A stretch of DNA of 64,000 nt from Aggregicoccus sp. 17bor-14 (GTDB lineage: Bacteria; Myxococcota; Myxococcia; Myxococcales; Myxococcaceae): positions 62,001 through 126,000 of the forward strand of contig NZ_VJZZ01000011.1 in the NCBI RefSeq assembly GCF_009659535.1, in the 5' to 3' direction. Positions 1 to 64,000 of this stretch are shown piece after piece (within the stretch, counting starts at the first letter, position 1; each line of letters opens with the position of its first letter). A model generated the notes under the pieces. That model worked only from the letters and a program-made list of their open reading frames with translations, was not told the DNA's origin and made no database searches. A program made the position numbers and the translations under genes.

Positions 1-43
1 CGTCCAAGGACTCCGTGAAGCACGCCTGAAGCGCGTGCGGCAC

Positions 44-1009
44 TCAGGGCGTGGTGCGCGGGCGCGCGGTGGTCGCGCGCTTGCGCGCCGCCGGCACCTT
101 CTTCGCGGCCGGTGCCTTCGCTGCAGGCACCTTCACGGTGTTGCGCGCCTTGACTGCGACGGGCGCCTTCTCGGCCTTCCTGGCCGGCGGCGCCTTGGCA
201 GCGGGCGCCGTGCGCACGACGTTGGCGCCCAGGACCTTGGGGTCCATCGTCACGCTCACCGGGCAGTGATCCGAGCCGTGCACGTCCGGGTGGATGGCCG
301 CCGCGCGCACGAAGGGCATCGCGCCGGGGGAGGCGAGCACGTAGTCGATCCTCCAGCCCACGTTGCGCTCGCGCGCTCCGCCGCGCTGGCTCCACCAGCT
401 GTAGTGGCCGCCGGCCGGCTGGAAGTGGCGGAAGGTGTCCACCCAGCCCGCGGCGAGCCAGCGCGAGAGCTCCTCGCGCTCCTCGGGGCGAAAGCCGCTC
501 GTCTCGCGGTTCTCGCGGGGGCGCGCGAGGTCCAGCTCCGCGTGCGCGGTGTTGAAGTCACCCATCACGAGCAGCCGCTCGCCCTTCAGGTGCGCGCGCT
601 TCAGCCGGTCGAAGAGCACGGCGTAGAAGCGCAGCTTGTAGGGGATGCGGCTGTTGTCGCGCTCCTTGCCGTTGCCGTTGGGGAAGTACGCGTTGACGAC
701 CGTGAGCTGGCCGAAGGTGGCCACCTGCAGGCGCCCCTCGCAGTCCAGGTCGTCGTGGCCGAGCAGCGTCTCCACGCAGTCGGGCCGGAGCCGGCTGAAC
801 AGCCCCACGCCGCTGTAGCCCGCGCGCGTCGCGTGCACGAAGTGGGTGTGCCAGCCCTCGGGCGAGCGCGCCTCGTCCGGCAGCTGCTCCGCTTGGGCGC
901 GCACCTCCTGCACCCCCACCACGTCTGCGCCGCTCGCGTGCAGCCAGCTGCAGAAGCCCTTCTTGTGCGCCGCGCGCAGCCCGTTCACGTTCCAGGAGAC
1001 GATCTTCAC
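44..1009 (-). CDS. xth: Exodeoxyribonuclease III with a basic C-terminal tail
   Basis: This is a metal-dependent AP endonuclease and 3'-5' exonuclease of the EEP fold, acting in base excision repair. Visible family motifs are MKIVSWNVNGLRA at the N-terminus, the QEV glutamate near residue 35, GDFNTAH, WRIDYVLAS and the terminal GSDHCPV. The catalytic domain ends near residue 258, the normal family length. About 60 further residues rich in Ala, Lys, Pro and Arg follow (PAAK, PAARK units), resembling histone-H1-like tails; this extension is unusual and probably binds DNA. The start is GTG and overlaps the TGA of the upstream oxygenase gene (GTGA), so translation is probably coupled. It is the last gene of an msrB-oxygenase-xth operon. 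Confidence 0.95.
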   Translation of the reverse strand: MKIVSWNVNGLRAAHKKGFCSWLHASGADVVGVQEVRAQAEQLPDEARSPEGWHTHFVHATRAGYSGVGLFSRLRPDCVETLLGHDDLDCEGRLQVATFGQLTVVNAYFPNGNGKERDNSRIPYKLRFYAVLFDRLKRAHLKGERLLVMGDFNTAHAELDLARPRENRETSGFRPEEREELSRWLAAGWVDTFRHFQPAGGHYSWWSQRGGARERNVGWRIDYVLASPGAMPFVRAAAIHPDVHGSDHCPVSVTMDPKVLGANVVRTAPAAKAPPARKAEKAPVAVKARNTVKVPAAKAPAAKKVPAARKRATTARPRTTP

Positions 1010-1761
1010 GGCGCCACCTTAGCGGGCACCTGCTTGTCGAGGAAGGTGCCCAGGAGCACCCAGCGCCGCGCGTCGGCCTCCTTGCGTGGGCGCGCCATCA
1101 GCGGCGTGGTGTAGTGCCAGAAGGGGAGGCGATAGACGGTGATGCCGCCCACGGTGCTCACCCGGGTCATCTCGCTGAAGTGGCCGTCCTGGGCGTACAC
1201 CAGCCACTGGTGGTCGACCGCGGGGGTGGCGAGGCTCAGGTGCATGTCCACGTAGCCGTGGGCCGCCTCGGGCTCCTCGGGGTGGTGATCGTTGTGTGGG
1301 CCGCTGTAGTCGCCCGGTCCGTAGCACAGGAGCTGGATGCCCCAGCGCCGGCGCAGGGGGCGCCCGGCGACCGCCGCCGCGAAGGCCGCGAAGCTCTCCG
1401 ACCGCAGCATGGCGATGAGCCCCACCTCGTCCGCGGCCTTCCACGAGCGCGAGCGGCGGCTCTCCAGCAGCGCCGTGCGCACGCGCACCGTCTTGGGCAG
1501 CAGCTCCGCGTAGTTCTCGGTCATCCCGGCGAGCGACTCCTCGGGAATGGGGTCCTCCATGCGCATCAGCGTGCCGGGCATGGCGCGCTCGAGGAGGTCT
1601 CGGCAGGCGGCCGCGCGGCGCGCGTCCACCACGTCGGTGAGCGCGAGGAAGGGGCGGGTGGGGTCGAGCAGCGCGCCGCAGGCGCGGCGGTCGCGGCCCT
1701 CGAGGATGCGCCGGCCCCGCGGGGTGAGCAGCTCGGCGAACTCGGTGGGAAAGGAGCGCAT
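1006..1761 (-). CDS. Putative 2OG-Fe(II) oxygenase
   Basis: The 251-residue protein carries an HxD pair in GPHNDHHPEEPEA and a distal His followed by an Arg in its last quarter (FWHYTTP then ARRW), the usual metal and 2-oxoglutarate ligand pattern of double-stranded beta-helix dioxygenases. Its substrate cannot be read from the sequence. The gene starts 18 nt after the msrB stop and its TGA overlaps the GTG of xth, so all three are likely cotranscribed; the partners suggest a role in oxidative or alkylation damage, which is an inference. It has no signal peptide, so it should act in the cytoplasm. No clear Shine-Dalgarno precedes the ATG. Family assignment is fair, function open. Confidence 0.7.
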   Translation of the reverse strand: MRSFPTEFAELLTPRGRRILEGRDRRACGALLDPTRPFLALTDVVDARRAAACRDLLERAMPGTLMRMEDPIPEESLAGMTENYAELLPKTVRVRTALLESRRSRSWKAADEVGLIAMLRSESFAAFAAAVAGRPLRRRWGIQLLCYGPGDYSGPHNDHHPEEPEAAHGYVDMHLSLATPAVDHQWLVYAQDGHFSEMTRVSTVGGITVYRLPFWHYTTPLMARPRKEADARRWVLLGTFLDKQVPAKVAP

Positions 1762-1779
1762 GGCGGGCGCGAAGATGCC

Positions 1780-2265
1780 CTACTTCGCCGCCTTCTCGAA
1801 GCGCATCGCGGCGCTGTTCATGCAGTAGCGCAGGCCCGTGGGCGCGGGGCCGTCGTCGAACACGTGGCCCAGGTGCCCGCCGCAGCGCGCGCACAGCACC
1901 TCCGTGCGGGTGCCGAAGAGGCTGTGGTCCTCGCGCGTGACGACGGAGTCCGCCCGCGCCGGGCGGAAGAAGCTGGGCCAGCCCGTGCCCGAGTCGAACT
2001 TCGCGTCCGAGGTGAAGAGCAGCTGCCCGCAGCCGGCGCAGCGGTACACCCCCTTCTCGTGGTTGTCCCACAGGGCCCCGGTGAAGGGCCGCTCGGTGTC
2101 CGCCTTGCGCAGCACGGCGTACTGACCCGCGCTCAGCTGGGCGCGCCACTCGGCGTCCGTCTTCTGCACGGGGAAGGGGTGGTCGGCCTCGTGCGCGTGG
2201 GCAGGCGGCGAGGCGCAGGCGAGGGAGGCGAGGACGAGGAGGGCGGGGAGGCGGAGTGCGCGCAT
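1780..2265 (-). CDS. msrB: Peptide-methionine (R)-S-oxide reductase, exported
   Basis: MsrB reduces methionine-R-sulfoxide in oxidised proteins. The 161-residue product has two zinc CxxC pairs (CAGC and CARC), the [10 protein letters not shown] motif and the catalytic Cys in RYCMNSAAM (about C148). The first 25 residues form a hydrophobic signal peptide ending in AHA, so the enzyme is predicted to work outside the cytoplasm, where it would repair envelope proteins. The ATG at 2265 was chosen because it gives the signal peptide; longer forms of the reading frame lack family similarity. It heads the operon with the oxygenase and xth genes. Its upstream region is divergent towards rnk. Confidence 0.93.
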
Positions 2266-2363
2266 GGTGATGGCACTACGCGCGGGGGCCTGAATGGGTT
2301 GCACTGACTGGCGAATGACGCCCCGGCTGCCGGGCCCCCGCCCTACACCCTGGCGGGCAGGCA

Positions 2364-2388
2364 GGACGGGGGTTAGACTGCCCCGTCC
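2364..2388 (+). promoter_or_regulatory. Inverted repeat enclosing a TAGACT box
   Basis: Perfect 8-bp arms GGACGGGG (2364-2371) and CCCCGTCC (2381-2388) enclose TAGACT (2374-2379). The right arm abuts an ATG at 2389. A near-identical arm pair occurs at 33317-33338, also over promoter-like sequence, so this may be a shared operator. Inference only. Confidence 0.35.
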
Positions 2389-2511
2389 ATGCGTCCCGTC
2401 GCCGCCATCCGTGCTGTGCCCGTGAAGCGCGAGCGCGCAGGCGGCCGGGTCACGCTCACCCACGGCGGAGCCACGGCTTCGCTTGGGACGGACGCCGCGC
2501 GCCCCTCGTAG
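2389..2511 (+). CDS. Possible 40-residue protein or leader peptide
   Basis: A short frame of 40 codons ([10 protein letters not shown]...ending ARPS, TAG) starts 9 nt after TAGACT, the same spacing seen before several clear genes here. It has no recognisable domain, no Shine-Dalgarno, and lies between the msrB start and rnk. About 130 nt of unannotated sequence separates it from rnk, so it could be a leader of the rnk transcript. Coding status is uncertain because the composition is plain GC-rich and I see no family match. The rest of the 2266-2645 interval holds no other convincing feature. Confidence 0.3.
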
Positions 2512-2645
2512 CTCTCGCGCCCGGCGTCCTCCTCCAGACCCTCGATTCTCTGCGGACGCGGGCCCTGCACGCATCCGCGCCGTGCCCTCTCGCGCCGGGT
2601 GTCCCCATCGGGGGCCGCCGGCTCAATTCCCTTTGGAGTACCCCG

Positions 2646-3065
2646 ATGACTTCGCAGCGCAAGATGACCGTGACGGAGCAGGACCTGCAGCGCCTCACCC
2701 GCGTGCTCGAGCAGTGCGAGGGCGGCCGCTTCGCCCAGCCCGCCGAGCTGCTCGAGCTGGAGCTCGCCGAGGCCCGCGTCGCCGCCTCCCGCGAGGTGCC
2801 CCCGACGCTCGTCACCATGAACAGCAGCGTCGTCTTCGAGGACGAGGAGACCGGCTCGCGGCGCGAGGTGACGCTGTGCTACCCGCGCGATGCCTTCGAG
2901 GGCGGTGGGACCCGCGTGTCGGTGCTCGCGCCGGTGGGAGGCGCGCTGCTCGGCCGCCTCGTGGGCGAGCGCACGGCGCTGCGCGTCCCGGGCGGACGCA
3001 CCCGCTACGTGCGCGTGGTGGCCGTGCCCTACCAGCCGGAGGCCGCCGGTGACCTGCACCTCTAG
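2646..3065 (+). CDS. rnk: Rnk-type regulator of nucleoside diphosphate kinase (GreA/GreB family)
   Basis: The 139-residue protein has the Rnk/GreA C-terminal FKBP-like domain: VTMNSSVVFEDEE, then a TLCYPRDA strand, SVLAPVGGALLG and the G-R-T-rich end. An N-terminal segment of about 45 residues (TEQDLQRL...) would form the short coiled coil of Rnk. Family members bind the secondary channel of RNA polymerase and influence nucleotide pools. A good Shine-Dalgarno (TTTGGAG) lies 8 nt before the ATG. The stop overlaps a small downstream frame by 17 nt, and an aldo/keto reductase follows, so a short operon is possible. Confidence 0.9.
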   Translation: MTSQRKMTVTEQDLQRLTRVLEQCEGGRFAQPAELLELELAEARVAASREVPPTLVTMNSSVVFEDEETGSRREVTLCYPRDAFEGGGTRVSVLAPVGGALLGRLVGERTALRVPGGRTRYVRVVAVPYQPEAAGDLHL

Positions 3066-3276
3066 CGGCTCGCGAGAGGACCGCTGGCTGCACCTGGTGC
3101 AGGCGGCGCTGCGGCTCGAGGAGGGGGATGCCTCTGCTGCGCCGCGCGTCGCCGACGTGCAGGCGCTGCTGGACAGCCTGCTGGAGGTGTTCCCCTCGAG
3201 CGTCGACCCCGTGGAGGACTTCGAGGGGTACGCGGTGCGCAAACTCGCCCAGGCCCTGCGCAGCGCGCTGCGGTAG
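3049..3276 (+). CDS. Small hypothetical protein after rnk
   Basis: A 75-codon frame starts at a GTG inside the end of rnk and stops at TAG 9 nt before the aldo/keto reductase ATG. The part after the rnk stop reads as an acidic amphipathic helical protein (WLHLVQAALRLEEG, VQALLDSLLEVFP, YAVRKLAQALRSAL) and fills the gap between two genes, which favours real coding. The start is uncertain: the GTG at 3049 is the first available codon, and there is no clear ribosome-binding site. No known domain is recognised. Confidence 0.5.
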   Translation: MTCTSSGSREDRWLHLVQAALRLEEGDASAAPRVADVQALLDSLLEVFPSSVDPVEDFEGYAVRKLAQALRSALR

Positions 3277-3285
3277 GACGGGGGC

Positions 3286-4257
3286 ATGACACGCACGCTC
3301 GGCCGCACGGGCCTGGCCGTCTCCCGCCTCGGGCTCGGGCTCGCGGCGCTGGGCCGGCCGGGCTACATCACCCTCGGACACGCCGAGGACCTCGGGAGAG
3401 ATCGCAGCGAGGAGGCCCTCGAGGCCCACGCACACGCGGTGCTGGATGCCGCGTGGGCCGCGGGCGTGCGCTACGTGGACGCGGCACGCTCGTACGGGCG
3501 CGCCGAGGCCTTCCTCTCCTCGTGGCTCGCACGCCGGGGCATTGCGCCGGGGGCGCTCTCGGTGGGCTCCAAGTGGGGCTACACGTACACCGCGGGCTGG
3601 CGGGTGGATGCGCCGAAGCACGAGGTGAAGGAGCACTCGCTCGCCACGCTCGAGCGCCAGGTGCAGGAGAGCCGCGCGCTGCTCGGCGCGTACCTCGGGC
3701 TGTACCAGATCCACTCGGCGACTCGGGAGAGCGGGGTGCTCGAGGACGCGGGGGTGCTGGACGGGCTCGCGCGGCTGCGAGATGGCGGCCTCGCGGTGGG
3801 GCTCTCGCTCAGTGGCGCGGGCCAGGCGGACACGCTGCGGCGCGCGCTTGAGGTGCGCCGCGGGGGGCAGCCGCTCTTCGCCTGTGTGCAGGCGACGTGG
3901 AACCTGCTCGAGCCCTCCGTGGGGCCCGCGCTCGCGGACGCGCATGCCTCCGGGATGGGCGTCATCGTGAAGGAGGTCGTGGCCAACGGGCGGCTCACGC
4001 CGCGCAACGGGGAGCCCGGGCTGGCGCCGCTTCGCGAGGCGGCTGTGCAGCTTGGCGCGTCGGTGGATGCGGTCGCTGTGGCCGCTGCGCTCGCGCAGCC
4101 CTGGGCGGACGTGGTGCTCAGCGGCGCGGCGACGGTGGCGCAGCTGCAGAGCCATCTGTCGGCGCAGGCGCTGGTGTTGCCGGAACGGGGGCTGGAGGGG
4201 CTCGCGGAGCAGCCGCGCGTCTACTGGGAGCGCCGGTCGGGGCTCGCCTGGAATTGA
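3286..4257 (+). CDS. Aldo/keto reductase
   Basis: This is a 323-residue (beta/alpha)8 oxidoreductase using NAD(P)H. The catalytic tetrad is visible: Asp and Tyr in YVDAARSYG, Lys in VGSKWGY and His in YQIHSAT. The C-terminal part carries the loop-forming VIVKEVVANGRL segment and ends in VYWERRSGLAWN. N-terminal RTLGRTGLAVSRLGLG is the standard start of the family. The substrate cannot be inferred; the sequence is closest in style to the general stress or sugar-aldehyde branch. The ATG at 3286 follows the preceding stop by 9 nt, with TAGGAC just upstream and a GGGGG run serving as a weak ribosome-binding site. Confidence 0.9.
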   Translation: MTRTLGRTGLAVSRLGLGLAALGRPGYITLGHAEDLGRDRSEEALEAHAHAVLDAAWAAGVRYVDAARSYGRAEAFLSSWLARRGIAPGALSVGSKWGYTYTAGWRVDAPKHEVKEHSLATLERQVQESRALLGAYLGLYQIHSATRESGVLEDAGVLDGLARLRDGGLAVGLSLSGAGQADTLRRALEVRRGGQPLFACVQATWNLLEPSVGPALADAHASGMGVIVKEVVANGRLTPRNGEPGLAPLREAAVQLGASVDAVAVAAALAQPWADVVLSGAATVAQLQSHLSAQALVLPERGLEGLAEQPRVYWERRSGLAWN

Positions 4258-4344
4258 GCCTCTCCGGCGGCGACCCGGAGTGGTGTGCTGGCATCCCTGC
4301 CTCTCACACGCTCAGCCCGGGCTCCTGGGAGAGAGGGAATCACG

Positions 4345-4482
4345 ATGGCGTTTCGCTCCGCCAAGCGCGCGCGGCCGCTGCTCTCACGGCACGCTCCGGG
4401 GAGGCGCAGGGCGGGGCACGGGAGCACGCTGGACGAAATGTTCCGGCCGAGGGGACCCTCCCGATTGTGGGGCGGCGCGTGA
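4345..4482 (+). CDS. Possible small basic protein
   Basis: A 45-codon frame begins with ATG preceded by AGAGGG at 7 nt, a plausible Shine-Dalgarno. The product would be strongly basic (RSAKRARPLL, PGRRRAGHG) with no known domain. It ends just before the AT-rich hairpin. The evidence is limited to the ribosome-binding site and position; it may be chance. Confidence 0.2.
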   Translation: MAFRSAKRARPLLSRHAPGRRRAGHGSTLDEMFRPRGPSRLWGGA

Positions 4483-4483
4483 T

Positions 4484-4516
4484 GCAAAATCGTAAAATCC
4501 TATTTTACCTTTTTGC
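4484..4516. terminator. AT-rich hairpin between convergent genes
   Basis: GTAAAAT (4492-4498) and ATTTTAC (4502-4508) form perfect 7-bp arms around CCT, flanked by GCAAAA (4484-4489) and TTTTGC (4511-4516) as an outer stem. It is the most AT-rich spot in the area and sits between two converging genes. A bidirectional terminator is the simplest reading, although the stem is not GC-rich. Confidence 0.4.
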
Positions 4517-4704
4517 GCGAGGTAGCCCTTCGAGCTCCGGCGGGCCCGCACGGAGAGTGAAGCCGCTCGCTGTGCGCCCCCGGTGCGCCGCGCACGGCGA
4601 GGCCCGCGCGCACTCGGCGTCATCGGCACGAGCCCGTCCCCTCCCGTGTCCGCCCCTTGCCCGAGGCGTGCGGGGCTCGACCTCGCACCTCTTCGCAAAA
4701 GGTG

Positions 4705-5700
4705 TCACACGCGCGTGCGCCGTGCGGCCGTGCGCGCAGTGAGCGTTGCGGCAGCGCTACGGCGTCGCGCTCGCGGTGGCGCGCCGTAAACCTGCACGAA
4801 GACGCGGCGCAGCGCTCGCGCGGAGCCGAAGCCGACGCGCTCAGCCACCTGCTCCACGGACATGCGCGGGTCTTCCAGGAGTTGGCGCGCCTGCGCCGCG
4901 CGGATGCGCTGCTGGTAGTCCACGATGGTGGTGCCGGTCTGCTCGCGAAAGAGGCGTGTGAGGTTGCGCACGCTGGTGTGGGCGAGCCGGGCGAGCTCCT
5001 CCAGGGGCCACGGCCGCTCCGGCGCTCGGCTCAGCGCGTCCTGCACCCGGTGCACGCTGGGGTGCAGGTGGTTGCGGAAGGCGAGCCACGGGGAGATCTG
5101 CGGGTCGTTGCTCGTGCGCCGCTGCCACACCACCAGCTCGCGCGCCACGGTCTGCGCCGTCACCGCGCCCGCGTGCCGCTCGATGAGGTGCAGCGCGAGG
5201 TCGATGCCCGTCGTCACGCCTGCGCTCGTGCACACCGCGCCGTCCTCGACGAAGACGCGGTCCTCGAGCACCTCGGCGCGTGGGGCGAGCTCGCGCAGGC
5301 GGCCCGTGAGCGAGTGGTGCGTGGTGCACTGGCGCCCGTCCAGGAGCCCCGCCTCTCCGGCGAGCAGCGCCGCGGAGCACACGCAGGCGAGCCGCTGCTG
5401 CGGCGTGAGCACGCGCCGCAGCCATGCGACGACCGCGCGCGACTCGGGGTTCTCGTAGCCCGTGGCCGCGCCCATCACTCCGGTGAGGAAGACGAGGGCG
5501 CCGGGCGGGAGGGCGTCCGGCAGCGGCTCGAGGTCTCCCACGCTCAAGCCCAGGGCGTTCCTCACCGTGGGCGTGGGCGACACGCAGTGCACCCGGAAGG
5601 GCGCACCGTGGCGCACGGCGTACGCGAAGGCCTCTGCCGGACCCGAGAGGTCCAGCATCAGGAAGCGCGGGGTGAGGACGAAGTAGACGTCGAGCTGCAC
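4705..5700 (-). CDS. GlxA-type AraC family regulator with DJ-1/PfpI domain
   Basis: Residues 1-170 form a DJ-1/PfpI (class I glutamine amidotransferase-like) domain, with the nucleophile-elbow Cys in LACVCSAALLAGEAGLLDG. Residues 210-320 form two AraC helix-turn-helix motifs (SVRNLTRLFREQTG; SVEQVAERVGFGSARALRRVF). Such regulators sense small metabolites through the N-terminal domain. The C-terminus is extended by about 20 basic residues beyond the usual end. The GTG start lies 8 nt after TAGGCT. The gene follows a cysteine hydrolase by 16 nt on the same strand, so the two probably form an operon and the regulator may control it. Confidence 0.88.
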   Translation of the reverse strand: MQLDVYFVLTPRFLMLDLSGPAEAFAYAVRHGAPFRVHCVSPTPTVRNALGLSVGDLEPLPDALPPGALVFLTGVMGAATGYENPESRAVVAWLRRVLTPQQRLACVCSAALLAGEAGLLDGRQCTTHHSLTGRLRELAPRAEVLEDRVFVEDGAVCTSAGVTTGIDLALHLIERHAGAVTAQTVARELVVWQRRTSNDPQISPWLAFRNHLHPSVHRVQDALSRAPERPWPLEELARLAHTSVRNLTRLFREQTGTTIVDYQQRIRAAQARQLLEDPRMSVEQVAERVGFGSARALRRVFVQVYGAPPRARRRSAAATLTARTAARRTRV

Positions 5701-5708
5701 GGGCGCCC

Positions 5709-5714
5709 AGCCTA
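5709..5714 (-). promoter_or_regulatory. TAGGCT box before the GlxA-type gene
   Basis: TAGGCT on the minus strand ends 8 nt before the GTG at 5700, inside the 16-nt gap after the hydrolase stop. It fits the recurrent TANNNT pattern (see findings) and could allow separate transcription of the regulator. Confidence 0.4.
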
Positions 5715-5716
5715 GC

Positions 5717-6259
5717 TCAGAGCCCCGCGAGGCACTGCGTCACGGTCTTGATGGAGGCGAAGCGGCCCTCGAGCACCAGCTCGGTGCGCTCCTTGAGCTC
5801 CTCGGGGGAGTAGGTGCGCCCGTTCGGGTGCGTCATCGGGAAGGTGAGGGTGGCCTCGGTGACGTAGTCCACCGCGTAGCCCAGGTCCGAGGCGACGCGC
5901 GTCGTCGTCTCGCAGCACTGCTCGGTGCGGATGCCGGTGACGATCACCTTCTTGATGCCGCGCGTGCGCAGCCAGTAGTCGAGCCCCGTGTCCGTGAAGG
6001 CGTTGTGCACGTGCTTGTGGAAGAGCACGTCGTGGTGCTCGGGGAGCCAGGCCATGGGCTTCACCAGGCCGGAGGCGAGCGAGAAGGCGCCCTCGTCCTC
6101 CACGTGGAGGATGCGGACGATGGGGACCTTTCGGGCCTTGCAGCCCTCGATAAGCGCGAGGAGCCGGTCGCGAAAGGCCGGGAGGTCCTTCTCGCTCCAG
6201 TAGGGGCGGACTTCGAAGGAGCGCTGGACGTCGACGAGGAGCAGAGCGGTGTCGGTCAT
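5717..6259 (-). CDS. Isochorismatase-family cysteine hydrolase
   Basis: The 180-residue protein has the fold and catalytic triad of cysteine hydrolases: Asp10 in LLLVDVQ, Lys82 in LFHKHVHNAF and Cys115 in TEQCCETT. This family hydrolyses isochorismate, nicotinamide, N-carbamoyl compounds and similar substrates; specificity is not visible. The ATG at 6259 is chosen because it places the VDVQ strand at residue 8, as usual; the longer open frame upstream is antisense to the aminopeptidase gene and not coding. It is followed after 16 nt by the GlxA-type regulator, forming a likely two-gene operon in which the regulator senses a related metabolite (inference). Confidence 0.88.
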   Translation of the reverse strand: MTDTALLLVDVQRSFEVRPYWSEKDLPAFRDRLLALIEGCKARKVPIVRILHVEDEGAFSLASGLVKPMAWLPEHHDVLFHKHVHNAFTDTGLDYWLRTRGIKKVIVTGIRTEQCCETTTRVASDLGYAVDYVTEATLTFPMTHPNGRTYSPEELKERTELVLEGRFASIKTVTQCLAGL

Positions 6260-6336
6260 GGGCAATGAGTACCCCTGCCCACCCGCGGCGTCGAGGTGCG
6301 CCGCGGACAGGAAGGGGACCATTCGGGCCAAGGGTG

Positions 6337-9057
6337 CTAGCGCAGGGAGGCCTCGGCGCTCGCGCCCTGCGCGGCCTTCAGCGCGATGCACTGGTCCACC
6401 GCCTCCAGCGCGTTGGCCAGTGCGCGCGCCCCGCCCTGGGCCTTCGCCAGGCGCGGGGCGAAGAAGGCCTCTGCGTCGTCGCGCGCCTCGGGGCTGCAGA
6501 AGCCTGCGGCCAGCGCAGCGAGCCGCGCGACGGAGGTCTCGGGCAGCCGGGCCGCCAGCGCGTCGTAGTGCGCCTTCGTGAAGTCGTACGCGAGCTGCCG
6601 CGTGCGCACGTCCCCCGCGGCTCCCGCCAGCAGGGGCATGCCCTCGCGCAGGTCCAGCTCCGGCTGCAGGAGCAGCTCCAGCTGCGTGCGAACGAGGGAG
6701 GGCTCGCGCACCTGCGACAGCGCGGCGATCAGCTGCTGGCGCAGCTTGCGGTCGGGCGTGGTCTTCATCTTCGCGAGCAGCTCGGCGTGCAGCGCCGCGT
6801 CCGTGCCCGCCACCGCCACCGCGAGCACCGGGTCCACCTGCTCCGCCTCGAGGCTCGCCGGATTCGCGAGCCAGCCGCGCGCGAGCCCCTGCGCCTGGCG
6901 GATGAGCGCCTCGTCGCGGCCGTCCTGGCCCACCAGCGTCACCAGCTTCGGGCGCAGCAGGCGCGCGTCCTCGCTCTCTCCGCGCTTCGCAGTGAGCCCG
7001 AGTGCGCGCACACGGGCCTGGAACACCTCGCGCACGAAGCGCTCGCGCGCGGGCAGCAGCGACGCGGGCAGCAGCTCCTTGCGCAGCACGCCCATCAGGC
7101 GCACGGCTGCGAGCACCACCTCGCGCTCGGGCGCGCCTGCGTACTGGCGCACCCACTGCATCGCCTCGGTGATCGGCAGCCGGCCGGCCAGCACCAGGGC
7201 CCGCGCATCGCCCAGCAGCGCCACGCGCTCCTCCGCCGTGAGCTTCTTCGCGTGCGGCCCGAGCAAGGCCCGCAGCTCAGCGGGCTCGAGCGCGCTGCGG
7301 TAGTAACCCGCGCCATCCGCGTTCGGCATCACCCACGCGGGACAGCCCTTCGCGCCCTCCAGCAGCAGCTCACCCTGCGCGGCCTCCAGCACGGTGCACG
7401 CGCGCCGGGCCTCGCCGGTGGGGCCGCCGTAGCGCACGCACAGCGGCAGGTGCCAGGTCTGCGCAGCGCCGGGCTTGCTGCCCAGTGGCACGTAGCGCTG
7501 CTGGGTGAGGCGCAGCGCCGGGGCCTTGTCCTTCGCGCACTGCAGTTGCACGCCCAGCAGCGGTGCGCCGGTCTGGTCGAGGAAGCTTCCGAGCACCGGG
7601 GCGACGTCGCGGCCGGCCTCGGCCGAGAGTGCCTTCGCGAAGTCGCCCACGGTGGCGCTGCCGTGCGGGTGGGCGCCCAGGTAGCTGCGCACCCCACGGC
7701 GGAACGCATCCTCGCCGAGCCACGCCTCCGTCATGCGCAGCACCGCGGCGCCCTTGATGTAGCTGATGGGGTCGTAGACGCTGTAGATGTCGTCGAGGCG
7801 CTCGACCGGCTGACGGACGCGGCGTGCGGTGGAGAGGCTGTCCACCTCGAGTGCGAGGTTGCGGCTCGCCACGCGGCGCAGGTCCTCGCCCCAGGTGGGC
7901 TGCCACTGCGCCACCAGGTGCGAGGCCATCCACGTGGCGAAGGACTCGTTGAGCCAGACATCGTCCCACCACGCCATGGTCACCCAGTTGCCGAACCACT
8001 GGTGCGAGAGCTCGTGCATCTGGGTGTTCGCGAAGCCGCGCTGGCGGGCGATCGTGTCCTGCTCCGGCTTGCTGAGGATGAGCGAGGAGTCGTAGGTAAC
8101 CAGGCCCGCGTTCTCCATCGCGCCGCGCTGCAGCGGCACCGCCATCACGTCCAGCTTCGCGTAGGGGTAGGGCGTGCCGAAGTAGCGCTCCAGCTGGCCC
8201 AGCACCTCCGGCGTCACTTCCGCCGCGTAGGTGGCCTCCACGCGCCGGCCGCGCGGCGTGATGATGCGCGTGGGGACCTTGCGCTGCCCGGAGGGCTTCG
8301 CCTCCAGCACGTCGAAGGGCCCTACGCCGAAGGCCACGAGGTAGGTGGGCAGCGGCTCGCTGGGCGCGAAGCGGAAGGTCTGCAGGCCATCGGCGCGCGG
8401 GTGCACCTCTACTTGCGGCGTGTTGGCCACGGCCATCACGTCCCGCGGCACATTCAGCGTCAGCGTCCAGGGCGTCTTGAAGCCCGGCTCGTCGAAGCAG
8501 GGGAAGGCGCGGCGCGCGGCGATGGGCGCGAAGTAGGAGAAGACGTACCAGTCGTCGCCCTCCTTCACGCGGAAGAGTCCCTCCACCTCGCGCTCGGAGA
8601 GCGGGCCCGTGTAGTCGATGCGGAGCTGCACCTTGCCCGCGGGCAGCAGTTGCGGCGCGGCGAAGCCCAGGAAGTCTCCCTCTGCTTGGAGCGCTTCGAG
8701 CGGCACCTGCTTGTCGCCCAGCTGCGCGGACGCTCTGGTGATGGTCAGGCCCTTGCCGTGCAGCCACACGAGGTCGGTGGCGAGCGAGAGCTGCAGGTCG
8801 ATGGTGACGCGCCCCTCGAAGCGCGGCTGCTCCGGGCGCAGCGTGAGCTCCAGCGCATAGGCGGTGGGCTTCACGTACTCGCTGAGGCGCAGCGCAGGCG
8901 GCGTGGGATGGCCGCGGGGCGCGACGGGAGCAGCGGCCACCTGCGGTGCGGGCGCACCGGGCTGCGGCGAGGCTGCGGCGCGGGAGCGGGCGCAGCCGGC
9001 GAGAGGAGCACCCAGGAGGAGGACCAGCGGGAGCAGCGTCGAGCGCAGTGCGGGCAT
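6337..9057 (-). CDS. M1 family aminopeptidase, lipoprotein
   Basis: A 906-residue zinc aminopeptidase related to aminopeptidase N. The signal peptide ends in a lipobox, LAGC (Cys about 22), followed by a Pro/Ala-rich linker, so it should be anchored in the envelope. The GAMEN exopeptidase motif (RGAMENAG) and the zinc site HELSHQWFGNW with the second Glu in WLNESFA (HExxH, 18 residues, E; H348, E349, H352, E371) are intact. An ERAP1-like helical C-terminal domain follows from about residue 550. The start is 10 nt after TAGACC and lacks a Shine-Dalgarno. It would release N-terminal amino acids from peptides outside the cytoplasm, useful to a proteolytic predator. Confidence 0.95.
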   Translation of the reverse strand: MPALRSTLLPLVLLLGAPLAGCARSRAAASPQPGAPAPQVAAAPVAPRGHPTPPALRLSEYVKPTAYALELTLRPEQPRFEGRVTIDLQLSLATDLVWLHGKGLTITRASAQLGDKQVPLEALQAEGDFLGFAAPQLLPAGKVQLRIDYTGPLSEREVEGLFRVKEGDDWYVFSYFAPIAARRAFPCFDEPGFKTPWTLTLNVPRDVMAVANTPQVEVHPRADGLQTFRFAPSEPLPTYLVAFGVGPFDVLEAKPSGQRKVPTRIITPRGRRVEATYAAEVTPEVLGQLERYFGTPYPYAKLDVMAVPLQRGAMENAGLVTYDSSLILSKPEQDTIARQRGFANTQMHELSHQWFGNWVTMAWWDDVWLNESFATWMASHLVAQWQPTWGEDLRRVASRNLALEVDSLSTARRVRQPVERLDDIYSVYDPISYIKGAAVLRMTEAWLGEDAFRRGVRSYLGAHPHGSATVGDFAKALSAEAGRDVAPVLGSFLDQTGAPLLGVQLQCAKDKAPALRLTQQRYVPLGSKPGAAQTWHLPLCVRYGGPTGEARRACTVLEAAQGELLLEGAKGCPAWVMPNADGAGYYRSALEPAELRALLGPHAKKLTAEERVALLGDARALVLAGRLPITEAMQWVRQYAGAPEREVVLAAVRLMGVLRKELLPASLLPARERFVREVFQARVRALGLTAKRGESEDARLLRPKLVTLVGQDGRDEALIRQAQGLARGWLANPASLEAEQVDPVLAVAVAGTDAALHAELLAKMKTTPDRKLRQQLIAALSQVREPSLVRTQLELLLQPELDLREGMPLLAGAAGDVRTRQLAYDFTKAHYDALAARLPETSVARLAALAAGFCSPEARDDAEAFFAPRLAKAQGGARALANALEAVDQCIALKAAQGASAEASLR

Positions 9058-9067
9058 GGGGGCCCTG

Positions 9068-9073
9068 GGTCTA
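9068..9073 (-). promoter_or_regulatory. TAGACC box before the M1 aminopeptidase
   Basis: TAGACC on the minus strand ends 10 nt before the ATG at 9057. It fits the recurring box-to-start spacing, but the last base departs from TANNNT. Confidence 0.4.
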
Positions 9074-9206
9074 GCGCAGGCGGGGCCGCGCGTGCCACGG
9101 CGTCAGGACTTCCTGGCAGACATCAATCACGGATGAAGGCCGCACACGGTCTCCTACGCGACGGAACCGAAGGCGACTCTTCGGGCCAAGCTTGGATAGC
9201 TCCGGT

Positions 9207-10802
9207 TCAGTGGGCGTCCTTTGCCTGGCACTGCGCCTCGCTCTCCGGGGCAAGTGCCAGCTCGCTGTCTTCGCCCAGGTCGTCGAGGACACGAAGCAGG
9301 TCCGAAATGGTGGCGCTCCCTGACACGTTCAGCGCGACGCAGCGCCACCCACTGAAGGGCCGTGCTCGCTTCAATGCCGCCTCGTCCGGCGGTGACGTCG
9401 GGCTGAGGGTCAGGGACGCCTTGTGTTCGGCGTGCGAGTCTCGACACCCGGCCTGGAGTGACAGCGCAGGGTGCGTGCGGACCAAGGAAGAGAAGGCACT
9501 GCCCAGCGCCGGGCTGACGTGGGCGAGCGCTTGGCGCGTGGCCGGTGACACGGGCTGCTCGGGGCCCGACGCGAGCTCGACCGCGCCCACGCCGAGGCGT
9601 CGCGCCGCGCCGGCGAGGCAGAGCAGTGAGCTCAGCGTGGCGTCGGGCTCGAGCGCGACCGACAGGGAGGTGGGAGGAACCGGAGGCCCCGCGAGCGCTA
9701 CGGCAAGCTCCTGCCTGTAGCGAGACAGCGCCTCGTCCGCGCCGCGCCCCGATGCCTCCCAGCGAACGCGCGGCGTGCCGGGCAGCGACACGCCGTCGGC
9801 GCCGAGGCTCAGCGAAGGCCTGAGGCCCCCGTCATCGAGCGCATCGCCAGCGGGAGTCGCTCCCGTCCACAAGGCCGCGGGGGGCTCGGTTGCCCCTCCT
9901 GCCTGCACGAACGTGACGACCTGCGAGAGGACACGCCGCACCTCCAGCACGTGGAGCACTTGCAACGCCGCGAGCAGGACGGCGCCCCAGGCGAGCGATC
10001 GGGACCCGTGGGAGCCCCGCACCGCAATGCCCTTCCTGCCGAGCAGCAGCAGTGCGAGGGGCGCGGCCGCGGCTGCCCCCAGCTGCAGCATCTGCAGCCA
10101 GGCCCAGCTTCGGGCATCGGTGTCCATCGATGCCTTCCAGCTGTCGAGCCCGGTCTCCGCAATGCTGGAGAAGAACTCGACACCGGCGCGCGAGGCCAGC
10201 GTCTCACTTGCAACGCTGACCCAGGCGACCAGAAGCGCCAGGGGGAGGAGCACTCCGGCGGGCGTCCACCGAGGCGGGGGCGCAGCCCGGAACCTCCAGG
10301 CGTCGAGCGCCACCACGGCGAGCAGTGAGCCGAGGAGCGCGGCCGTCGCGCCGGCTGCAGCGGCCTGGACCGCGAGCAACTCGGAGACGCCGGCTGCGAG
10401 CGTGGCGATGCCGCCCGTGCCTGCGGCGAACATCAGCGCCAGGACCTGATGCTCCCAACCCCAACCCATATGCAGCGAGCCCAAAGCCCAGGGCATGGCG
10501 GCCAGCACCAGGGTGAGCCGTGGAGCGCGCCGCCCGGAGCTACCCCAGCGGAAGCAGAGCACCGCCTGCACGAGTGCACATACGAACGCGCTCAGTCCGA
10601 GGAGCCGAGTGGAGAGCGGAACGGAGTAGTCCACATCAGAGATCGTGAACGGCTCGCCCGAGCCGAGCGGCGCAGGTTGGTGCTCGAGCAGAATCCACGC
10701 GAGGACGCCGCCCATCAGGAAGACGAAGGGCAGGCTCCCATACAGGAAGCCCCGCGACAGCGAGCCCGCCACGTCGCGCTCGCTCACTGCCACGGATTTC
10801 AC
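9207..10802 (-). CDS. Polytopic membrane protein with soluble C-terminal region, unknown function
   Basis: I do not recognise this 531-residue protein. The first 310 residues contain seven or eight membrane segments (for example LPFVFLMGGVLAWILL, LLGLSAFVCALVQAVLCF, GVLLPLALLVAWVSVAS, LGAAAAAPLALLLLG). The last 200 residues are soluble. Two stretches there (VALEPDATLSSLL...RRLGVGAVELA and VALNVSGSATISDLLRVLDDLG) vaguely recall the strand-helix pattern of ExbD periplasmic domains; this is weak. The GTG at 10802 overlaps the TGA of the permease gene (GTGA), so the two are translationally coupled, suggesting shared expression and possibly shared function. Confidence 0.7.
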   Translation of the reverse strand: MKSVAVSERDVAGSLSRGFLYGSLPFVFLMGGVLAWILLEHQPAPLGSGEPFTISDVDYSVPLSTRLLGLSAFVCALVQAVLCFRWGSSGRRAPRLTLVLAAMPWALGSLHMGWGWEHQVLALMFAAGTGGIATLAAGVSELLAVQAAAAGATAALLGSLLAVVALDAWRFRAAPPPRWTPAGVLLPLALLVAWVSVASETLASRAGVEFFSSIAETGLDSWKASMDTDARSWAWLQMLQLGAAAAAPLALLLLGRKGIAVRGSHGSRSLAWGAVLLAALQVLHVLEVRRVLSQVVTFVQAGGATEPPAALWTGATPAGDALDDGGLRPSLSLGADGVSLPGTPRVRWEASGRGADEALSRYRQELAVALAGPPVPPTSLSVALEPDATLSSLLCLAGAARRLGVGAVELASGPEQPVSPATRQALAHVSPALGSAFSSLVRTHPALSLQAGCRDSHAEHKASLTLSPTSPPDEAALKRARPFSGWRCVALNVSGSATISDLLRVLDDLGEDSELALAPESEAQCQAKDAH

Positions 10803-12109
10803 GCCCCACCCACCCCGAACGCGTAGTGCAGCACGAGCAGCACCGAGAGCACGTAGGCGATGGGGTGCACCTCGCGCCCGCGCCCGCTCACCAGCTTGAT
10901 GGCGCTGTAGGAGACGATGCCTGCCGCGATGCCGTTCGCGATGGAGTAGGTGAAGGGCATCAGGGCCACCGTGAGGAACGCAGGGATGCCCTCGTCGAGC
11001 CGGCTCCAGCTCAGCTCTCCGATAGCGCCCATCATCATCGCGCCGACGACGATGAGCGCGGGCGCGGTGGCCACCGCGGGGATCGCGCTGAACAGCGGGA
11101 TGAAGAAGAGCGCGAAGAGGAAGAGCACGGCCACGGTGACGGCGGTGAGCCCCGTGCGCCCGCCCTCTTCGACCCCTGCGGCGGACTCGACGTAGGCAGT
11201 GACGGTGCTCGTGCCCAGCACCGCGCCCACCGTGGTGCCCACGGCGTCCGCGGCGAAGGCGGGCGTCGCGCCCGGGAGCTCCCCGTTCTTGTCCAGGAAG
11301 CCCGCGGCGCGGCCCACGCCGATCAGCGTGCCCGCGGTGTCGAAGATGTCCACGAAGAGGAAGGCGATGACCACGCCCACCAGCTTGCCGGTCATCAGCG
11401 AGCCGAAGTCGAAGGCCCACAGCGTCTCGCGCGGCAGCTTCGGCAGGCTGAACAGCTGCGAGGGCGGGTGCGCGAGCCCCAGCGCCCACGAGGCCAGAGT
11501 CACCGCAGCGATCCCGATGAGCAGCGAGCCCTTCACCTTGCGGCTGGTGAGCGCGGCGATGAGCACCAGCCCTCCGAGCGCGAGCAGGGCGCCGGGCTTG
11601 TGCAGGTCTCCGAGCTGCACGAGCGTCGCGGGGCTCGCCACCACGAGGCCCGCGTTCTTCAGGCCGATGATCGCGAGGAACAGCCCGATGCCCGCGGTGG
11701 TCGCGAGCTTGATGGGCAGGGGAATCGCGCGGATGAGCGCGGTGCGGATGCCCGCGTACGCGAGCACGATGAAGAGCAGCCCCTCCACGAACACCGCCGT
11801 GAGCGCGGTGCGCCAGCTCACGCCCATGCCCAGCACGACGCCGTAGGTGAAGTAGGCGTTGAGCCCCATGCCCGGCGCGAGCGCGAAGGGGAAGTTCGCG
11901 TACAGGCCCATCAGCAGCGTGCCGAAGGCCGCGCCCAGCGCGGTGGCCACCGTCACGTCCGCCGGCGGCATCCCCGCCTGCCCGAGGATCTGCGGGTTGA
12001 CGAAGAGGATGTAGGCCATGGTCAGGAACGTCACCAGGCCTGCGCGCAGCTCGGTGGGGACGCTCGAGCCGCGCTCGGTGATGCGGAAGTGCCGATCGAG
12101 TGCGTTCAT
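10799..12109 (-). CDS. NCS2 family purine permease (AzgA/PbuG-like)
   Basis: A 436-residue transporter with 12 or more hydrophobic segments. Family signatures include TELRAGLVTFLTMAYILFVN at the N-terminus, NFPFALAPGMGLNAYFTY and LFVDIFDTAGTLIGVG, which match the AzgA/PbuG guanine/hypoxanthine branch of nucleobase:proton symporters. It should import purine bases through the inner membrane. The ATG follows TAGGCT by 9 nt with no Shine-Dalgarno. Its stop overlaps the start of the unknown membrane protein gene downstream. No purine enzyme gene is adjacent, so the substrate rests on family similarity. Confidence 0.93.
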   Translation of the reverse strand: MNALDRHFRITERGSSVPTELRAGLVTFLTMAYILFVNPQILGQAGMPPADVTVATALGAAFGTLLMGLYANFPFALAPGMGLNAYFTYGVVLGMGVSWRTALTAVFVEGLLFIVLAYAGIRTALIRAIPLPIKLATTAGIGLFLAIIGLKNAGLVVASPATLVQLGDLHKPGALLALGGLVLIAALTSRKVKGSLLIGIAAVTLASWALGLAHPPSQLFSLPKLPRETLWAFDFGSLMTGKLVGVVIAFLFVDIFDTAGTLIGVGRAAGFLDKNGELPGATPAFAADAVGTTVGAVLGTSTVTAYVESAAGVEEGGRTGLTAVTVAVLFLFALFFIPLFSAIPAVATAPALIVVGAMMMGAIGELSWSRLDEGIPAFLTVALMPFTYSIANGIAAGIVSYSAIKLVSGRGREVHPIAYVLSVLLVLHYAFGVGGA

Positions 12110-12118
12110 GGGAGCCCG

Positions 12119-12124
12119 AGCCTA
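12119..12124 (-). promoter_or_regulatory. TAGGCT box before the NCS2 permease
   Basis: TAGGCT on the minus strand ends 9 nt before the ATG at 12109. It lies in the 20-nt gap after the DUF5916 gene, suggesting an independent promoter for a near-leaderless transcript. Confidence 0.45.
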
Positions 12125-12129
12125 GTGGC

Positions 12130-14709
12130 TCAGGCGTCCCAGTAGTACGTCCACTTCAGCAGCAGCACGTCGTTGGCGGGACCTGCGAACAGATCCTTCG
12201 GGGCGAGCGTCGCGTAGGGCTGCGCGCCCTCGGCCGTGGGCAGCCCCTGCTGCGCGCGCGTGTACACGAGGAAGAGCGTGGAGCCGAGCCGGTACTCCCA
12301 GCGCAGCACCGCGCTCAGGTTGAGCGCCGCGTCGTAGAAGTCCGCGTCCCCGTTCACCGCCGAGGGCGCGAGCTCGCCGAGCCGGATGGGGCGGCGCGCG
12401 GCGTCCGAGGTGGCCTCGTAGTAGGCGTTGTAGTGGCCGTAGTCGGTGAACACCTGGGCGTAGCCCTGCAAGGTGAGGCGCGGGGTGATGACCCAGCTCT
12501 GGCGCAGCGTGACGGAGAGGAACTGGGAGTCGAGCTGTCCGAAGAGGAAGCGGCCGTCCGAAAGCGTATCCACGTAGCGTGCCGCATGCGGGGTGCCGTC
12601 ATCGGCCACCGTGATCTGCGTCTCCACCGCGGGGTGCGGGCGCAGCTTGAGCGTGAGCTCGCCGCCCCAGCCCCAGGCGCCGGGGCTCGGGCCCGCGGCA
12701 TAGTGGTACCCGAGCGCCACGTTGCCCGCGAGCGACACGGCGCGGTTCGGGTTGGTCTCGGCGAAGGCAGCCCAGAAGGCGGACTTCGGGTTCTGCAGCG
12801 GCACGCCCGCGCTGTCGATCTCGCGGATGTCGTAGCCGCCCACGTTGAGGCCCGTCTCCACGCCCACCAGGTCGAAGGAGGGCAGGGTGACGTTGCCGTT
12901 GAAGTTGAGGAAGCTGCCGCGGTTGAGCTGGCCATCCGCCGTCCAGTCCGAGCCGCCGCCGAAGTTGAGCTGCAGCCCCTTGAGCTTGCCGATGCCGTTG
13001 GGGCGCGCGTAGCGCACCGCGGCGCGCGCCGAGTGGATGTTCTGGATGCGCTGGAAGCCGGTGGCGTTGAGGTCCAGGCGCGGGCTCGCATAGTCGTAGC
13101 CCACGTCGAAGCGGAAGCCCTCGCCGCCGAACTTGCCCGCGCGCACGTAGGTGCCCGCGCCCACGTCCCCGCGGCTGAGCACCGTGCCGTCGCGCAGCGT
13201 GCGCGCAGGGGGACCGGCCACGGCCTGGGACGCGGCCACCTGCCCCAGCACGCCGTAGGCGCTGTCCGGGCTCTTGAAGTTGAAGTCCAGCGCGCCCGCG
13301 TTGCCGTAGCGCCCGAGGCAGGCGAGCGGCTGCAGGTCCTCGTCCAGGACGAGGTCGTCTGCGGTGCAGCCTCCGCTCATGGGCAGCGCGGAGGTGAAGG
13401 TGCCGCCCACGCGCGAGTTCTTGCCCACGCTCGCGCGCGCCACGGCCGCCAGGTAGTTGGTGGACACCGGGGTGCGCCCGGGCAGCTCGTTGTTCAGCCC
13501 GAGGTGGAAGGGGCGCTCGGGGTGGAAGCCGGGGCGGCGATCCGGAGCCTCCTCGCTCGCGCCCTCGAGGCCGGGCCCCATCACGTACGCGTCCAGCAGC
13601 CCCACCTCCACGCCCTTGCTCACGGTGCCCGTCACCTTGCCCGCGGCGAGGATGGGCGTCTGCAGGCCGATGCGCCGCGAGTAGAAGAGCGACTGCGGCG
13701 GCCGCCCCGTCTCGCTGCCCACCGCCTGGAAGAGCTCGAGGCCCTGCGTGAAGAAGGGGCGCTTCTCCTGGAAGAAGGTCTCGAAGGTGCTCAGGTTCAG
13801 CTGCAGCGAGTCCGCCTCCACCTGCCCGAAGTCCGGGTTCACGGTGGCGTTCAGGGTGAGGTCGCTGGTGAGCGCGGTGCGCAGGTCCAGGCCCACGTCC
13901 ATCGCGGGGTTGAAGAGGCGCGGGTGGGGCTGGGCCGCGTCCGAGAACTGCGGCTGCAGGCCCGCGCGCGCGGCCACGTAGGGCAAGAGCTCCACGGCGT
14001 TGCGCGAGGACACGCCCTCGAGCCCGCGCAGGTGCCCCATGCGCGACACGTTCGCGTTGGTGGTGCGCGGGTTGTCCACCATCTCGATCTCCTCGTTCTT
14101 GCGCGGGATGTCCCGGCGCACCGAGAAGCCCCAGGTCTGGATGGGGGCCGAGGGGAAGCGCAGCTGCGAGAGAGGGATGGCGTACTCGGCCGTCCAGCCG
14201 TCGGGGCGGCTGCCCGAGGCGCCCGCCCACACCCCGTCCCAGTCCGGGGTGTAGAAGCGGTCGTCGTAGAAGAGCCCGTCACCCTGCACGCCGCCCGCGC
14301 TCAGGTAGAAGCTGTACGCGGTGCGGTGATCGTGCGTGGGGTCCAGCATCACCTGCACCGCGTCCGCGAAGAGGTCGCTGTCGCGGCGGCCGAGGCGCCG
14401 GCTGATGAGCTCGGGGTGCGAGTCGTAGCAGGTGATGCCGAAGTAGACGTTCTCCGCGTCGTACAGGATGCGCACCTCGGTGCGCTCGCTGGGCGCGCGG
14501 CCCGCGTCCGGGTAGCGCTGTACGAAAGCGTCGAAGGCGGGGGCGCGGGCCCAGTCGGCCTCGTCCAGCTGCCCGTCCACCGCGATGGGGCCCTGGGCAC
14601 GCGCCGTCTGGACGAAGAGGTTCACGCCCGGACCCTCCACCGCCGCGAGGGCGGGGAGGGAGGCGAGCAAGGCGCACAGCGCGCTGGAAACGGCCCACTG
14701 ACGGAACAC
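12130..14709 (-). CDS. DUF5916 outer-membrane protein with CBM9-like N-terminus
   Basis: About 859 residues: a signal peptide (WAVSSALCALLASLPALA), an N-terminal CBM9-like beta-sandwich around residues 40-230 (IAVDGQLDEADWARAPAFDAF, VRILYDAENVYFGI, WTAEYAIPLSQL), and a long C-terminal region of alternating strands typical of an outer-membrane barrel (DUF5916: NPDFGQVEADSLQLNL, FFQEKRPFF). Members occur widely in Myxococcota and Bacteroidota; their function is not established, though surface binding of glycans or peptides is suspected. A GTG at 14715 is possible, but GGAAGG lies 7 nt before the GTG at 14709, so I chose that. It follows the repeat-protein gene by about 30 nt and may belong to the blaI operon. 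Confidence 0.87.
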   Translation of the reverse strand: MFRQWAVSSALCALLASLPALAAVEGPGVNLFVQTARAQGPIAVDGQLDEADWARAPAFDAFVQRYPDAGRAPSERTEVRILYDAENVYFGITCYDSHPELISRRLGRRDSDLFADAVQVMLDPTHDHRTAYSFYLSAGGVQGDGLFYDDRFYTPDWDGVWAGASGSRPDGWTAEYAIPLSQLRFPSAPIQTWGFSVRRDIPRKNEEIEMVDNPRTTNANVSRMGHLRGLEGVSSRNAVELLPYVAARAGLQPQFSDAAQPHPRLFNPAMDVGLDLRTALTSDLTLNATVNPDFGQVEADSLQLNLSTFETFFQEKRPFFTQGLELFQAVGSETGRPPQSLFYSRRIGLQTPILAAGKVTGTVSKGVEVGLLDAYVMGPGLEGASEEAPDRRPGFHPERPFHLGLNNELPGRTPVSTNYLAAVARASVGKNSRVGGTFTSALPMSGGCTADDLVLDEDLQPLACLGRYGNAGALDFNFKSPDSAYGVLGQVAASQAVAGPPARTLRDGTVLSRGDVGAGTYVRAGKFGGEGFRFDVGYDYASPRLDLNATGFQRIQNIHSARAAVRYARPNGIGKLKGLQLNFGGGSDWTADGQLNRGSFLNFNGNVTLPSFDLVGVETGLNVGGYDIREIDSAGVPLQNPKSAFWAAFAETNPNRAVSLAGNVALGYHYAAGPSPGAWGWGGELTLKLRPHPAVETQITVADDGTPHAARYVDTLSDGRFLFGQLDSQFLSVTLRQSWVITPRLTLQGYAQVFTDYGHYNAYYEATSDAARRPIRLGELAPSAVNGDADFYDAALNLSAVLRWEYRLGSTLFLVYTRAQQGLPTAEGAQPYATLAPKDLFAGPANDVLLLKWTYYWDA

Positions 14710-14740
14710 GCACACCCTTCCGGCCCGGGCCTTCGTTGGA

Positions 14741-15859
14741 CTAGTGCTTCTGCTCGCCCTTGCCTCCGGACACCGAACGCACGAACTCGCGATCGATTCC
14801 GTGGATTCGCATCTGGACGAGCTGGTCCGGGGTGAGGTCCTTGTATCCCGCCTCGCGCATCTCGCGAATGTATTCGGGGCTCACACCGTGGATGCGCATG
14901 GTCACGAGGTCGTCCGGCTTCAGGCCCTTGTAGCCGAGCGAGGCGAGCTCCCGGATGAACTCCGGGCTGACTCCGTGGATGCTCATCGCCTGCAGGTCGT
15001 CCCCGCTCAGGTTCTTGTAGCCGGCGGCCGCGAGCGCCTCGATACGCTCGGGGGTGACGCCGTGGATGCGCAGGCTGACCAGCTCGTCCGGGTCCTGGGC
15101 CTTGAAGCCGCGCGCGCGCATCGCTTGCACGTATTCCGGGGTGACCCCGTGGATGCGCATGGCGACGAGGTCGTCGAAGGCGACCTTCTGGAAGCCCAGC
15201 TTGCCCATGCTGTCGATGAACTCGGGCGTGACGCCGTGGATGCGGGCCGTCACCAGCTCGTCCAGGGTGAGCGAGGTGTAGCCGCGCGAGCGCATCGCGC
15301 GCACGAAGTCCGGGGTGACCTCGAAGATGCCTGTCTTCACCAGCTCCTCACCCGTGATGCCGCGAAAGCCCAGGCTCTGCAGCTCCTTCACGCGCGCGGT
15401 GGAGACGTCGAAGACGGCGAGGCTGAGGCGGTCCTCCTCGCCCAGGTCCTTGAAGCCGAGCCCCGCCATGGTCTGGAGGTAGGTGGCGCTGGGGGTGAAC
15501 TGGTAGAAGCCCGCGCCCCGGCCCTCGGAGAAGCGGCCGTCGAGCTGCAGCGTGCCGGCCTCGCGCACCAGCTGGAAGCTCTGCTCACCGGAGGCCTTCG
15601 GGTCCAGGCCCTTGAGCGCGTCCAGGCGCACCGGGAAGCCCATGTGGTTGCCGCCGTGCTCCCCGTCGTGCGGGCGGTCCAAGTTGAGCTGCAGCCGGTC
15701 CTGGCGCAGCTCGCCCGTCCATGCGCCCTTCTCCTCGGTGCCGGTGTTCGGGCGGGGCGTCGAAGGAGCCGGGGACGGGGCCGCGGCGGCCTCGCGGACG
15801 GTGGAGAGGGCGAGGAGCGAGAGCAGCAGCAGGGGCAGCGTCAGCGGGGTGCATCGCAT
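14741..15859 (-). CDS. Secreted protein built of 29-residue repeats
   Basis: The 372-residue product has a signal peptide (LTLPLLLLSLLALS...AAA), a unique region to about residue 115, then seven or more tandem 29-residue repeats with consensus GVTPEFIREM..GYK.L..DDLV.MRIH. The repeats are very regular (four read GVTPE or GVSPE followed by an aromatic residue) and should form helix pairs, giving a solenoid. The same period is found in the C-terminal tail of the adjacent M56 protease, so the two proteins probably share a ligand or bind each other (inference). A strong GGAGG lies 6 nt before the ATG. It is the third gene of the blaI-M56 operon. I do not recognise a named repeat family. Confidence 0.85.
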   Translation of the reverse strand: MRCTPLTLPLLLLSLLALSTVREAAAAPSPAPSTPRPNTGTEEKGAWTGELRQDRLQLNLDRPHDGEHGGNHMGFPVRLDALKGLDPKASGEQSFQLVREAGTLQLDGRFSEGRGAGFYQFTPSATYLQTMAGLGFKDLGEEDRLSLAVFDVSTARVKELQSLGFRGITGEELVKTGIFEVTPDFVRAMRSRGYTSLTLDELVTARIHGVTPEFIDSMGKLGFQKVAFDDLVAMRIHGVTPEYVQAMRARGFKAQDPDELVSLRIHGVTPERIEALAAAGYKNLSGDDLQAMSIHGVSPEFIRELASLGYKGLKPDDLVTMRIHGVSPEYIREMREAGYKDLTPDQLVQMRIHGIDREFVRSVSGGKGEQKH

Positions 15860-15932
15860 GGCAGACCTCCGGTAGGGCCCGCGCGCAGCGGGGCGCGCGG
15901 GCGGCAGATGGGACGGCGGTGGAGCGCGGCGG

Positions 15933-18059
15933 CTACTTGCGAGAGCCCTGCAGGCCGCGGACGAAGTCGCCGTCCACGCCGCTGGCGCGCAGGCGCACCA
16001 GTTGGTCCACGCTGAGCTGCTGGAAGCCCGCGTCCTTGAGCGAGCGCACGTAGGGGGCCGTCACGCCCATGGCGCGCAGCTTGGAGAGCTCCTTCACGGA
16101 GAGCTTGGAGTAGCCGACCTGCTGCAGCTCCTTCACGTAGTCGCTGCTCACGCCGAGGGCGCGCAGCTGCTTGAGCTGCTCGAGCGGGAGCTTCCCGTAG
16201 CCGAGCTGGCCCAGCTCGCGGATGTAGTCCTCGCTCACGCCCACGGCGCGCGCCTCGGTGACCTCCTCCGGCTTGAGGCCCGTGTACCCCTGCGCCTTGA
16301 GCGCGGCGACGAACTGGCTGGTCACGCCCAGGTTGCGCATGTTCACCAGCTCGTCGGCGGTCAGGTTCCGGCCGAACGCGGCCTTCATGTCCCGCGCGAA
16401 CTCCGGGGTGACCCCCGCGTGGCCGAACTGCACCAGGTTCTCCACCGTCGGCGTGTAGCCCATGGCCTGCATCTCCTGCACTCGCTTCGCGTCCACTCCG
16501 GCGGTGCGCAGGCGGATGAGCTGGTCCACCGAGAGCGGGCCGCTGCCCACGCGCGTCTGGTCCGGGGCCTCGTCGCGGTCGTCGTCGGTGTCCACGTCGG
16601 TGTCGACATCCGCGTCGTCGTCCGGGTCGGCATCGCGGTCGTCACCCTGCACGACCTTCTCCTTGATCTTCTCCTTGTCCTTCTCCTTGTCCTTGGACTT
16701 CTCCTTCACCTTGTCCTTCGACGAGACGGGCGCGGCGGGGGCCGCAGGAGCCGCGGGCGCGGCAGGAGCTGCGCGCGGCGCGGGCGGGGCGGGCGGCGCG
16801 GCAGGCGTGTTCTGGGCGAGCAGGTCCGAGGGGAGGCTGCGGGCGAGCTCGCTCTCCGGCGCGGGCGAGGTCTCCGGCGGGGGCACCACGGCCTGGGCGA
16901 CGCTGGGCACGACCGCGGGGAGCACGAGCAGGGAGAGGGGCGCCGCGACCGCGAGGCTGCTGGCGAGCGTGAGCGCGGAGGCGCCGGCGGCCCAGCGCGT
17001 GCGGCAGGTGGTGCGCGAGGGCAGCACGAGGCGGCGAACGCGCTGCGCGAGGCTGCCGCCGGTGGCGGACATCGCGGGCAGGGCGCCTGCGGTTGCGGGC
17101 AGGCGCAGGGCCTCGAGCGCGGTGAGGGCGCGTGCGTAGGAGACGGCGCTGCCGCAGGCCTCCACCGCGAGATCGTCGCAGCAGTGCTCGCGCTCCTCGC
17201 GCACCGCGCGCCCCAGCCAGTGCGCCGCCGGGTGGTAGAAGAAGAGCGTCTCCACGAAGGCCTGCACCAGGTTCACCGCGAAGTCGTGGCGCCGGATGTG
17301 CGCGAGCTCGTGCGCGAGCACCATCTCCAGCTGGCGCGCCGGGAGCCCCGCGAGCGCGCTCACCGGCACCAGCACCACCGGCGCGATCCAGCCCAGGGTG
17401 GCCGGGCCGTCCAGGCCCTGCGTCTGCAGCAGCGCCACCGCGCGGCCGAGCCCCATGCGCTGGGCGAGCCGGTCCAGGCGCGCCTGCCACTCGGGCGGGC
17501 TCGCCTCCGCGCCGCGCACCAGCTGCCGCAGCCGCGCGTGGCCGCGCGCGAGCCGCAGCGCCGAGAGCGCCACGCCCAGCGCCCACGCGAAGACGAGCCA
17601 GGGCAGCGCCAGGCTCAGCTGCAGCTGCACCTGCTCGAAGAGGGAGGGGCCCGCGTCCGGCAGCGCGGCGGGCGCCGCCTCCACGGCCTCGAGCACCACG
17701 GGGGCGCGCGGCGCATGGACCGCCGGCGCGGAGAGCGCGGGCTGCGCAGCCACCTCGCAGCAGGCCTCCGCGTCCGGCGCCGCGGGCGGCACGTACGCGT
17801 GCAGGGCCGTGGCCAGGGCGAGCACCGGCATCAGCGCGAGCGCCGTGCAGGCCAGCGCGTAGCGCAGGGCGGCGGCGCGCCGGTCCACCCAGCGCAGCGC
17901 GAGCGCGGTGATCAGCGCGAGCGCTGCGCCCTGCCACAGCGAGTGCACGAGCGCCCAGCCCACCGCCTCGAGCAGCGCGGTGCGCACGGGGGCTCCAGGG
18001 AGCGTGGACAGCAAGGGACTCAGGCTCGACGACACCAGGCTGGGCAGCACCGGGCTCAT
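15933..18059 (-). CDS. M56 (BlaR1-type) membrane metalloprotease with repeat tail
   Basis: A 708-residue membrane protease. Four hydrophobic segments lie in the first 380 residues. The zinc site is HELAHIRRHD, with downstream REEREHCCDDLAVE providing further ligands, as in BlaR1/MecR1. A final membrane segment (residues about 365-390) is followed by an Ala/Pro linker, a striking Lys/Asp/Glu stretch (KDKVKEKSKDKEKDKEK), an Asp-rich run, and six or seven 29-residue repeats with consensus GVS.DYVRELQ.LGY.KLS...L..LRAM. No penicillin-binding sensor domain is present, so the signal is unlikely to be simply beta-lactam. It overlaps blaI by ATGA. By analogy it would cleave BlaI on sensing an envelope signal; that is inference. 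Confidence 0.92.
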   Translation of the reverse strand: MSPVLPSLVSSSLSPLLSTLPGAPVRTALLEAVGWALVHSLWQGAALALITALALRWVDRRAAALRYALACTALALMPVLALATALHAYVPPAAPDAEACCEVAAQPALSAPAVHAPRAPVVLEAVEAAPAALPDAGPSLFEQVQLQLSLALPWLVFAWALGVALSALRLARGHARLRQLVRGAEASPPEWQARLDRLAQRMGLGRAVALLQTQGLDGPATLGWIAPVVLVPVSALAGLPARQLEMVLAHELAHIRRHDFAVNLVQAFVETLFFYHPAAHWLGRAVREEREHCCDDLAVEACGSAVSYARALTALEALRLPATAGALPAMSATGGSLAQRVRRLVLPSRTTCRTRWAAGASALTLASSLAVAAPLSLLVLPAVVPSVAQAVVPPPETSPAPESELARSLPSDLLAQNTPAAPPAPPAPRAAPAAPAAPAAPAAPVSSKDKVKEKSKDKEKDKEKIKEKVVQGDDRDADPDDDADVDTDVDTDDDRDEAPDQTRVGSGPLSVDQLIRLRTAGVDAKRVQEMQAMGYTPTVENLVQFGHAGVTPEFARDMKAAFGRNLTADELVNMRNLGVTSQFVAALKAQGYTGLKPEEVTEARAVGVSEDYIRELGQLGYGKLPLEQLKQLRALGVSSDYVKELQQVGYSKLSVKELSKLRAMGVTAPYVRSLKDAGFQQLSVDQLVRLRASGVDGDFVRGLQGSRK

Positions 18060-18457
18060 TGCTCCTCTCCTTCCAGGCTGTCGAGCAGCTGGCGCAGCTG
18101 CGCGAGCTCCTCGGGGGACGTGCGCTTCGTGCTCAGCGCCTGCATCGCGAGCTGCGCCGGGGAGCCGCCGAAGGCGCGCTCCAGCAGGTCGCTCACCAGC
18201 TGCCGCTGCGTGCGCTGCTCGGTGGCGCGCGCCGCGTACACGTGGGCGCGCTGCGTCTCGTCGCGCACCACCAGGCCCTTGTCGGCCATGATCTGCATCA
18301 GCTTGAGCGTCGTCGTGTAGCCGCTCGCCCCGTCGCCGCCGCTCGCCTCGCGCAGCGCCTCGTGCACCTCGCGCACCGTGCTGGGGCCGCGGCGCCACAG
18401 CACCCGCAGGATCCCCAGCTCACTGTCCGTCGGCCTCGGCAGCTTCACGTCGTTCAT
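18056..18457 (-). CDS. BlaI/MecI family repressor
   Basis: The 133-residue protein is a winged-helix repressor: PRPTDSELGILRVLWRRGPSTVREVHEAL, then GYTTTLKLMQIMADKGLVVRDE. The C-terminal helices mediate dimerisation. BlaI proteins block transcription until a partner M56 protease inactivates them; here that partner is encoded next (ATGA overlap). The ATG at 18457 is preferred, with GAGGG 5 nt upstream; an in-frame ATG at 18478 would add seven residues (MRAARAE). Two dyads with TACGAA/TTCGTA arms lie 37-73 nt upstream and are probably its own operators, so the operon should be autoregulated. Confidence 0.93.
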   Translation of the reverse strand: MNDVKLPRPTDSELGILRVLWRRGPSTVREVHEALREASGGDGASGYTTTLKLMQIMADKGLVVRDETQRAHVYAARATEQRTQRQLVSDLLERAFGGSPAQLAMQALSTKRTSPEELAQLRQLLDSLEGEEQ

Positions 18458-18493
18458 CTCGGCCCTCGCAGCTCGCATCGTGAGGGGAAGATG

Positions 18494-18530
18494 TACGAAG
18501 GGATTCGTAATGTCAACGAAGGCCTTCGTA
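18494..18530 (-). promoter_or_regulatory. Tandem BlaI-type operators around a TTGACA -35 box
   Basis: Two dyads are present: TACGAAGGGATTCGTA (18494-18509) and AACGAAGGCCTTCGTA (18515-18530). Their centres are 21 bp apart, two helical turns. TTGACA on the minus strand (18516-18511) lies at their junction, so repressor dimers would cover the -35 box and spacer. The downstream gene is blaI. Confidence 0.7.
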
Positions 18531-18702
18531 GTACCGGGGTCCAGCCCGAGCGGGAGCCCGGCTGCCCGGCAGCAGGACAGGCCCAGGCCGGCGGTTGTTG
18601 GCCTGTTGGGAGATGCACATCTCGAATGGAGCGATGGCCGAGGACGGGCCCCGGGCCGCGAGGGGCTCGCCGGGCCGCTGGCCCAGACGGGAGTGACGAG
18701 TG

Positions 18703-19248
18703 ATGCGACGAGTGATTCTGGGAGCAGGGCTGCTGGCAGGGCTGGCAGGCTGCGCGGGGACGCAGAACGTGTCGACCGGGGCGCTGGTCGACTCGCAGGT
18801 CTCCATCCGCGAGGCGGAGGAGGCCGGGGCGGTGCAGGTGCCGGACGCGGCGCGCCACCTGCAGCTGGCGAAGGAGCAGACGGCCGAGGCGCGCAAGCTC
18901 CTGGACGGCGGCGACCGCGACCAGGCGGCGCTCTACCTGCAGCGCGCCGAGGCGGACGCGCAGCTCGCCCTCGCGCTCGCGAAGGAGGCGCCCGCGCGCG
19001 CCGAGGCCGAGCGCGCGATGGAGCAGGTGAAGGCCCTGCAGAACAACCCCCAGACGGCCCCACCGGCCACCGGTGGCAGCGGCGCGTCAGCCAAGCCCGC
19101 GCAGCCCCCGCAGCCCGCCGCCCGGCCCGCGGCGCCCGCGCCGGCAACGCAGTCGCCGCAGCCTGCCTCGCCGCAGCCGGTGCAGGACCCCACGGCCGCC
19201 CCCGCCACGGGCTCGCCCCCGGCGACGCCGCAGCCCACCCCGTACTGA
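18703..19248 (+). CDS. DUF4398-type lipoprotein
   Basis: A 181-residue lipoprotein: signal peptide and lipobox LAGC (Cys about 17), then a helical region of about 100 residues (ARHLQLAKEQTAEARKLL, ALYLQRAEADAQLALALAKE) matching the DUF4398 helical hairpin, and a disordered Pro/Ala/Gln tail. It should be anchored in the envelope facing the periplasm. GGGAG lies 9 nt before the ATG. The gene precedes an OmpA-like lipoprotein that shares the same N-terminal helical style, and both carry a TGGSG peptide in the tail, so they probably work together at the peptidoglycan-outer membrane interface. Confidence 0.8.
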   Translation: MRRVILGAGLLAGLAGCAGTQNVSTGALVDSQVSIREAEEAGAVQVPDAARHLQLAKEQTAEARKLLDGGDRDQAALYLQRAEADAQLALALAKEAPARAEAERAMEQVKALQNNPQTAPPATGGSGASAKPAQPPQPAARPAAPAPATQSPQPASPQPVQDPTAAPATGSPPATPQPTPY

Positions 19249-19286
19249 GCCGCGCGCGCGCAGCCGCCGCGCCCGCCTGAGCCCCC

Positions 19287-19306
19287 AAGACATCTGAAGA
19301 CATCTG
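19287..19306 (+). repeat. Tandem 10-bp direct repeat
   Basis: AAGACATCTG occurs twice in tandem and is followed by AAGAG. It sits 18 nt before the start codon of the OmpA-like gene, immediately upstream of its Shine-Dalgarno (GGAG). It may affect the leader or be a slippage product. Confidence 0.6.
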
Positions 19307-19324
19307 AAGAGAACTGGAGAAGCC

Positions 19325-20683
19325 ATGCAGGGATGGAAGCGTTGGACGTGGGGAGTGCTGGGGGCGGCCGCCCTGGCAGGCTGCGCGGGGGGCATGCCGC
19401 GCGAGCTGCTGGATGCGCGCTATGCGTTCCAGCGCGCCTCGACGGGGCCCGCGGCGCAGTACAGCCCGGCCTACCTCGCGCAGGCGCGCGAGGCGCTGGA
19501 TGCCGCGAACCGCTCCTACGAGAAGAGCAAGGACTCGGAGCAGACGCGCACGCTCTCGTACGTGGCGCTGCGCAAGGCGCAGATCGCCGAGGCGCGCGCG
19601 CAGCTCGCGCTGGCCGAGCAGCAGCGCGCCCAGGCAGACCAGCAGCTGCAGGCCGCGCGCAGCTCGGACCAGGCGCGGCTGCGCGCCGAGCTGGAGCAGG
19701 CGCGCTCGCAGCTGAACGAGGCGCACGCGATGCGCGAGGAGGCCGAGCGGCGCCAGGCGGAGGTGGCCGCGCAGCAGGAGCAGGCCGCGCGCGACCAGCA
19801 GCTCGCCCAGGCCCAGCAGGAGGAGCAGCAGCGCGCGCAGCGGCTCGCGGACGCGGAAGCGCGCATGAACCAGCTCAACGCCCAGCTGGACGCCGAGCGC
19901 CAGGCGCGCGCCCAGGCCGAGCAGCGCGCCGCGCAGGCCGAGTCCGCGGCCGCCGCCCAGCTGCGCGCCATCAAGCAGGTGAAGGTGAAGGAGGACGAGC
20001 GCGGCCTCGTGCTCACGCTCTCCGGCAGCGTGCTCTTCCGCTCGGGCAGCAGTGAGCTGCTGCCCGCCGCGAAGCGCCGCCTGAACGAGGTGGCAGACGC
20101 CCTGCAGAAGGCGACGAACCCGCTGCTCATCGAGGGGCACACCGACAGCCAGGGCCCGGACTCGCTCAACGAGGAGCTCTCGGACCGCCGCGCCGAGGTG
20201 GTGCGCGACTACCTCATCGACCAGGGCGTGCCCGGCGACCGCATCCGCGCGCGCGGCTTCGGCGAGTCGCGCCCCGTCGCCTCCAACGGCACCGCGGAGG
20301 GCCGCGCGAACAACCGCCGCGTGGAGATCGTGCTCGAGCGCACCGTGGCCACCGGCGGCTCCGGCGCGGGCGCGCAACCGCCCGCCCCCGGCACCGGCAG
20401 CACCGCCCAGCCGCCTGCGCCGCCGCCGCCCGGCAGCTCCGGTGAGGCGACGCCTCCCCCGGGCACCGGCGGCTCCGGTCAGGTGGGACAGCCCCTGCCC
20501 GAGCCCGGCACCGGCGGCTCCGGCGACCTGAACGCGACCGATGCAGGCACCGGTGGCTCCGGCGACGTGACGCCGCCGCCGCAGCAGCCGCTGGGCCCCG
20601 AGCGCCAGGAGCAGGCCACGCCGCGCCCGCCGGACGAGCCCGCGCCGCCCCAGTCCGAGCCGCCGCCTCCGCCGCGGCCCTAG
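19325..20683 (+). CDS. OmpA-like peptidoglycan-binding lipoprotein with DUF4398 and coiled coil
   Basis: The 452-residue protein has a lipobox LAGC, a DUF4398-like helical N-terminus, a long Gln/Ala/Glu-rich coiled coil (residues about 90-215) and an OmpA C-terminal domain at about 225-340 (LFRSGSSELLPAAKRRL, IEGHTDSQG, LSDRRAEVVRDYL, NNRRVEIVLER). The NNRRVEI motif and the conserved Asp and Arg should bind diaminopimelate in peptidoglycan. A Pro-rich tail of about 110 residues carries four TGGSG repeats. It would tether the outer membrane to the wall across a coiled-coil spacer. The Shine-Dalgarno is GGAG. It follows the DUF4398 lipoprotein by 76 nt and is likely cotranscribed. Confidence 0.92.
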   Translation: MQGWKRWTWGVLGAAALAGCAGGMPRELLDARYAFQRASTGPAAQYSPAYLAQAREALDAANRSYEKSKDSEQTRTLSYVALRKAQIAEARAQLALAEQQRAQADQQLQAARSSDQARLRAELEQARSQLNEAHAMREEAERRQAEVAAQQEQAARDQQLAQAQQEEQQRAQRLADAEARMNQLNAQLDAERQARAQAEQRAAQAESAAAAQLRAIKQVKVKEDERGLVLTLSGSVLFRSGSSELLPAAKRRLNEVADALQKATNPLLIEGHTDSQGPDSLNEELSDRRAEVVRDYLIDQGVPGDRIRARGFGESRPVASNGTAEGRANNRRVEIVLERTVATGGSGAGAQPPAPGTGSTAQPPAPPPPGSSGEATPPPGTGGSGQVGQPLPEPGTGGSGDLNATDAGTGGSGDVTPPPQQPLGPERQEQATPRPPDEPAPPQSEPPPPPRP

Positions 20684-20913
20684 GCCACCCTCCACGCCGT
20701 CCCGCTTCAGGCCGGGCCTCCGTCCCCGCTGCGCGCGCCGCCCCCCCGCGCGCCGGGGCGGAGGCCCGCGCCGCTTCGGGCGCCGCAGGTGCGGGGAGGT
20801 GGGAGGGCCGGGGTGCTTTCCACCCGTCTGTCTGCGGCCCCGGCGGTTGGCGTAGCCTCGCGCTCCGACGGCGCGGCGCACGCGTCCGCGCGCGTGCTCC
20901 CGGGGCCCTGGCG

Positions 20914-23112
20914 TTGGCGACCTACCGACTCATCCGCAAGCTGGCCACCGGCGGCATGGCCGAGGTGTTCCTCGCAGTGGGCGTGGGCGCCGAGGGCTTC
21001 GAGAAGCCCGTGGCGGTGAAGCGCATCCTGCCCAACCTCGCCGAGGACCGCGGCTTCGTGGAGCTGTTCCTGCGCGAGGCGAAGCTCACGGTGGCGCTGC
21101 AGCACGCCAACGTGGTGCAGGTGTTCGACCTCGGCGCGCTCGGCGGCCGCTACTACATGGTGCTCGAGTTCGTGGACGGCGAGAACCTGCGCGCGCTGCA
21201 GCGCGAGGCGGCGCAGCGCGGGGTGGCGCTGGGCGTGCGCGAGGCCTGCTTCATCGTGCAGCAGGTGGCCGAGGGGCTCGCCTACGCGCACGGGCGCACG
21301 GATGCGGCCGGGCAGCCCCTGAACGTCATCCACCGGGACGTGAACCCCTCCAACGTGATGGTGAGCGCGGCGGGCGAGGTGAAGCTCGCGGACTTCGGCA
21401 TCGCCAAGGCGGCCAACGCGAGCTCGCACACGCAGGCGGGGATGGTGAAGGGCAAGAGCGGCTACGTCTCGCCGGAGCAGGTGCTGCGCGGCGAGACGGA
21501 TCAGCGCTCCGACATCTTCCTGCTCGGGCTGCTGCTCTACGAGCTGCTCGCGGGGCGCCAGCTCTTCGGGGACCCCGACTACTTCCAGGCCCTGCGCGCC
21601 ATCTCCGAGTTCGACGTGCGCACCCTCGCGCCGCTGCCAGGGGTGCCGCCCGCGCTGGGGCAGGTGCTCTCGCGCGCGCTCGCGCAGGACCCCGGCGCGC
21701 GCTACCAGAGGGCGCGCGAGCTCTCGGACGCGCTGCGCGACTTCCTCTTCGATCACCGCCTGCGCGTGGGCCCGAGCGAGCTGGGCGAGCTCTTCGCGCG
21801 CGTCTTCCCCGAGCGCCGCTCGCCCCTGCAGCTCGCCGCGAGCGAAGGGGGAGAGCAGATCCGCCTCGAGTCCGGCACGCCGCCGCGCGCGGGCGCTTCC
21901 CGCACCACGCCCGCTGCCGCCCCCCCGCCGCCCCTGGCCGTGCGTGCGGCCGCCGCGCCGCCGCCCGCGCCGGGCCCGCGTCCGGCGCCCGCGCAGGGGC
22001 TCCCGCGCCCGGCCGCGGCCGCGCCCCGGGCTCGGGGCGCGGCGGCCCACCGGCGCGTGGGCGAGCTGCTGGTGGCGAGCGGGAAGGTGACGCAGGCGCA
22101 GCTCGCCTCCGCGCTCGAGCGCCAGCGCCGCCAGGGCGGGCGCGTGGGCGACATGCTGGTGGCGGACGGCGTGGTGACGGAGGAGGACGTGGTGCGCGTC
22201 CTCAGCGAGCAGTCCGGCGTGCCCTTCGTCTCGGACGAGAAGCTGCGCACGATGCCCGTGCCCACCGCGCTGCTCGCCGCGCTGCCCATGGAGCAGGCCG
22301 AGCGCTTCGAGGCGGTGCCCATCGCGCAGGCCGGCAGGGAGCTCGTCCTCGCGATGCGCGAGCCGCGCAACCTCGGACGGCTGGACGAGCTCAAGTTCCG
22401 CACCGGCGCGAGCGTGCGCGGCGTGTTCGCGACCGAGGGCGCGCTGCGCCACGCGATCGGCCGCTTCTACCGCGGGGAAGTGCCCACTCCCGCGTGGGCG
22501 ACGCGCGTGGCCGGGCCGGGCTCCGCGGCGGAGCCCGGGGTGATGCCCTTCTCGGACCGGCACACCGGCACCCGCGAGCGGCTCCTGGACGAGGCGGCGC
22601 TCGCCACCGCGGCGCAGGCGGCCGAGCGCCCGGCGCAGCTGCAGGGGCGCGTGCTGGACGCCGCGCTCGGGATGCTGGGCGGCGCGGCCGAGCAGGGCCC
22701 CGCGCTCGCGCGGCTCGCGCGGGGCGTGGCGCGGCGGCTGGGCTCGGGGCCCGTGGAGGCGGAGCGCGCGGCGGCCGTGGCCTACGCGGCCACCTTCGCG
22801 GCGCGCATGGAGGGCAGCGGGCGCTTCACCCGCCCCGGCGCGGACACGCTGAGCGCCCTGCTGGGCGCGGACGCGGGCGAGCACGCGGGCCTCATCGCGG
22901 TGTGCGCGCCCGGTGCGCCGGCGCCCGCGGCCGCCGCCGGAAGCGCCGCGCAGGCGCTCTACGCCGCGCTCGCGCTGCTCGAGGCGGCCGGCAGCGCGCG
23001 GCCCCCGCCGGCGCAGGCCACCCGGGCGCTCTCCGCGCTGCGCGCCTCCGGGGCGCTCGGCCCGGGCGCCCTCGACGCGCTCACGGCCGAGATGCAGGAG
23101 CCGGTGCGCTAG
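20914..23112 (+). CDS. Ser/Thr protein kinase with GspE-N (MshEN-like) domain
   Basis: Residues 5-270 form a Hanks-type kinase: LATGGMAEVFLA loop, VAVKRI lysine, HRDVNPSNVM catalytic loop, DFGIAK and YVSPEQ. A Pro/Ala linker of about 60 residues leads to a GspE-N-like domain around 375-525 (RVGELLVASGKVTQAQLASAL, VGDMLVADGVVTEEDVVRVL), a fold that in MshE binds cyclic di-GMP, so nucleotide regulation of the kinase is possible but not shown. The last 180 residues are unrecognised. There is no membrane segment, so it is cytoplasmic. No ATG or GTG precedes the kinase fold in frame; the TTG at 20914 is the only workable start. The YchJ-like gene follows by 13 nt. Confidence 0.9.
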   Translation: MATYRLIRKLATGGMAEVFLAVGVGAEGFEKPVAVKRILPNLAEDRGFVELFLREAKLTVALQHANVVQVFDLGALGGRYYMVLEFVDGENLRALQREAAQRGVALGVREACFIVQQVAEGLAYAHGRTDAAGQPLNVIHRDVNPSNVMVSAAGEVKLADFGIAKAANASSHTQAGMVKGKSGYVSPEQVLRGETDQRSDIFLLGLLLYELLAGRQLFGDPDYFQALRAISEFDVRTLAPLPGVPPALGQVLSRALAQDPGARYQRARELSDALRDFLFDHRLRVGPSELGELFARVFPERRSPLQLAASEGGEQIRLESGTPPRAGASRTTPAAAPPPPLAVRAAAAPPPAPGPRPAPAQGLPRPAAAAPRARGAAAHRRVGELLVASGKVTQAQLASALERQRRQGGRVGDMLVADGVVTEEDVVRVLSEQSGVPFVSDEKLRTMPVPTALLAALPMEQAERFEAVPIAQAGRELVLAMREPRNLGRLDELKFRTGASVRGVFATEGALRHAIGRFYRGEVPTPAWATRVAGPGSAAEPGVMPFSDRHTGTRERLLDEAALATAAQAAERPAQLQGRVLDAALGMLGGAAEQGPALARLARGVARRLGSGPVEAERAAAVAYAATFAARMEGSGRFTRPGADTLSALLGADAGEHAGLIAVCAPGAPAPAAAAGSAAQALYAALALLEAAGSARPPPAQATRALSALRASGALGPGALDALTAEMQEPVR

Positions 23113-23115
23113 ACT
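23110..23115 (+). promoter_or_regulatory. TAGACT box before the YchJ-like gene
   Basis: TAGACT begins with the TAG stop of the kinase gene and ends 10 nt before the ATG at 23126. It matches the recurring box-to-start spacing, though the stop codon alone supplies half of it. Confidence 0.3.
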
Positions 23116-23125
23116 CGGGCGCGCC

Positions 23126-23626
23126 ATGGCCTCGCCCCCCAAGCTCTGTCCCTGCGGCTCGCAGCAGCGCTACCCCGCCTGCTGCGGCCGCTTCCACCGC
23201 GGCCTCGAGGAGGCGCCGGACGCGCCCGCGCTGATGCGCTCGCGCTTCGCGGCCTTCGCCGTGCGGGACGTGCCCTACCTCTGGCGCACGCTGCACCCGC
23301 AGCACCCGGACCGCGCCCGCCCCGAGGCGGAGGTCACCCGCGAGCTGCGCGCCGCGGCGAGCCAGTTCCACTACACGGGCCTGGAGGTGCTGGACGCGCG
23401 GCCACCGGATGCGGCCGGCCGCGCGCAGGTGCTCTTCCTCGCGCGCCTCTTTCGCGCGGGCAAGGAGCACTCCTTCGCGGAGGCCTCGGACTTCCTGCAC
23501 GACGGCACCGGCTGGCGCTACGTGGGCGGCGAGGCGCTCGCGCTGCGGGAGCTCCCGGGCGGCAGCGCGCAGGGGCTCTCGCTCGCGCGCTGGCCCGCGC
23601 TCGTGCAGGCCGCGCGAGCGCGTTGA
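23126..23626 (+). CDS. YchJ family SEC-C motif protein
   Basis: The 166-residue protein starts with a SEC-C zinc motif (CPCGSQQRYPACCGRFH), followed by an NTF2-like YchJ domain (LMRSRFAAFAVRDVPYLWRTLHP, then F.EAS.F......WRYV). The zinc knuckle is like that at the SecA C-terminus. The cellular role of YchJ proteins is not settled. The ATG was chosen because it begins directly before the zinc motif; longer frames overlap the kinase gene. It lies 13 nt downstream of the kinase stop and is probably cotranscribed. Confidence 0.9.
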   Translation: MASPPKLCPCGSQQRYPACCGRFHRGLEEAPDAPALMRSRFAAFAVRDVPYLWRTLHPQHPDRARPEAEVTRELRAAASQFHYTGLEVLDARPPDAAGRAQVLFLARLFRAGKEHSFAEASDFLHDGTGWRYVGGEALALRELPGGSAQGLSLARWPALVQAARAR

Positions 23627-23659
23627 CAGGGGCGGGTGGGGAGGGCAAACGGTGGGCCC

Positions 23660-24148
23660 ATGAGCGAGCAATTCCCGGTGACGGTCTCGGTCACGCGCCC
23701 CGACGGCAGCGTGGAGCAGGTGCAGGTGGGCATCGCGGTGCGCACGCGCGAGGGCTTCAGCCTCCAGATGGGAGAGCTGAGCATCGGCGCGCAGCCCGTG
23801 CAGCAGGCCTCGCGGGCTCCGGCCGCGCGCGCGAGCAGCGGCGGCGGCGGCGGTGGCGGGGACGGGATGGTGTTCCCGCCCTACGGCCGCAGCAAGGGCG
23901 CACCCATCCAGGGCGCGAGCATGCAGGACCTCGAGTTCTACGCGAACGGGTGCCGCCGCACGCTCGGCGACCCCGGCAAGGCGCGCTGGCACGACAAGGA
24001 GCGCCAGCTGCTCGCCGCGATCGAGGCCGAGATGGCCCGCCAGCGCGGCGGCGGCGGCGGTGGTGGTGGCGGCGGTGGCGGGGGCGGCGGTGCCCCGTGG
24101 GACTCGGACAACCCGCCCTTCCCGGGCGACGAGGACGCGCCCTTCTAG
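23660..24148 (+). CDS. Gly-rich protein with a short ExoX-C-like module
   Basis: The 162-residue protein has three parts: a beta-rich N-terminus (PVTVSVTRPDGSVEQVQV), a central segment FPPYGRSKGAPIQGASMQDLEFYANG resembling the small ExoX C-terminal or DUF3820-type module (YG.sKG.pI....DLe.Y), and two poly-Gly linkers, the second of about 15 glycines, before an acidic end (NPPFPGDEDAPF). The acidic Pro-Phe tail recalls the protein-docking tail of single-strand DNA-binding proteins (DDDIPF), so a role in DNA metabolism through protein contact is possible; this is inference. It follows the YchJ-like gene by 33 nt. Confidence 0.75.
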   Translation: MSEQFPVTVSVTRPDGSVEQVQVGIAVRTREGFSLQMGELSIGAQPVQQASRAPAARASSGGGGGGGDGMVFPPYGRSKGAPIQGASMQDLEFYANGCRRTLGDPGKARWHDKERQLLAAIEAEMARQRGGGGGGGGGGGGGGGAPWDSDNPPFPGDEDAPF

Positions 24149-24271
24149 TCAGGCGCGAGCATTCCAGCTCCGAGGGATCTGCCTACAGGACCTCGGGGCA
24201 GGGGGCTGGCAGCGGCGCAGCCCCTCCGGGCACGATGCGCGGTGCAGCGGCCGTTGCACACGGGGGGAAGC

Positions 24272-24859
24272 ATGCGCCAGACGTCCGGGGCCCAGGAGTG
24301 GGCCCACGCGGAGTCTGCGGGGCCCGTCCCGCAGCGAGACTTCGAGGGGCTGTTCGGCAACGTGCTGCGCCCCGAGGGCGCCTTTGCCGCCGGCCTGCGC
24401 GAGGTGGGCTACGACCCCGAGCAGCCCCGCGAGCGCTACCCGCTCGCGGTGTGGCGCGAGGCGCTCGAGGTGGCCCGGCGCCACGCGCACCCCGGGCTCA
24501 GCGCGCCGCTCGCGTACCGCGCGCTGGGCCGGCAGTTCGTGCAGGGCTTCGGGCAGACGGTGGTGGGCAAGGTGTTCGCGGCGGCCGCGCCCCTCATCGG
24601 CGCGGAGCGCGTGCTCGCGCGGCTGCCGGCGTACCTGCGCGCGGGGCGCGACGACATGCGCCTGGAGCTGCGCGCGCTGGGGCCCGGGCGCTGGCAGGCG
24701 CAGGTGGAGGACCCGCAGCCGCTGCCGGACTTCGTCGCGGGCGTCATCGAGGAGGTGCTGGGCCTGACGGGCGTGGCGCCGCTCGTGCAGCTGCTGGTGC
24801 AGGGCGAGCGCCACTACACGCTCGCGGTGTCGTGGGCGCCAGAGACCGGAGCTAGTTGA
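24272..24859 (+). CDS. DUF2378 family protein (TIGR02265)
   Basis: A 195-residue member of a family largely confined to myxobacteria and expanded into many paralogues in Myxococcus. Diagnostic segments are FEGLFGNVL, LREVGYDPEQPRERYPLAVWREALEV and YRALGRQFVQGFGQTVVGK; the C-terminal half forms a sheet-rich domain (MRLELRALGPGRWQAQVED). The function is unknown. The ATG at 24272 is preceded by GGGGGGAAG at a good distance. The last 8 nt overlap the end of the convergent protease gene. No partner is evident nearby on the same strand. Confidence 0.88.
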   Translation: MRQTSGAQEWAHAESAGPVPQRDFEGLFGNVLRPEGAFAAGLREVGYDPEQPRERYPLAVWREALEVARRHAHPGLSAPLAYRALGRQFVQGFGQTVVGKVFAAAAPLIGAERVLARLPAYLRAGRDDMRLELRALGPGRWQAQVEDPQPLPDFVAGVIEEVLGLTGVAPLVQLLVQGERHYTLAVSWAPETGAS

Positions 24860-25862
24860 GGTACTCCTTGCGCGCCGGGCGCTGCGCGGGCGGTGCGGCG
24901 CGCGCCTGCATCCAGCGCTCGAGCGCGAGCAGCAGCCCATCGAAGGTGTCGCGCAGGCTCCACGCACGGTCGTCCGGGTCCTCGAGCGCACGGGCGCGCG
25001 CGAGCCCCTCCTGCAGCGCGGCGCGGGGGCCGGGGCAGTCGGCGCGCTCGGCCACGAGCTGCTCGGCCGTCTCCGCGTACACCCGCGCGCAGCCCTCCGC
25101 GTCGCCGCGGTTGTAGGCGGGGGCGCCCACGCGGATGGCGTGCGCGAGCGAGCTCGCCAGCGCCTCGAGCGCGGGCAGGGGGCAGCCCTCGAGCAGCGAG
25201 AGCGGGTGCTCGGGCACCTCGCGCGGGCGCGCCACCTGCTGCAGCGGGCGCGCGAGCGAGGTGAGCGGGAGCGCGGCGGGGGCCTGCAGCAGCGCCTGCA
25301 CGTAGCGCCAGAGGATGACGAGCGTCACCTCCTGCGTGTCGCGCTTGGCCGCGGTGGCCACGCCCACCACGCGCCCCGCGGCGTCCAGCGCGGGGGCGCC
25401 GGTGGCGTGCGTGGGCAGGGGCTCGCCCAGCTCCAGCGCGGTGAAGTTCGAGCCCAGCTGCTGCACCGCGCGCACGCGCGTGTCCAGCAGCCCCTCGGGG
25501 CTGCCCCCGCTGCGCACCGCGACGAAGACGCGCGCCCCCTCGCGCGGCGCGGCGGCGGCGCCCTGCAGCGGAGCGCTCTCCACACCGGGCACGCGCAGCA
25601 GCGCGAGGTCGTGCCGCGCATCCAGCCCCGCCACCTCGTGCACCGCCACGCGCTGCCCGTCCGGAAGCAGGGCGCGGATGGTGGCGGCGCCGGCCACCGC
25701 GTGCAGGTTGGTCACCAGGTAGCCGGCGCGCCCCGCCGCGTCGCTCACGAGGAAGCCCACCGCGGTGCCGAAGGGCATCTCCAGCTGCACGAGCGCGCGC
25801 GACGCCTCGGCGGCGATGTGCTCCGGGGAGGGCAGGTGGCTGGGGGGCAGAGGGGAGCTCAT
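24852..25862 (-). CDS. Degenerate trypsin-like serine protease (Ser replaced by Thr)
   Basis: The 336-residue protein has an N-terminal S1 fold: FGTAVGFLVS, catalytic His54 in LVTNLHAVAG and Asp85 in LDARHDLALLRV. The nucleophile loop, normally GNSGGP, reads HATGAPALDAAGRVVGV, placing Thr154 where Ser is expected. The enzyme may be inactive, or use Thr. The remaining 150 residues are helical and unrecognised (VRVGAPAYNRGDAEGC-like segment, a TPR-like feel). There is no signal peptide, so it is probably cytoplasmic. The ATG at 25862 is the first that precedes the protease fold. It diverges from uvrA, with 139 nt between them. Confidence 0.75.
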   Translation of the reverse strand: MSSPLPPSHLPSPEHIAAEASRALVQLEMPFGTAVGFLVSDAAGRAGYLVTNLHAVAGAATIRALLPDGQRVAVHEVAGLDARHDLALLRVPGVESAPLQGAAAAPREGARVFVAVRSGGSPEGLLDTRVRAVQQLGSNFTALELGEPLPTHATGAPALDAAGRVVGVATAAKRDTQEVTLVILWRYVQALLQAPAALPLTSLARPLQQVARPREVPEHPLSLLEGCPLPALEALASSLAHAIRVGAPAYNRGDAEGCARVYAETAEQLVAERADCPGPRAALQEGLARARALEDPDDRAWSLRDTFDGLLLALERWMQARAAPPAQRPARKEYLN

Positions 25863-25961
25863 CCCCTGAACATGCCCCGGCCGAGGGGGCGCGGGGAGCC
25901 TCGGCGCAGGGGAGGCCCGGGCGCTCCCTTGCCCGCATGCACGCTGGGCGCACGACAGGGG

Positions 25962-25990
25962 TTGGCGATGTCTGCCCCGGCCGTTAGATA
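25962..25990 (+). promoter_or_regulatory. Sigma70-like promoter of the double uvrA gene
   Basis: TTGGCG (25962-25967), 17 nt, then TAGATA (25985-25990). The -10 box ends 11 nt before the ATG at 26002, so the transcript would have a leader of only a few bases. No Shine-Dalgarno is present. Confidence 0.55.
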
Positions 25991-26001
25991 CGGCGCTCCC
26001 C

Positions 26002-31299
<5,298 letters not shown>

Positions 31300-31342
31300 C
31301 GCGACCCGGGGCGCTGGCCCGGGAGATGAATAGGCGAGGGGG

Positions 31343-31981
31343 ATGCACGCACCCCTCCGTCTCGCCGCGCTCCTGCTCCTCGTCTCGTCGTCTGCCTTTG
31401 CCCAGGGGATGGATCCCTGGGCCGTCGACCCCGTGCAGCCGGAGCAGGCCAGCGCGCCCGCGCTGCACCGCCCGTCCCCGCCGCTGCCCGAGCCCGAAGC
31501 GCCGCCGCCGGAGCGCTGGAGCACCGGCGCGCGATTGGGCGCAGAGCTGGGGGGAGGGATGGCGGGCACCGTACTGGGCGGAGTGGTGGGTGGCGCGGGG
31601 CTGAGCCTGCTGGGCCTCACCTGTTTCGGCCACGGAGGCTTTATCGGCGACAGCACCTGCTTCTGGGCGGTTGCGGGAGCGGGAGCGATCCTGGGCGGGC
31701 TCGTCGGCATGCCCCTCGGCATCCGCTGGGGAGGCCGGCGCGCCGGAGGCAACGGCAGCGCCCTGGCCGCGACGGTAGGCATCGTGGGCTCGCTCGTGGC
31801 GGTGGGGCTGGTGCTCGCCTCGGACCATCCCGAGCGAGCCGGCTTCGTCGCACTCAGTGCGCCGCTGCTGGGCGTGGTGGGCTACGAGCTGACCGCCAGG
31901 GGGCCCAGGAGCGCGCGGCTCACGCCCTCGCTGTCACTGTCCCCGGGTGGCGGTGCGCTCGGCCTGCGCGCCCGCTTCTGA
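31343..31981 (+). CDS. Secreted glycine-zipper-like protein, first of a tandem pair
   Basis: The 212-residue protein has a signal peptide (LRLAALLLLVSSSAFAQ), a DPWAVDP box, a Pro-rich stretch and several Gly/Ala-rich hydrophobic segments (GGGMAGTVLGGVVGGAGLSLLG, GAILGGLVGMPLG), then a C-terminus ending in Phe (LGLRARF). The Gly-zipper segments and the terminal aromatic residue suggest an envelope protein, perhaps outer membrane. The next gene encodes a paralogue with the same layout. A GGGGG run immediately precedes the ATG. I do not recognise the family; function unknown. Confidence 0.75.
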   Translation: MHAPLRLAALLLLVSSSAFAQGMDPWAVDPVQPEQASAPALHRPSPPLPEPEAPPPERWSTGARLGAELGGGMAGTVLGGVVGGAGLSLLGLTCFGHGGFIGDSTCFWAVAGAGAILGGLVGMPLGIRWGGRRAGGNGSALAATVGIVGSLVAVGLVLASDHPERAGFVALSAPLLGVVGYELTARGPRSARLTPSLSLSPGGGALGLRARF

Positions 31982-32108
31982 AAGCGTGTGCAGCGCAGTG
32001 CACGCCTCCGTGAACGGCGCTGCACGGCGCGGCATGAGCCCTGATGCACGCAGCGCGCGGCGCGGAGGGGCACGCCTCCCAGGCGCGCGCGTTGCAGTGG
32101 CGTGGGGC

Positions 32109-32708
32109 ATGCGCGCTCACCTCCCGCTCGCCCTCTGCCTGCTCGTCGCCTCGCTCCCGGCCGCTGCCCAGGACCTCGATCCCTGGACGGTGGAGGCCGC
32201 GCCCCAAGGCGCGCTGACGCTGCCGGCGCCCTCGCCCGAGCGCTGGACGCCCGCGGCGCGCTACGCCGTGCAGTTCGGGGCCGGTAGCCTGGGCTTCGTG
32301 GTCGGCGGCCTCGCGGGAGGGGCGGCGGGGCTCGGAGGAGCGCTCGTTCTCTGTGACAGGAACCACGGGTTGGAGCCGTGTGCGAATGGGCTCATCTTCA
32401 CGTCTGCCGTGCTCGGAGGGCTCGCCGGGACGGCGCTGGGCGTCACCTGGACAGGAGGCGCCCTGAAGGGGCATGGCTCAATCTGGGCTGCCGCGGGCGG
32501 TGCGCTCCTGGGCAGCGCGGCGACGGGCATTGCATTCGCTTCCGGAAAGACGGACCTCGTCGTGCTGTTCGCCCTCTCCGCTCCGGTGCTCGCGGTGACG
32601 GGCTACGCCCTCACGGACCGGGGGCCCGAGTCCGTGCAGGTGACGCCCAGCGTCTCGCTGGACCCGCGCAGTGGCGCGGGCCGCTTCGGCCTGCAGGGTT
32701 CTTTCTGA
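32109..32708 (+). CDS. Secreted glycine-zipper-like protein, second of a tandem pair
   Basis: The 199-residue product mirrors the preceding gene: signal peptide (LPLALCLLVASLPAAAQ), DLDPWTVEAAP box, PERW before the first Gly-rich segment, repeated glycine zippers (GSLGFVVGGLAGGAAGLGG, AAGGALLGSAATGIAF) and an end in FGLQGSF. The shared boxes (DPW, PERW, TPS.SL) point to a local duplication with strong divergence. The ATG at 32109 starts the signal peptide; the longer frame upstream is not plausible. The 127-nt gap between the two copies holds no recognised element. Confidence 0.75.
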   Translation: MRAHLPLALCLLVASLPAAAQDLDPWTVEAAPQGALTLPAPSPERWTPAARYAVQFGAGSLGFVVGGLAGGAAGLGGALVLCDRNHGLEPCANGLIFTSAVLGGLAGTALGVTWTGGALKGHGSIWAAAGGALLGSAATGIAFASGKTDLVVLFALSAPVLAVTGYALTDRGPESVQVTPSVSLDPRSGAGRFGLQGSF

Positions 32709-32718
32709 CGGCGCGTGG

Positions 32719-33210
32719 CTACGGCCGCGCCCCGTGCATCCCCAGCCCGTGCATGCGTGCGGCGGGCCCGCCGCGCCGCGCGAGGATGAGGGCGAGCTTG
32801 GCGCGCTTCTCGGGCGTGAGGGACTTCTCGAGCGACTGGTAGAGCTCGCGGTCCAGCGCCGCGAGCTGCGCGCGCGCCTCGAAGGCCTTCTGCGCCGCGC
32901 CCTCCGCCTGGCCGAGCGCGGCCTTGTCCCCGCTCGCTGCGCGCTCGAGCACCTGCGCCGCATCGCGCACCTGCGCGCGCAGGGGCTCGCGGCGCGCATC
33001 CAGCTTCTTCAGCGCTTCGTCCAGCTTCAGCGCCCCCGCGGAGTCGAGCTCCAGGGCCTCGGCCAGCGCCACCACGCGCGCCGTGCGCAGGCGCTGCTCC
33101 CGGTGCTCGCGCTGCGCCTGCGCCGAGGGCGCTGGCGGTGCAGCGGGCGGGGGCGTCTGCGCGAGCGCGAGGCAGGGGAGGAGGGCGGCGGCGATCAGGG
33201 CAGGCTTCAT
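32719..33210 (-). CDS. CpxP/Spy-like periplasmic protein
   Basis: A 163-residue exported protein: signal peptide (LIAAALLPCLALAQ), Pro-rich linker, then an all-helical region (ARVVALAEALELDSAGALKLDEALKKLD) ending with the LTPEKRAKLALIL motif that corresponds to the LTxxQ motif of Spy, CpxP and ZraP. These proteins act as periplasmic chaperones or metal-responsive inhibitors of sensor kinases. The tail has Met and His (RMHGLGMHGARP), possible metal ligands. AGGAG lies 7 nt before the ATG. No two-component system is adjacent. It converges with the tandem secreted-protein gene, leaving 10 nt. Confidence 0.78.
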   Translation of the reverse strand: MKPALIAAALLPCLALAQTPPPAAPPAPSAQAQREHREQRLRTARVVALAEALELDSAGALKLDEALKKLDARREPLRAQVRDAAQVLERAASGDKAALGQAEGAAQKAFEARAQLAALDRELYQSLEKSLTPEKRAKLALILARRGGPAARMHGLGMHGARP

Positions 33211-33316
33211 GGCGAGGCTCCTGGAGTGGGAAACAAGGGTCTCCGTTCGCCTCCAACCCGCCCGGCCGCGGAAAGTTACGCGGGAGGAGCAGCCCCGGGG
33301 ATTACCGACTTGAGGT

Positions 33317-33353
33317 GGACGGGTTGAATTCCCCGTCCGGTCTCGGACACAAT
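33317..33353 (+). promoter_or_regulatory. Promoter with GGACGGG inverted repeat
   Basis: GGACGGG (33317-33323) and CCCGTCC (33332-33338) flank TTGAAT (33324-33329), a -35-like box followed after 18 nt by CACAAT (33348-33353). The arms match those at 2364-2388, suggesting one regulator. The gene served would be 33379-33963. Confidence 0.45.
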
Positions 33354-33378
33354 GCGGGCTCTTCGGGGGAACTCTTCA

Positions 33379-33963
33379 ATGGCTACGGCCGCAGCGACTG
33401 GCGCGAATCGCATCAAGGGGAGCGTGCTCATCACGCGTCTCAACATGCTCCGGCAGCACGGGGGGCAGGGGCGGGTGGACGAGGTGCTCAAGCGCCTCCC
33501 GGAGGCAGACCGGCTCGCGCTGCGGGGAATGATCCTCCCCATCGCCTGGTACCCGCTGGAGATGAACCTGCGGCTGGACGCGGCCATCGCGGACGTGCTC
33601 TCGCCCGAGGACCGCGCCCGCGCCTTCAAGGACATGGGCCGCGCCTCCGCCGAGGACAACCTCAAGGGCGCGCACCACGTGTTCCTGCGCCCCGGCGACC
33701 CGCACTTCCTGCTCTCGCAGGCGGCGCAGATCTACCGCTTCTATTACGCCGTGGGCCACCGCACCTACGAGAAGACCGGCCCGCAGACGGCCGTCATCCG
33801 CACCTTCGACGCCGAGACGGTGACCGAGGCGGACTGCCTCACCATCATCGGGTGGCACGAGAAGGCGGTGGAGATGTCCGGCGGCAAGAACGTGCAGATC
33901 ACGCACGGCAAGTGCCGCGCGAGCGACGCGCCGCACTGCGAGTACCACATCAGCTGGCAGTAG
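33379..33963 (+). CDS. V4R/HNOB-like small ligand-binding protein, function unknown
   Basis: The 194-residue protein has a helical N-terminus (RIKGSVLITRLNMLRQHGG, VLKRLPEADRLALRGMILPIAWYP) and a sheet-rich C-terminal half ending with KCRASDAPHCEYHISWQ. The spaced Cys pair and final strand resemble the V4R/heme-NO-binding fold (C...G...C.f.v), used for binding small hydrophobic ligands or metal. The match is by eye and modest. Similar proteins are familiar from myxobacteria as paralogues of unknown role. The ATG at 33379 follows a GGGGGAA ribosome-binding site. The last 14 nt overlap the convergent peroxiredoxin gene. Confidence 0.6.
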   Translation: MATAAATGANRIKGSVLITRLNMLRQHGGQGRVDEVLKRLPEADRLALRGMILPIAWYPLEMNLRLDAAIADVLSPEDRARAFKDMGRASAEDNLKGAHHVFLRPGDPHFLLSQAAQIYRFYYAVGHRTYEKTGPQTAVIRTFDAETVTEADCLTIIGWHEKAVEMSGGKNVQITHGKCRASDAPHCEYHISWQ

Positions 33964-34459
33964 GGCCGCCGCCGTCCGGCCGCTGCGGCTCGGCAGCGCC
34001 CACCCCCGGCAGCGGGTGGGCCTGCACGTACGCGAGCACGTCGTCCATGTGCCGGTACACCCGCACCTCGTGGTGGATGAGGCTCTCCACCCGCCCGTCG
34101 GGGCCGATGATGAAGGTCATCCGCCGGTCCACGTTGAGCACGGGCCAGAGCACGTCGTAGGCGCGGCTGATCTCGCGCGACTCGTCGCCGATGAGCGCGA
34201 AGTGGATGTCCTCGGCCTCGGCGAACTCGCACTGGCGCTGCACCGTGTCCACGGACACGCCCACCAGCTCCACGCCCAGCCCCTTGAGCCGCTCGTGGTT
34301 GTCGCGGAAGTAGCGGTTCTCCAGCGTGCAGCCCAGGGTGAAGGCGCGCGGGAAGAAGAAGAGCACCACGCGCCGGCCGCGCAGGGCCGAGAGCGAGACG
34401 GGACGTCCCTGGCAATCGGTGGCGCTGAAGTCCGGGGCCATGTCGCCGACGTGGAGCAT
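33950..34459 (-). CDS. Peroxiredoxin (Bcp/PrxQ type)
   Basis: A 169-residue thioredoxin-fold peroxidase. MLHVGDMAPDFSATDCQGRPVSL is the family start (shown in parts: GDMAPDF, GRPVSL), and the peroxidatic Cys44 lies in FTLGCTLEN, where Pro of the usual FTPGCT is Leu. There is no resolving Cys five residues later, but Cys is present in QRQCEFAEAE, so it may use another resolving partner. It detoxifies hydroperoxides in the cytoplasm. The C-terminus is extended by about 15 Pro/Gly residues. The gene converges with the V4R-like gene with a 14-nt overlap. Confidence 0.88.
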   Translation of the reverse strand: MLHVGDMAPDFSATDCQGRPVSLSALRGRRVVLFFFPRAFTLGCTLENRYFRDNHERLKGLGVELVGVSVDTVQRQCEFAEAEDIHFALIGDESREISRAYDVLWPVLNVDRRMTFIIGPDGRVESLIHHEVRVYRHMDDVLAYVQAHPLPGVGAAEPQRPDGGGPTAS

Positions 34460-34531
34460 CTCGGGCGCTAGCTTGCCACGGCTCGCGCCCGGGTGCGGTC
34501 GCACGGTTGTTACTTCCGCGGACGGGTCCGA

Positions 34532-34537
34532 TAAGGT
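34532..34537 (+). promoter_or_regulatory. TAAGGT box before ycaO
   Basis: TAAGGT ends 10 nt before the GTG at 34548. A TTGTTA sequence (34507-34512) lies 19 nt further upstream. It fits the TANNNT start-proximal pattern. Confidence 0.4.
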
Positions 34538-34547
34538 GCGCGCCGCC

Positions 34548-35702
34548 GTGAGCTCCTCCCTTTCCCAGCGCCTGCAGGCCTCGCTCGCCCGGGCGCTCGG
34601 GGTGAGCCGCGTGGCGCGCATCACCGGCCTGGACCGCACGGGCGTGGAGGTGGCCTGCGCGGTGCGCCCCGGGGGCCACGTGCTGCAGGTGTGCAACGGC
34701 AAGGGCCCCCGCTGGGAGGAGGCTGCGGCCGGGGCGCTGCTGGAGACGGCGGAGCTGTGGGCGGCGGAGCGGGTGCGGCCGGAGCAGCTCGTCTGGGGCT
34801 CGGAGGCAGAGCTCGAGGCCGCCGGGCTCGAGGCCTGGCCCGCGCCGGAGCTGGGCTCTGCGGGCGGTGCACCCGTGGCGAGGCTGTGGAGCCGGGACGT
34901 GCGCCTCGCCTGGCGCGAGGCGAGCGAGCTGCACACCGGGCGCCCCGTGCTGCTGCCCGCGCAGGCGGTGCACTGCCCGCCCGCCGGCACCCCGCCGCTC
35001 GGCCCCCTGAGCATGGCGTGGACGAGCAACGGCTCGGGGGCTCACCCCGAGCGCGCCCGGGCGCTGCTGCACGCGCTGCTCGAGGCCACCGAGCGCGACC
35101 AGCTCTCGCGCACCCTTCCCGAGGGCTGGACGGAGGAGGCCATCGCCGAGCGCCTGCTGCGCCCGGCTTCGCTCTCCACCCACGCACCGCGCGTCGCAGC
35201 GCTGGTGCAGAGGCTGGAGGCGGCGGGCTTTCGCGCGCACCTCTTCGATCTCTCGCCACCCGCGCGCACGCCCGGCGCTGTGCGCCTTCCCGTGGCCGGC
35301 GCGCTGCTGGTGGACGAGGAGGAGGGGCCCGTGCCACTCACCGCGGGCTACGCGTGCGCGCTGGGCCGCGAGGGGTCGCTCCTGCGCGCGCTGCTCGAGG
35401 CCGCGCAGAGCCGGCTCACCGACATCCACGGCGCGCGCGAGGACATCGCCGCAGCGGACCGCGAGGCGGCGCGCGCGCTCGCGCAGGCCTGCGCTCAAGC
35501 GCGGGCACGGGCCGAGGTGCGCGGGATGCCGGAGCTCGCGCTGAAGCGGGAGGACCCGGCGGCCGCGGTGAAGGGCGTGCTCGCGCGGCTGCGCGCTGCG
35601 GGCTTCGAGGAGGTGGCGGCGCTCTCGCTGGACGCGCCGGTGGAGGGGCTCAGCGTGGTGCGCGTGGTGGTGCCCGGCATGCAGGTCTCGGAGCTGCTGT
35701 GA
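34548..35702 (+). CDS. YcaO domain protein paired with TfuA
   Basis: A 384-residue YcaO enzyme. The ATP/Mg-binding segments are present: ALLETAELWAAERV, SNGSGAHPERARALLHALLEATERD and SRLTDIHGAREDI. YcaO enzymes activate backbone amides by phosphorylation; together with TfuA they exchange oxygen for sulfur and make thioamides, known in thioviridamide-type RiPPs and in methyl-CoM reductase of methanogens. The C-terminus lacks the PxPxP of azoline-forming members, in line with a TfuA partner. Its TGA overlaps the GTG of tfuA. An in-frame GTG at 34536 is an alternative start. No Shine-Dalgarno is seen. No obvious precursor peptide lies adjacent, so the substrate is unknown. Confidence 0.9.
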   Translation: MSSSLSQRLQASLARALGVSRVARITGLDRTGVEVACAVRPGGHVLQVCNGKGPRWEEAAAGALLETAELWAAERVRPEQLVWGSEAELEAAGLEAWPAPELGSAGGAPVARLWSRDVRLAWREASELHTGRPVLLPAQAVHCPPAGTPPLGPLSMAWTSNGSGAHPERARALLHALLEATERDQLSRTLPEGWTEEAIAERLLRPASLSTHAPRVAALVQRLEAAGFRAHLFDLSPPARTPGAVRLPVAGALLVDEEEGPVPLTAGYACALGREGSLLRALLEAAQSRLTDIHGAREDIAAADREAARALAQACAQARARAEVRGMPELALKREDPAAAVKGVLARLRAAGFEEVAALSLDAPVEGLSVVRVVVPGMQVSELL

Positions 35703-36862
35703 AGCGTCCCGCGTCCCTCGTCGTCTTCGTCGGCCCTTCGCTCTCCGCGGACGAGGTGCGCGCGCTAGGCCCCTGCACCCTGCGGCCGCCGGCGCGCCAG
35801 GGGGACGTGTGGCGCGCGCTCGCCCTCGAGCCGCGCGCCCTGGTGCTGCTGGACGGCGTCTTCGAGGCGCAGCCCTCGGTGTGGCACCACGAGCTGCTCG
35901 CGGCGCTGGAGGCCGGGGTGGCGGTGTTCGGCGGCTCGAGCATGGGCGCGCTGCGCGCCGCCGAGCTCTCCGCGCACGGCATGGTGGGGGTGGGGGACAT
36001 CTACGAGGGCTTCCGCTCGGGCCGCCTCGTGGACGACGCGGAGGTGGCGCTGCTGCACGCGGACGCGGAGCACGGCTACCGCGCCCTCACCGTGCCGCTC
36101 GTCAACGTGCGCCACAACGCCGCCCGCGCGCAGGCCGCCCGCGTGCTCGATGGGCGCGAGGCCCGCGGGCTCGTGGAGGCGGGCGCGGAGCTCTTCTACC
36201 AGGAACGCCGCTGGCCCCAGGTGGTGGCCGCCGCGGCCGCGCACTGGCGCCCCGCCACGCGCGCGCGCTGGGACGCGTGGGTGCAGCGCGCCGGCCTCGA
36301 GGACCTCAAGCGGCTGGACGCGCTGCGCTGCCTCGAGGCGGCCCACGCCTTCCTCGCCTCGGGCGCGCCCGCGCCGAGGGGCGCGCCCCAGCGCCCCTCC
36401 TCGCTCGTGCGCCGGCGGCGGCTGCAGGAGGGGGCGGTGCAGGTGGGGGAGCGCGCGGTGGTGGGAGCGGAGGTGCTCGCGCTGCTGGACACCCATCCGG
36501 ACGCGGCCGCCCTCACCGAGGTGGGGCTGCGCCGCGCGCTGCTGGCCGGCTGGGCGCGCACCCTGGGCCTGCAGCCCACGGCGCAGGAGCTCGCGCGCAC
36601 CGAGGCGGCGTGGTGGGCGGGGCTCGGCGTGCCCGAGTCCAGGCGCGAGGCCTTCCTCGCCGAGAGCGGCCTGGATGCGGCCGAGCTGCGAAGGCTGCTG
36701 GAGGAGCGGGCGCTGGAGACGCTCGTGCTCGCGCACGCCGAGCGCCTGCTGCCGGATGGGCCCTCGCCCCGCGAGGCGCTGGGCAGCGAGGCGCGGCTGC
36801 GTGGGTTGTGGGCCGAGGCGGCGCGCGCGCTCGCACGCCCCGCCCGACGGCGGCGTCGCTAG
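35699..36862 (+). CDS. TfuA-like protein
   Basis: A 387-residue protein whose first 220 residues match the TfuA-like core: SLVVFVGPSLSADEV, VLLDGVFEAQPSVWHHELLAAL, VFGGSSMGALRAAEL, GDIYEGFRSGRLVDDAEVAL. TfuA is thought to help sulfur delivery or enhance the YcaO reaction in thioamide formation. The C-terminal 160 residues are helical and have no family I recognise, longer than minimal TfuA. The GTG start overlaps the ycaO TGA, so the pair is translationally coupled and probably acts as one enzyme. Its stop overlaps by 4 nt the stop of a small convergent gene. Confidence 0.9.
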   Translation: MKRPASLVVFVGPSLSADEVRALGPCTLRPPARQGDVWRALALEPRALVLLDGVFEAQPSVWHHELLAALEAGVAVFGGSSMGALRAAELSAHGMVGVGDIYEGFRSGRLVDDAEVALLHADAEHGYRALTVPLVNVRHNAARAQAARVLDGREARGLVEAGAELFYQERRWPQVVAAAAAHWRPATRARWDAWVQRAGLEDLKRLDALRCLEAAHAFLASGAPAPRGAPQRPSSLVRRRRLQEGAVQVGERAVVGAEVLALLDTHPDAAALTEVGLRRALLAGWARTLGLQPTAQELARTEAAWWAGLGVPESRREAFLAESGLDAAELRRLLEERALETLVLAHAERLLPDGPSPREALGSEARLRGLWAEAARALARPARRRRR

Positions 36863-37056
36863 CGCCGGAGCGCGTCCGGCCCGCGGAAGAGCGCGCCCTC
36901 CAGGCGATCGAGCGCCTGGCGCCCGGGGCTCTCGGGCTCCGGTGTCTCGCACTGCCGGCAGCGCCAGCCGGTCTCCAGCTGGGCCTCCAGCTCCTCCCAC
37001 GGCTCGTGCTGCGGGGGGTGCGCCTCCGGTTCGGGACGCGCGTCGCTCGGGTCCAT
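36859..37056 (-). CDS. Small acidic CxxC protein next to tfuA
   Basis: A 65-residue protein with a strong ribosome-binding site (GAGGAGG, 5 nt before the ATG), so it is probably a real gene although short. The N-terminal half is rich in Pro, Glu and His; a single CRQC pair sits at about residues 33-36, followed by ETPEPESPGRQALDRLEGAL. It could be a half zinc ribbon that dimerises. As the only small gene touching the YcaO-TfuA pair, it is a candidate substrate or accessory factor, though its opposite orientation argues against this. No named family is recognised. Confidence 0.6.
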   Translation of the reverse strand: MDPSDARPEPEAHPPQHEPWEELEAQLETGWRCRQCETPEPESPGRQALDRLEGALFRGPDALRR

Positions 37057-37173
37057 GGCTGCCTCCTCGTGCGCGGGTGCCTCCCTCCAAGATGCGCCCC
37101 GCAGCGTGCACGGGCAAAGGGCGGTCGGGACGCCCGGACGCTGGGCGGCGGGCGCCTCGGGTAGAAGGGGGCC

Positions 37174-37410
37174 ATGCGGGACTTCGAGCAGGACGTACTG
37201 GGACGCTGCGACTTCCTCGACGTGCTGGAGGAGGCGGTGCTGCGCCGCCGCCCCGTGGCCCTGCGGCTGCGCAGCGGCGAGACGCTGTGCGACGCGGTGC
37301 TGGACGTGGTGACGGAGGCAGGGGCGGAGCACGTGGTGCTGCGCGGCCGGGGGCGCGTGCCGGTCGCCGAGATCGCCGCGCTCGGGCCCGCGCCGGACGC
37401 AGCGGGCTAG
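37174..37410 (+). CDS. Rof/YaeO-like small beta-barrel protein
   Basis: A 78-residue protein. DFLDVLEEAVLRRRPVALRLRSG, then ETLCDAVLDVVTEAGAEHVVL and VPVAEIAALGP follow the pattern of Rof (YaeO), a small Sm-like barrel that binds Rho and inhibits termination (shared layout: helix, then strands separated by a Gly, ending in a V.V..I..L strand). The similarity is by eye only; another SH3-like RNA-binding protein is possible. AAGGGG before the ATG is a reasonable ribosome-binding site. It is divergent from the small CxxC gene and followed by a methyltransferase gene 39 nt downstream. Confidence 0.5.
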   Translation: MRDFEQDVLGRCDFLDVLEEAVLRRRPVALRLRSGETLCDAVLDVVTEAGAEHVVLRGRGRVPVAEIAALGPAPDAAG

Positions 37411-37433
37411 GGGGGTGGAAGGCGCGTGGGGTA

Positions 37434-37439
37434 TAGGGT
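37434..37439 (+). promoter_or_regulatory. TAGGGT box before the DNA methyltransferase
   Basis: TAGGGT within GTATAGGGTG ends 10 nt before the ATG at 37450, with no Shine-Dalgarno. TATAGG in the next register (37432) is also -10-like. Confidence 0.45.
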
Positions 37440-37449
37440 GCGGCCTGCG

Positions 37450-38193
37450 ATGAGCTCCACCGAACTCCCCCGCTGCCAGAACGCCGACGCCCGCGAGCCC
37501 GGAGGCTACGCGGCCGCGCTCGGCGGTGCGCGCGCGCGCCTGCTGCTCACCGACCCGCCCTACTGCCTGCTCACCCGGCGCCGCCGCGACGGGGACCTGC
37601 GCGACCCGCGCGCGGGCAAGAAGATCGACCGCAACCCCATCGTGCGCTTCGAGACCGTGCGCGACTACCGCGCCTTCACCGAGGCGTGGATGACGCAGGC
37701 GCTCGCGCACCTCACCCCGGACGCGACGCTGGTCATCTGGACGAACCTGCTGGGCAAGGAGCCCATCGCCGCCACCGCGCGCGCCCACGGCTTCACGCAC
37801 GCGCGCGGCGAGTACGTGTGGGGCAAGCGCAGCAGCGAGAAGAACAGCAACGAGCTCACCCTGCGCGTGTACGAGGTGGCCCTCGTGTTCTCGCGCACCC
37901 CCGCGCCGCCCTTGGGCCCGGCGGACGTGGGGCCCACGTGGGCCGTGGTGGGCGGCTACGACGACGACGCCGAGGCCGAGCGCTGGGGAGGCCACCCGCA
38001 CCACAAGCCCTTCAGTGTGCTCGAGCCACTGCTGCGCACCTACAGCGCGCCCGGGGACTGGGTGCTGGATCCCTTTGCCGGCAGTGGCTCCACCCCCGCG
38101 GCGGCGCTGCGGCTGGGGCGGCGCGCGGCCTGCATGGAGATCGAGCCCGAGTGGGCCGCTCGCGTGACGCAGCGCATCCGCGAGGCGACGTGA
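37450..38193 (+). CDS. Solitary beta-class DNA methyltransferase (N6-adenine or N4-cytosine)
   Basis: A 247-residue SAM-dependent methyltransferase. The catalytic DPPY (TDPPYCLLT) comes first, and the SAM-binding motif DPFAGSGST near the C-terminus comes last, the order of the beta class. The region between, including [25 protein letters not shown], would recognise the target. No restriction endonuclease or specificity subunit is adjacent, so it is an orphan enzyme that could mark DNA for regulation, replication or repair. The ATG at 37450 is preferred; an earlier in-frame start adds eight residues without family support. The target sequence cannot be read here. Confidence 0.88.
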
Positions 38194-38324
38194 TCCGCCG
38201 GGTTCCCATTCCGCCAAGGAAGGCTGGTTGAATAGAGGACAGCCGACCCCGTCGGTTGCGAACCCACCTCCCGGCCTCGCCCGCGCGCTCCGAGCGCCGG
38301 GCCCCGGGAGGGCCGAACGCACGT

Positions 38325-38334
38325 CTCACGTGAG
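38325..38334. promoter_or_regulatory. 10-bp palindrome upstream of the outer-membrane protein gene
   Basis: CTCACGTGAG is a perfect palindrome 24 nt before the ATG at 38359, just upstream of the Shine-Dalgarno AGGAG. It could be an operator; there is no other copy noted to support this. Confidence 0.25.
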
Positions 38335-38358
38335 GCCGGACACTCTTCAGGAGAAGCC

Positions 38359-39000
38359 ATGAAGCGCATTCCCCAGCTCGTCACCGTCTCCGCGCTGTTC
38401 CTCTCTGCGGGCAGCGCGCTCGCACAGACGCCCGCGGCCGTCCAGCAGCCCGCCCCGGCCGCGCCGGCGCCGGTGGCCACGCAGCCCGCCCAGCCCGCGC
38501 CGGGCGACGTCTCGCAGATCAACGGCCAGCTGGTGCAGGTGGGCGACCACAACCGCTTCCAGTACTCGTACCCGCGCTGGAACGCGTCCACCAACCCCAT
38601 CGGGTGGGTGCTCGGCAGCTACGGCGTCTCGCTCGCGTACGCGCCGGCGAGCCAGCTCGCGCTGCGCGGTGACGTGAACTACTACAACTACGACGGGGCG
38701 GACGGCTTCGAGCTGGGCCTCGGCGCGCCCATCTACTTCCGCAAGGTGTACTCGGGCTTCTTCCTCGAGCCGGGCTTCACCTACAAGCGCCTGAGCACGG
38801 ACGTCGACGGAAGCAAGGAGAGCGCCACCGTGGTGGGGCCGCAGGTGAGCCTCGGCTGGCACTGGTACTGGGACAGCGGCCTCAACGTGCAGCTGTCCCT
38901 GGGCCTGGGCCGCAACTGGAACAACGGCAAGGACGACGCCTTCGCCGACTACAACAAGGTCTTCGGCACGGGCGCGCTGCGCTTCGGCTACGCGTTCTAG
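38359..39000 (+). CDS. Outer-membrane beta-barrel protein
   Basis: A 213-residue exported protein: signal peptide (PQLVTVSALFLSAGSALAQ), a Pro/Ala-rich linker to about residue 50, then alternating strands with aromatic girdles (FQYSYPRW, GVSLAYAPASQLALRGDVNYYNY, FLEPGFTYKRL, VSLGWHWYWDSGL) and a final strand ending in Phe (ALRFGYAF), the BAM recognition signature. It resembles small 8-stranded barrels of the DUF3575 or OmpW type. AGGAG lies before the ATG. The stop overlaps by 4 nt the end of the convergent oxygenase gene. Function unknown. Confidence 0.82.
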   Translation: MKRIPQLVTVSALFLSAGSALAQTPAAVQQPAPAAPAPVATQPAQPAPGDVSQINGQLVQVGDHNRFQYSYPRWNASTNPIGWVLGSYGVSLAYAPASQLALRGDVNYYNYDGADGFELGLGAPIYFRKVYSGFFLEPGFTYKRLSTDVDGSKESATVVGPQVSLGWHWYWDSGLNVQLSLGLGRNWNNGKDDAFADYNKVFGTGALRFGYAF

Positions 39001-39647
39001 CGGCGCCTGCCCACCGCGAGCGCCCGGTACACGCCGGCCTCGCGGTAGGTGGGAATCTCCGTGGGGCGGGCGCGCCACCAGTTGATGGCGATGGTGCGCC
39101 GCAGCCGCGAGCGCCCCGGCAGCTTCCCCGTGGGCACCTGGTTCTCGGCGTCCAGCACGCCGTGGGTGAGGGTGCCCTCGAAGAGCACGTAGCGGTTGGG
39201 CCTCGGCGCCACCAGCGTGAGGTCCAGGTTCCGCGGCGCGAGCGAGGGGCGCTCGGGGTCGGGCGGCTCGCGCGTCACCGCGAGCGCGCCGCCGCGCACC
39301 CGGTTGAGGAAGAACACCGAGGAGAGGCGCGGGTGCACGAGCCTCCCGGTCGCGAGCGCGAGCCGCTCGTCGCGGTCCTGGTGGAAGTCCACCCGCACGT
39401 CCGTGGTGTACATGCGGCTCAGCCACCACTCCGCCCCCGCGAGCCGCAGGCCCGGCGGCACCCGGGGCCGCAGCGCCTGGATGGCCTCCTCGACGACGCA
39501 GGAGGGCTCCTGCCGGAAGTCGTACCAGAGCGTGGTCTGGTAGGTCTGGCGCAGCCGCTCGGTGCCCACCTGGCCTATCGCCCGCGCGAGGCGCCGGAAG
39601 AGGGTGGGGGGCAGTGCGGTGTCGGTCAGTTGGACGAGCGGGGCCAT
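38997..39647 (-). CDS. 2OG-Fe(II) oxygenase
   Basis: A 216-residue dioxygenase with the metal pair His and Asp in VDFHQDRDE and the distal His in LFEGTLTHGVLD, followed by Arg in RLRRTIAINWW that would bind 2-oxoglutarate. The strands around LSSVFFLNRVRGGALAVT match the double-stranded beta-helix. The substrate is unknown; family members hydroxylate amino acids or proteins. GGGGGTGA lies before the ATG. It is divergent from the symporter gene with 48 nt between them. A second, unrelated-looking oxygenase is encoded at 1006-1761. Confidence 0.82.
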   Translation of the reverse strand: MAPLVQLTDTALPPTLFRRLARAIGQVGTERLRQTYQTTLWYDFRQEPSCVVEEAIQALRPRVPPGLRLAGAEWWLSRMYTTDVRVDFHQDRDERLALATGRLVHPRLSSVFFLNRVRGGALAVTREPPDPERPSLAPRNLDLTLVAPRPNRYVLFEGTLTHGVLDAENQVPTGKLPGRSRLRRTIAINWWRARPTEIPTYREAGVYRALAVGRRR

Positions 39648-39681
39648 GGGCTTTCACCCCCGACAATGCCCCAGGTTGGTC

Positions 39682-39687
39682 TAGGGT
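39682..39687 (+). promoter_or_regulatory. TAGGGT box before the symporter gene
   Basis: TAGGGT ends 8 nt before the ATG at 39696, in a 48-nt divergent spacer. No Shine-Dalgarno precedes the ATG. Confidence 0.45.
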
Positions 39688-39695
39688 GGCGCCCC

Positions 39696-40973
39696 ATGAA
39701 GTCGCACCAGAAGATGTTGCTCGGAATTGCCGTGGGGACGATCGCAGGCCTGGTGGCCAACGAGACGTCGAAGGACTCCGCCTGGCTCACCTGGACGGTG
39801 ACGAACCTCACCGGACCGCTGGGGCAGATCTTCCTGCGGCTCCTGTTCATGCTGGTGGTCCCCATGCTCTTCGCCGCCCTGGTGATGGGCGTGTGCGAGC
39901 TGGACCTGCGCCAGCTCGGGCGGCTGGGCGCGCGCACCATGGGCTACACGGTGGTGTTCAGCCTCGTGGCGGTGGTCATCGGGCTCGTCGCGGTGAACAC
40001 CATCAAGCCGGGCCTCGGTATGAGCGAGGAGGTGAAGGCGCTCGCGCGCACCAGCACCCTCGCCGTGGAGCCGGCGTCGCGGGACGCCACGAGCGCGGGC
40101 AACATCTTCGTCTCCATGGTGCCGGACAACGCCATCAAGGCGGCGGCCAACGGGGACATGATCGGCCTCATCGTCTTCTCGCTCTTCTTCGGCGCGGGGC
40201 TCGCCACGCTGCAGAGCACGGGCGGCGAGCGGCTGCGCGAGATGATCGCCGGCCTCTACGAAGTGATGATGCGGCTCATCGACTGGGTGCTGAAGCTCGC
40301 GCCCCTGGGCGTGGCGGCGCTGCTCTTCAACATGACCAGCCGCCTGGGCCTGGGCATCCTCGTGCAGCTCGCGGCGTACGTGGGCACGGTGCTGCTCGCG
40401 CTCGCGCTGCACCAGTTCGGCGTGTACTCGCTCAGCGTGCGCTTCCTCGGAGGCCGCAGCCCCATCGCCTTCTTCCGCGACATCCGGCTCGCCATGGTGA
40501 CGGCGTTCGCCACGTCCTCGTCGTCCGCCACGCTGCCCACGGCGCTGAAAGTCGCCGAGGAGAACCTGCGCCTGCCGCGCAACGTGAGCCGCTTCGTGCT
40601 CACCGCCGGCAGCGCGATGAACCAGAACGGCACCGCGCTCTTCGAGGGCGTCACCGTGCTCTTCCTCGCGCAGCTCTTCGGGGTGCAGCTGTCCATCCCG
40701 GACCAGTTCGTGGTGATGCTCATCTGCGTGCTCGCGGGCATCGGCACCGCGGGGGTCCCGGCCGGCAGCATCCCGGTCATCGCGATGATCCTCCAGCGCT
40801 TCCACATCCCGGTGGAGGGGCTCGGCCTCATCCTCGGCGTGGACCGCTTCCTGGACATGTGCCGCACCACGCTCAACGTGACCGGAGATCTCGCGGCCGC
40901 CGTGTACGTGGCGCGCGGCGAGCCGGACCCCGACGCCGTGCACCCGCAGCCGGCCGCCCGGGCGCAGCCCTGA
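39696..40973 (+). CDS. Dicarboxylate/amino acid:cation symporter (DAACS family)
   Basis: A 425-residue transporter of the GltP/DctA family with eight or more hydrophobic segments. Signature regions are the serine-rich FATSSSSATLPTAL reentrant loop (HP1), the unwound TM7 motif NQNGTALFEG and GVDRFLDMCRTTLNVTGDL in TM8, which bind substrate and sodium or protons. It would import dicarboxylates or acidic amino acids. The stop overlaps the apparent CTG start of the acyltransferase gene. The ATG lacks a Shine-Dalgarno and follows TAGGGT. Confidence 0.93.
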   Translation: MKSHQKMLLGIAVGTIAGLVANETSKDSAWLTWTVTNLTGPLGQIFLRLLFMLVVPMLFAALVMGVCELDLRQLGRLGARTMGYTVVFSLVAVVIGLVAVNTIKPGLGMSEEVKALARTSTLAVEPASRDATSAGNIFVSMVPDNAIKAAANGDMIGLIVFSLFFGAGLATLQSTGGERLREMIAGLYEVMMRLIDWVLKLAPLGVAALLFNMTSRLGLGILVQLAAYVGTVLLALALHQFGVYSLSVRFLGGRSPIAFFRDIRLAMVTAFATSSSSATLPTALKVAEENLRLPRNVSRFVLTAGSAMNQNGTALFEGVTVLFLAQLFGVQLSIPDQFVVMLICVLAGIGTAGVPAGSIPVIAMILQRFHIPVEGLGLILGVDRFLDMCRTTLNVTGDLAAAVYVARGEPDPDAVHPQPAARAQP

Positions 40974-41731
40974 AGCTGCTCTTCTCCATCGTCTTCTGGC
41001 TGTACTTCGTGCTCTCCAGCGCCGTGCTCTTCGTGGGCGCGGTGCTGCTGTGGGCGCTCACCCGGCCCTTCGATCCGGACGGGCGCGCGCTGCACCTGTA
41101 CTCCTGCTTCTGGGCGCGCCACTACTTCTACGTGAACCCGCTCTGGAGCCTGCGGGTGCAGGGGCGCGAGCACCTGCCGTGGCGCGGCCCCGCGGTGCTG
41201 GTGGCGAACCACGAGTCCCTGGGCGACATCCTCGTGCTCTTCGGGCTCTACCGCCCCTTCAAGTGGGTCTCGAAGGCGGAGAACTTCAAGCTCCCGTTCC
41301 TCGGCTGGAACATGCGCCTCAACCGCTACGTGCCCCTGGTGCGCGGCGACCGCGAGAGCGTTCAGCGCATGCTCGCCCAGTGCGAGATGTGGCTCGCGCG
41401 CGGGGTGCCCATCCTCATGTTCCCCGAGGGCACCCGCTCACCGGACGGGCAGGTGAAGGCCTTCAAGGACGGCGCCTTCTCGCTCGCGGTCAAGCTGGGC
41501 TGCCCCGTCGTCCCGCTGGTGCTCACCGGGACGGGGCGCACCCTGCCCAAGCACGGCCTGGTGATGGGGGCGCGGGCGCGCTGCCAGCTGCAGGTGCTGC
41601 CGCCGGTGGACCCGCGCGCCTTCGCGGACGTGCCGGCGCTGCGCGAGCACGTGCGCGGCCTCATCATTGACGAGAAGGCCCGCCTCGAGGCGGCGGACGG
41701 AGTCACCGGAGTCACGGGAGCCAAGCCATGA
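40970..41731 (+). CDS. 1-acylglycerol-3-phosphate acyltransferase (PlsC family), apparent CTG start
   Basis: A 253-residue membrane acyltransferase. An N-terminal membrane segment (LFSIVFWLYFVLSSAVLFVGAV, seen from residue 4) precedes the NHESLGD (HX4D) catalytic motif, the FPEGTRSPDG acyl-acceptor motif and a VPLVLTGTGR strand. It makes phosphatidic acid from lysophosphatidic acid. No ATG, GTG or TTG lies near the start; the frame begins at CTG, whose last two bases with the next A form the TGA of the upstream gene (CTGA), exactly like the ATGA and GTGA overlaps nearby. A GTG further in would remove most of the membrane segment. The stop overlaps slyD (ATGA). Confidence 0.87.
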   Translation: MKLLFSIVFWLYFVLSSAVLFVGAVLLWALTRPFDPDGRALHLYSCFWARHYFYVNPLWSLRVQGREHLPWRGPAVLVANHESLGDILVLFGLYRPFKWVSKAENFKLPFLGWNMRLNRYVPLVRGDRESVQRMLAQCEMWLARGVPILMFPEGTRSPDGQVKAFKDGAFSLAVKLGCPVVPLVLTGTGRTLPKHGLVMGARARCQLQVLPPVDPRAFADVPALREHVRGLIIDEKARLEAADGVTGVTGAKP

Positions 41732-42213
41732 AGATCGCGAAGGACAGCGTCGTCACCATCGATTACCGCCTGCACCTGGGTGACGGGAAGACCGTGGACG
41801 CGAGCCAGGAGGGCGCGCCGCTCATCTACCTGCACGGCCACGGGCAGATGGTCCCCGGGCTCGAGCAGGCCCTGGAGGGGTGCAGCGTGGGCACGGTGAA
41901 GAGCGTGGCGGTGCCCCCGGCGAAGGGCTACGGCGAGCACGACCCGGAGGGCGTGCAGGAGGTGCCGCGCGAGCGCTTCCCGGAGGGCATGGTGCCGAAG
42001 GAGGGCGCGGTGCTCAGCGCCACCACCCCCGAGGGCGACGAGGTGCCCTTCGTGGTGAAGGAGGTGCGGCCCCAGACGGTGGTGGTGGACCTGAACCACC
42101 CGCTGGCCGGCAAGACGCTGCACTTCGACGTGACGGTGCGCGAGGTGCGCCAGGCCACCCAGGACGAGCTGGCGCACGGCCACGCGCACGGTCCGGGTGG
42201 GGCGCACTCGTAG
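41728..42213 (+). CDS. slyD: SlyD-like FKBP peptidyl-prolyl isomerase
   Basis: A 161-residue SlyD: MKIAKDSVVTIDYRL start, PLIYLHGHGQMVPGLEQAL, the ~50-residue insert-in-flap (IF) chaperone domain (about 70-120, with PPAKGYGEHDP at its entrance), the returning strand LNHPLAGKTLHFDVTV, and a His-rich tail (HGHAHG) shorter than in E. coli that could bind metal. It catalyses proline isomerisation and aids folding, and in some bacteria nickel delivery. It is translationally coupled to the acyltransferase gene (ATGA). Confidence 0.93.
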   Translation: MKIAKDSVVTIDYRLHLGDGKTVDASQEGAPLIYLHGHGQMVPGLEQALEGCSVGTVKSVAVPPAKGYGEHDPEGVQEVPRERFPEGMVPKEGAVLSATTPEGDEVPFVVKEVRPQTVVVDLNHPLAGKTLHFDVTVREVRQATQDELAHGHAHGPGGAHS

Positions 42214-42254
42214 CGCAGGCTCGCGCGGGGGCGTGGAGAGGGCGGGTGGGGTGC

Positions 42255-42260
42255 TATCCT
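42255..42260 (+). promoter_or_regulatory. TATCCT box before the OPT transporter
   Basis: TATCCT ends 10 nt before the ATG at 42271. No Shine-Dalgarno is seen. It fits the TANNNT series. Confidence 0.4.
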
Positions 42261-42270
42261 TTGTGCCCCC

Positions 42271-44160
42271 ATGAGCCTTCCCGCCCCGAGCCCCGCCGCC
42301 CCGCCGCCGCTCCCTGACGTCCAGGGCGCGCCGGTGGACCCGAAGACGGACCCCGAGCGCTACTGGCTCCAGCACGTGTACCAGCCCGGGGTGCGCCAGC
42401 TCACCGGGCGCGCCATCGTGGTGGGGATGCTCATCGGCGCGGTGATGTGCCTCAGCAACCTCTTCATCGTGCTGAAGACGGGCTGGAGCTTCGGCGTCAC
42501 CATCACCTCCAGCATCCTCGCCTTCGCGCTCTTCGGGCTGCTGCGCAAGCTCAAGCTGGTGAAGCGGGAGTTCGGCATCCTGGAGAACAACGCCATGGCC
42601 TCGGTGGCCTCGGCCGCCGGCTACATGACGGGCGGCGGGAACATGGCCGCGGTGCCTGCGCTGCTGCTGCTCACCGGCGCGCTGCCCTCCACCGCGGCGC
42701 TCATCGCGTGGTTCGCGGTGGTCTCGCTGCTGGGCGTGTTCGCGGCGCTGCCCATCAAGCGCCAGCTCATCAACATCGAGCAGCTGCCCTTTCCCACCGG
42801 CACCGCCACTGCCGAAGTCCTGCGCTCGCTCTACGGCCACAGCAAGGAGGCCGAGGAGAAGAGCCGCCTGCTCTGGCTCTCCGGTGCCTTCAGCGCCCTG
42901 ATGGGCTTCCTCACGGAGGCCAAGGCGCGCTGGATGCCCTTCAACCTGCCCTCCACCTTCCCGCTGCCCTTCACCCTGCGCGGCGAGGCGCTCTCCAAGT
43001 GGACCCTGGGCGTCGGCCCCAGCGTCATCCTCATCGGCGCAGGCATGCTCATCAGCTTCAAGACGGGCTGGTCCATGCTCTTGGGCGCGGTGCTGAACTA
43101 CGGCGTGCTCGCGCCCGCCATGGTCGCGCGCGGCATCATCCCCAAGGTGAGCTACAGCGCCATCGTGGGCTGGACGGTGTGGGGTGGGGCGGCGCTCCTC
43201 GTCACCGCGGGCCTGCTGCAGTTCGCCTTCCAGTGGCGCAGCGTGGTGAAGGTGCTCGGCGGGCTCGGGGGGCTCCTGCTCCCGCGCGCGTCGAAGTCGG
43301 CCGCGGATCCCATGGCGGCGGTGGAGTCGCCCGCGGCCTGGTTCCCGCTCGGCTTCCTCGTGCTGGGGCCGGTGGCGGTGTGGCTCATGTCCACGCTGTT
43401 CCAGATTCCCTGGTGGGCGGGCCTGCTCACGCTGCCGCTCGCCTTCGTGATGGGCATCATCGCGGCGCGCGTGACGGGCGAGACGGACACCACGCCCACC
43501 AAGGCGCTGGGCCCCGTCACCCAGCTCATCTACGGCGGCCTGCTGCCGGGCAACCTCCCCGCGAACATCATGAGCGCGAACGCCACCGCGGGCGTGGGCC
43601 TGCACTCGGCGGACCTGCTCACGGACTTGAAGAGCGGCTTCCTCCTCGGGGCGAACCCGCGCCAGCAGTTCTACGCGCAGCTGTTCGGCGTCTTCGCGGG
43701 CGCGCTGGTCATCGTGCCGGTGTTCCGGCTCATCGTGCCCAACGCCTCCGTGCTGGGCACCGAGGCCTTCCCGGCGCCTTCCGCGCTGGTGTGGGCGGGC
43801 GTCTCGCGGCTGATGGTGCAGGGCGTGAGCGCGCTGCACCCCACGGCCGTCACCGCGGCGTACATCGGCGCGGCCGCGGGCGTGCTGCTCACGCTGCTCG
43901 AGCGCTGGGCGCCGCGCCGCCTGAGCCCCTTCATCCCGTCCGCCTCCGGCCTCGGCCTCGCCATGGTCATCCCCGGCACCAGCAGCGTGGCGCTGTTCCT
44001 CGGCGCGGCGATTGCGGCCGGCATGCGCCGCTGGACCCCGGGCATGGCGGCGCGCGCGCTGCTGCCGGTGAGCGCCGGCTTCATCGCGGGCGAGAGCCTG
44101 ATGGGCATCGCCATCAAGCTGCTCGAGGTGGGCGGCCTCTTCGGCTTCGGCGCGAAGTAG
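42271..44160 (+). CDS. OPT family oligopeptide transporter
   Basis: A 629-residue transporter with about 14 hydrophobic segments. The N-terminal cytoplasmic stretch is Pro-rich; RAIVVGMLIGAVMCLSNLFIVLKTGWSFG (in parts: GAVMCLSN, KTGWSFG), the QLPFPTGTATAEVL motif and NAMASVASAAGYMTGG are typical of OPT transporters. It would take up small peptides or metal-siderophore complexes by proton symport. No partner gene is visible. It lies in the direction of the SlyD gene but has its own start-proximal box. A hairpin follows the stop. Confidence 0.93.
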   Translation: MSLPAPSPAAPPPLPDVQGAPVDPKTDPERYWLQHVYQPGVRQLTGRAIVVGMLIGAVMCLSNLFIVLKTGWSFGVTITSSILAFALFGLLRKLKLVKREFGILENNAMASVASAAGYMTGGGNMAAVPALLLLTGALPSTAALIAWFAVVSLLGVFAALPIKRQLINIEQLPFPTGTATAEVLRSLYGHSKEAEEKSRLLWLSGAFSALMGFLTEAKARWMPFNLPSTFPLPFTLRGEALSKWTLGVGPSVILIGAGMLISFKTGWSMLLGAVLNYGVLAPAMVARGIIPKVSYSAIVGWTVWGGAALLVTAGLLQFAFQWRSVVKVLGGLGGLLLPRASKSAADPMAAVESPAAWFPLGFLVLGPVAVWLMSTLFQIPWWAGLLTLPLAFVMGIIAARVTGETDTTPTKALGPVTQLIYGGLLPGNLPANIMSANATAGVGLHSADLLTDLKSGFLLGANPRQQFYAQLFGVFAGALVIVPVFRLIVPNASVLGTEAFPAPSALVWAGVSRLMVQGVSALHPTAVTAAYIGAAAGVLLTLLERWAPRRLSPFIPSASGLGLAMVIPGTSSVALFLGAAIAAGMRRWTPGMAARALLPVSAGFIAGESLMGIAIKLLEVGGLFGFGAK

Positions 44161-44165
44161 GCGCC

Positions 44166-44201
44166 CTCTGCCCCGGCCGGGCGGCAGGCGGCGGGGCAGA
44201 G
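44166..44201 (+). terminator. Hairpin after the OPT transporter gene
   Basis: CTCTGCCCCG (44166-44175) and CGGGGCAGAG (44192-44201) are perfect 10-bp arms around a 16-nt loop, 5 nt after the TAG. No U tract follows, so it may act as a Rho-dependent or structural terminator. Confidence 0.5.
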
Positions 44202-44286
44202 CGTGCGGCGGTCGACGCGGGACCTCCCGCCCGAGCAGCAAAGAGTGGTCAGCGGGCTCGGGGCGCGCCAGATTCGGTGCACCCCT

Positions 44287-45468
44287 ATGCACTCCAACCC
44301 GCCCCCGAACCCGATCGATCTCCCGCCGCTCGAGGACGTTGCCGCCGACGAGTTCCGCGCCCTCGTCGAGCAGCTGCGCGCCGGGATCCTCACCGAGGCC
44401 AGCGCGCCCCTCGCGCAGGCCGTCAGCGCCCTGCAGCCCGGGGACGTGACGCCCCTGCCCAAGGCGGGCTCGCCGCTGTACCAGGAGTGCCTGCGTCTCG
44501 GAGAGGAGGCCTTCCGCCGCGGCGAGGTGGTGAGCGTGGTGGTGGCCGGCGGCGCGGGAACGCGCTTCGGCGGCGGGGTGAAGGGACTGGTGCCGGTGCT
44601 CGGCGAGCGCAGCTTCCTGGACCTGAAGCTCGCGGACGCGAAGCGCGTGGGCGAGCGCTACGGGCGCCCGGTGCCCGTGGCCCTGATGACCTCGTCCATC
44701 ACCCACGAGGACATCACCCGCTGGCTCGCCGCGCGCAAGCACCCGGACGTGATGCTCTTCAAGCAGCGCATGCTGCCGCGCCTCACGCCCTCGCTCGGGC
44801 TCTTCCACGAGGCGGACGGCACGCTCTCGCTCGCGCCCGCAGGCCACGGCGACTTCTTCCGCGCCCTGCGCACCCAGCTGGGCGCCGAGCTGCAGCGGCG
44901 CGGCGTGCGCTACGTGTACTTCGCCAACGTGGACAACCTCGCCGCCACCCTGGACCCGGTCATCATCGGGCTGCACCTCAAGCTGGGCGCGGCGATGACC
45001 GTGGAGGTCACCCCGCGCAAGAACCCCGCGGGCGGCGCGCTGGACGCGGGCGCCGCGCCCATGCGCATCCACGGGCAGCTGCAGCTGGTGGAGAAGGTGA
45101 AGGCCGAGGAGCACCCGGTCATCTCCACCAACAACATCACCTTCAGCCTCGCGCCGCTGCTCGAGCGCGAGGTGGGCCTGCCGTACCGCGTGGTGCGCAA
45201 GAAGGTGGAGGGCCAGGACGTGCTGCAGCTCGAGCAGGTGACGGCCGAGGCGAGCAGCCTCGTCGCACCGGGCGGTGGGGCGCTCCTGCCGGTGGCCTTC
45301 GTGGAGGTGCCGCGCGAGGACCCGCGCACCAGCCGCTTCGAGCCGGTGAAGGCCCCGGACGACCTGCCGCGCGTGGCCGCGCGCCTGCGCCCGCTGTGGG
45401 ACGAGGCCGCGCAAGGGAGCGGCGCGGTGAAGGGGCAGGATCCCCACCCGGACAAGCGCGGCCTCTGA
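44287..45468 (+). CDS. UDP-sugar pyrophosphorylase (UDPGP family)
   Basis: A 393-residue nucleotidyltransferase that makes UDP-sugars from sugar-1-phosphate and UTP. The nucleotide-binding loop is [21 protein letters not shown]; further signatures are [32 protein letters not shown] and [17 protein letters not shown]. It resembles the eukaryote-like UDPGP group (UDP-GlcNAc or UDP-glucose pyrophosphorylases) rather than GalU. The product would feed cell-surface polysaccharide synthesis. The ATG at 44287 begins the family region; the earlier open frame overlaps the terminator hairpin. It converges with an exporter gene, 1 nt between stops. Confidence 0.9.
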
Positions 45469-45469
45469 C

Positions 45470-46351
45470 TCACGCCTCCACGGGGGGCGGCGAGCGCGGA
45501 GCGGTGAGCGTGGCGCCGGCCGAGGCGGCGCTCACCGCGAAGAGCGCGAGCCACTGCAGGGGCGTGAGCCGCTCGTGCAGGAAGAGCAGCCCCGCGAGCG
45601 CCGCCACCGCCGGCTCCATGCTCATCAGGATGCCGAAGGTGCGGCTGGGCAGCGCGCGCAGCGCGATCATCTCCAGCACGTAGGGCACGGCGCTGGAGAG
45701 CAGCGCCACGCCCAGGCCCGCGGCGAGCAGGCCCGGCGTGAGGCGGCCGAGCACCCGGTCCGCGAGCGCGAAGGGCAGGGCGGCGAGGGCCGCGAAGAGC
45801 ATCCCCACCGCCACGCCCTGGCCATCCGTGAAGAGGCGCGACACGCGGCCGCCGAGCAGGATGTACGCCGCCCAGCAGCTGCCCGCGAGCAGCGCGAGCC
45901 CCACGCCCCCCAGGTCCAGCGCACCCGGGTGCGCGCTGCCCTGCCAGGGCGCGAGCAGCGCGATGCCGGCCGCCGCGAGCACCACCCAGAGGAAGTCCAG
46001 CGCGCGCCGGGAGCCCAGCACCGCCACGCTCAGGGGCCCGAGGAACTCCAGCGTGACCGCGAGCCCCAGCGGGATGCGCTCCAGCGCGAGGTAGAAGCTC
46101 ACGTTCATCACCCCCAGCACCAGGCCGTAGGGGATGACGGCGCGCCACTGCGCCCGGCTCAGGCGCGCGAGCGGGGGGCGGAAGAGGGCGAGCAGCATCG
46201 CCGCGCTGAGGCAGATGCGCACCCCGGCGGTGCCCGCCGCCCCGAGCGCCGCGAAGAGCCCTTTGGCCAGCGCCGCGCCTCCCTGGACGCTCACGATGGC
46301 GATGATCACCGCGGGCAGCGGCGGCAGGGGAGCACGGGCGGGGGCACTCAT
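45470..46351 (-). CDS. EamA family transporter (RhtA-like exporter)
   Basis: A 293-residue membrane protein with ten hydrophobic segments in two EamA repeats (for example GLAVTLEFLGPLSVAVLG in the first, TFGILMSMEPAVAALAG in the second). The pattern matches RhtA-type threonine/homoserine exporters of the DMT superfamily. It probably exports amino acids or related metabolites. The ATG at 46351 is preferred: TAGTGT ends 8 nt upstream and no Shine-Dalgarno exists. A GTG at 46363 would add four residues. Confidence 0.88.
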   Translation of the reverse strand: MSAPARAPLPPLPAVIIAIVSVQGGAALAKGLFAALGAAGTAGVRICLSAAMLLALFRPPLARLSRAQWRAVIPYGLVLGVMNVSFYLALERIPLGLAVTLEFLGPLSVAVLGSRRALDFLWVVLAAAGIALLAPWQGSAHPGALDLGGVGLALLAGSCWAAYILLGGRVSRLFTDGQGVAVGMLFAALAALPFALADRVLGRLTPGLLAAGLGVALLSSAVPYVLEMIALRALPSRTFGILMSMEPAVAALAGLLFLHERLTPLQWLALFAVSAASAGATLTAPRSPPPVEA

Positions 46352-46359
46352 GGGCGCGC

Positions 46360-46365
46360 ACACTA
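46360..46365 (-). promoter_or_regulatory. TAGTGT box before the EamA gene
   Basis: TAGTGT on the minus strand ends 8 nt before the ATG at 46351, consistent with near-leaderless transcription. Confidence 0.45.
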
Positions 46366-46434
46366 GCGCCTCGGCGCAGCGGGGGAACGCTCAGTTCGAG
46401 CGACCGCCCCGCTCGCCCGGGTCATCGAGCGGCG

Positions 46435-47016
46435 CTAAGGCGAGGGCCGCTTGAGCACGGGGCGCGCGGGCGTGCCGGCCACGCGCGTGTGCGCTGCCAC
46501 GCTCTTGTTCACCACGGCGCCGGGCTCCACCACGGCGCCCTCGCCCACGGTGACGCCCGGCAGCACGATGCAGCGCGCACCCAGCACTGCGCCGCGCTCG
46601 ATCGTCACGGGCGCGCGGGTGATGGGCCCCGCGCGGTGCTCGCGCGGCCCCAGCTCGTGCGAGGTGGTGAGGATCATCGCGCGCCGCCCCACGCGCACGC
46701 CGTCGTGCAGCGTGAGGCGCTCGCCCAGCTCCAGCGTCAGCTCGGCCTCGAGATGGCAGTCGCGTCCCACCACGAGGTTCGGTCCCAGGGGCAGCTCGCC
46801 TCCGGTCAGGCGCGGCATCCCGTCCACCTGCGTGCCCTCGCCGATCGAGAAGCCCGCGAGCCTCAGCAGCCCCACGCGCGCTCCGGGCAACACCGCGCCC
46901 AGGAAGCTCACCAGCACGACTCGCGGCCGCAGCTGCTCCACCTCGCCGCGCAGCGCCTGCAGCACCTTGCGCGCGAGGCCCGGAGAGGGGGAGGCGGAAG
47001 CGGGCACGTCGCTCAT
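46435..47016 (-). CDS. LbetaH (hexapeptide-repeat) acyltransferase, last gene of acyl cassette
   Basis: A 193-residue left-handed beta-helix acyltransferase. Hexapeptide turns are clear (IGEGTQVDGMPRLTGG, LGPNLVVGRDCHLEAELTLEL, TIERGAVLGARCIVLPGVTVGEGAVVEPGAVV in parts) and a loop His in TTSHELG may be catalytic. Such enzymes transfer acetyl or longer acyl groups from CoA or ACP to sugars. It overlaps the AMP-ligase gene by ATGA and ends the five-gene operon. The partner genes suggest the donor is an acyl-ACP made by the cassette; the acceptor is unknown. A hairpin (CGCTCG/CGAGCG) follows the stop. Confidence 0.88.
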   Translation of the reverse strand: MSDVPASASPSPGLARKVLQALRGEVEQLRPRVVLVSFLGAVLPGARVGLLRLAGFSIGEGTQVDGMPRLTGGELPLGPNLVVGRDCHLEAELTLELGERLTLHDGVRVGRRAMILTTSHELGPREHRAGPITRAPVTIERGAVLGARCIVLPGVTVGEGAVVEPGAVVNKSVAAHTRVAGTPARPVLKRPSP

Positions 47017-48377
47017 GGCGTGGGCTCCGCGCTGCCCGCGGCCGGGCGCAGCTTCTTCATCCGCGCGCCGAACTGCTCCTGCTCGGTGAGCTCGATGCGG
47101 GCGGGCACCTTGTAGCTGGGCAGCCGCTCCCTGCAGAAGAGGCGCAGGCGGCGCTTGAAGGCGTCCAGGGGCTCGGGCGTGACGAGGCTCACGCGCGCCG
47201 CGACGATGTGCCCGGTGAGCGGGTGGCGCTCGCCGTACACGGCGACGTCGCGCACGTTGTCCAGCGCGAGCAGCACGCCCTCCACCTCGGCCGGGTACAC
47301 CTTCTGCCCGCCCACGTTGATGAGGTCCGAGACGCGGCCCAGCACGCGCAGGTACTCGCCCTCCACCTGCACGGCGTCCTGGGTGTTGAGCCAGCCCTCC
47401 TCGTCGAAGAGGTCCGGCGCGTTGAGGTAGCCGAGCATCGCCGCGGGGCTGCGCACCCAGAGCACGCCGTCCACCACGCGGGTCTCGAAGCCCTCGGAGC
47501 GGAAGCGGATCCACTGCGGGGCGCCCTCGCGGCCGCGCGCGCGCAGCACGCCCAGCTCGGAGGTGCCGTAGGTCTGCACCCACTTCACGTGCGGCAGCGC
47601 CTCGCGCAGCCGCCCGAGCAGCGCCTCGGGCATGGGCTCGGTGCCGTAGGCCACCACCTGCAGGCTGGACAGGTCGTGGCGGCGCCACGCCTCGGAGACC
47701 AGCAGCAGGTTGAGGAAGGTGGGCGAGGTGGGCAGCGTGTGCACGCCGTGGCGGGCGATGGCGGCGCACACGACATCCGGCTCGCGGCTCGTGGGGACCA
47801 CCAGCGTGCCGCCGTTGGCCAGCGTGTTGAAGAGCGTGTCCATGCCTCCGATGTGATCGAAGAGCAGGAAGGTCAGCGAGCGCTTGCGGGCGCCCGCGGG
47901 CCGGAACTTCTCCAGCAGCCCCGCGAAGTCGTGCAGCACGGCCTTGGGGCGGCCGGTGGAGCCGGAGGAGAAGATGACCAGGCCGGGGTGGCCGCGCGCG
48001 ACGAGCTTCCGGGTGAGCGCGTGGGTCACCTCGCGCGGGCTCGCCGCGTAGGTCCACGCGTCCGCCTCGTCGAAGGTGAAGGCGTGCTGCACCTCGGCGA
48101 TGTCCGAGAACTCCGCGCGGTGCACGCGCAGCAGCGCCGTGAGCGGCACCGCGATCGCCCCGCGGCGCACCAGGGCGAGCAGCAGCGAGACGGCCCCCGG
48201 AGAGAAGCCGCCCTCGAGCAGCACCACATTGCCCGCCGCGACGCCGCGCGCGGAGAGCTCCGCGTCCCAGGCCTCGGCGCGCGCGAGCAGCGCGGCGTAG
48301 GTGCAGGGCACGTCGCGGAACACCAGCGCAGGCTCCCCGGCCCACGCGTGCATGCGCTCGAAGAGCCAACCCGTCAT
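47013..48377 (-). CDS. AMP-dependent acyl ligase (ANL superfamily)
   Basis: A 454-residue adenylating enzyme, somewhat short for the family. The P-loop-like VIFSSGSTGRPKAVLHD, the QTYGTSELG and EGWLNTQDAV motifs and GRVSDLINVGGQKVYPAEVE hinge are intact; the C-terminal Lys lies in GARMKKLRP. It should activate a carboxylic acid as acyl-AMP and load it on CoA or, more likely, on the ACP encoded two genes upstream. Substrate not readable. It starts 7 nt after the SDR stop and overlaps the LbetaH gene downstream. Confidence 0.9.
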   Translation of the reverse strand: MTGWLFERMHAWAGEPALVFRDVPCTYAALLARAEAWDAELSARGVAAGNVVLLEGGFSPGAVSLLLALVRRGAIAVPLTALLRVHRAEFSDIAEVQHAFTFDEADAWTYAASPREVTHALTRKLVARGHPGLVIFSSGSTGRPKAVLHDFAGLLEKFRPAGARKRSLTFLLFDHIGGMDTLFNTLANGGTLVVPTSREPDVVCAAIARHGVHTLPTSPTFLNLLLVSEAWRRHDLSSLQVVAYGTEPMPEALLGRLREALPHVKWVQTYGTSELGVLRARGREGAPQWIRFRSEGFETRVVDGVLWVRSPAAMLGYLNAPDLFDEEGWLNTQDAVQVEGEYLRVLGRVSDLINVGGQKVYPAEVEGVLLALDNVRDVAVYGERHPLTGHIVAARVSLVTPEPLDAFKRRLRLFCRERLPSYKVPARIELTEQEQFGARMKKLRPAAGSAEPTP

Positions 48378-48384
48378 CGCGCGC

Positions 48385-49089
48385 TCAGGTCACGCCGCCC
48401 AGGTAGATGACCTGGCCGGTGATGTTGTCGCTCGAGGGGCTGATGAAGAAGTCGCACACGTTCACGCAGTCCTCGGGAGTGCCGAGGCGCTTGATGGCGA
48501 GCCCGTTCACCACGGCGTCGATCTTGTCCTGGGGCACGCCCTTGATCATGTCCGTCATGATCGGCGTGGCGCCGAAGGAGTTGCAGGTGATGCCCCACTG
48601 CCCCAGCTCGAAGGCGAGGATGCGGGTGAAGGTCACCACCGCGCTCTTGGACGCGGCGTAGATGGCCTCGCCGGCGAGCGCGATGGGTGCCACGATGGTG
48701 GTGAAGTTCACGATGCGGCCGTAGCGCCGGCGCATCATCACCTTGGCGGCGTCGCGGCACACCAGCATGGTGCCGGTGACGTTCACCTCGAGCATGCGGT
48801 TGGCCGTGGCCGCCGGGGTGAGCAGCACGTGGTTCATGGTGGCGATGGCCGCGTTGTTGAGCACCACGTCGATGCGGCCGTGGCGCTTGGCCACGTTGGA
48901 GATCATCGCCTTCACCTGGCGCTCGTCCGCCACGTCCACCTGGTGGTGGGTGTAGTTCTCGGCCTCCCAGCCCGCCTCGCCGCGGCTGCAGCCCTCGACG
49001 ATGAAACCGCGGCGCGCGTAGGTCTCCGCCAGGTGGCGGCCGATGCCCTTGCGCGAGCCCGTGATGAGCATCACCTGCTTGTCCGTCAT
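48385..49089 (-). CDS. Short-chain dehydrogenase (FabG-like) with Thr at the catalytic Ser
   Basis: A 234-residue Rossmann oxidoreductase. GSRKGIG (11-17) and NNAA (78-81) bind NAD(P)H; YAASK gives Tyr144 and Lys148. The residue aligned with the catalytic Ser of FabG falls in NFTTIVAP and is Thr131. In the cassette it would reduce a 3-oxoacyl-ACP, giving a 3-hydroxyacyl group; this is inference from its neighbours. The ATG overlaps the ACP gene stop (ATGA), and the stop is 7 nt from the ligase start. Confidence 0.87.
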   Translation of the reverse strand: MTDKQVMLITGSRKGIGRHLAETYARRGFIVEGCSRGEAGWEAENYTHHQVDVADERQVKAMISNVAKRHGRIDVVLNNAAIATMNHVLLTPAATANRMLEVNVTGTMLVCRDAAKVMMRRRYGRIVNFTTIVAPIALAGEAIYAASKSAVVTFTRILAFELGQWGITCNSFGATPIMTDMIKGVPQDKIDAVVNGLAIKRLGTPEDCVNVCDFFISPSSDNITGQVIYLGGVT

Positions 49090-49400
49090 GACGCGCTGCC
49101 TTCCGCGAGCACCGCGAGCACGTGGTCGGCGAGCACGCCGGCGGTGCGGAAGGGGCTGTTGCGCTGCGACATGGCCTTGTCGCTCGCGAGCGTCACCGAG
49201 ACCGAGTGGTCCATCTCCAGGCGCTGCTCCACGTCCACGATGAGCGAGACCACCCCGATGGAGTCCAGCACCGCGCCGGGGCCCACCAGCACCGTCGCCT
49301 CCGTCACGTCCGTGCTCGGCGCGCCCGCCAGCTCCAGCGCCTCGCGCACGCAGCCGCTCACCACTTCCAGTGCCGTCTTCCTGTCCAGCTGTGCCGTCAT
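49086..49400 (-). CDS. Acyl carrier protein
   Basis: A 104-residue carrier protein of four-helix type. The phosphopantetheine Ser47 lies in AVLDSIGVVSLIVDVEQRL (DSI form of DSL). It is longer than housekeeping ACP and less acidic, so it is dedicated to the cassette rather than to fatty-acid synthesis. It should carry the acyl group between the AMP ligase, the reductase and the two LbetaH transferases. It overlaps the SDR gene (ATGA) and follows the first transferase gene by 38 nt. A phosphopantetheinyl transferase must act on it, not encoded here. Confidence 0.88.
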   Translation of the reverse strand: MTAQLDRKTALEVVSGCVREALELAGAPSTDVTEATVLVGPGAVLDSIGVVSLIVDVEQRLEMDHSVSVTLASDKAMSQRNSPFRTAGVLADHVLAVLAEGSAS

Positions 49401-49438
49401 GTCGTCTTTCCCTGCGGGTATCCGTACGTCTCGAAGTC

Positions 49439-50020
49439 TCAGCGCCACCGTGCGAGCGAGACCCGCTGCGCGCCGGTGACGAGGGTGTGGGGGGGCACGT
49501 CCTCGCTCACCACCACGGCGGCGCTGATCACCGCGCCCGCCCCGATGCTGACCCCCGGAAGGATGACGCAGCGCGCGGCGAGCCACGCGCCATCGCCCAC
49601 GTGGATGCGGCCGCGTGCAGGGCCGCCAGCGCGCGGGGCGGTGAGGAACACCACCTCGTGGCCCACCGAGACGTGGTCGCCCAGCACCACCTCGTCCGCG
49701 AGCTCGAACCAGCAGCCGTCGTTGAAGCCGCAGTGCGCGCCCACCTGCAGCCGCGCCGCGGGCCCGCCCACCAGCTCGGGCCAGCCCCAGAAGATGGAGT
49801 GCCGCCCGATGCGCAGCCCGCACAGGCGCAGCGCGAGCGTGCGCAGGCGGTTGAGGACGAAGGGCGGCACCCGGCGCCAGAGCAGCCCCGCGAGCCGGTG
49901 GCGCAGCCGGCCGCTCCGGCCGGGGAGGGCGGGCGGCAGTGGCGACTCGCGCACGGCGGACTCGGGCTGCGGAACGGGCTCCGCCTCCGCTGCTGCGCTG
50001 CGCTGTGCGGCCGTGGTCAA
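49439..50020 (-). CDS. LbetaH acyltransferase, first gene of acyl cassette
   Basis: A 193-residue hexapeptide acyltransferase (ARLQVGAHCGFNDGCWF, VVLGDHVSVGHEVVFLT, IHVGDGAWLAARCVILPG) with a basic amphipathic N-terminal region (LRHRLAGLLWRRVPPFVLNRL) that may contact the membrane. It resembles the WbbJ/maltose acetyltransferase group. The start is taken as TTG at 50020 because GGAGGGGG (50029-50036) lies 8 nt upstream on the same strand; a longer reading to 50140 would overlap the divergent gene's ribosome-binding region. It heads the five-gene operon. Confidence 0.8.
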   Translation of the reverse strand: MTTAAQRSAAAEAEPVPQPESAVRESPLPPALPGRSGRLRHRLAGLLWRRVPPFVLNRLRTLALRLCGLRIGRHSIFWGWPELVGGPAARLQVGAHCGFNDGCWFELADEVVLGDHVSVGHEVVFLTAPRAGGPARGRIHVGDGAWLAARCVILPGVSIGAGAVISAAVVVSEDVPPHTLVTGAQRVSLARWR

Positions 50021-50142
50021 ATAATCCGCCCCCTCCGTCTGGGTGTATGTCACACCTTCGCGCAGGCGGGCAATCTCCCCTGCGGTGCGGGGAGACGCGG
50101 CGGCGCGGGGCTGCTGCGGCCTGTCCGTGGGGGGACACACAC

Positions 50143-51024
50143 ATGGCTCGAAGGCTGAGGGCGGCGCTCGTCGCCGCGGTGCTCGCAGCGCCCGGCGCGG
50201 CGCTGTGGGCGGGGCGGCTGCAGCAGCGGGGGCTCCTGCGCTTCCCGCTCTTCGCGGCGCCCCTCTCCGAGGCAGGCTACGTGGCCCTGGGCAGCCGTCC
50301 GGGGTGGAGCCCGCGGCTGCTGGAGGTGGCGCCCGGCGTGCGCGTGCGGGGCCTCGTGCATCCGCCGCGCGCGCCCGGCCTTCCCACGGTCCTCTTCTTC
50401 TCCGGCAACGCGGACGCGCAGCTGAGCCAGGGGCAGCAGTTCCTCGAGGCGCTGGGAGGGGCCGAGGGCTACGGGCTCGCGGTGTTCGCCTACCGGGGCT
50501 ACGACGGCTCGGAGGGCACGCCCACGCCCGAGGCGCTGCGCGCGGACGGCGCGCGCGTGTACGCGGCGCTGCGGGAGGGCGCGTGGGCGGGCGCGGGCCC
50601 GCTGCACGTGGTGGGCTTCTCGCTGGGCACGGGCGTGGCGAGCGCCGTGGCGGCGGACGTCGCGCCGCCCCCCGCGAGCCTCACCCTGCTCGCCCCCTAC
50701 ACCGAGCTGGTGGTGGTGCGCCCCTCGCCCCTCGCGCGCCTGCTGCCCGGAGACCGCTACGACGCGCGCCCCGCGCTCGCCCGCGTGCTGAGCCCCGCGC
50801 TCGTCGTGCACGGGGACGCGGATGCCTCGCTGCCGGTGCAGATGGGGCGCGCGGTGCACGCGGCGCTGGGCCCCACGGCGCGCTACCTCGAGCTGCCGGG
50901 GGCGGGCCACGTGGCGCTGCTCTCCGACCCGCGCGCGCTGCAGGCCGTGCGCGACTTCATCGGGGAGGCCCACGTGAAGGCTCGGGCGGGGGCCCGGACC
51001 CGCGCGGCGGCGGCGTCACCCTAG
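50143..51024 (+). CDS. Alpha/beta hydrolase
   Basis: A 293-residue hydrolase with a signal-anchor-like N-terminus (LRAALVAAVLAAPGAALWAG). The nucleophile elbow is VVGFSLGTGVAS, the acid is Asp in VVHGDADASLP and the His is in LPGAGHVALL. It matches the BEM46/ABHD13-like serine hydrolases. The substrate is unknown. GGGGGGA lies 7 nt before the ATG. Its last 68 nt overlap the end of the convergent kinase gene, an unusually long overlap; the C-terminal extension (KARAGARTRAAAASP) is encoded there. Confidence 0.85.
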   Translation: MARRLRAALVAAVLAAPGAALWAGRLQQRGLLRFPLFAAPLSEAGYVALGSRPGWSPRLLEVAPGVRVRGLVHPPRAPGLPTVLFFSGNADAQLSQGQQFLEALGGAEGYGLAVFAYRGYDGSEGTPTPEALRADGARVYAALREGAWAGAGPLHVVGFSLGTGVASAVAADVAPPPASLTLLAPYTELVVVRPSPLARLLPGDRYDARPALARVLSPALVVHGDADASLPVQMGRAVHAALGPTARYLELPGAGHVALLSDPRALQAVRDFIGEAHVKARAGARTRAAAASP

Positions 51025-54000
51025 GGCTCGGCACCGCGCCGCTTCCCTGCGGCGCAGGAGCGGGCGTGGGCGCAGCGCCGTCGGGCGGCGGCTGCTTGCG
51101 GCCGTGGGCCACCGCGGGCGCCGGGTGCTGGGCGAGCCAGTGCTCCGCCTCCGCGTGCAGCGCCTCCCCGCCGGGACGCGAGAGTTCCGCGCGCGCCTGC
51201 AGCGCGAGCGCCTGCGCCCGGGCCCGCTGGCGGCCCACCTGCCACAGGGCCTCGGCGAGCAGGAGGTGCGTCTGCGCCGTCTCCAGCGTGGCCACGTTGG
51301 CGTCCGCGCGGATGCGCGCCGCGCGCTCGAGCAGGGGCAGGGCCTGCTCGGGGTGGCCCTGCTGCAGGTGGGCCTCGCCCAGCGCGGTGAGGGCGTCCGC
51401 GGCGAGCGGGTGGTCCGCCTTGTGGGCGCGCGCGTAGAGCGCGAGCGCGCGCTCCAGGTGCGGCCGGGCCTCGGCCGGCCGGTGCATCGCGAGCAGCGTG
51501 CGCCCCATGTTGGTGCTGGGCGTGGCGGTGTCCGGGTGCTCGGGGCCCAGCGCGGCCTCCACTTGGCGCAGGGCGCGGCGGTAGGTGTCCAGCGCCTCGT
51601 CGTAGCGGTGCAGCCGGCGCAGCGCGCTGCCCAGGTTGTTGAGCCCCATGGCCACGTGCGGGTGCGTGGGAGGCAGGGCGCGCACGAGGATGGCGTAGCC
51701 GCGCTGCGCGTCCGCGAGCGACTCCTCGAGCCGGCCCACCTCGCCCAGGGTGGGCGCCATGTTGAGCAGGATGATGCCGACGCGCGGGTGCTCCGGGCCG
51801 AGGGTGCGCTCGAGCAGGGCGAGCGCCTGCGCGTTGGTGGCGAGCGAGTCCTCGTACTTGCCCTGCCGGGCGAGCGCGTTGGACAGGCGCTGCAGGATGA
51901 AGGCCTCGAGCTCCGGCGAGGGCGCCGGGGCGCCGCGCGCGAGCGCGAGGGCGCGGCGCGCCTGGGCCTCGGCCTCCACGAAGTTGCCCTCGGTGGTGAA
52001 CGCCGTGGCGTGCGCGCTGTGCAGGCGCGCCGCGACGGCGCCGTCCGGGGGCAGGCGCGGGATGAGCGCGCGGCCGAACTCGAACCAGTCGTGGGCCTCG
52101 GCCGTGCGCTCGGTGTCCGAGCCCGTGAGCAGGGTGAGGGCGGTGAAGGCGGCGACCTGCAGCTCGGTGCGGCCCGCGCTCAGGGCGCTCCACGCCGCCT
52201 GCTTGTCGCTGCGCTCGGCGCGCGCCGCCTCCCCGAGCCCCTGCTGCGCCTCGCCCAGGCGCAGCAGCGCCTCGGCCTGCAGCGCCTCGTCTCCCAGCTG
52301 CACTGCCTCGGCCCGCGCCGCGTCCACCGGCGCCAGGGCCTCGCGGAACTTGCCGGACTCGATCAGCGCCTTGCCCTGCAGCAGCTTCCCGCGCGCGTCC
52401 TCGTGGCGGCGCGACTCCTCCTCCGAGGTGGGCGCCCAGACGCCCGCGCTCGCCCCCTCCGCGGTCGCGCAGTCCTCGGGCGGGGAGAGCGCCAGCGCGG
52501 CGGACACGGAGCGCTCCACCACCTGCGCGTCCGCGTGCATCAGCACGTCGCCGAGCGCGCGCACCTCGTCGCGGCGGCGCTCGAGGCAGGCGGTGCGCAG
52601 CGCGAGCGCCCGCTCCGTGCTCTGCGCGCGCACCCGCGTGGCGAGGCACACCTCCTCGCGCTGCTCCGCCCAGCGCTCGCGGTAGCGCTCGAGCGCGGCG
52701 TGCACCCCCGTCCACGCGTCGCGCGCGAAGGGGGCGCGCGTGGCGAGGAGGGCCCGCTGAACCTCCGCCTGCCGCGCGGCACTCCACACCTGGCCGAAGT
52801 CCTGCGCCTCCTCGCGGCAGGCGAGCTGCCGGCGCGACGCCGCGTACAGCGCTGCCACCACGCCGCCCACCAGCAGCAGCGCGAGCGCGGCGCCCACCGC
52901 GATGCGGCGGTGGCGCGCGGTGGGGTTGTCCTCGAGCACCGCGAGCAGCGCGTCCATGTCCGCGAAGCGCTCGTCCGGCAGGGGGCTGAGGCCGCGCAGC
53001 ACCGCGCGCTCGAGCCAGCCCGGCACCCGGCGCTCGCGAGGCGGTGGGGTGACGCGTCCCGCGGCCGCCGCGCGCAGGAGCGCCCGGGGGCTCGCACCCC
53101 GGAAGGGGCGCTGCCCGTAGAGCGCGGTGTAGAGCGTGGCGCAGAAGGCGAACTGGTCCGCGCGCGCGTCCACCGGACCCGCCTCGTACTGCTCGGGGGC
53201 CATGAAGCCGGGCGTGCCCACCAGTCTCCCGTCCAGGGTGAGCGAGGCGTGGAGCAGGTCCTCCGCCTCACTCCCGAAGGACCCGTCGAAGGGCTCTTCG
53301 GAGGGAAGCGCCGCGTCCAGCAGCGCCGCGGGCAGCGCGGGCGCGCTCTCGCCTGCGCGCGCGAGCCCGAAGTCGGTGACGAACACCCGGCCGTCGTCGC
53401 GCACCAGCACGTTGTCCGGCTTGAAGTCGCGGTGCACGAGGCCCGCCGCGTGCGCCGCCGCGAGCCCCCGTCCCGCCGCCACCAGCACCCGCAGCACCTC
53501 GGGCCAGCGCCGCTCGCGCACGCGCAGCCAGCGCCCGAGCGTGGCGCCGCGCTCCACCAGCTCCATGGCCACGAAGATGCGTCCCTGGGCCTCGCCCACG
53601 TCGTGCACGGGCAGCACGTTGGGGTGGGAGAGTTGGGCCATCGCCTGCGCCTCGCGCAGGAGGCGCGCGCGGCCGTCCGCCCCGTCCGCGTGCGGCAGCA
53701 GCAGCTTGAGGGCCACCTTGCGGTTGAGCTGCGGGTCGAAGGCCGCGTACACCTCGCCCATCCCGCCGAAGCCCAGCCGCTCCACCACGAGGTAGCGGCC
53801 CACGGGCGTGCCGCGCGGCAGAACCTCGTGCACCGTGCGCGAGCGCAGCTCTCCCAGCTCCGGCGCCCGCTCCTCCGCAGAGACGGCGGAAGGGCGGAGG
53901 CCCGTCAGGCCCTGTGAGGTGGGAGTGGGCTCCTGGGCGAGCGACTCGAGCTCGCGGCTGCACTTCGGACAGCCCTCGAGGTGGCGGCGCGCCTGCTCCG

Positions 54001-54064
54001 TGAGCGCGGGAGGCAGTGCTCCCCGGAGCCATGCGCGCAGCGTCTCCTCGCCAAGGCAGTCCAT
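50957..54064 (-). CDS. Ser/Thr protein kinase with TPR sensor and zinc-finger N-terminus
   Basis: A 1035-residue transmembrane kinase. Residues 10-45 carry an anti-sigma-like zinc finger (HLEGCPKC); the kinase domain spans about 90-370 (ERLGFGGMGEVYAAFD, VALKLLLP, HRDFKPDNVLV, DFGLAR, GFMAPEQY). A membrane segment lies at about 386-408 (IAVGAALALLLVGGVVAALYAA). The outside part holds many TPR-like repeats (ALALLERTLGPEHPRVGIILLNMA, ALGPEHPDTATPSTNMGRTLLAM, in short forms), probably ten or so, ending in a Pro-rich tail. It would sense a protein or peptide and signal inside. Overlaps the hydrolase gene by 68 nt. This domain order is common in myxobacteria. Confidence 0.92.
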   Translation of the reverse strand: MDCLGEETLRAWLRGALPPALTEQARRHLEGCPKCSRELESLAQEPTPTSQGLTGLRPSAVSAEERAPELGELRSRTVHEVLPRGTPVGRYLVVERLGFGGMGEVYAAFDPQLNRKVALKLLLPHADGADGRARLLREAQAMAQLSHPNVLPVHDVGEAQGRIFVAMELVERGATLGRWLRVRERRWPEVLRVLVAAGRGLAAAHAAGLVHRDFKPDNVLVRDDGRVFVTDFGLARAGESAPALPAALLDAALPSEEPFDGSFGSEAEDLLHASLTLDGRLVGTPGFMAPEQYEAGPVDARADQFAFCATLYTALYGQRPFRGASPRALLRAAAAGRVTPPPRERRVPGWLERAVLRGLSPLPDERFADMDALLAVLEDNPTARHRRIAVGAALALLLVGGVVAALYAASRRQLACREEAQDFGQVWSAARQAEVQRALLATRAPFARDAWTGVHAALERYRERWAEQREEVCLATRVRAQSTERALALRTACLERRRDEVRALGDVLMHADAQVVERSVSAALALSPPEDCATAEGASAGVWAPTSEEESRRHEDARGKLLQGKALIESGKFREALAPVDAARAEAVQLGDEALQAEALLRLGEAQQGLGEAARAERSDKQAAWSALSAGRTELQVAAFTALTLLTGSDTERTAEAHDWFEFGRALIPRLPPDGAVAARLHSAHATAFTTEGNFVEAEAQARRALALARGAPAPSPELEAFILQRLSNALARQGKYEDSLATNAQALALLERTLGPEHPRVGIILLNMAPTLGEVGRLEESLADAQRGYAILVRALPPTHPHVAMGLNNLGSALRRLHRYDEALDTYRRALRQVEAALGPEHPDTATPSTNMGRTLLAMHRPAEARPHLERALALYARAHKADHPLAADALTALGEAHLQQGHPEQALPLLERAARIRADANVATLETAQTHLLLAEALWQVGRQRARAQALALQARAELSRPGGEALHAEAEHWLAQHPAPAVAHGRKQPPPDGAAPTPAPAPQGSGAVPSPRVTPPPRGSGPPPEPSRGPPR

Positions 54065-54172
54065 GCGGCCCGCGCCCGGTGGGCGCGCGCCGCCCTCCCG
54101 GCCCGCGCGCCCCTCACCCCTCTGGGATGGGGACGGGGCCGGGAGAAGGCAAGCGGGCTTGCGGTGCAGGGC

Positions 54173-56107
54173 TCAGCGCCCGAAGTCCTGCGTCCAGTAC
54201 ACGCGGTAGGTGGAGGCGCTGTTCGCGCCGTAGCCCACGCCGATGAGGCGGTAGTTGGGGTTCATGATGTTGGTGCAGTGGCCGGCGCTGGCCATCCACC
54301 CCTGCATCACGGACTCGGGCGTGGTCTGGCCCGCGGCGATGTTCTCGCCCCAGGTGCCACCCGTGTAGCCCGCGGCCGCCATGCGATCCCCGGGGCTGCG
54401 CCCGTCCAGGCTGGTGTGCGAGAAGTAGTTCTGGTCCGCCATGTCCTGGCTGTGCAGGCGCGCCGCGGTGCGCAGGCGCGCGTCCAGGGCGAGCGCCGGC
54501 GCGGGCGCGTAGGCGGTGGTGCCGCAGGTGGCGCCCGCGGCACGCGCCTGGTTCACCAGCTCCAGCACGCGGTCCTCGAAGGCCGCGTTCGGGTCCGTGG
54601 GCGTCGGCGTCGGCTGCGCGGTGGTGGCGCTGCGCACCACGGTGTTCGCGTCGCGGTTGCCCGCGGCGTCGCGCGCACGCACCACGAAGGAGTAGGCCGT
54701 GCCGGGGCTGAGGCCGGTCACCTGGGCGGAGGTGGCCCCGGGGGCGGTGCTGAAGGTAGGCGGGGTGGTGGGCACCGTGCTCGAGGTGGACACGTACACG
54801 TCATAGACGAGCGCTCCTTGCGCGCTGAGGTCGTCCGTCGCGGCGGCCCAGGCGAGGTTCACCTGGCTGCTGCCCACCGCCGTGGCCGAGGCGAGGCCCG
54901 CGAAGGTGGGCGCCTGCGTGTCCGCGGTGGAGGTGCCCGGCCGCGTGTAGCGCACGGTGAGGGCGTAGGTGCCGGACGCGTAGCCGTTCACCATCACGTA
55001 CGCGCTGCTCTGGCCCGAGGGGACGGTGAGGCTGCAGGTCTCCGAGGCGCCGGTCTTGTAGGGGCGGCACGCGTAGCTGGTGAGCGTGGGCGCGGCGCCG
55101 AAGCGCACGTAGAGGTCCGGGTCACCCGAGCCCGTCATCACCACCTCGAAGGTCGTGCCGGCCACCACGCTGAAGGGGCCGTGGGCCGCCTGCTGGCCGC
55201 GTGCGAGGCTGCCGGAGAAGGTCTCGGTCTGCGCAGTGCCGGGAGCAGGCGCAGGCGTGGGGGCGGGGGCCGTGCCGGGGGCGCCGTAGAGCGAGCGCGC
55301 GCCGTCCACGTCCTTCTGGGTCAGCTCCAGCGTGTTCGCGGTGCCGTTGCACTGCGGGTAGTGCATGACGGAGGCGGAGTCGTAGGGCGTGAGGCCGCGC
55401 CAGTTGTTGTCCTCGAAGCAGGTGGCGGCCTCGGGGCGGGTGTGCTCGTGGCGAAAGCCCAGCGTGTGGCCGAGCTCGTGGCGCAGGATGCCGGTGAGGG
55501 TGGGGCGCGTGGAGGCGAAGGCGCTCGCGTCGATGAGCACGTTGCGCGCGGAGCGCGAGGTGCTGGGGAAGAAGGAGCGCGCCGCGTACTGGCCGTTCGC
55601 GTTGACGGGGTTCACGTCGAAGAGGACGGCCGTGTTGCTCGCCGTGCAGCCCGCGTCCTGCGCGGGCACGTAGGTGAACTTCACGTTCGCCGCCGCCGCC
55701 CACGCCGCCGCGGCGCTCGCCATCGCGTTCACCACCGCGGCCTTGTTCGTGCCGAAGGTGTTGGACACGCAGTAGGTGAGGTTCAGCTTCTGCGCGTCCG
55801 ACCAGCGGTCGTCCCCCGAGTAGATGCGGTTGACGATGAGCTGCCCCTCGCGCACGTACGTCCCGTAGAGCTCCTGCAGGTGCTTCTCGTCGCAGTCCAC
55901 CATCGGCTCGTCGCCGTTGAGGATGCAGAGGCCCGAGTCCGGCTCCCGGTAGACCTGGGCGAGGAAGGCCTCGTAGCTCATCCCCGTGCCCGTCCGGACG
56001 GCGTCCTGCTCGGGCCCGGTCGTCGAGCTGCCGCCCTCCGGCGCTCCGCACGCCGAGCCGAGCACTGCGAGTCCCACCGCGAGCACACCGCGCTTCTTCC
56101 GTTGCAT
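54173..56107 (-). CDS. Secreted metzincin protease fused to PPC, FN3 and CAP domains
   Basis: A 644-residue exported protein. A lipoprotein-like signal (GLAVLGSAC) leads to a metzincin domain (about 45-280) with the zinc site HELGHTLGFRHE (about residue 209) and the Met-turn SVMHYP, as in the M57 HEIGH-type proteases. A PPC domain (about 300-390), a fibronectin type III domain (about 400-490: VNLAWAAATDDL, VTGLSPGTAYSFVV) and a C-terminal CAP/SCP domain (about 505-644: LELVNQARAAG, HSQDMADQNYFSH, GENIA, GHCTNIMNPNYRLIGVGY) follow. Likely an extracellular predation or cell-wall factor. The ATG at 56107 begins the signal peptide. Confidence 0.9.
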   Translation of the reverse strand: MQRKKRGVLAVGLAVLGSACGAPEGGSSTTGPEQDAVRTGTGMSYEAFLAQVYREPDSGLCILNGDEPMVDCDEKHLQELYGTYVREGQLIVNRIYSGDDRWSDAQKLNLTYCVSNTFGTNKAAVVNAMASAAAAWAAAANVKFTYVPAQDAGCTASNTAVLFDVNPVNANGQYAARSFFPSTSRSARNVLIDASAFASTRPTLTGILRHELGHTLGFRHEHTRPEAATCFEDNNWRGLTPYDSASVMHYPQCNGTANTLELTQKDVDGARSLYGAPGTAPAPTPAPAPGTAQTETFSGSLARGQQAAHGPFSVVAGTTFEVVMTGSGDPDLYVRFGAAPTLTSYACRPYKTGASETCSLTVPSGQSSAYVMVNGYASGTYALTVRYTRPGTSTADTQAPTFAGLASATAVGSSQVNLAWAAATDDLSAQGALVYDVYVSTSSTVPTTPPTFSTAPGATSAQVTGLSPGTAYSFVVRARDAAGNRDANTVVRSATTAQPTPTPTDPNAAFEDRVLELVNQARAAGATCGTTAYAPAPALALDARLRTAARLHSQDMADQNYFSHTSLDGRSPGDRMAAAGYTGGTWGENIAAGQTTPESVMQGWMASAGHCTNIMNPNYRLIGVGYGANSASTYRVYWTQDFGR

Positions 56108-56268
56108 GTGTCGTCGTCTCCAGAGGTGTTGCTGCGGCGGAGACGATAGCGGAGGGCGCTGGAGACCGTTTGAGCGCCAACTAACAAAGCGACCGCGCGG
56201 TGTAGAGGTGCGCTGGGCTTGCTCGGACGCGGCTGCGGCACGCACCGGCGCGCTGGTGCTCGCACATG

Positions 56269-56301
56269 AAAAAAGCCGCTCGCGTTGGGGGCGAGCGGCT
56301 T
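56269..56301 (-). terminator. Rho-independent terminator of the ABC-F operon
   Basis: Arms AAGCCGCTCGC (56273-56283) and GCGAGCGGCTT (56291-56301) pair perfectly over 11 bp with a 7-nt loop. On the minus strand the stem is followed by a run of six T. It lies 36 nt after the stop of the ABC-F gene at 56337. Confidence 0.85.
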
Positions 56302-56336
56302 CGTTCCGGGGCACGGACCCTCTGAGGGGGAGGGTG

Positions 56337-57959
56337 TTAGCTGCGCAGGCCGGGGGCCTCGTGACCGCTGCGGGCCACGTACTCGGTGTAGCCGCCGCCG
56401 TACTGGTGCAGCCCCTCGGGGGTGAGCTCGAGCACGCGGTTGCTCAGGGCGGCGAGGAAGTGCCGGTCGTGGCTCACGAAGAGCATGGTGCCCTCGTAGT
56501 TGCGCAGCGCCTGGATGAGCATCTCCTTCGTCGCCATGTCCAGGTGGTTCGTCGGCTCGTCCAGCACGAGGAAGTTGGGCGGGTCGTAGAGCATCTGCGC
56601 GAGCACGAGCCGCGCCTTCTCTCCACCGGAGAGCACGCGCACCTTCTTCTCGATCTCGTCGCCGGAGAAGCCGAAGCAGCCCGCGAGCGCGCGAAGGCTT
56701 CCCACGGAGGCGCGCGGGAAGCGGTCCTGCAGGCTCTCGAACACGGTGCGCTCGCCGTCCAGCAGCTCCATCGCGTGCTGGGCGAAGTAGCCCATCTTCA
56801 CGCTGCCGCCCACGACCACGTTGCCCGCGTCCGGCTGGCTCTCGCCCGAGATCAGCTTGAGCAGGGTGCTCTTGCCCGCGCCGTTCACGCCCATCACGCA
56901 CCAGCGCTCGCCGCGTCGCACGAGGAAGTCCAGCCCGTCGTAGATGCGGCGCTTGCCATAGCCCTTCACCACGTTGGTGAGCTTGGCCACGTCGTCACCC
57001 GAGCGCGGGGGCGGCTGGAACTCGAACACCTGCGTCACGCGGCGCTTGGGCGGCTCCACCTTCTCGATCTTCTCGAGCTTCTTCACCCGGCTCTGCACCT
57101 GGGCGGCGTGGCTCGCGCGCGCCTTGAACCGCGCGATGAAGGCCTCCTCCTTGGCGAGCATGGCCTGCTGGCGCTCGTACTGCGCCTGCTGCTGCTTCTC
57201 GTTCTGCGCGCGCTGCTTCTCGTAGAACTCGAAGTCGCCCGAGTAGGTGGTGAGCGTGCCGCCGTCGATCTCGATGATCTTGGTCACGATGCGGTTCATG
57301 AACTCGCGGTCGTGGCTGGTCATCAGGATGGCGCCCTCGTAGCCCTTGAGGAAGCCCTCGAGCCAGATGAGCGACTCCAGGTCCAGGTGGTTGCTCGGCT
57401 CGTCCAGGAGCATGGCGTCCGGGCGCATGAGCAGGATGCGCCCCAGCGCCACGCGCATCTTCCAGCCGCCGGACAGGGCGCCCACGTCCCCGTCCATCAT
57501 CTCCTCGCTGAAGCCGAGGCCCGCGAGGATCTCCCGCGCGCGGCCCTCGAGCGCGTAGCCGCCCAGCTCCTCGTAGCGGCCCTGCACCACGCCGAAGCGC
57601 TCCACCAGCTTGTCGATCTCGTCCAGGCGCTCGGGGTCCGCCATGGCGGCCTCCAGCTGCTTGAGCTCGGCGGCCACGGTGGACACCGGGCCCGCGCCGT
57701 CCATGACCGCGGCGACCGCGCTCTGGCCGTGCATCTCGCCCACGTCCTGGTCGAAGTAGCCGATGGTCACGCCGCGGTCGACGGAGACCTGGCCTTCATC
57801 GGCCGTCTCGCGGCCGGTGATCATCCGGAACACGGTGGACTTGCCGGCGCCGTTGGGGCCCACGAGCCCCACCTTCTCGCCCTTGTTCAGGGCGGCGGAG
57901 GCTTCCACGAAGAGGATCTGCTGGCCGTGCTGCTTGCTGACGTTGTCGAGACGGATCAT
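56337..57959 (-). CDS. ABC-F family ATPase
   Basis: A 540-residue soluble protein with two ABC modules: Walker A GPNGAGKST and GVNGAGKST, signatures LSGGWKMRVALGRIL and LSGGEKARLVLAQML, and Walker B LLLDEPSNHLD and LVLDEPTNHLD. The interdomain linker (EKQRAQNEKQQQAQYERQQAM) is the P-site tRNA interaction motif of ABC-F proteins, which act on the ribosome in translation or confer antibiotic protection. It begins at the ATG overlapping the upstream ABC-F stop (ATGA). No membrane domain is present, so it is not a transporter. Subfamily is not certain; YbiT-like is likely. Confidence 0.93.
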   Translation of the reverse strand: MIRLDNVSKQHGQQILFVEASAALNKGEKVGLVGPNGAGKSTVFRMITGRETADEGQVSVDRGVTIGYFDQDVGEMHGQSAVAAVMDGAGPVSTVAAELKQLEAAMADPERLDEIDKLVERFGVVQGRYEELGGYALEGRAREILAGLGFSEEMMDGDVGALSGGWKMRVALGRILLMRPDAMLLDEPSNHLDLESLIWLEGFLKGYEGAILMTSHDREFMNRIVTKIIEIDGGTLTTYSGDFEFYEKQRAQNEKQQQAQYERQQAMLAKEEAFIARFKARASHAAQVQSRVKKLEKIEKVEPPKRRVTQVFEFQPPPRSGDDVAKLTNVVKGYGKRRIYDGLDFLVRRGERWCVMGVNGAGKSTLLKLISGESQPDAGNVVVGGSVKMGYFAQHAMELLDGERTVFESLQDRFPRASVGSLRALAGCFGFSGDEIEKKVRVLSGGEKARLVLAQMLYDPPNFLVLDEPTNHLDMATKEMLIQALRNYEGTMLFVSHDRHFLAALSNRVLELTPEGLHQYGGGYTEYVARSGHEAPGLRS

Positions 57960-59890
57960 GCGCTTTGGGGGGCTGCGAGGTTCTGGAGCTCCTGCCAACG
58001 GGCATAGAGCCGCTCTACTTCCCGGGACGCAGGCTCCAGCTGCTGCTGCAGCTCCTGCACCTTCGAGGGACTGCTGAAGACGGCGGGGTCGGCGAGCTGC
58101 GCCTCCAGCTCGCTCTTTCGGGCCTCGGCCGCCTCGATGGCGGCCTCCATCCCGTCCAGCTCGCGCTGGTCCTTGTAGCTGAGCTTCGTCGCCGGCTTCC
58201 GGGGCGGGGCGGCCGGCACCGGCACCGAGGCGGCGGGCCGGGACTCGCTCTTCGCCGGCGCGGGGGGCTCGCCCGCCTTGCGCGCGGTCTGCTCCTTGAG
58301 GCGGCGGTAGAACTCGAAGTTGCCCGGGTAGCGGGTCGCCTTGCCCTCGCCCTCGAAGGCGAGGATGGAGGTCGCGACCTTGTCGAGGAAGTAGCGGTCG
58401 TGGGTGACGAGCAGCACGCTGCCGCCGAAGCCCAGCAGCAGCCCCTCGAGCACGTTGAGGGTGACGATGTCCAGGTCGTTGGTGGGCTCGTCCAGCACCA
58501 GCACGTTCGCGCCCTCGAGGAAGAGCCGCGCGAGCAGCAGGCGGTTGCGCTCGCCGCCGGACAGCGCCTTCACCTTCATGCGCTGCATGGGCACGGGGAA
58601 GAGCAGGTCGTCCAGGTAGTCGCGCAGGGCGATCTTCTGCCCGCCGATCTCCACCCAGTCCTCGCCCCAGCTCGCCGCGTCGTACACCGTGAGCTCGGGG
58701 TCCAGCTGGGCGCGGTTCTGGTCGTAGTAGGCGACCTTGGTGTTCTTGCCGATGATCACCTCGCCGGAGTCCGGCGGCAGCTCACCGAGCAGGGTGCGCA
58801 GGAAGGTGGTCTTCCCCACGCCGTTGGGCCCCACGATGCCCACGCGCTCTCCGCGCTGCAGCAGGAAGTCCACGCCGCGCAGCACCTCGCGGTCGCCGAA
58901 GCGCTTGTGCACCTTCTTGGCCTCCGCGATCGTGTGGCCCAGGCGCGGGGCGCTCACGGTCTGCAGGGCGGCCACCTTGGGGCGCTGGAAGGCCTTCTCG
59001 GCCATCAGCTTGCGCGCGCGCTCGATGCGCGCCTTGCTCTTGGTGCGCCGCGCCTCGGGGCCGCGCCGCAGCCACGCGACCTCCTGGGAGATCCACCGCT
59101 CGCGCTTGTGCTGCGCGACGGCGCCCTCCTCCTCGGCCACCAGCTTCTGCTCCACGTAGGCCTGGTAGTTGCCCGGGTAGCTCTTCACGCCCGCGCCCGG
59201 GTTGATCTCCACGATGCGGTCCACGAGCCCGTCGAGGAAGTAGCGATCGTGCGTGACGAGCAGGAGCGCGCCCGGGAGCTTGTCCAGCTCGTCCTCGAGC
59301 CACTCGGTGGTGTCCGCGTCCAGGTGGTTGGTCGGCTCGTCGAGCAGGAGCAGGTCGGGGCGGGTGAGCAGCGCGCGCGCGATGGACACGCGCTTGCGCA
59401 GGCCACCGGAGAGCTCCGCGACCGGGCGGTCCCAGTCCTTCACCCCGAGCCGGTCCAGCAGCGTCTTCGCGTGGTGCTCCGTGTCCCAGCCGCCCAGCTG
59501 CTCGATGCGATCCGAGAGCTGCGACATCTGCTCGAGCAGCTTGTCCGCGTTGCCCTCGCCCACCTCGAGCTTGCGGCCCAGCTCCGCCTGCAGCGCGAGC
59601 GCCTCGCGCAGCGGGGCCTGGGCCACGCTCAGCTCGCTCGCCACCGTGGCGCCGGGCGGGAACTCCGCCTCCTGGGGCAGGTAGGTGACGCGGGTGCCGC
59701 GGCGCAGCTGCAGCTCGCCCGCGTCCGCGGGCTGGGCGCCCGCGAGGATCTTCATCAGCGAGCTCTTGCCCGAGCCGTTCACCCCCACCAGGCCCACGCG
59801 CTCCCCCTCCTCGATGGTGAGGGTGAGGTCCTGGAACACGGTGCGGCTGCCGAAGGAGAGCTGGAGGTTGGCTGCGCGAAGGAGCGTCAC
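57956..59890 (-). CDS. uup: ABC-F ATPase Uup
   Basis: A 644-residue ABC-F protein. Two ATPase modules: GVNGSGKSS and GPNGVGKTT, LSGGLRKRVSIARALL, LSGGERNRLLLARLFL, LLLDEPTNHLDADTTEWLEDEL and LVLDEPTNDLDIVTL. A C-terminal coiled-coil extension (KLSYKDQRELDGMEAAIEAAEARKSELEAQL, in parts) distinguishes Uup, which binds DNA and ribosomes and is linked to precise excision of transposons and ribosome assembly. The start is GTG. The stop overlaps the next ABC-F gene (ATGA), so the two are coexpressed. Confidence 0.92.
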   Translation of the reverse strand: MTLLRAANLQLSFGSRTVFQDLTLTIEEGERVGLVGVNGSGKSSLMKILAGAQPADAGELQLRRGTRVTYLPQEAEFPPGATVASELSVAQAPLREALALQAELGRKLEVGEGNADKLLEQMSQLSDRIEQLGGWDTEHHAKTLLDRLGVKDWDRPVAELSGGLRKRVSIARALLTRPDLLLLDEPTNHLDADTTEWLEDELDKLPGALLLVTHDRYFLDGLVDRIVEINPGAGVKSYPGNYQAYVEQKLVAEEEGAVAQHKRERWISQEVAWLRRGPEARRTKSKARIERARKLMAEKAFQRPKVAALQTVSAPRLGHTIAEAKKVHKRFGDREVLRGVDFLLQRGERVGIVGPNGVGKTTFLRTLLGELPPDSGEVIIGKNTKVAYYDQNRAQLDPELTVYDAASWGEDWVEIGGQKIALRDYLDDLLFPVPMQRMKVKALSGGERNRLLLARLFLEGANVLVLDEPTNDLDIVTLNVLEGLLLGFGGSVLLVTHDRYFLDKVATSILAFEGEGKATRYPGNFEFYRRLKEQTARKAGEPPAPAKSESRPAASVPVPAAPPRKPATKLSYKDQRELDGMEAAIEAAEARKSELEAQLADPAVFSSPSKVQELQQQLEPASREVERLYARWQELQNLAAPQSA

Positions 59891-59975
59891 GGGGACTCTC
59901 TTGGCCCAAAGGGCTCAGGGGGGCAAGAGTTGCAGCGGGGGAGGGAAGGGGAACAACCCGCTTCCCTCACCCCGA

Positions 59976-59996
59976 CCCTCTCCCAGAGGGAGAGGG
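59976..59996. repeat. REP-like intergenic hairpin
   Basis: CCCTCTCCC and GGGAGAGGG form perfect 9-bp arms around AGA, with CCCTCACCCC on the left. It lies in the gap after the helicase gene. This composition is typical of dispersed intergenic repeats in GC-rich genomes. A degenerate relative may lie at about 54110-54135. Confidence 0.55.
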
Positions 59997-60003
59997 GACA
60001 GTT

Positions 60004-61443
60004 CTAGAACCACTTCGGGGACGGACGCGCCGGCCGGGGAGCCGCCGCGGGCGCCGGAGCGCCGCTGGCCGCCGCGGGGCGCGCACCGCCGCCGCCGTGG
60101 CCGCCGGAGCGACCGCCGCCGGAGCGGCCACCACCCCCGCCACCGCCACGACCGCCGCCGCCGTGGCGACGACCGCCGCCACCGCCACCGCCGCCGCGGC
60201 CCTCGTCACGGCGCGGGCCGTGCCCGCCGCCGCCGTGGCCACCCGAGCGCCCGTGGCGCTCGCCGCCGCCGCCGCCGTTGCCGCTCGCGGCGGGAGGCTT
60301 GGGCGGGGTCACGCCGGGACGGTAGGGGTGCTCCACCACCGGCACGCTGCGGCGGATGGTGCGCTCGATGTCCTTGAGGTACGCGCGCTCCTCGCCGTCG
60401 CAGAAGGACAGCGCGATGCCGCGTGCGCCCGCGCGCCCCGTGCGGCCGATGCGGTGCACGTAGGACTCGGGGATGTTGGGCAGGTCGAAGTTGATGACGT
60501 GCGTGACGCCGTCGATGTCGATGCCGCGCGCCGCGATGTCGGTGGCGACCAGGACGCGGCAGGTGCCGTCCTTGAAGGCCTCGAGCGCGCGCTCGCGGGC
60601 GTTCTGGCTCTTGTTGCCGTGGATGGCCTCGGCGACGACGCCGCCGTCCACCAGGTGCTTCGCCACGCGGTTCGCCCCGTGCTTCGTGCGGGTGAACACG
60701 ATGGCGCGCTTGATGGCCGGCTCCTCCATCAGGTGGCTGAGCAGGTTGCGCTTCTGGTTGGTGTCCACGAAGTACATCTTCTGCTCCACCGTTTCGGCGG
60801 TGGTGGCCACGGGGGTGACCTCCACCTTCGCGGGGTTCGAGAGGATGCTGTTCGCGAGGCCGGTGATCTCCGCCGGCATGGTGGCGCTGAAGAACAGGGT
60901 CTGGCGCTTCTTGGGCAGCTTCGCGATGACGCGCTTCACGTCATGGATGAAGCCCATGTCGAGCATGCGGTCCGCCTCGTCGAGCACGAAGATCTCGAGC
61001 GAGTTGTAGGACACGTGGCCCTGGTTCATCAGGTCCAGGAGGCGGCCCGGGGTGGCCACCAGGATGTCGATGCCCCGGCGCAGCGCCTGCTCCTGCGCGT
61101 TCTGGCCCACCCCGCCGAAGATGACGGTGTGGGTGAGGCCGCTGAACTTGCCGTAGGTGGCGAAGCTCTCGCCGATCTGGTTCGCGAGCTCGCGGGTGGG
61201 GGTGAGCACGAGGCAGCGGATGGGGCGCGCGTTGCCGGCGGGCTTGCTCGCCATCAGGCGCTGCAGGATGGGCAGGCCGAAGGCGGCCGTCTTGCCGGTG
61301 CCCGTCTGGGCGCAGCCGAGCACGTCCCGGCCCGAGAGGGCGTAGGGGATGGCCTGCTGCTGGATGGGCGTGGGCGTGGTGTAGCCCTCGGCCTCGACGG
61401 CGCGCAGGAGGGGCTCGACCAGCTGGAGATCTTTGAAGTGCAT
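60004..61443 (-). CDS. rhlE: DEAD-box RNA helicase (RhlE type) with Gly-rich tail
   Basis: A 479-residue helicase. Motifs in order: Q motif [10 protein letters not shown] (24-33), AQTGTGKT (45-52), PTRELA, TPGR, DEAD ([10 protein letters not shown]), SAT (FFSATMPAE), then [11 protein letters not shown] and [10 protein letters not shown]. The last 95 residues are a low-complexity Gly/Arg/His tail (repeated [17 protein letters not shown]) that likely binds RNA and may drive condensate formation. Such helicases help ribosome assembly and cold adaptation. The ATG at 61443 follows a 112-nt leader after the fusA terminator. Long homopolymeric Gly runs may vary in length among strains. Confidence 0.92.
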
Positions 61444-61551
61444 GAATGCTTTCGTGAGGTGAAGCGTGCGCGGCGCCGACTGCGGGCGTGCTCGCGCGAG
61501 GAGGGGCCCGGGGGCCCTTGGGGGGACGCAGTCGCCCCAGAGTGTGAAAAG

Positions 61552-61585
61552 AGAAAAGGCGCCCCGAACATTTCCGGGGCGCCTT
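61552..61585 (-). terminator. Rho-independent terminator of fusA
   Basis: AAGGCGCCCCG (61556-61566) and CGGGGCGCCTT (61575-61585) pair over 11 bp with an 8-nt loop; the minus strand continues TTTTCTCTTTTC. It lies 71 nt after the fusA stop. A second hairpin, GCTCCCG/CGGGAGC (61619-61637), sits closer to the stop. Confidence 0.85.
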
Positions 61586-61655
61586 CCCGAACTTCTTGCC
61601 GCTGTCGCCCCGTGGAGGCTCCCGGCAAGCGGGAGCATCCGGGCGCGGTGCGGAA

Positions 61656-63770
<2,115 letters not shown>

Positions 63771-63939
63771 GAGTCGGTCCTTCTTGGTTTGAAATGCCTG
63801 ATGGAACAGGGCGGGGCGGGCGCTTACTTCCCGCGGGGAAAGTTTTCCAGCCAAATCCGCGGACAGGGTGGGTGCTTATCCCACCCCGGCGTGCGGCCTG
63901 GCATGGCGTGAACTGCCTGGTTGCTGGGCCCGGGCGCGC

Positions 63940-63945
63940 TAGGCT
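63940..63945 (+). promoter_or_regulatory. TAGGCT box before the last gene
   Basis: TAGGCT ends 8 nt before the ATG at 63954, as at 5709 and 12119. No Shine-Dalgarno is present. Confidence 0.45.
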
Positions 63946-63953
63946 GCCGCCCC

Positions 63954-64000
63954 ATGTCTGCTGAATCCGCTTCTCACGATGATGGCGGTGCGCGCAACCG
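63954..64000 (+). CDS. Partial coding region at the window end
   Basis: An open frame starts with ATG (MSAESASHDDGGARN) and runs off the window after 15 codons. Support is positional: TAGGCT at 8 nt and divergence from fusA. Nothing can be said of its function. The 183-nt gap to fusA holds promoter-like sequence, including a GGGTG/CACCC dyad near 63870-63884. Confidence 0.45.
   Translation, partial: MSAESASHDDGGARN

Follow-up and report, generated by a model that had tools for sequence, protein, structure and literature searches.

The locus lies within the window, by which we mean the whole stretch of 64,000 nucleotides that was analysed, and consists of two genes on the forward strand. The first, ycaO (34548-35702), starts with GTG and encodes a YcaO-domain ATP-dependent amide-activating enzyme of 384 aa. 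The second, tfuA (35699-36862), encodes 387 aa, and its GTG start sits on the ycaO stop codon in a 4-nt GTGA overlap (35699-35702, + strand) that, as read from the sequence, couples the translation of the two genes. YcaO matches Pfam PF02624 over model positions 1-325 of 325 (E 1.2e-53, 183 bits against a cut-off of 25.7), and TfuA matches 118 of the 119 model positions of PF07812 (E 6.7e-42, 142.5 bits, cut-off 30). The coordinates, the strand and the full Pfam matches bear out an earlier note on this DNA, which had described two overlapping full-length YcaO and TfuA genes. Nor had the note seen a transporter, a protease, a radical enzyme or an evident precursor beside the pair, and this is true of the immediate flanks. 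Upstream lie a peroxiredoxin and a DUF2378 protein; downstream there is an unconserved 65-aa ORF, along with a ROF-like ORF and a gene for a DNA methylase. The genome (6.9 Mb, 99.95% complete) carries a single YcaO and a single TfuA. Elsewhere in the window, positions 26002-31299 encode a protein of 1765 aa that is conserved in Myxococcaceae loci. It carries UvrA interaction and DNA-binding domains as well as ABC ATPase segments that repeat, and apparently joins two UvrA-like halves into one chain.

Of the 115 good-quality genomes from the order Myxococcales, 96 have a YcaO related to that of the window and 95 have a TfuA. The YcaO scores are bimodal, with nearly complete orthologues at 300-588 bits and paralogues at no more than 209 bits; setting aside four genomes with a paralogue alone, orthologues are present in about 92 of the 115. 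Myxococcus xanthus (locus L096) is among the carriers of the pair. Outside Myxococcales, the phylum sample contained just two genomes with a match to the YcaO, both at the paralogue level, and in a scan of 84,980 species genomes the strong matches all came from Myxococcales, save one 'Comamonas' record. That record (L087, labelled Comamonas sp. KCTC 72670) looks contaminated or wrongly labelled, since its YcaO shares 67% identity with that of the window, as in Myxococcus. Among the few distant relatives outside the order, Acanthopleuribacter pedis (L150) has an apparent TfuA-YcaO fusion in a single 905-aa frame. A tree that also took in paralogues and E. coli YcaO unites the orthologues in one clade (SH-aLRT 99) on a long stem branch of 1.37 changes per column, and within this clade the Myxococcaceae proper, the window's copy among them, group together (support 99). 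The dN/dS values are 0.13-0.31 in most Myxococcaceae pairs, both for ycaO and for the two parts of tfuA, while the higher values in more distant pairs are affected by saturated dS. Taking the distribution, the single clade and the dN/dS values together, we read the pair as vertically inherited under purifying selection. Its conservation throughout the order Myxococcales means that the pair is no isolated case, and the term orphan used in the earlier note needs adjusting.

Gene families were clustered over 40 orthologous loci, namely 39 fetched loci and the window. Beyond single lineages only ycaO and tfuA recur, and the flanks differ lineage by lineage; the in-frame 4-nt overlap is present in 35 of the 40 loci, the window's included. 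Four complete genomes of the Myxococcus clade, congeneric with Myxococcus relatives that have the pair, lack ycaO-tfuA in a neighbourhood that is otherwise kept in order (a DUF2378 protein, a peroxiredoxin, then a kinase, a methylase and others). At the gap in these four genomes homology picks up again within the final ~30 bp of tfuA, and no remnants of ycaO or tfuA were found. Since the four gaps are 89-94% identical to one another, one deletion event is likely. The genes on either side lie outside the system because they are kept where ycaO-tfuA alone is missing, and the same four genomes make the pair dispensable. That it is confined to one order, lost in one clade and absent in several instances likewise indicates that it is not essential. 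The peroxiredoxin, the DUF2378 protein, the kinase and the methylase, being lineage-specific and retained where the pair is lost, were rejected as parts of the system. A SUI1/YciH-like gene shares 1-4 nt with the end of tfuA in four of eight loci of family f3 (L066, L068, L069, L079). The family of this gene is present in 31 of 33 genomes whether they carry the pair or not, and so does not co-vary with it; the gene was therefore rejected as a partner and probably belongs to a lineage-specific operon. The search for co-occurring genes that had been proposed as a check was thus carried out on the neighbours at the 40 loci, and no partner gene emerged from it. The close relatives that lack the pair offer a clean route to its target by proteome comparison.

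Then, where is the substrate encoded? No conserved small ORF was found near the 40 orthologous loci, ORFs of less than 30 aa being poorly covered, and no export or protease genes common across lineages are linked to the pair at these loci. The convergent 65-aa ORF downstream (36859-37056) was considered as a precursor and dropped, as it has no relative at any other locus. As a positive control, the same clustering was applied to 20 further loci picked for paralogous YcaO-TfuA pairs. The paralogous cassette found in this way (L157-L173, L176) contains a Ser/Thr kinase of ~1130 aa in 15 of 20 loci and, in 14 of 19, a protein of ~190-440 aa with a C[FYIV][LV][LV]NL motif, often directly upstream of ycaO (for example L158:6105-6761, adjoining ycaO-tfuA). 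The motif protein is likely a protein-sized substrate family of the paralogous pairs, and these kinase/substrate-like cassettes may represent a new kind of thioamidated product. Having found a substrate-like gene in 14 of 19 paralogous loci, the clustering could have detected a linked precursor. No motif protein lies at the orthologous loci, and in a profile search the family was confined to paralogue-bearing genomes and was not found in 17 genomes with the core pair only, the window's own included, which removes it as a target here. The lineage-specific flanks, the clean two-gene deletion and the missing paralogue-type substrate agree with two earlier suggestions, that this is not a typical peptide cluster and that the target is probably encoded elsewhere in the genome.

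A substrate encoded elsewhere might still be a peptide, in which case the pair would modify an unlinked RiPP precursor in a split-gene pathway of natural-product biosynthesis. Bacterial YcaO-TfuA pairs are mostly regarded as RiPP enzymes, and genome mining has counted Corallococcus pairs as thioamidated RiPP clusters (PMC8120280), a count that may or may not include this orthologue. We nevertheless consider a RiPP substrate rather unlikely, given the lack of a conserved small ORF near the 40 loci and of linked export or protease genes common across lineages, and given a vertical inheritance where RiPP clusters are usually distributed patchily.

The 40 orthologous YcaOs were aligned with 30 paralogues, E. 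coli YcaO (EcYcaO) and, from its residue 121 on, the methanogen YcaO MJ1094, whose structure 6pe3 is the nearest solved one to the window's YcaO (E 3.1e-13). In EcYcaO we take E75, E78, E199, E202, R203, E290, Q293 and R295 to be the Mg/phosphate-type (Mg-ATP) residues, their roles reportedly going back to Dunbar et al. 2014. The equivalents of all eight are conserved without exception in the 40 orthologues. A further three positions, N187, E191 and R286, presumably belong to the nucleotide site as well and have an ATP-binding role. The equivalent of N187 is kept in none of the 40 orthologues (33 have P; P167 in the window), that of E191 in three (R171 in the window) and that of R286 in five (R280 in the window copy); P167 and R171 fall within 35046-35060 on the + strand. 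The two reference enzymes, MJ1094 and E. coli YcaO, keep all three, and so does every one of the 30 paralogues. The orthologues also share the clade-wide features SNGxGAH, HGARED and a C-terminal SELL (35688-35699, + strand), the last near-invariant in the clade and missing from the paralogues. The check for a loss of essential ATP-binding residues, which the earlier note had named as evidence against its proposal, gave a mixed outcome: the Mg/phosphate-type Glu and Arg residues are in place, whereas the equivalents of N187, E191 and R286 are eroded. Owing to this erosion ATP use may differ in the clade, and the eroded positions may reflect changed nucleotide binding or changed chemistry. Taken further, the altered site could point to another backbone reaction, with a different activation, a hydrolysis or a non-thioamide product, and with TfuA merely as a partner. 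The loss or variation of the three positions in 35-40 of 40 orthologues, the long stem branch and the clade-wide motifs speak for such a change. The invariance of the Mg/phosphate-type residues and a TfuA domain that is intact and under selection speak against it, and on balance we find it improbable.

TfuA divides into two parts in its AF2 model (mean pLDDT 89). The catalytic-type domain, residues 1-222 (35699-36364, + strand), has its nearest solved structure in the TfuA of M. acetivorans (6xp8, E 8.4e-29), and residues 5-222 align with it at a VIA-align Z of 28.9 and an rmsd of 1.7 over 215 residues. The C-terminal domain, residues 229-387 (36383-36859, + strand), is helical and modelled with a pLDDT of 92.7. 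At Z of at least 5, every PDB entry listed for it is a chaperone of the SurA/PrsA/PEB4 type (highest Z 6.9), and in Foldseek SurA ranks first (9hga_F, prob 0.94, E 0.06). E. coli SurA and PpiD gave no significant sequence score against the profile of the domain. As the Z values (under 8) and the E value are modest and the profile-to-sequence test does not pick up SurA, we claim for the model a weak resemblance to SurA/PrsA chaperone domains only. A related domain forms the C-terminus of the long paralogous TfuAs (hhalign P 5.5e-5), and thus the domain is not unique to the clade. These 160 residues, formerly called unexplained, are now partly accounted for by the resemblance to helical SurA/PrsA domains and the kinship with long TfuAs.

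The best NCBIfam matches of both proteins are the methanogen McrA-thioamidation models. Against TIGR03266 and NF033432 the pair reached 114.9 of 365 and 176.5 of 235.2 bits, below both equivalog cut-offs, and McrA (PF02249) was not found in the pair's own genome by a search that was positive in two methanogens. A second candidate among cellular proteins is ribosomal protein uL16, an unlinked target that E. coli YcaO can modify (PMC13063428). As uL16 is universal it would account for the unlinked substrate, and its thioamidation is established for Pseudomonadota (PMC13063428). However, uL16-type YcaOs are acidic and have no TfuA nearby (PMC13063428), whereas here tfuA adjoins and the pI of the YcaO is 6.0 (5.3-11.1 among orthologues, 4.38 for EcYcaO). 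The window YcaO also gave no match to NCBIfam NF040716, against which EcYcaO scores 917 bits. With the pI and equivalog tests both against it, uL16 was set aside as a very unlikely target. The eroded ATP-motif positions and the losses in several lineages might suggest that what is left of an old RiPP cluster is decaying here with no present function. This is hardly credible in view of the low dN/dS of both genes (about 0.13-0.25 in most close pairs), the intact frames, the invariant core motifs and a coupling conserved across the order.

The explanation we favor, at a probability of about one half, is a stand-alone, ThiS-fed thioamidation pair of Myxococcales that acts in trans on a cellular protein. 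The reaction to be expected from the YcaO-TfuA family is an ATP-dependent activation of a backbone amide, with sulfur delivered via TfuA from a ThiS-type thiocarboxylate (PMC5589413, PMC13063428), and from this family we infer the thioamide chemistry of the myxobacterial pair. Most likely, YcaO would act with Mg-ATP on a single backbone amide of a cellular protein whose gene lies elsewhere, phosphorylating the amide oxygen. TfuA would then free sulfur from a thiocarboxylated carrier of the ThiS/MoaD type that belongs to primary metabolism, and so give rise to the thioamide; three ThiS-family genes are present in the same genome. The probable task of TfuA's SurA/PrsA-like C-terminal domain is to hold on to the substrate chain or to dock the two enzymes. 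We infer a protein substrate modified in trans because the pair is a conserved stand-alone unit, has no linked substrate and is closest to the McrA-modifying pair. That a YcaO can act on an unlinked protein of the cell is shown by the E. coli enzyme (PMC13063428). More tentatively, and with somewhat less than even confidence, the pair could constitute a second bacterial protein-thioamidation system beside that of uL16, one that is order-wide, depends on TfuA, has an altered nucleotide site and a chaperone-like domain for holding the substrate, and introduces a backbone thioamide, or a change related to it, into a cellular protein.

YcaO-TfuA pairs as such are already known, and those of Corallococcus have been mined as RiPP clusters (PMC8120280). 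Our literature search found no description of an order-wide stand-alone class or of a natural two-gene deletion, nor of the eroded positions in the nucleotide site, the SELL signature at the YcaO C-terminus or the contrast with substrate-linked paralogues. In the same search McrA and uL16 were the only cellular proteins with a backbone thioamide. A conserved stand-alone pair, together with relatives lacking exactly these two genes, could help to find a third, and genome mining may miscount such stand-alone pairs as peptide clusters.

Among known systems, thioamitide-type RiPP clusters (thioviridamide, TfuA-related) share with the myxobacterial pair the YcaO-TfuA combination and a presumed backbone thioamide, whereas the myxobacterial pair has no linked precursor, tailoring or export genes, is vertically inherited and occurs in single copy. 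The E. coli YcaO/uL16 system is similar in being a stand-alone YcaO with no linked precursor and a cellular protein as target; it differs in that it has no TfuA, is very acidic, belongs to another NCBIfam equivalog and is very distant in the tree. The paralogous myxobacterial cassettes have the same gene order, the overlap and a long TfuA with a related C-terminal domain, but they form a separate clade with the kinase and the C[FYIV][LV][LV]NL protein alongside, and their YcaOs have N187, E191 and R286 intact and no C-terminal SELL. The methanogen pair that modifies the McrA glycine (6pe3/6peu, 6xp8) differs in that the myxobacterial TfuA has the extra 160-residue domain, three nucleotide-site positions are changed, and the myxobacterial genome has no McrA and scores under the equivalog cut-offs. 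It is nevertheless the closest in sequence and structure, with the same two enzymes and the same stop/start overlap (PMC5589413), and it acts in trans on a protein rather than a peptide, as we propose for the myxobacterial pair.
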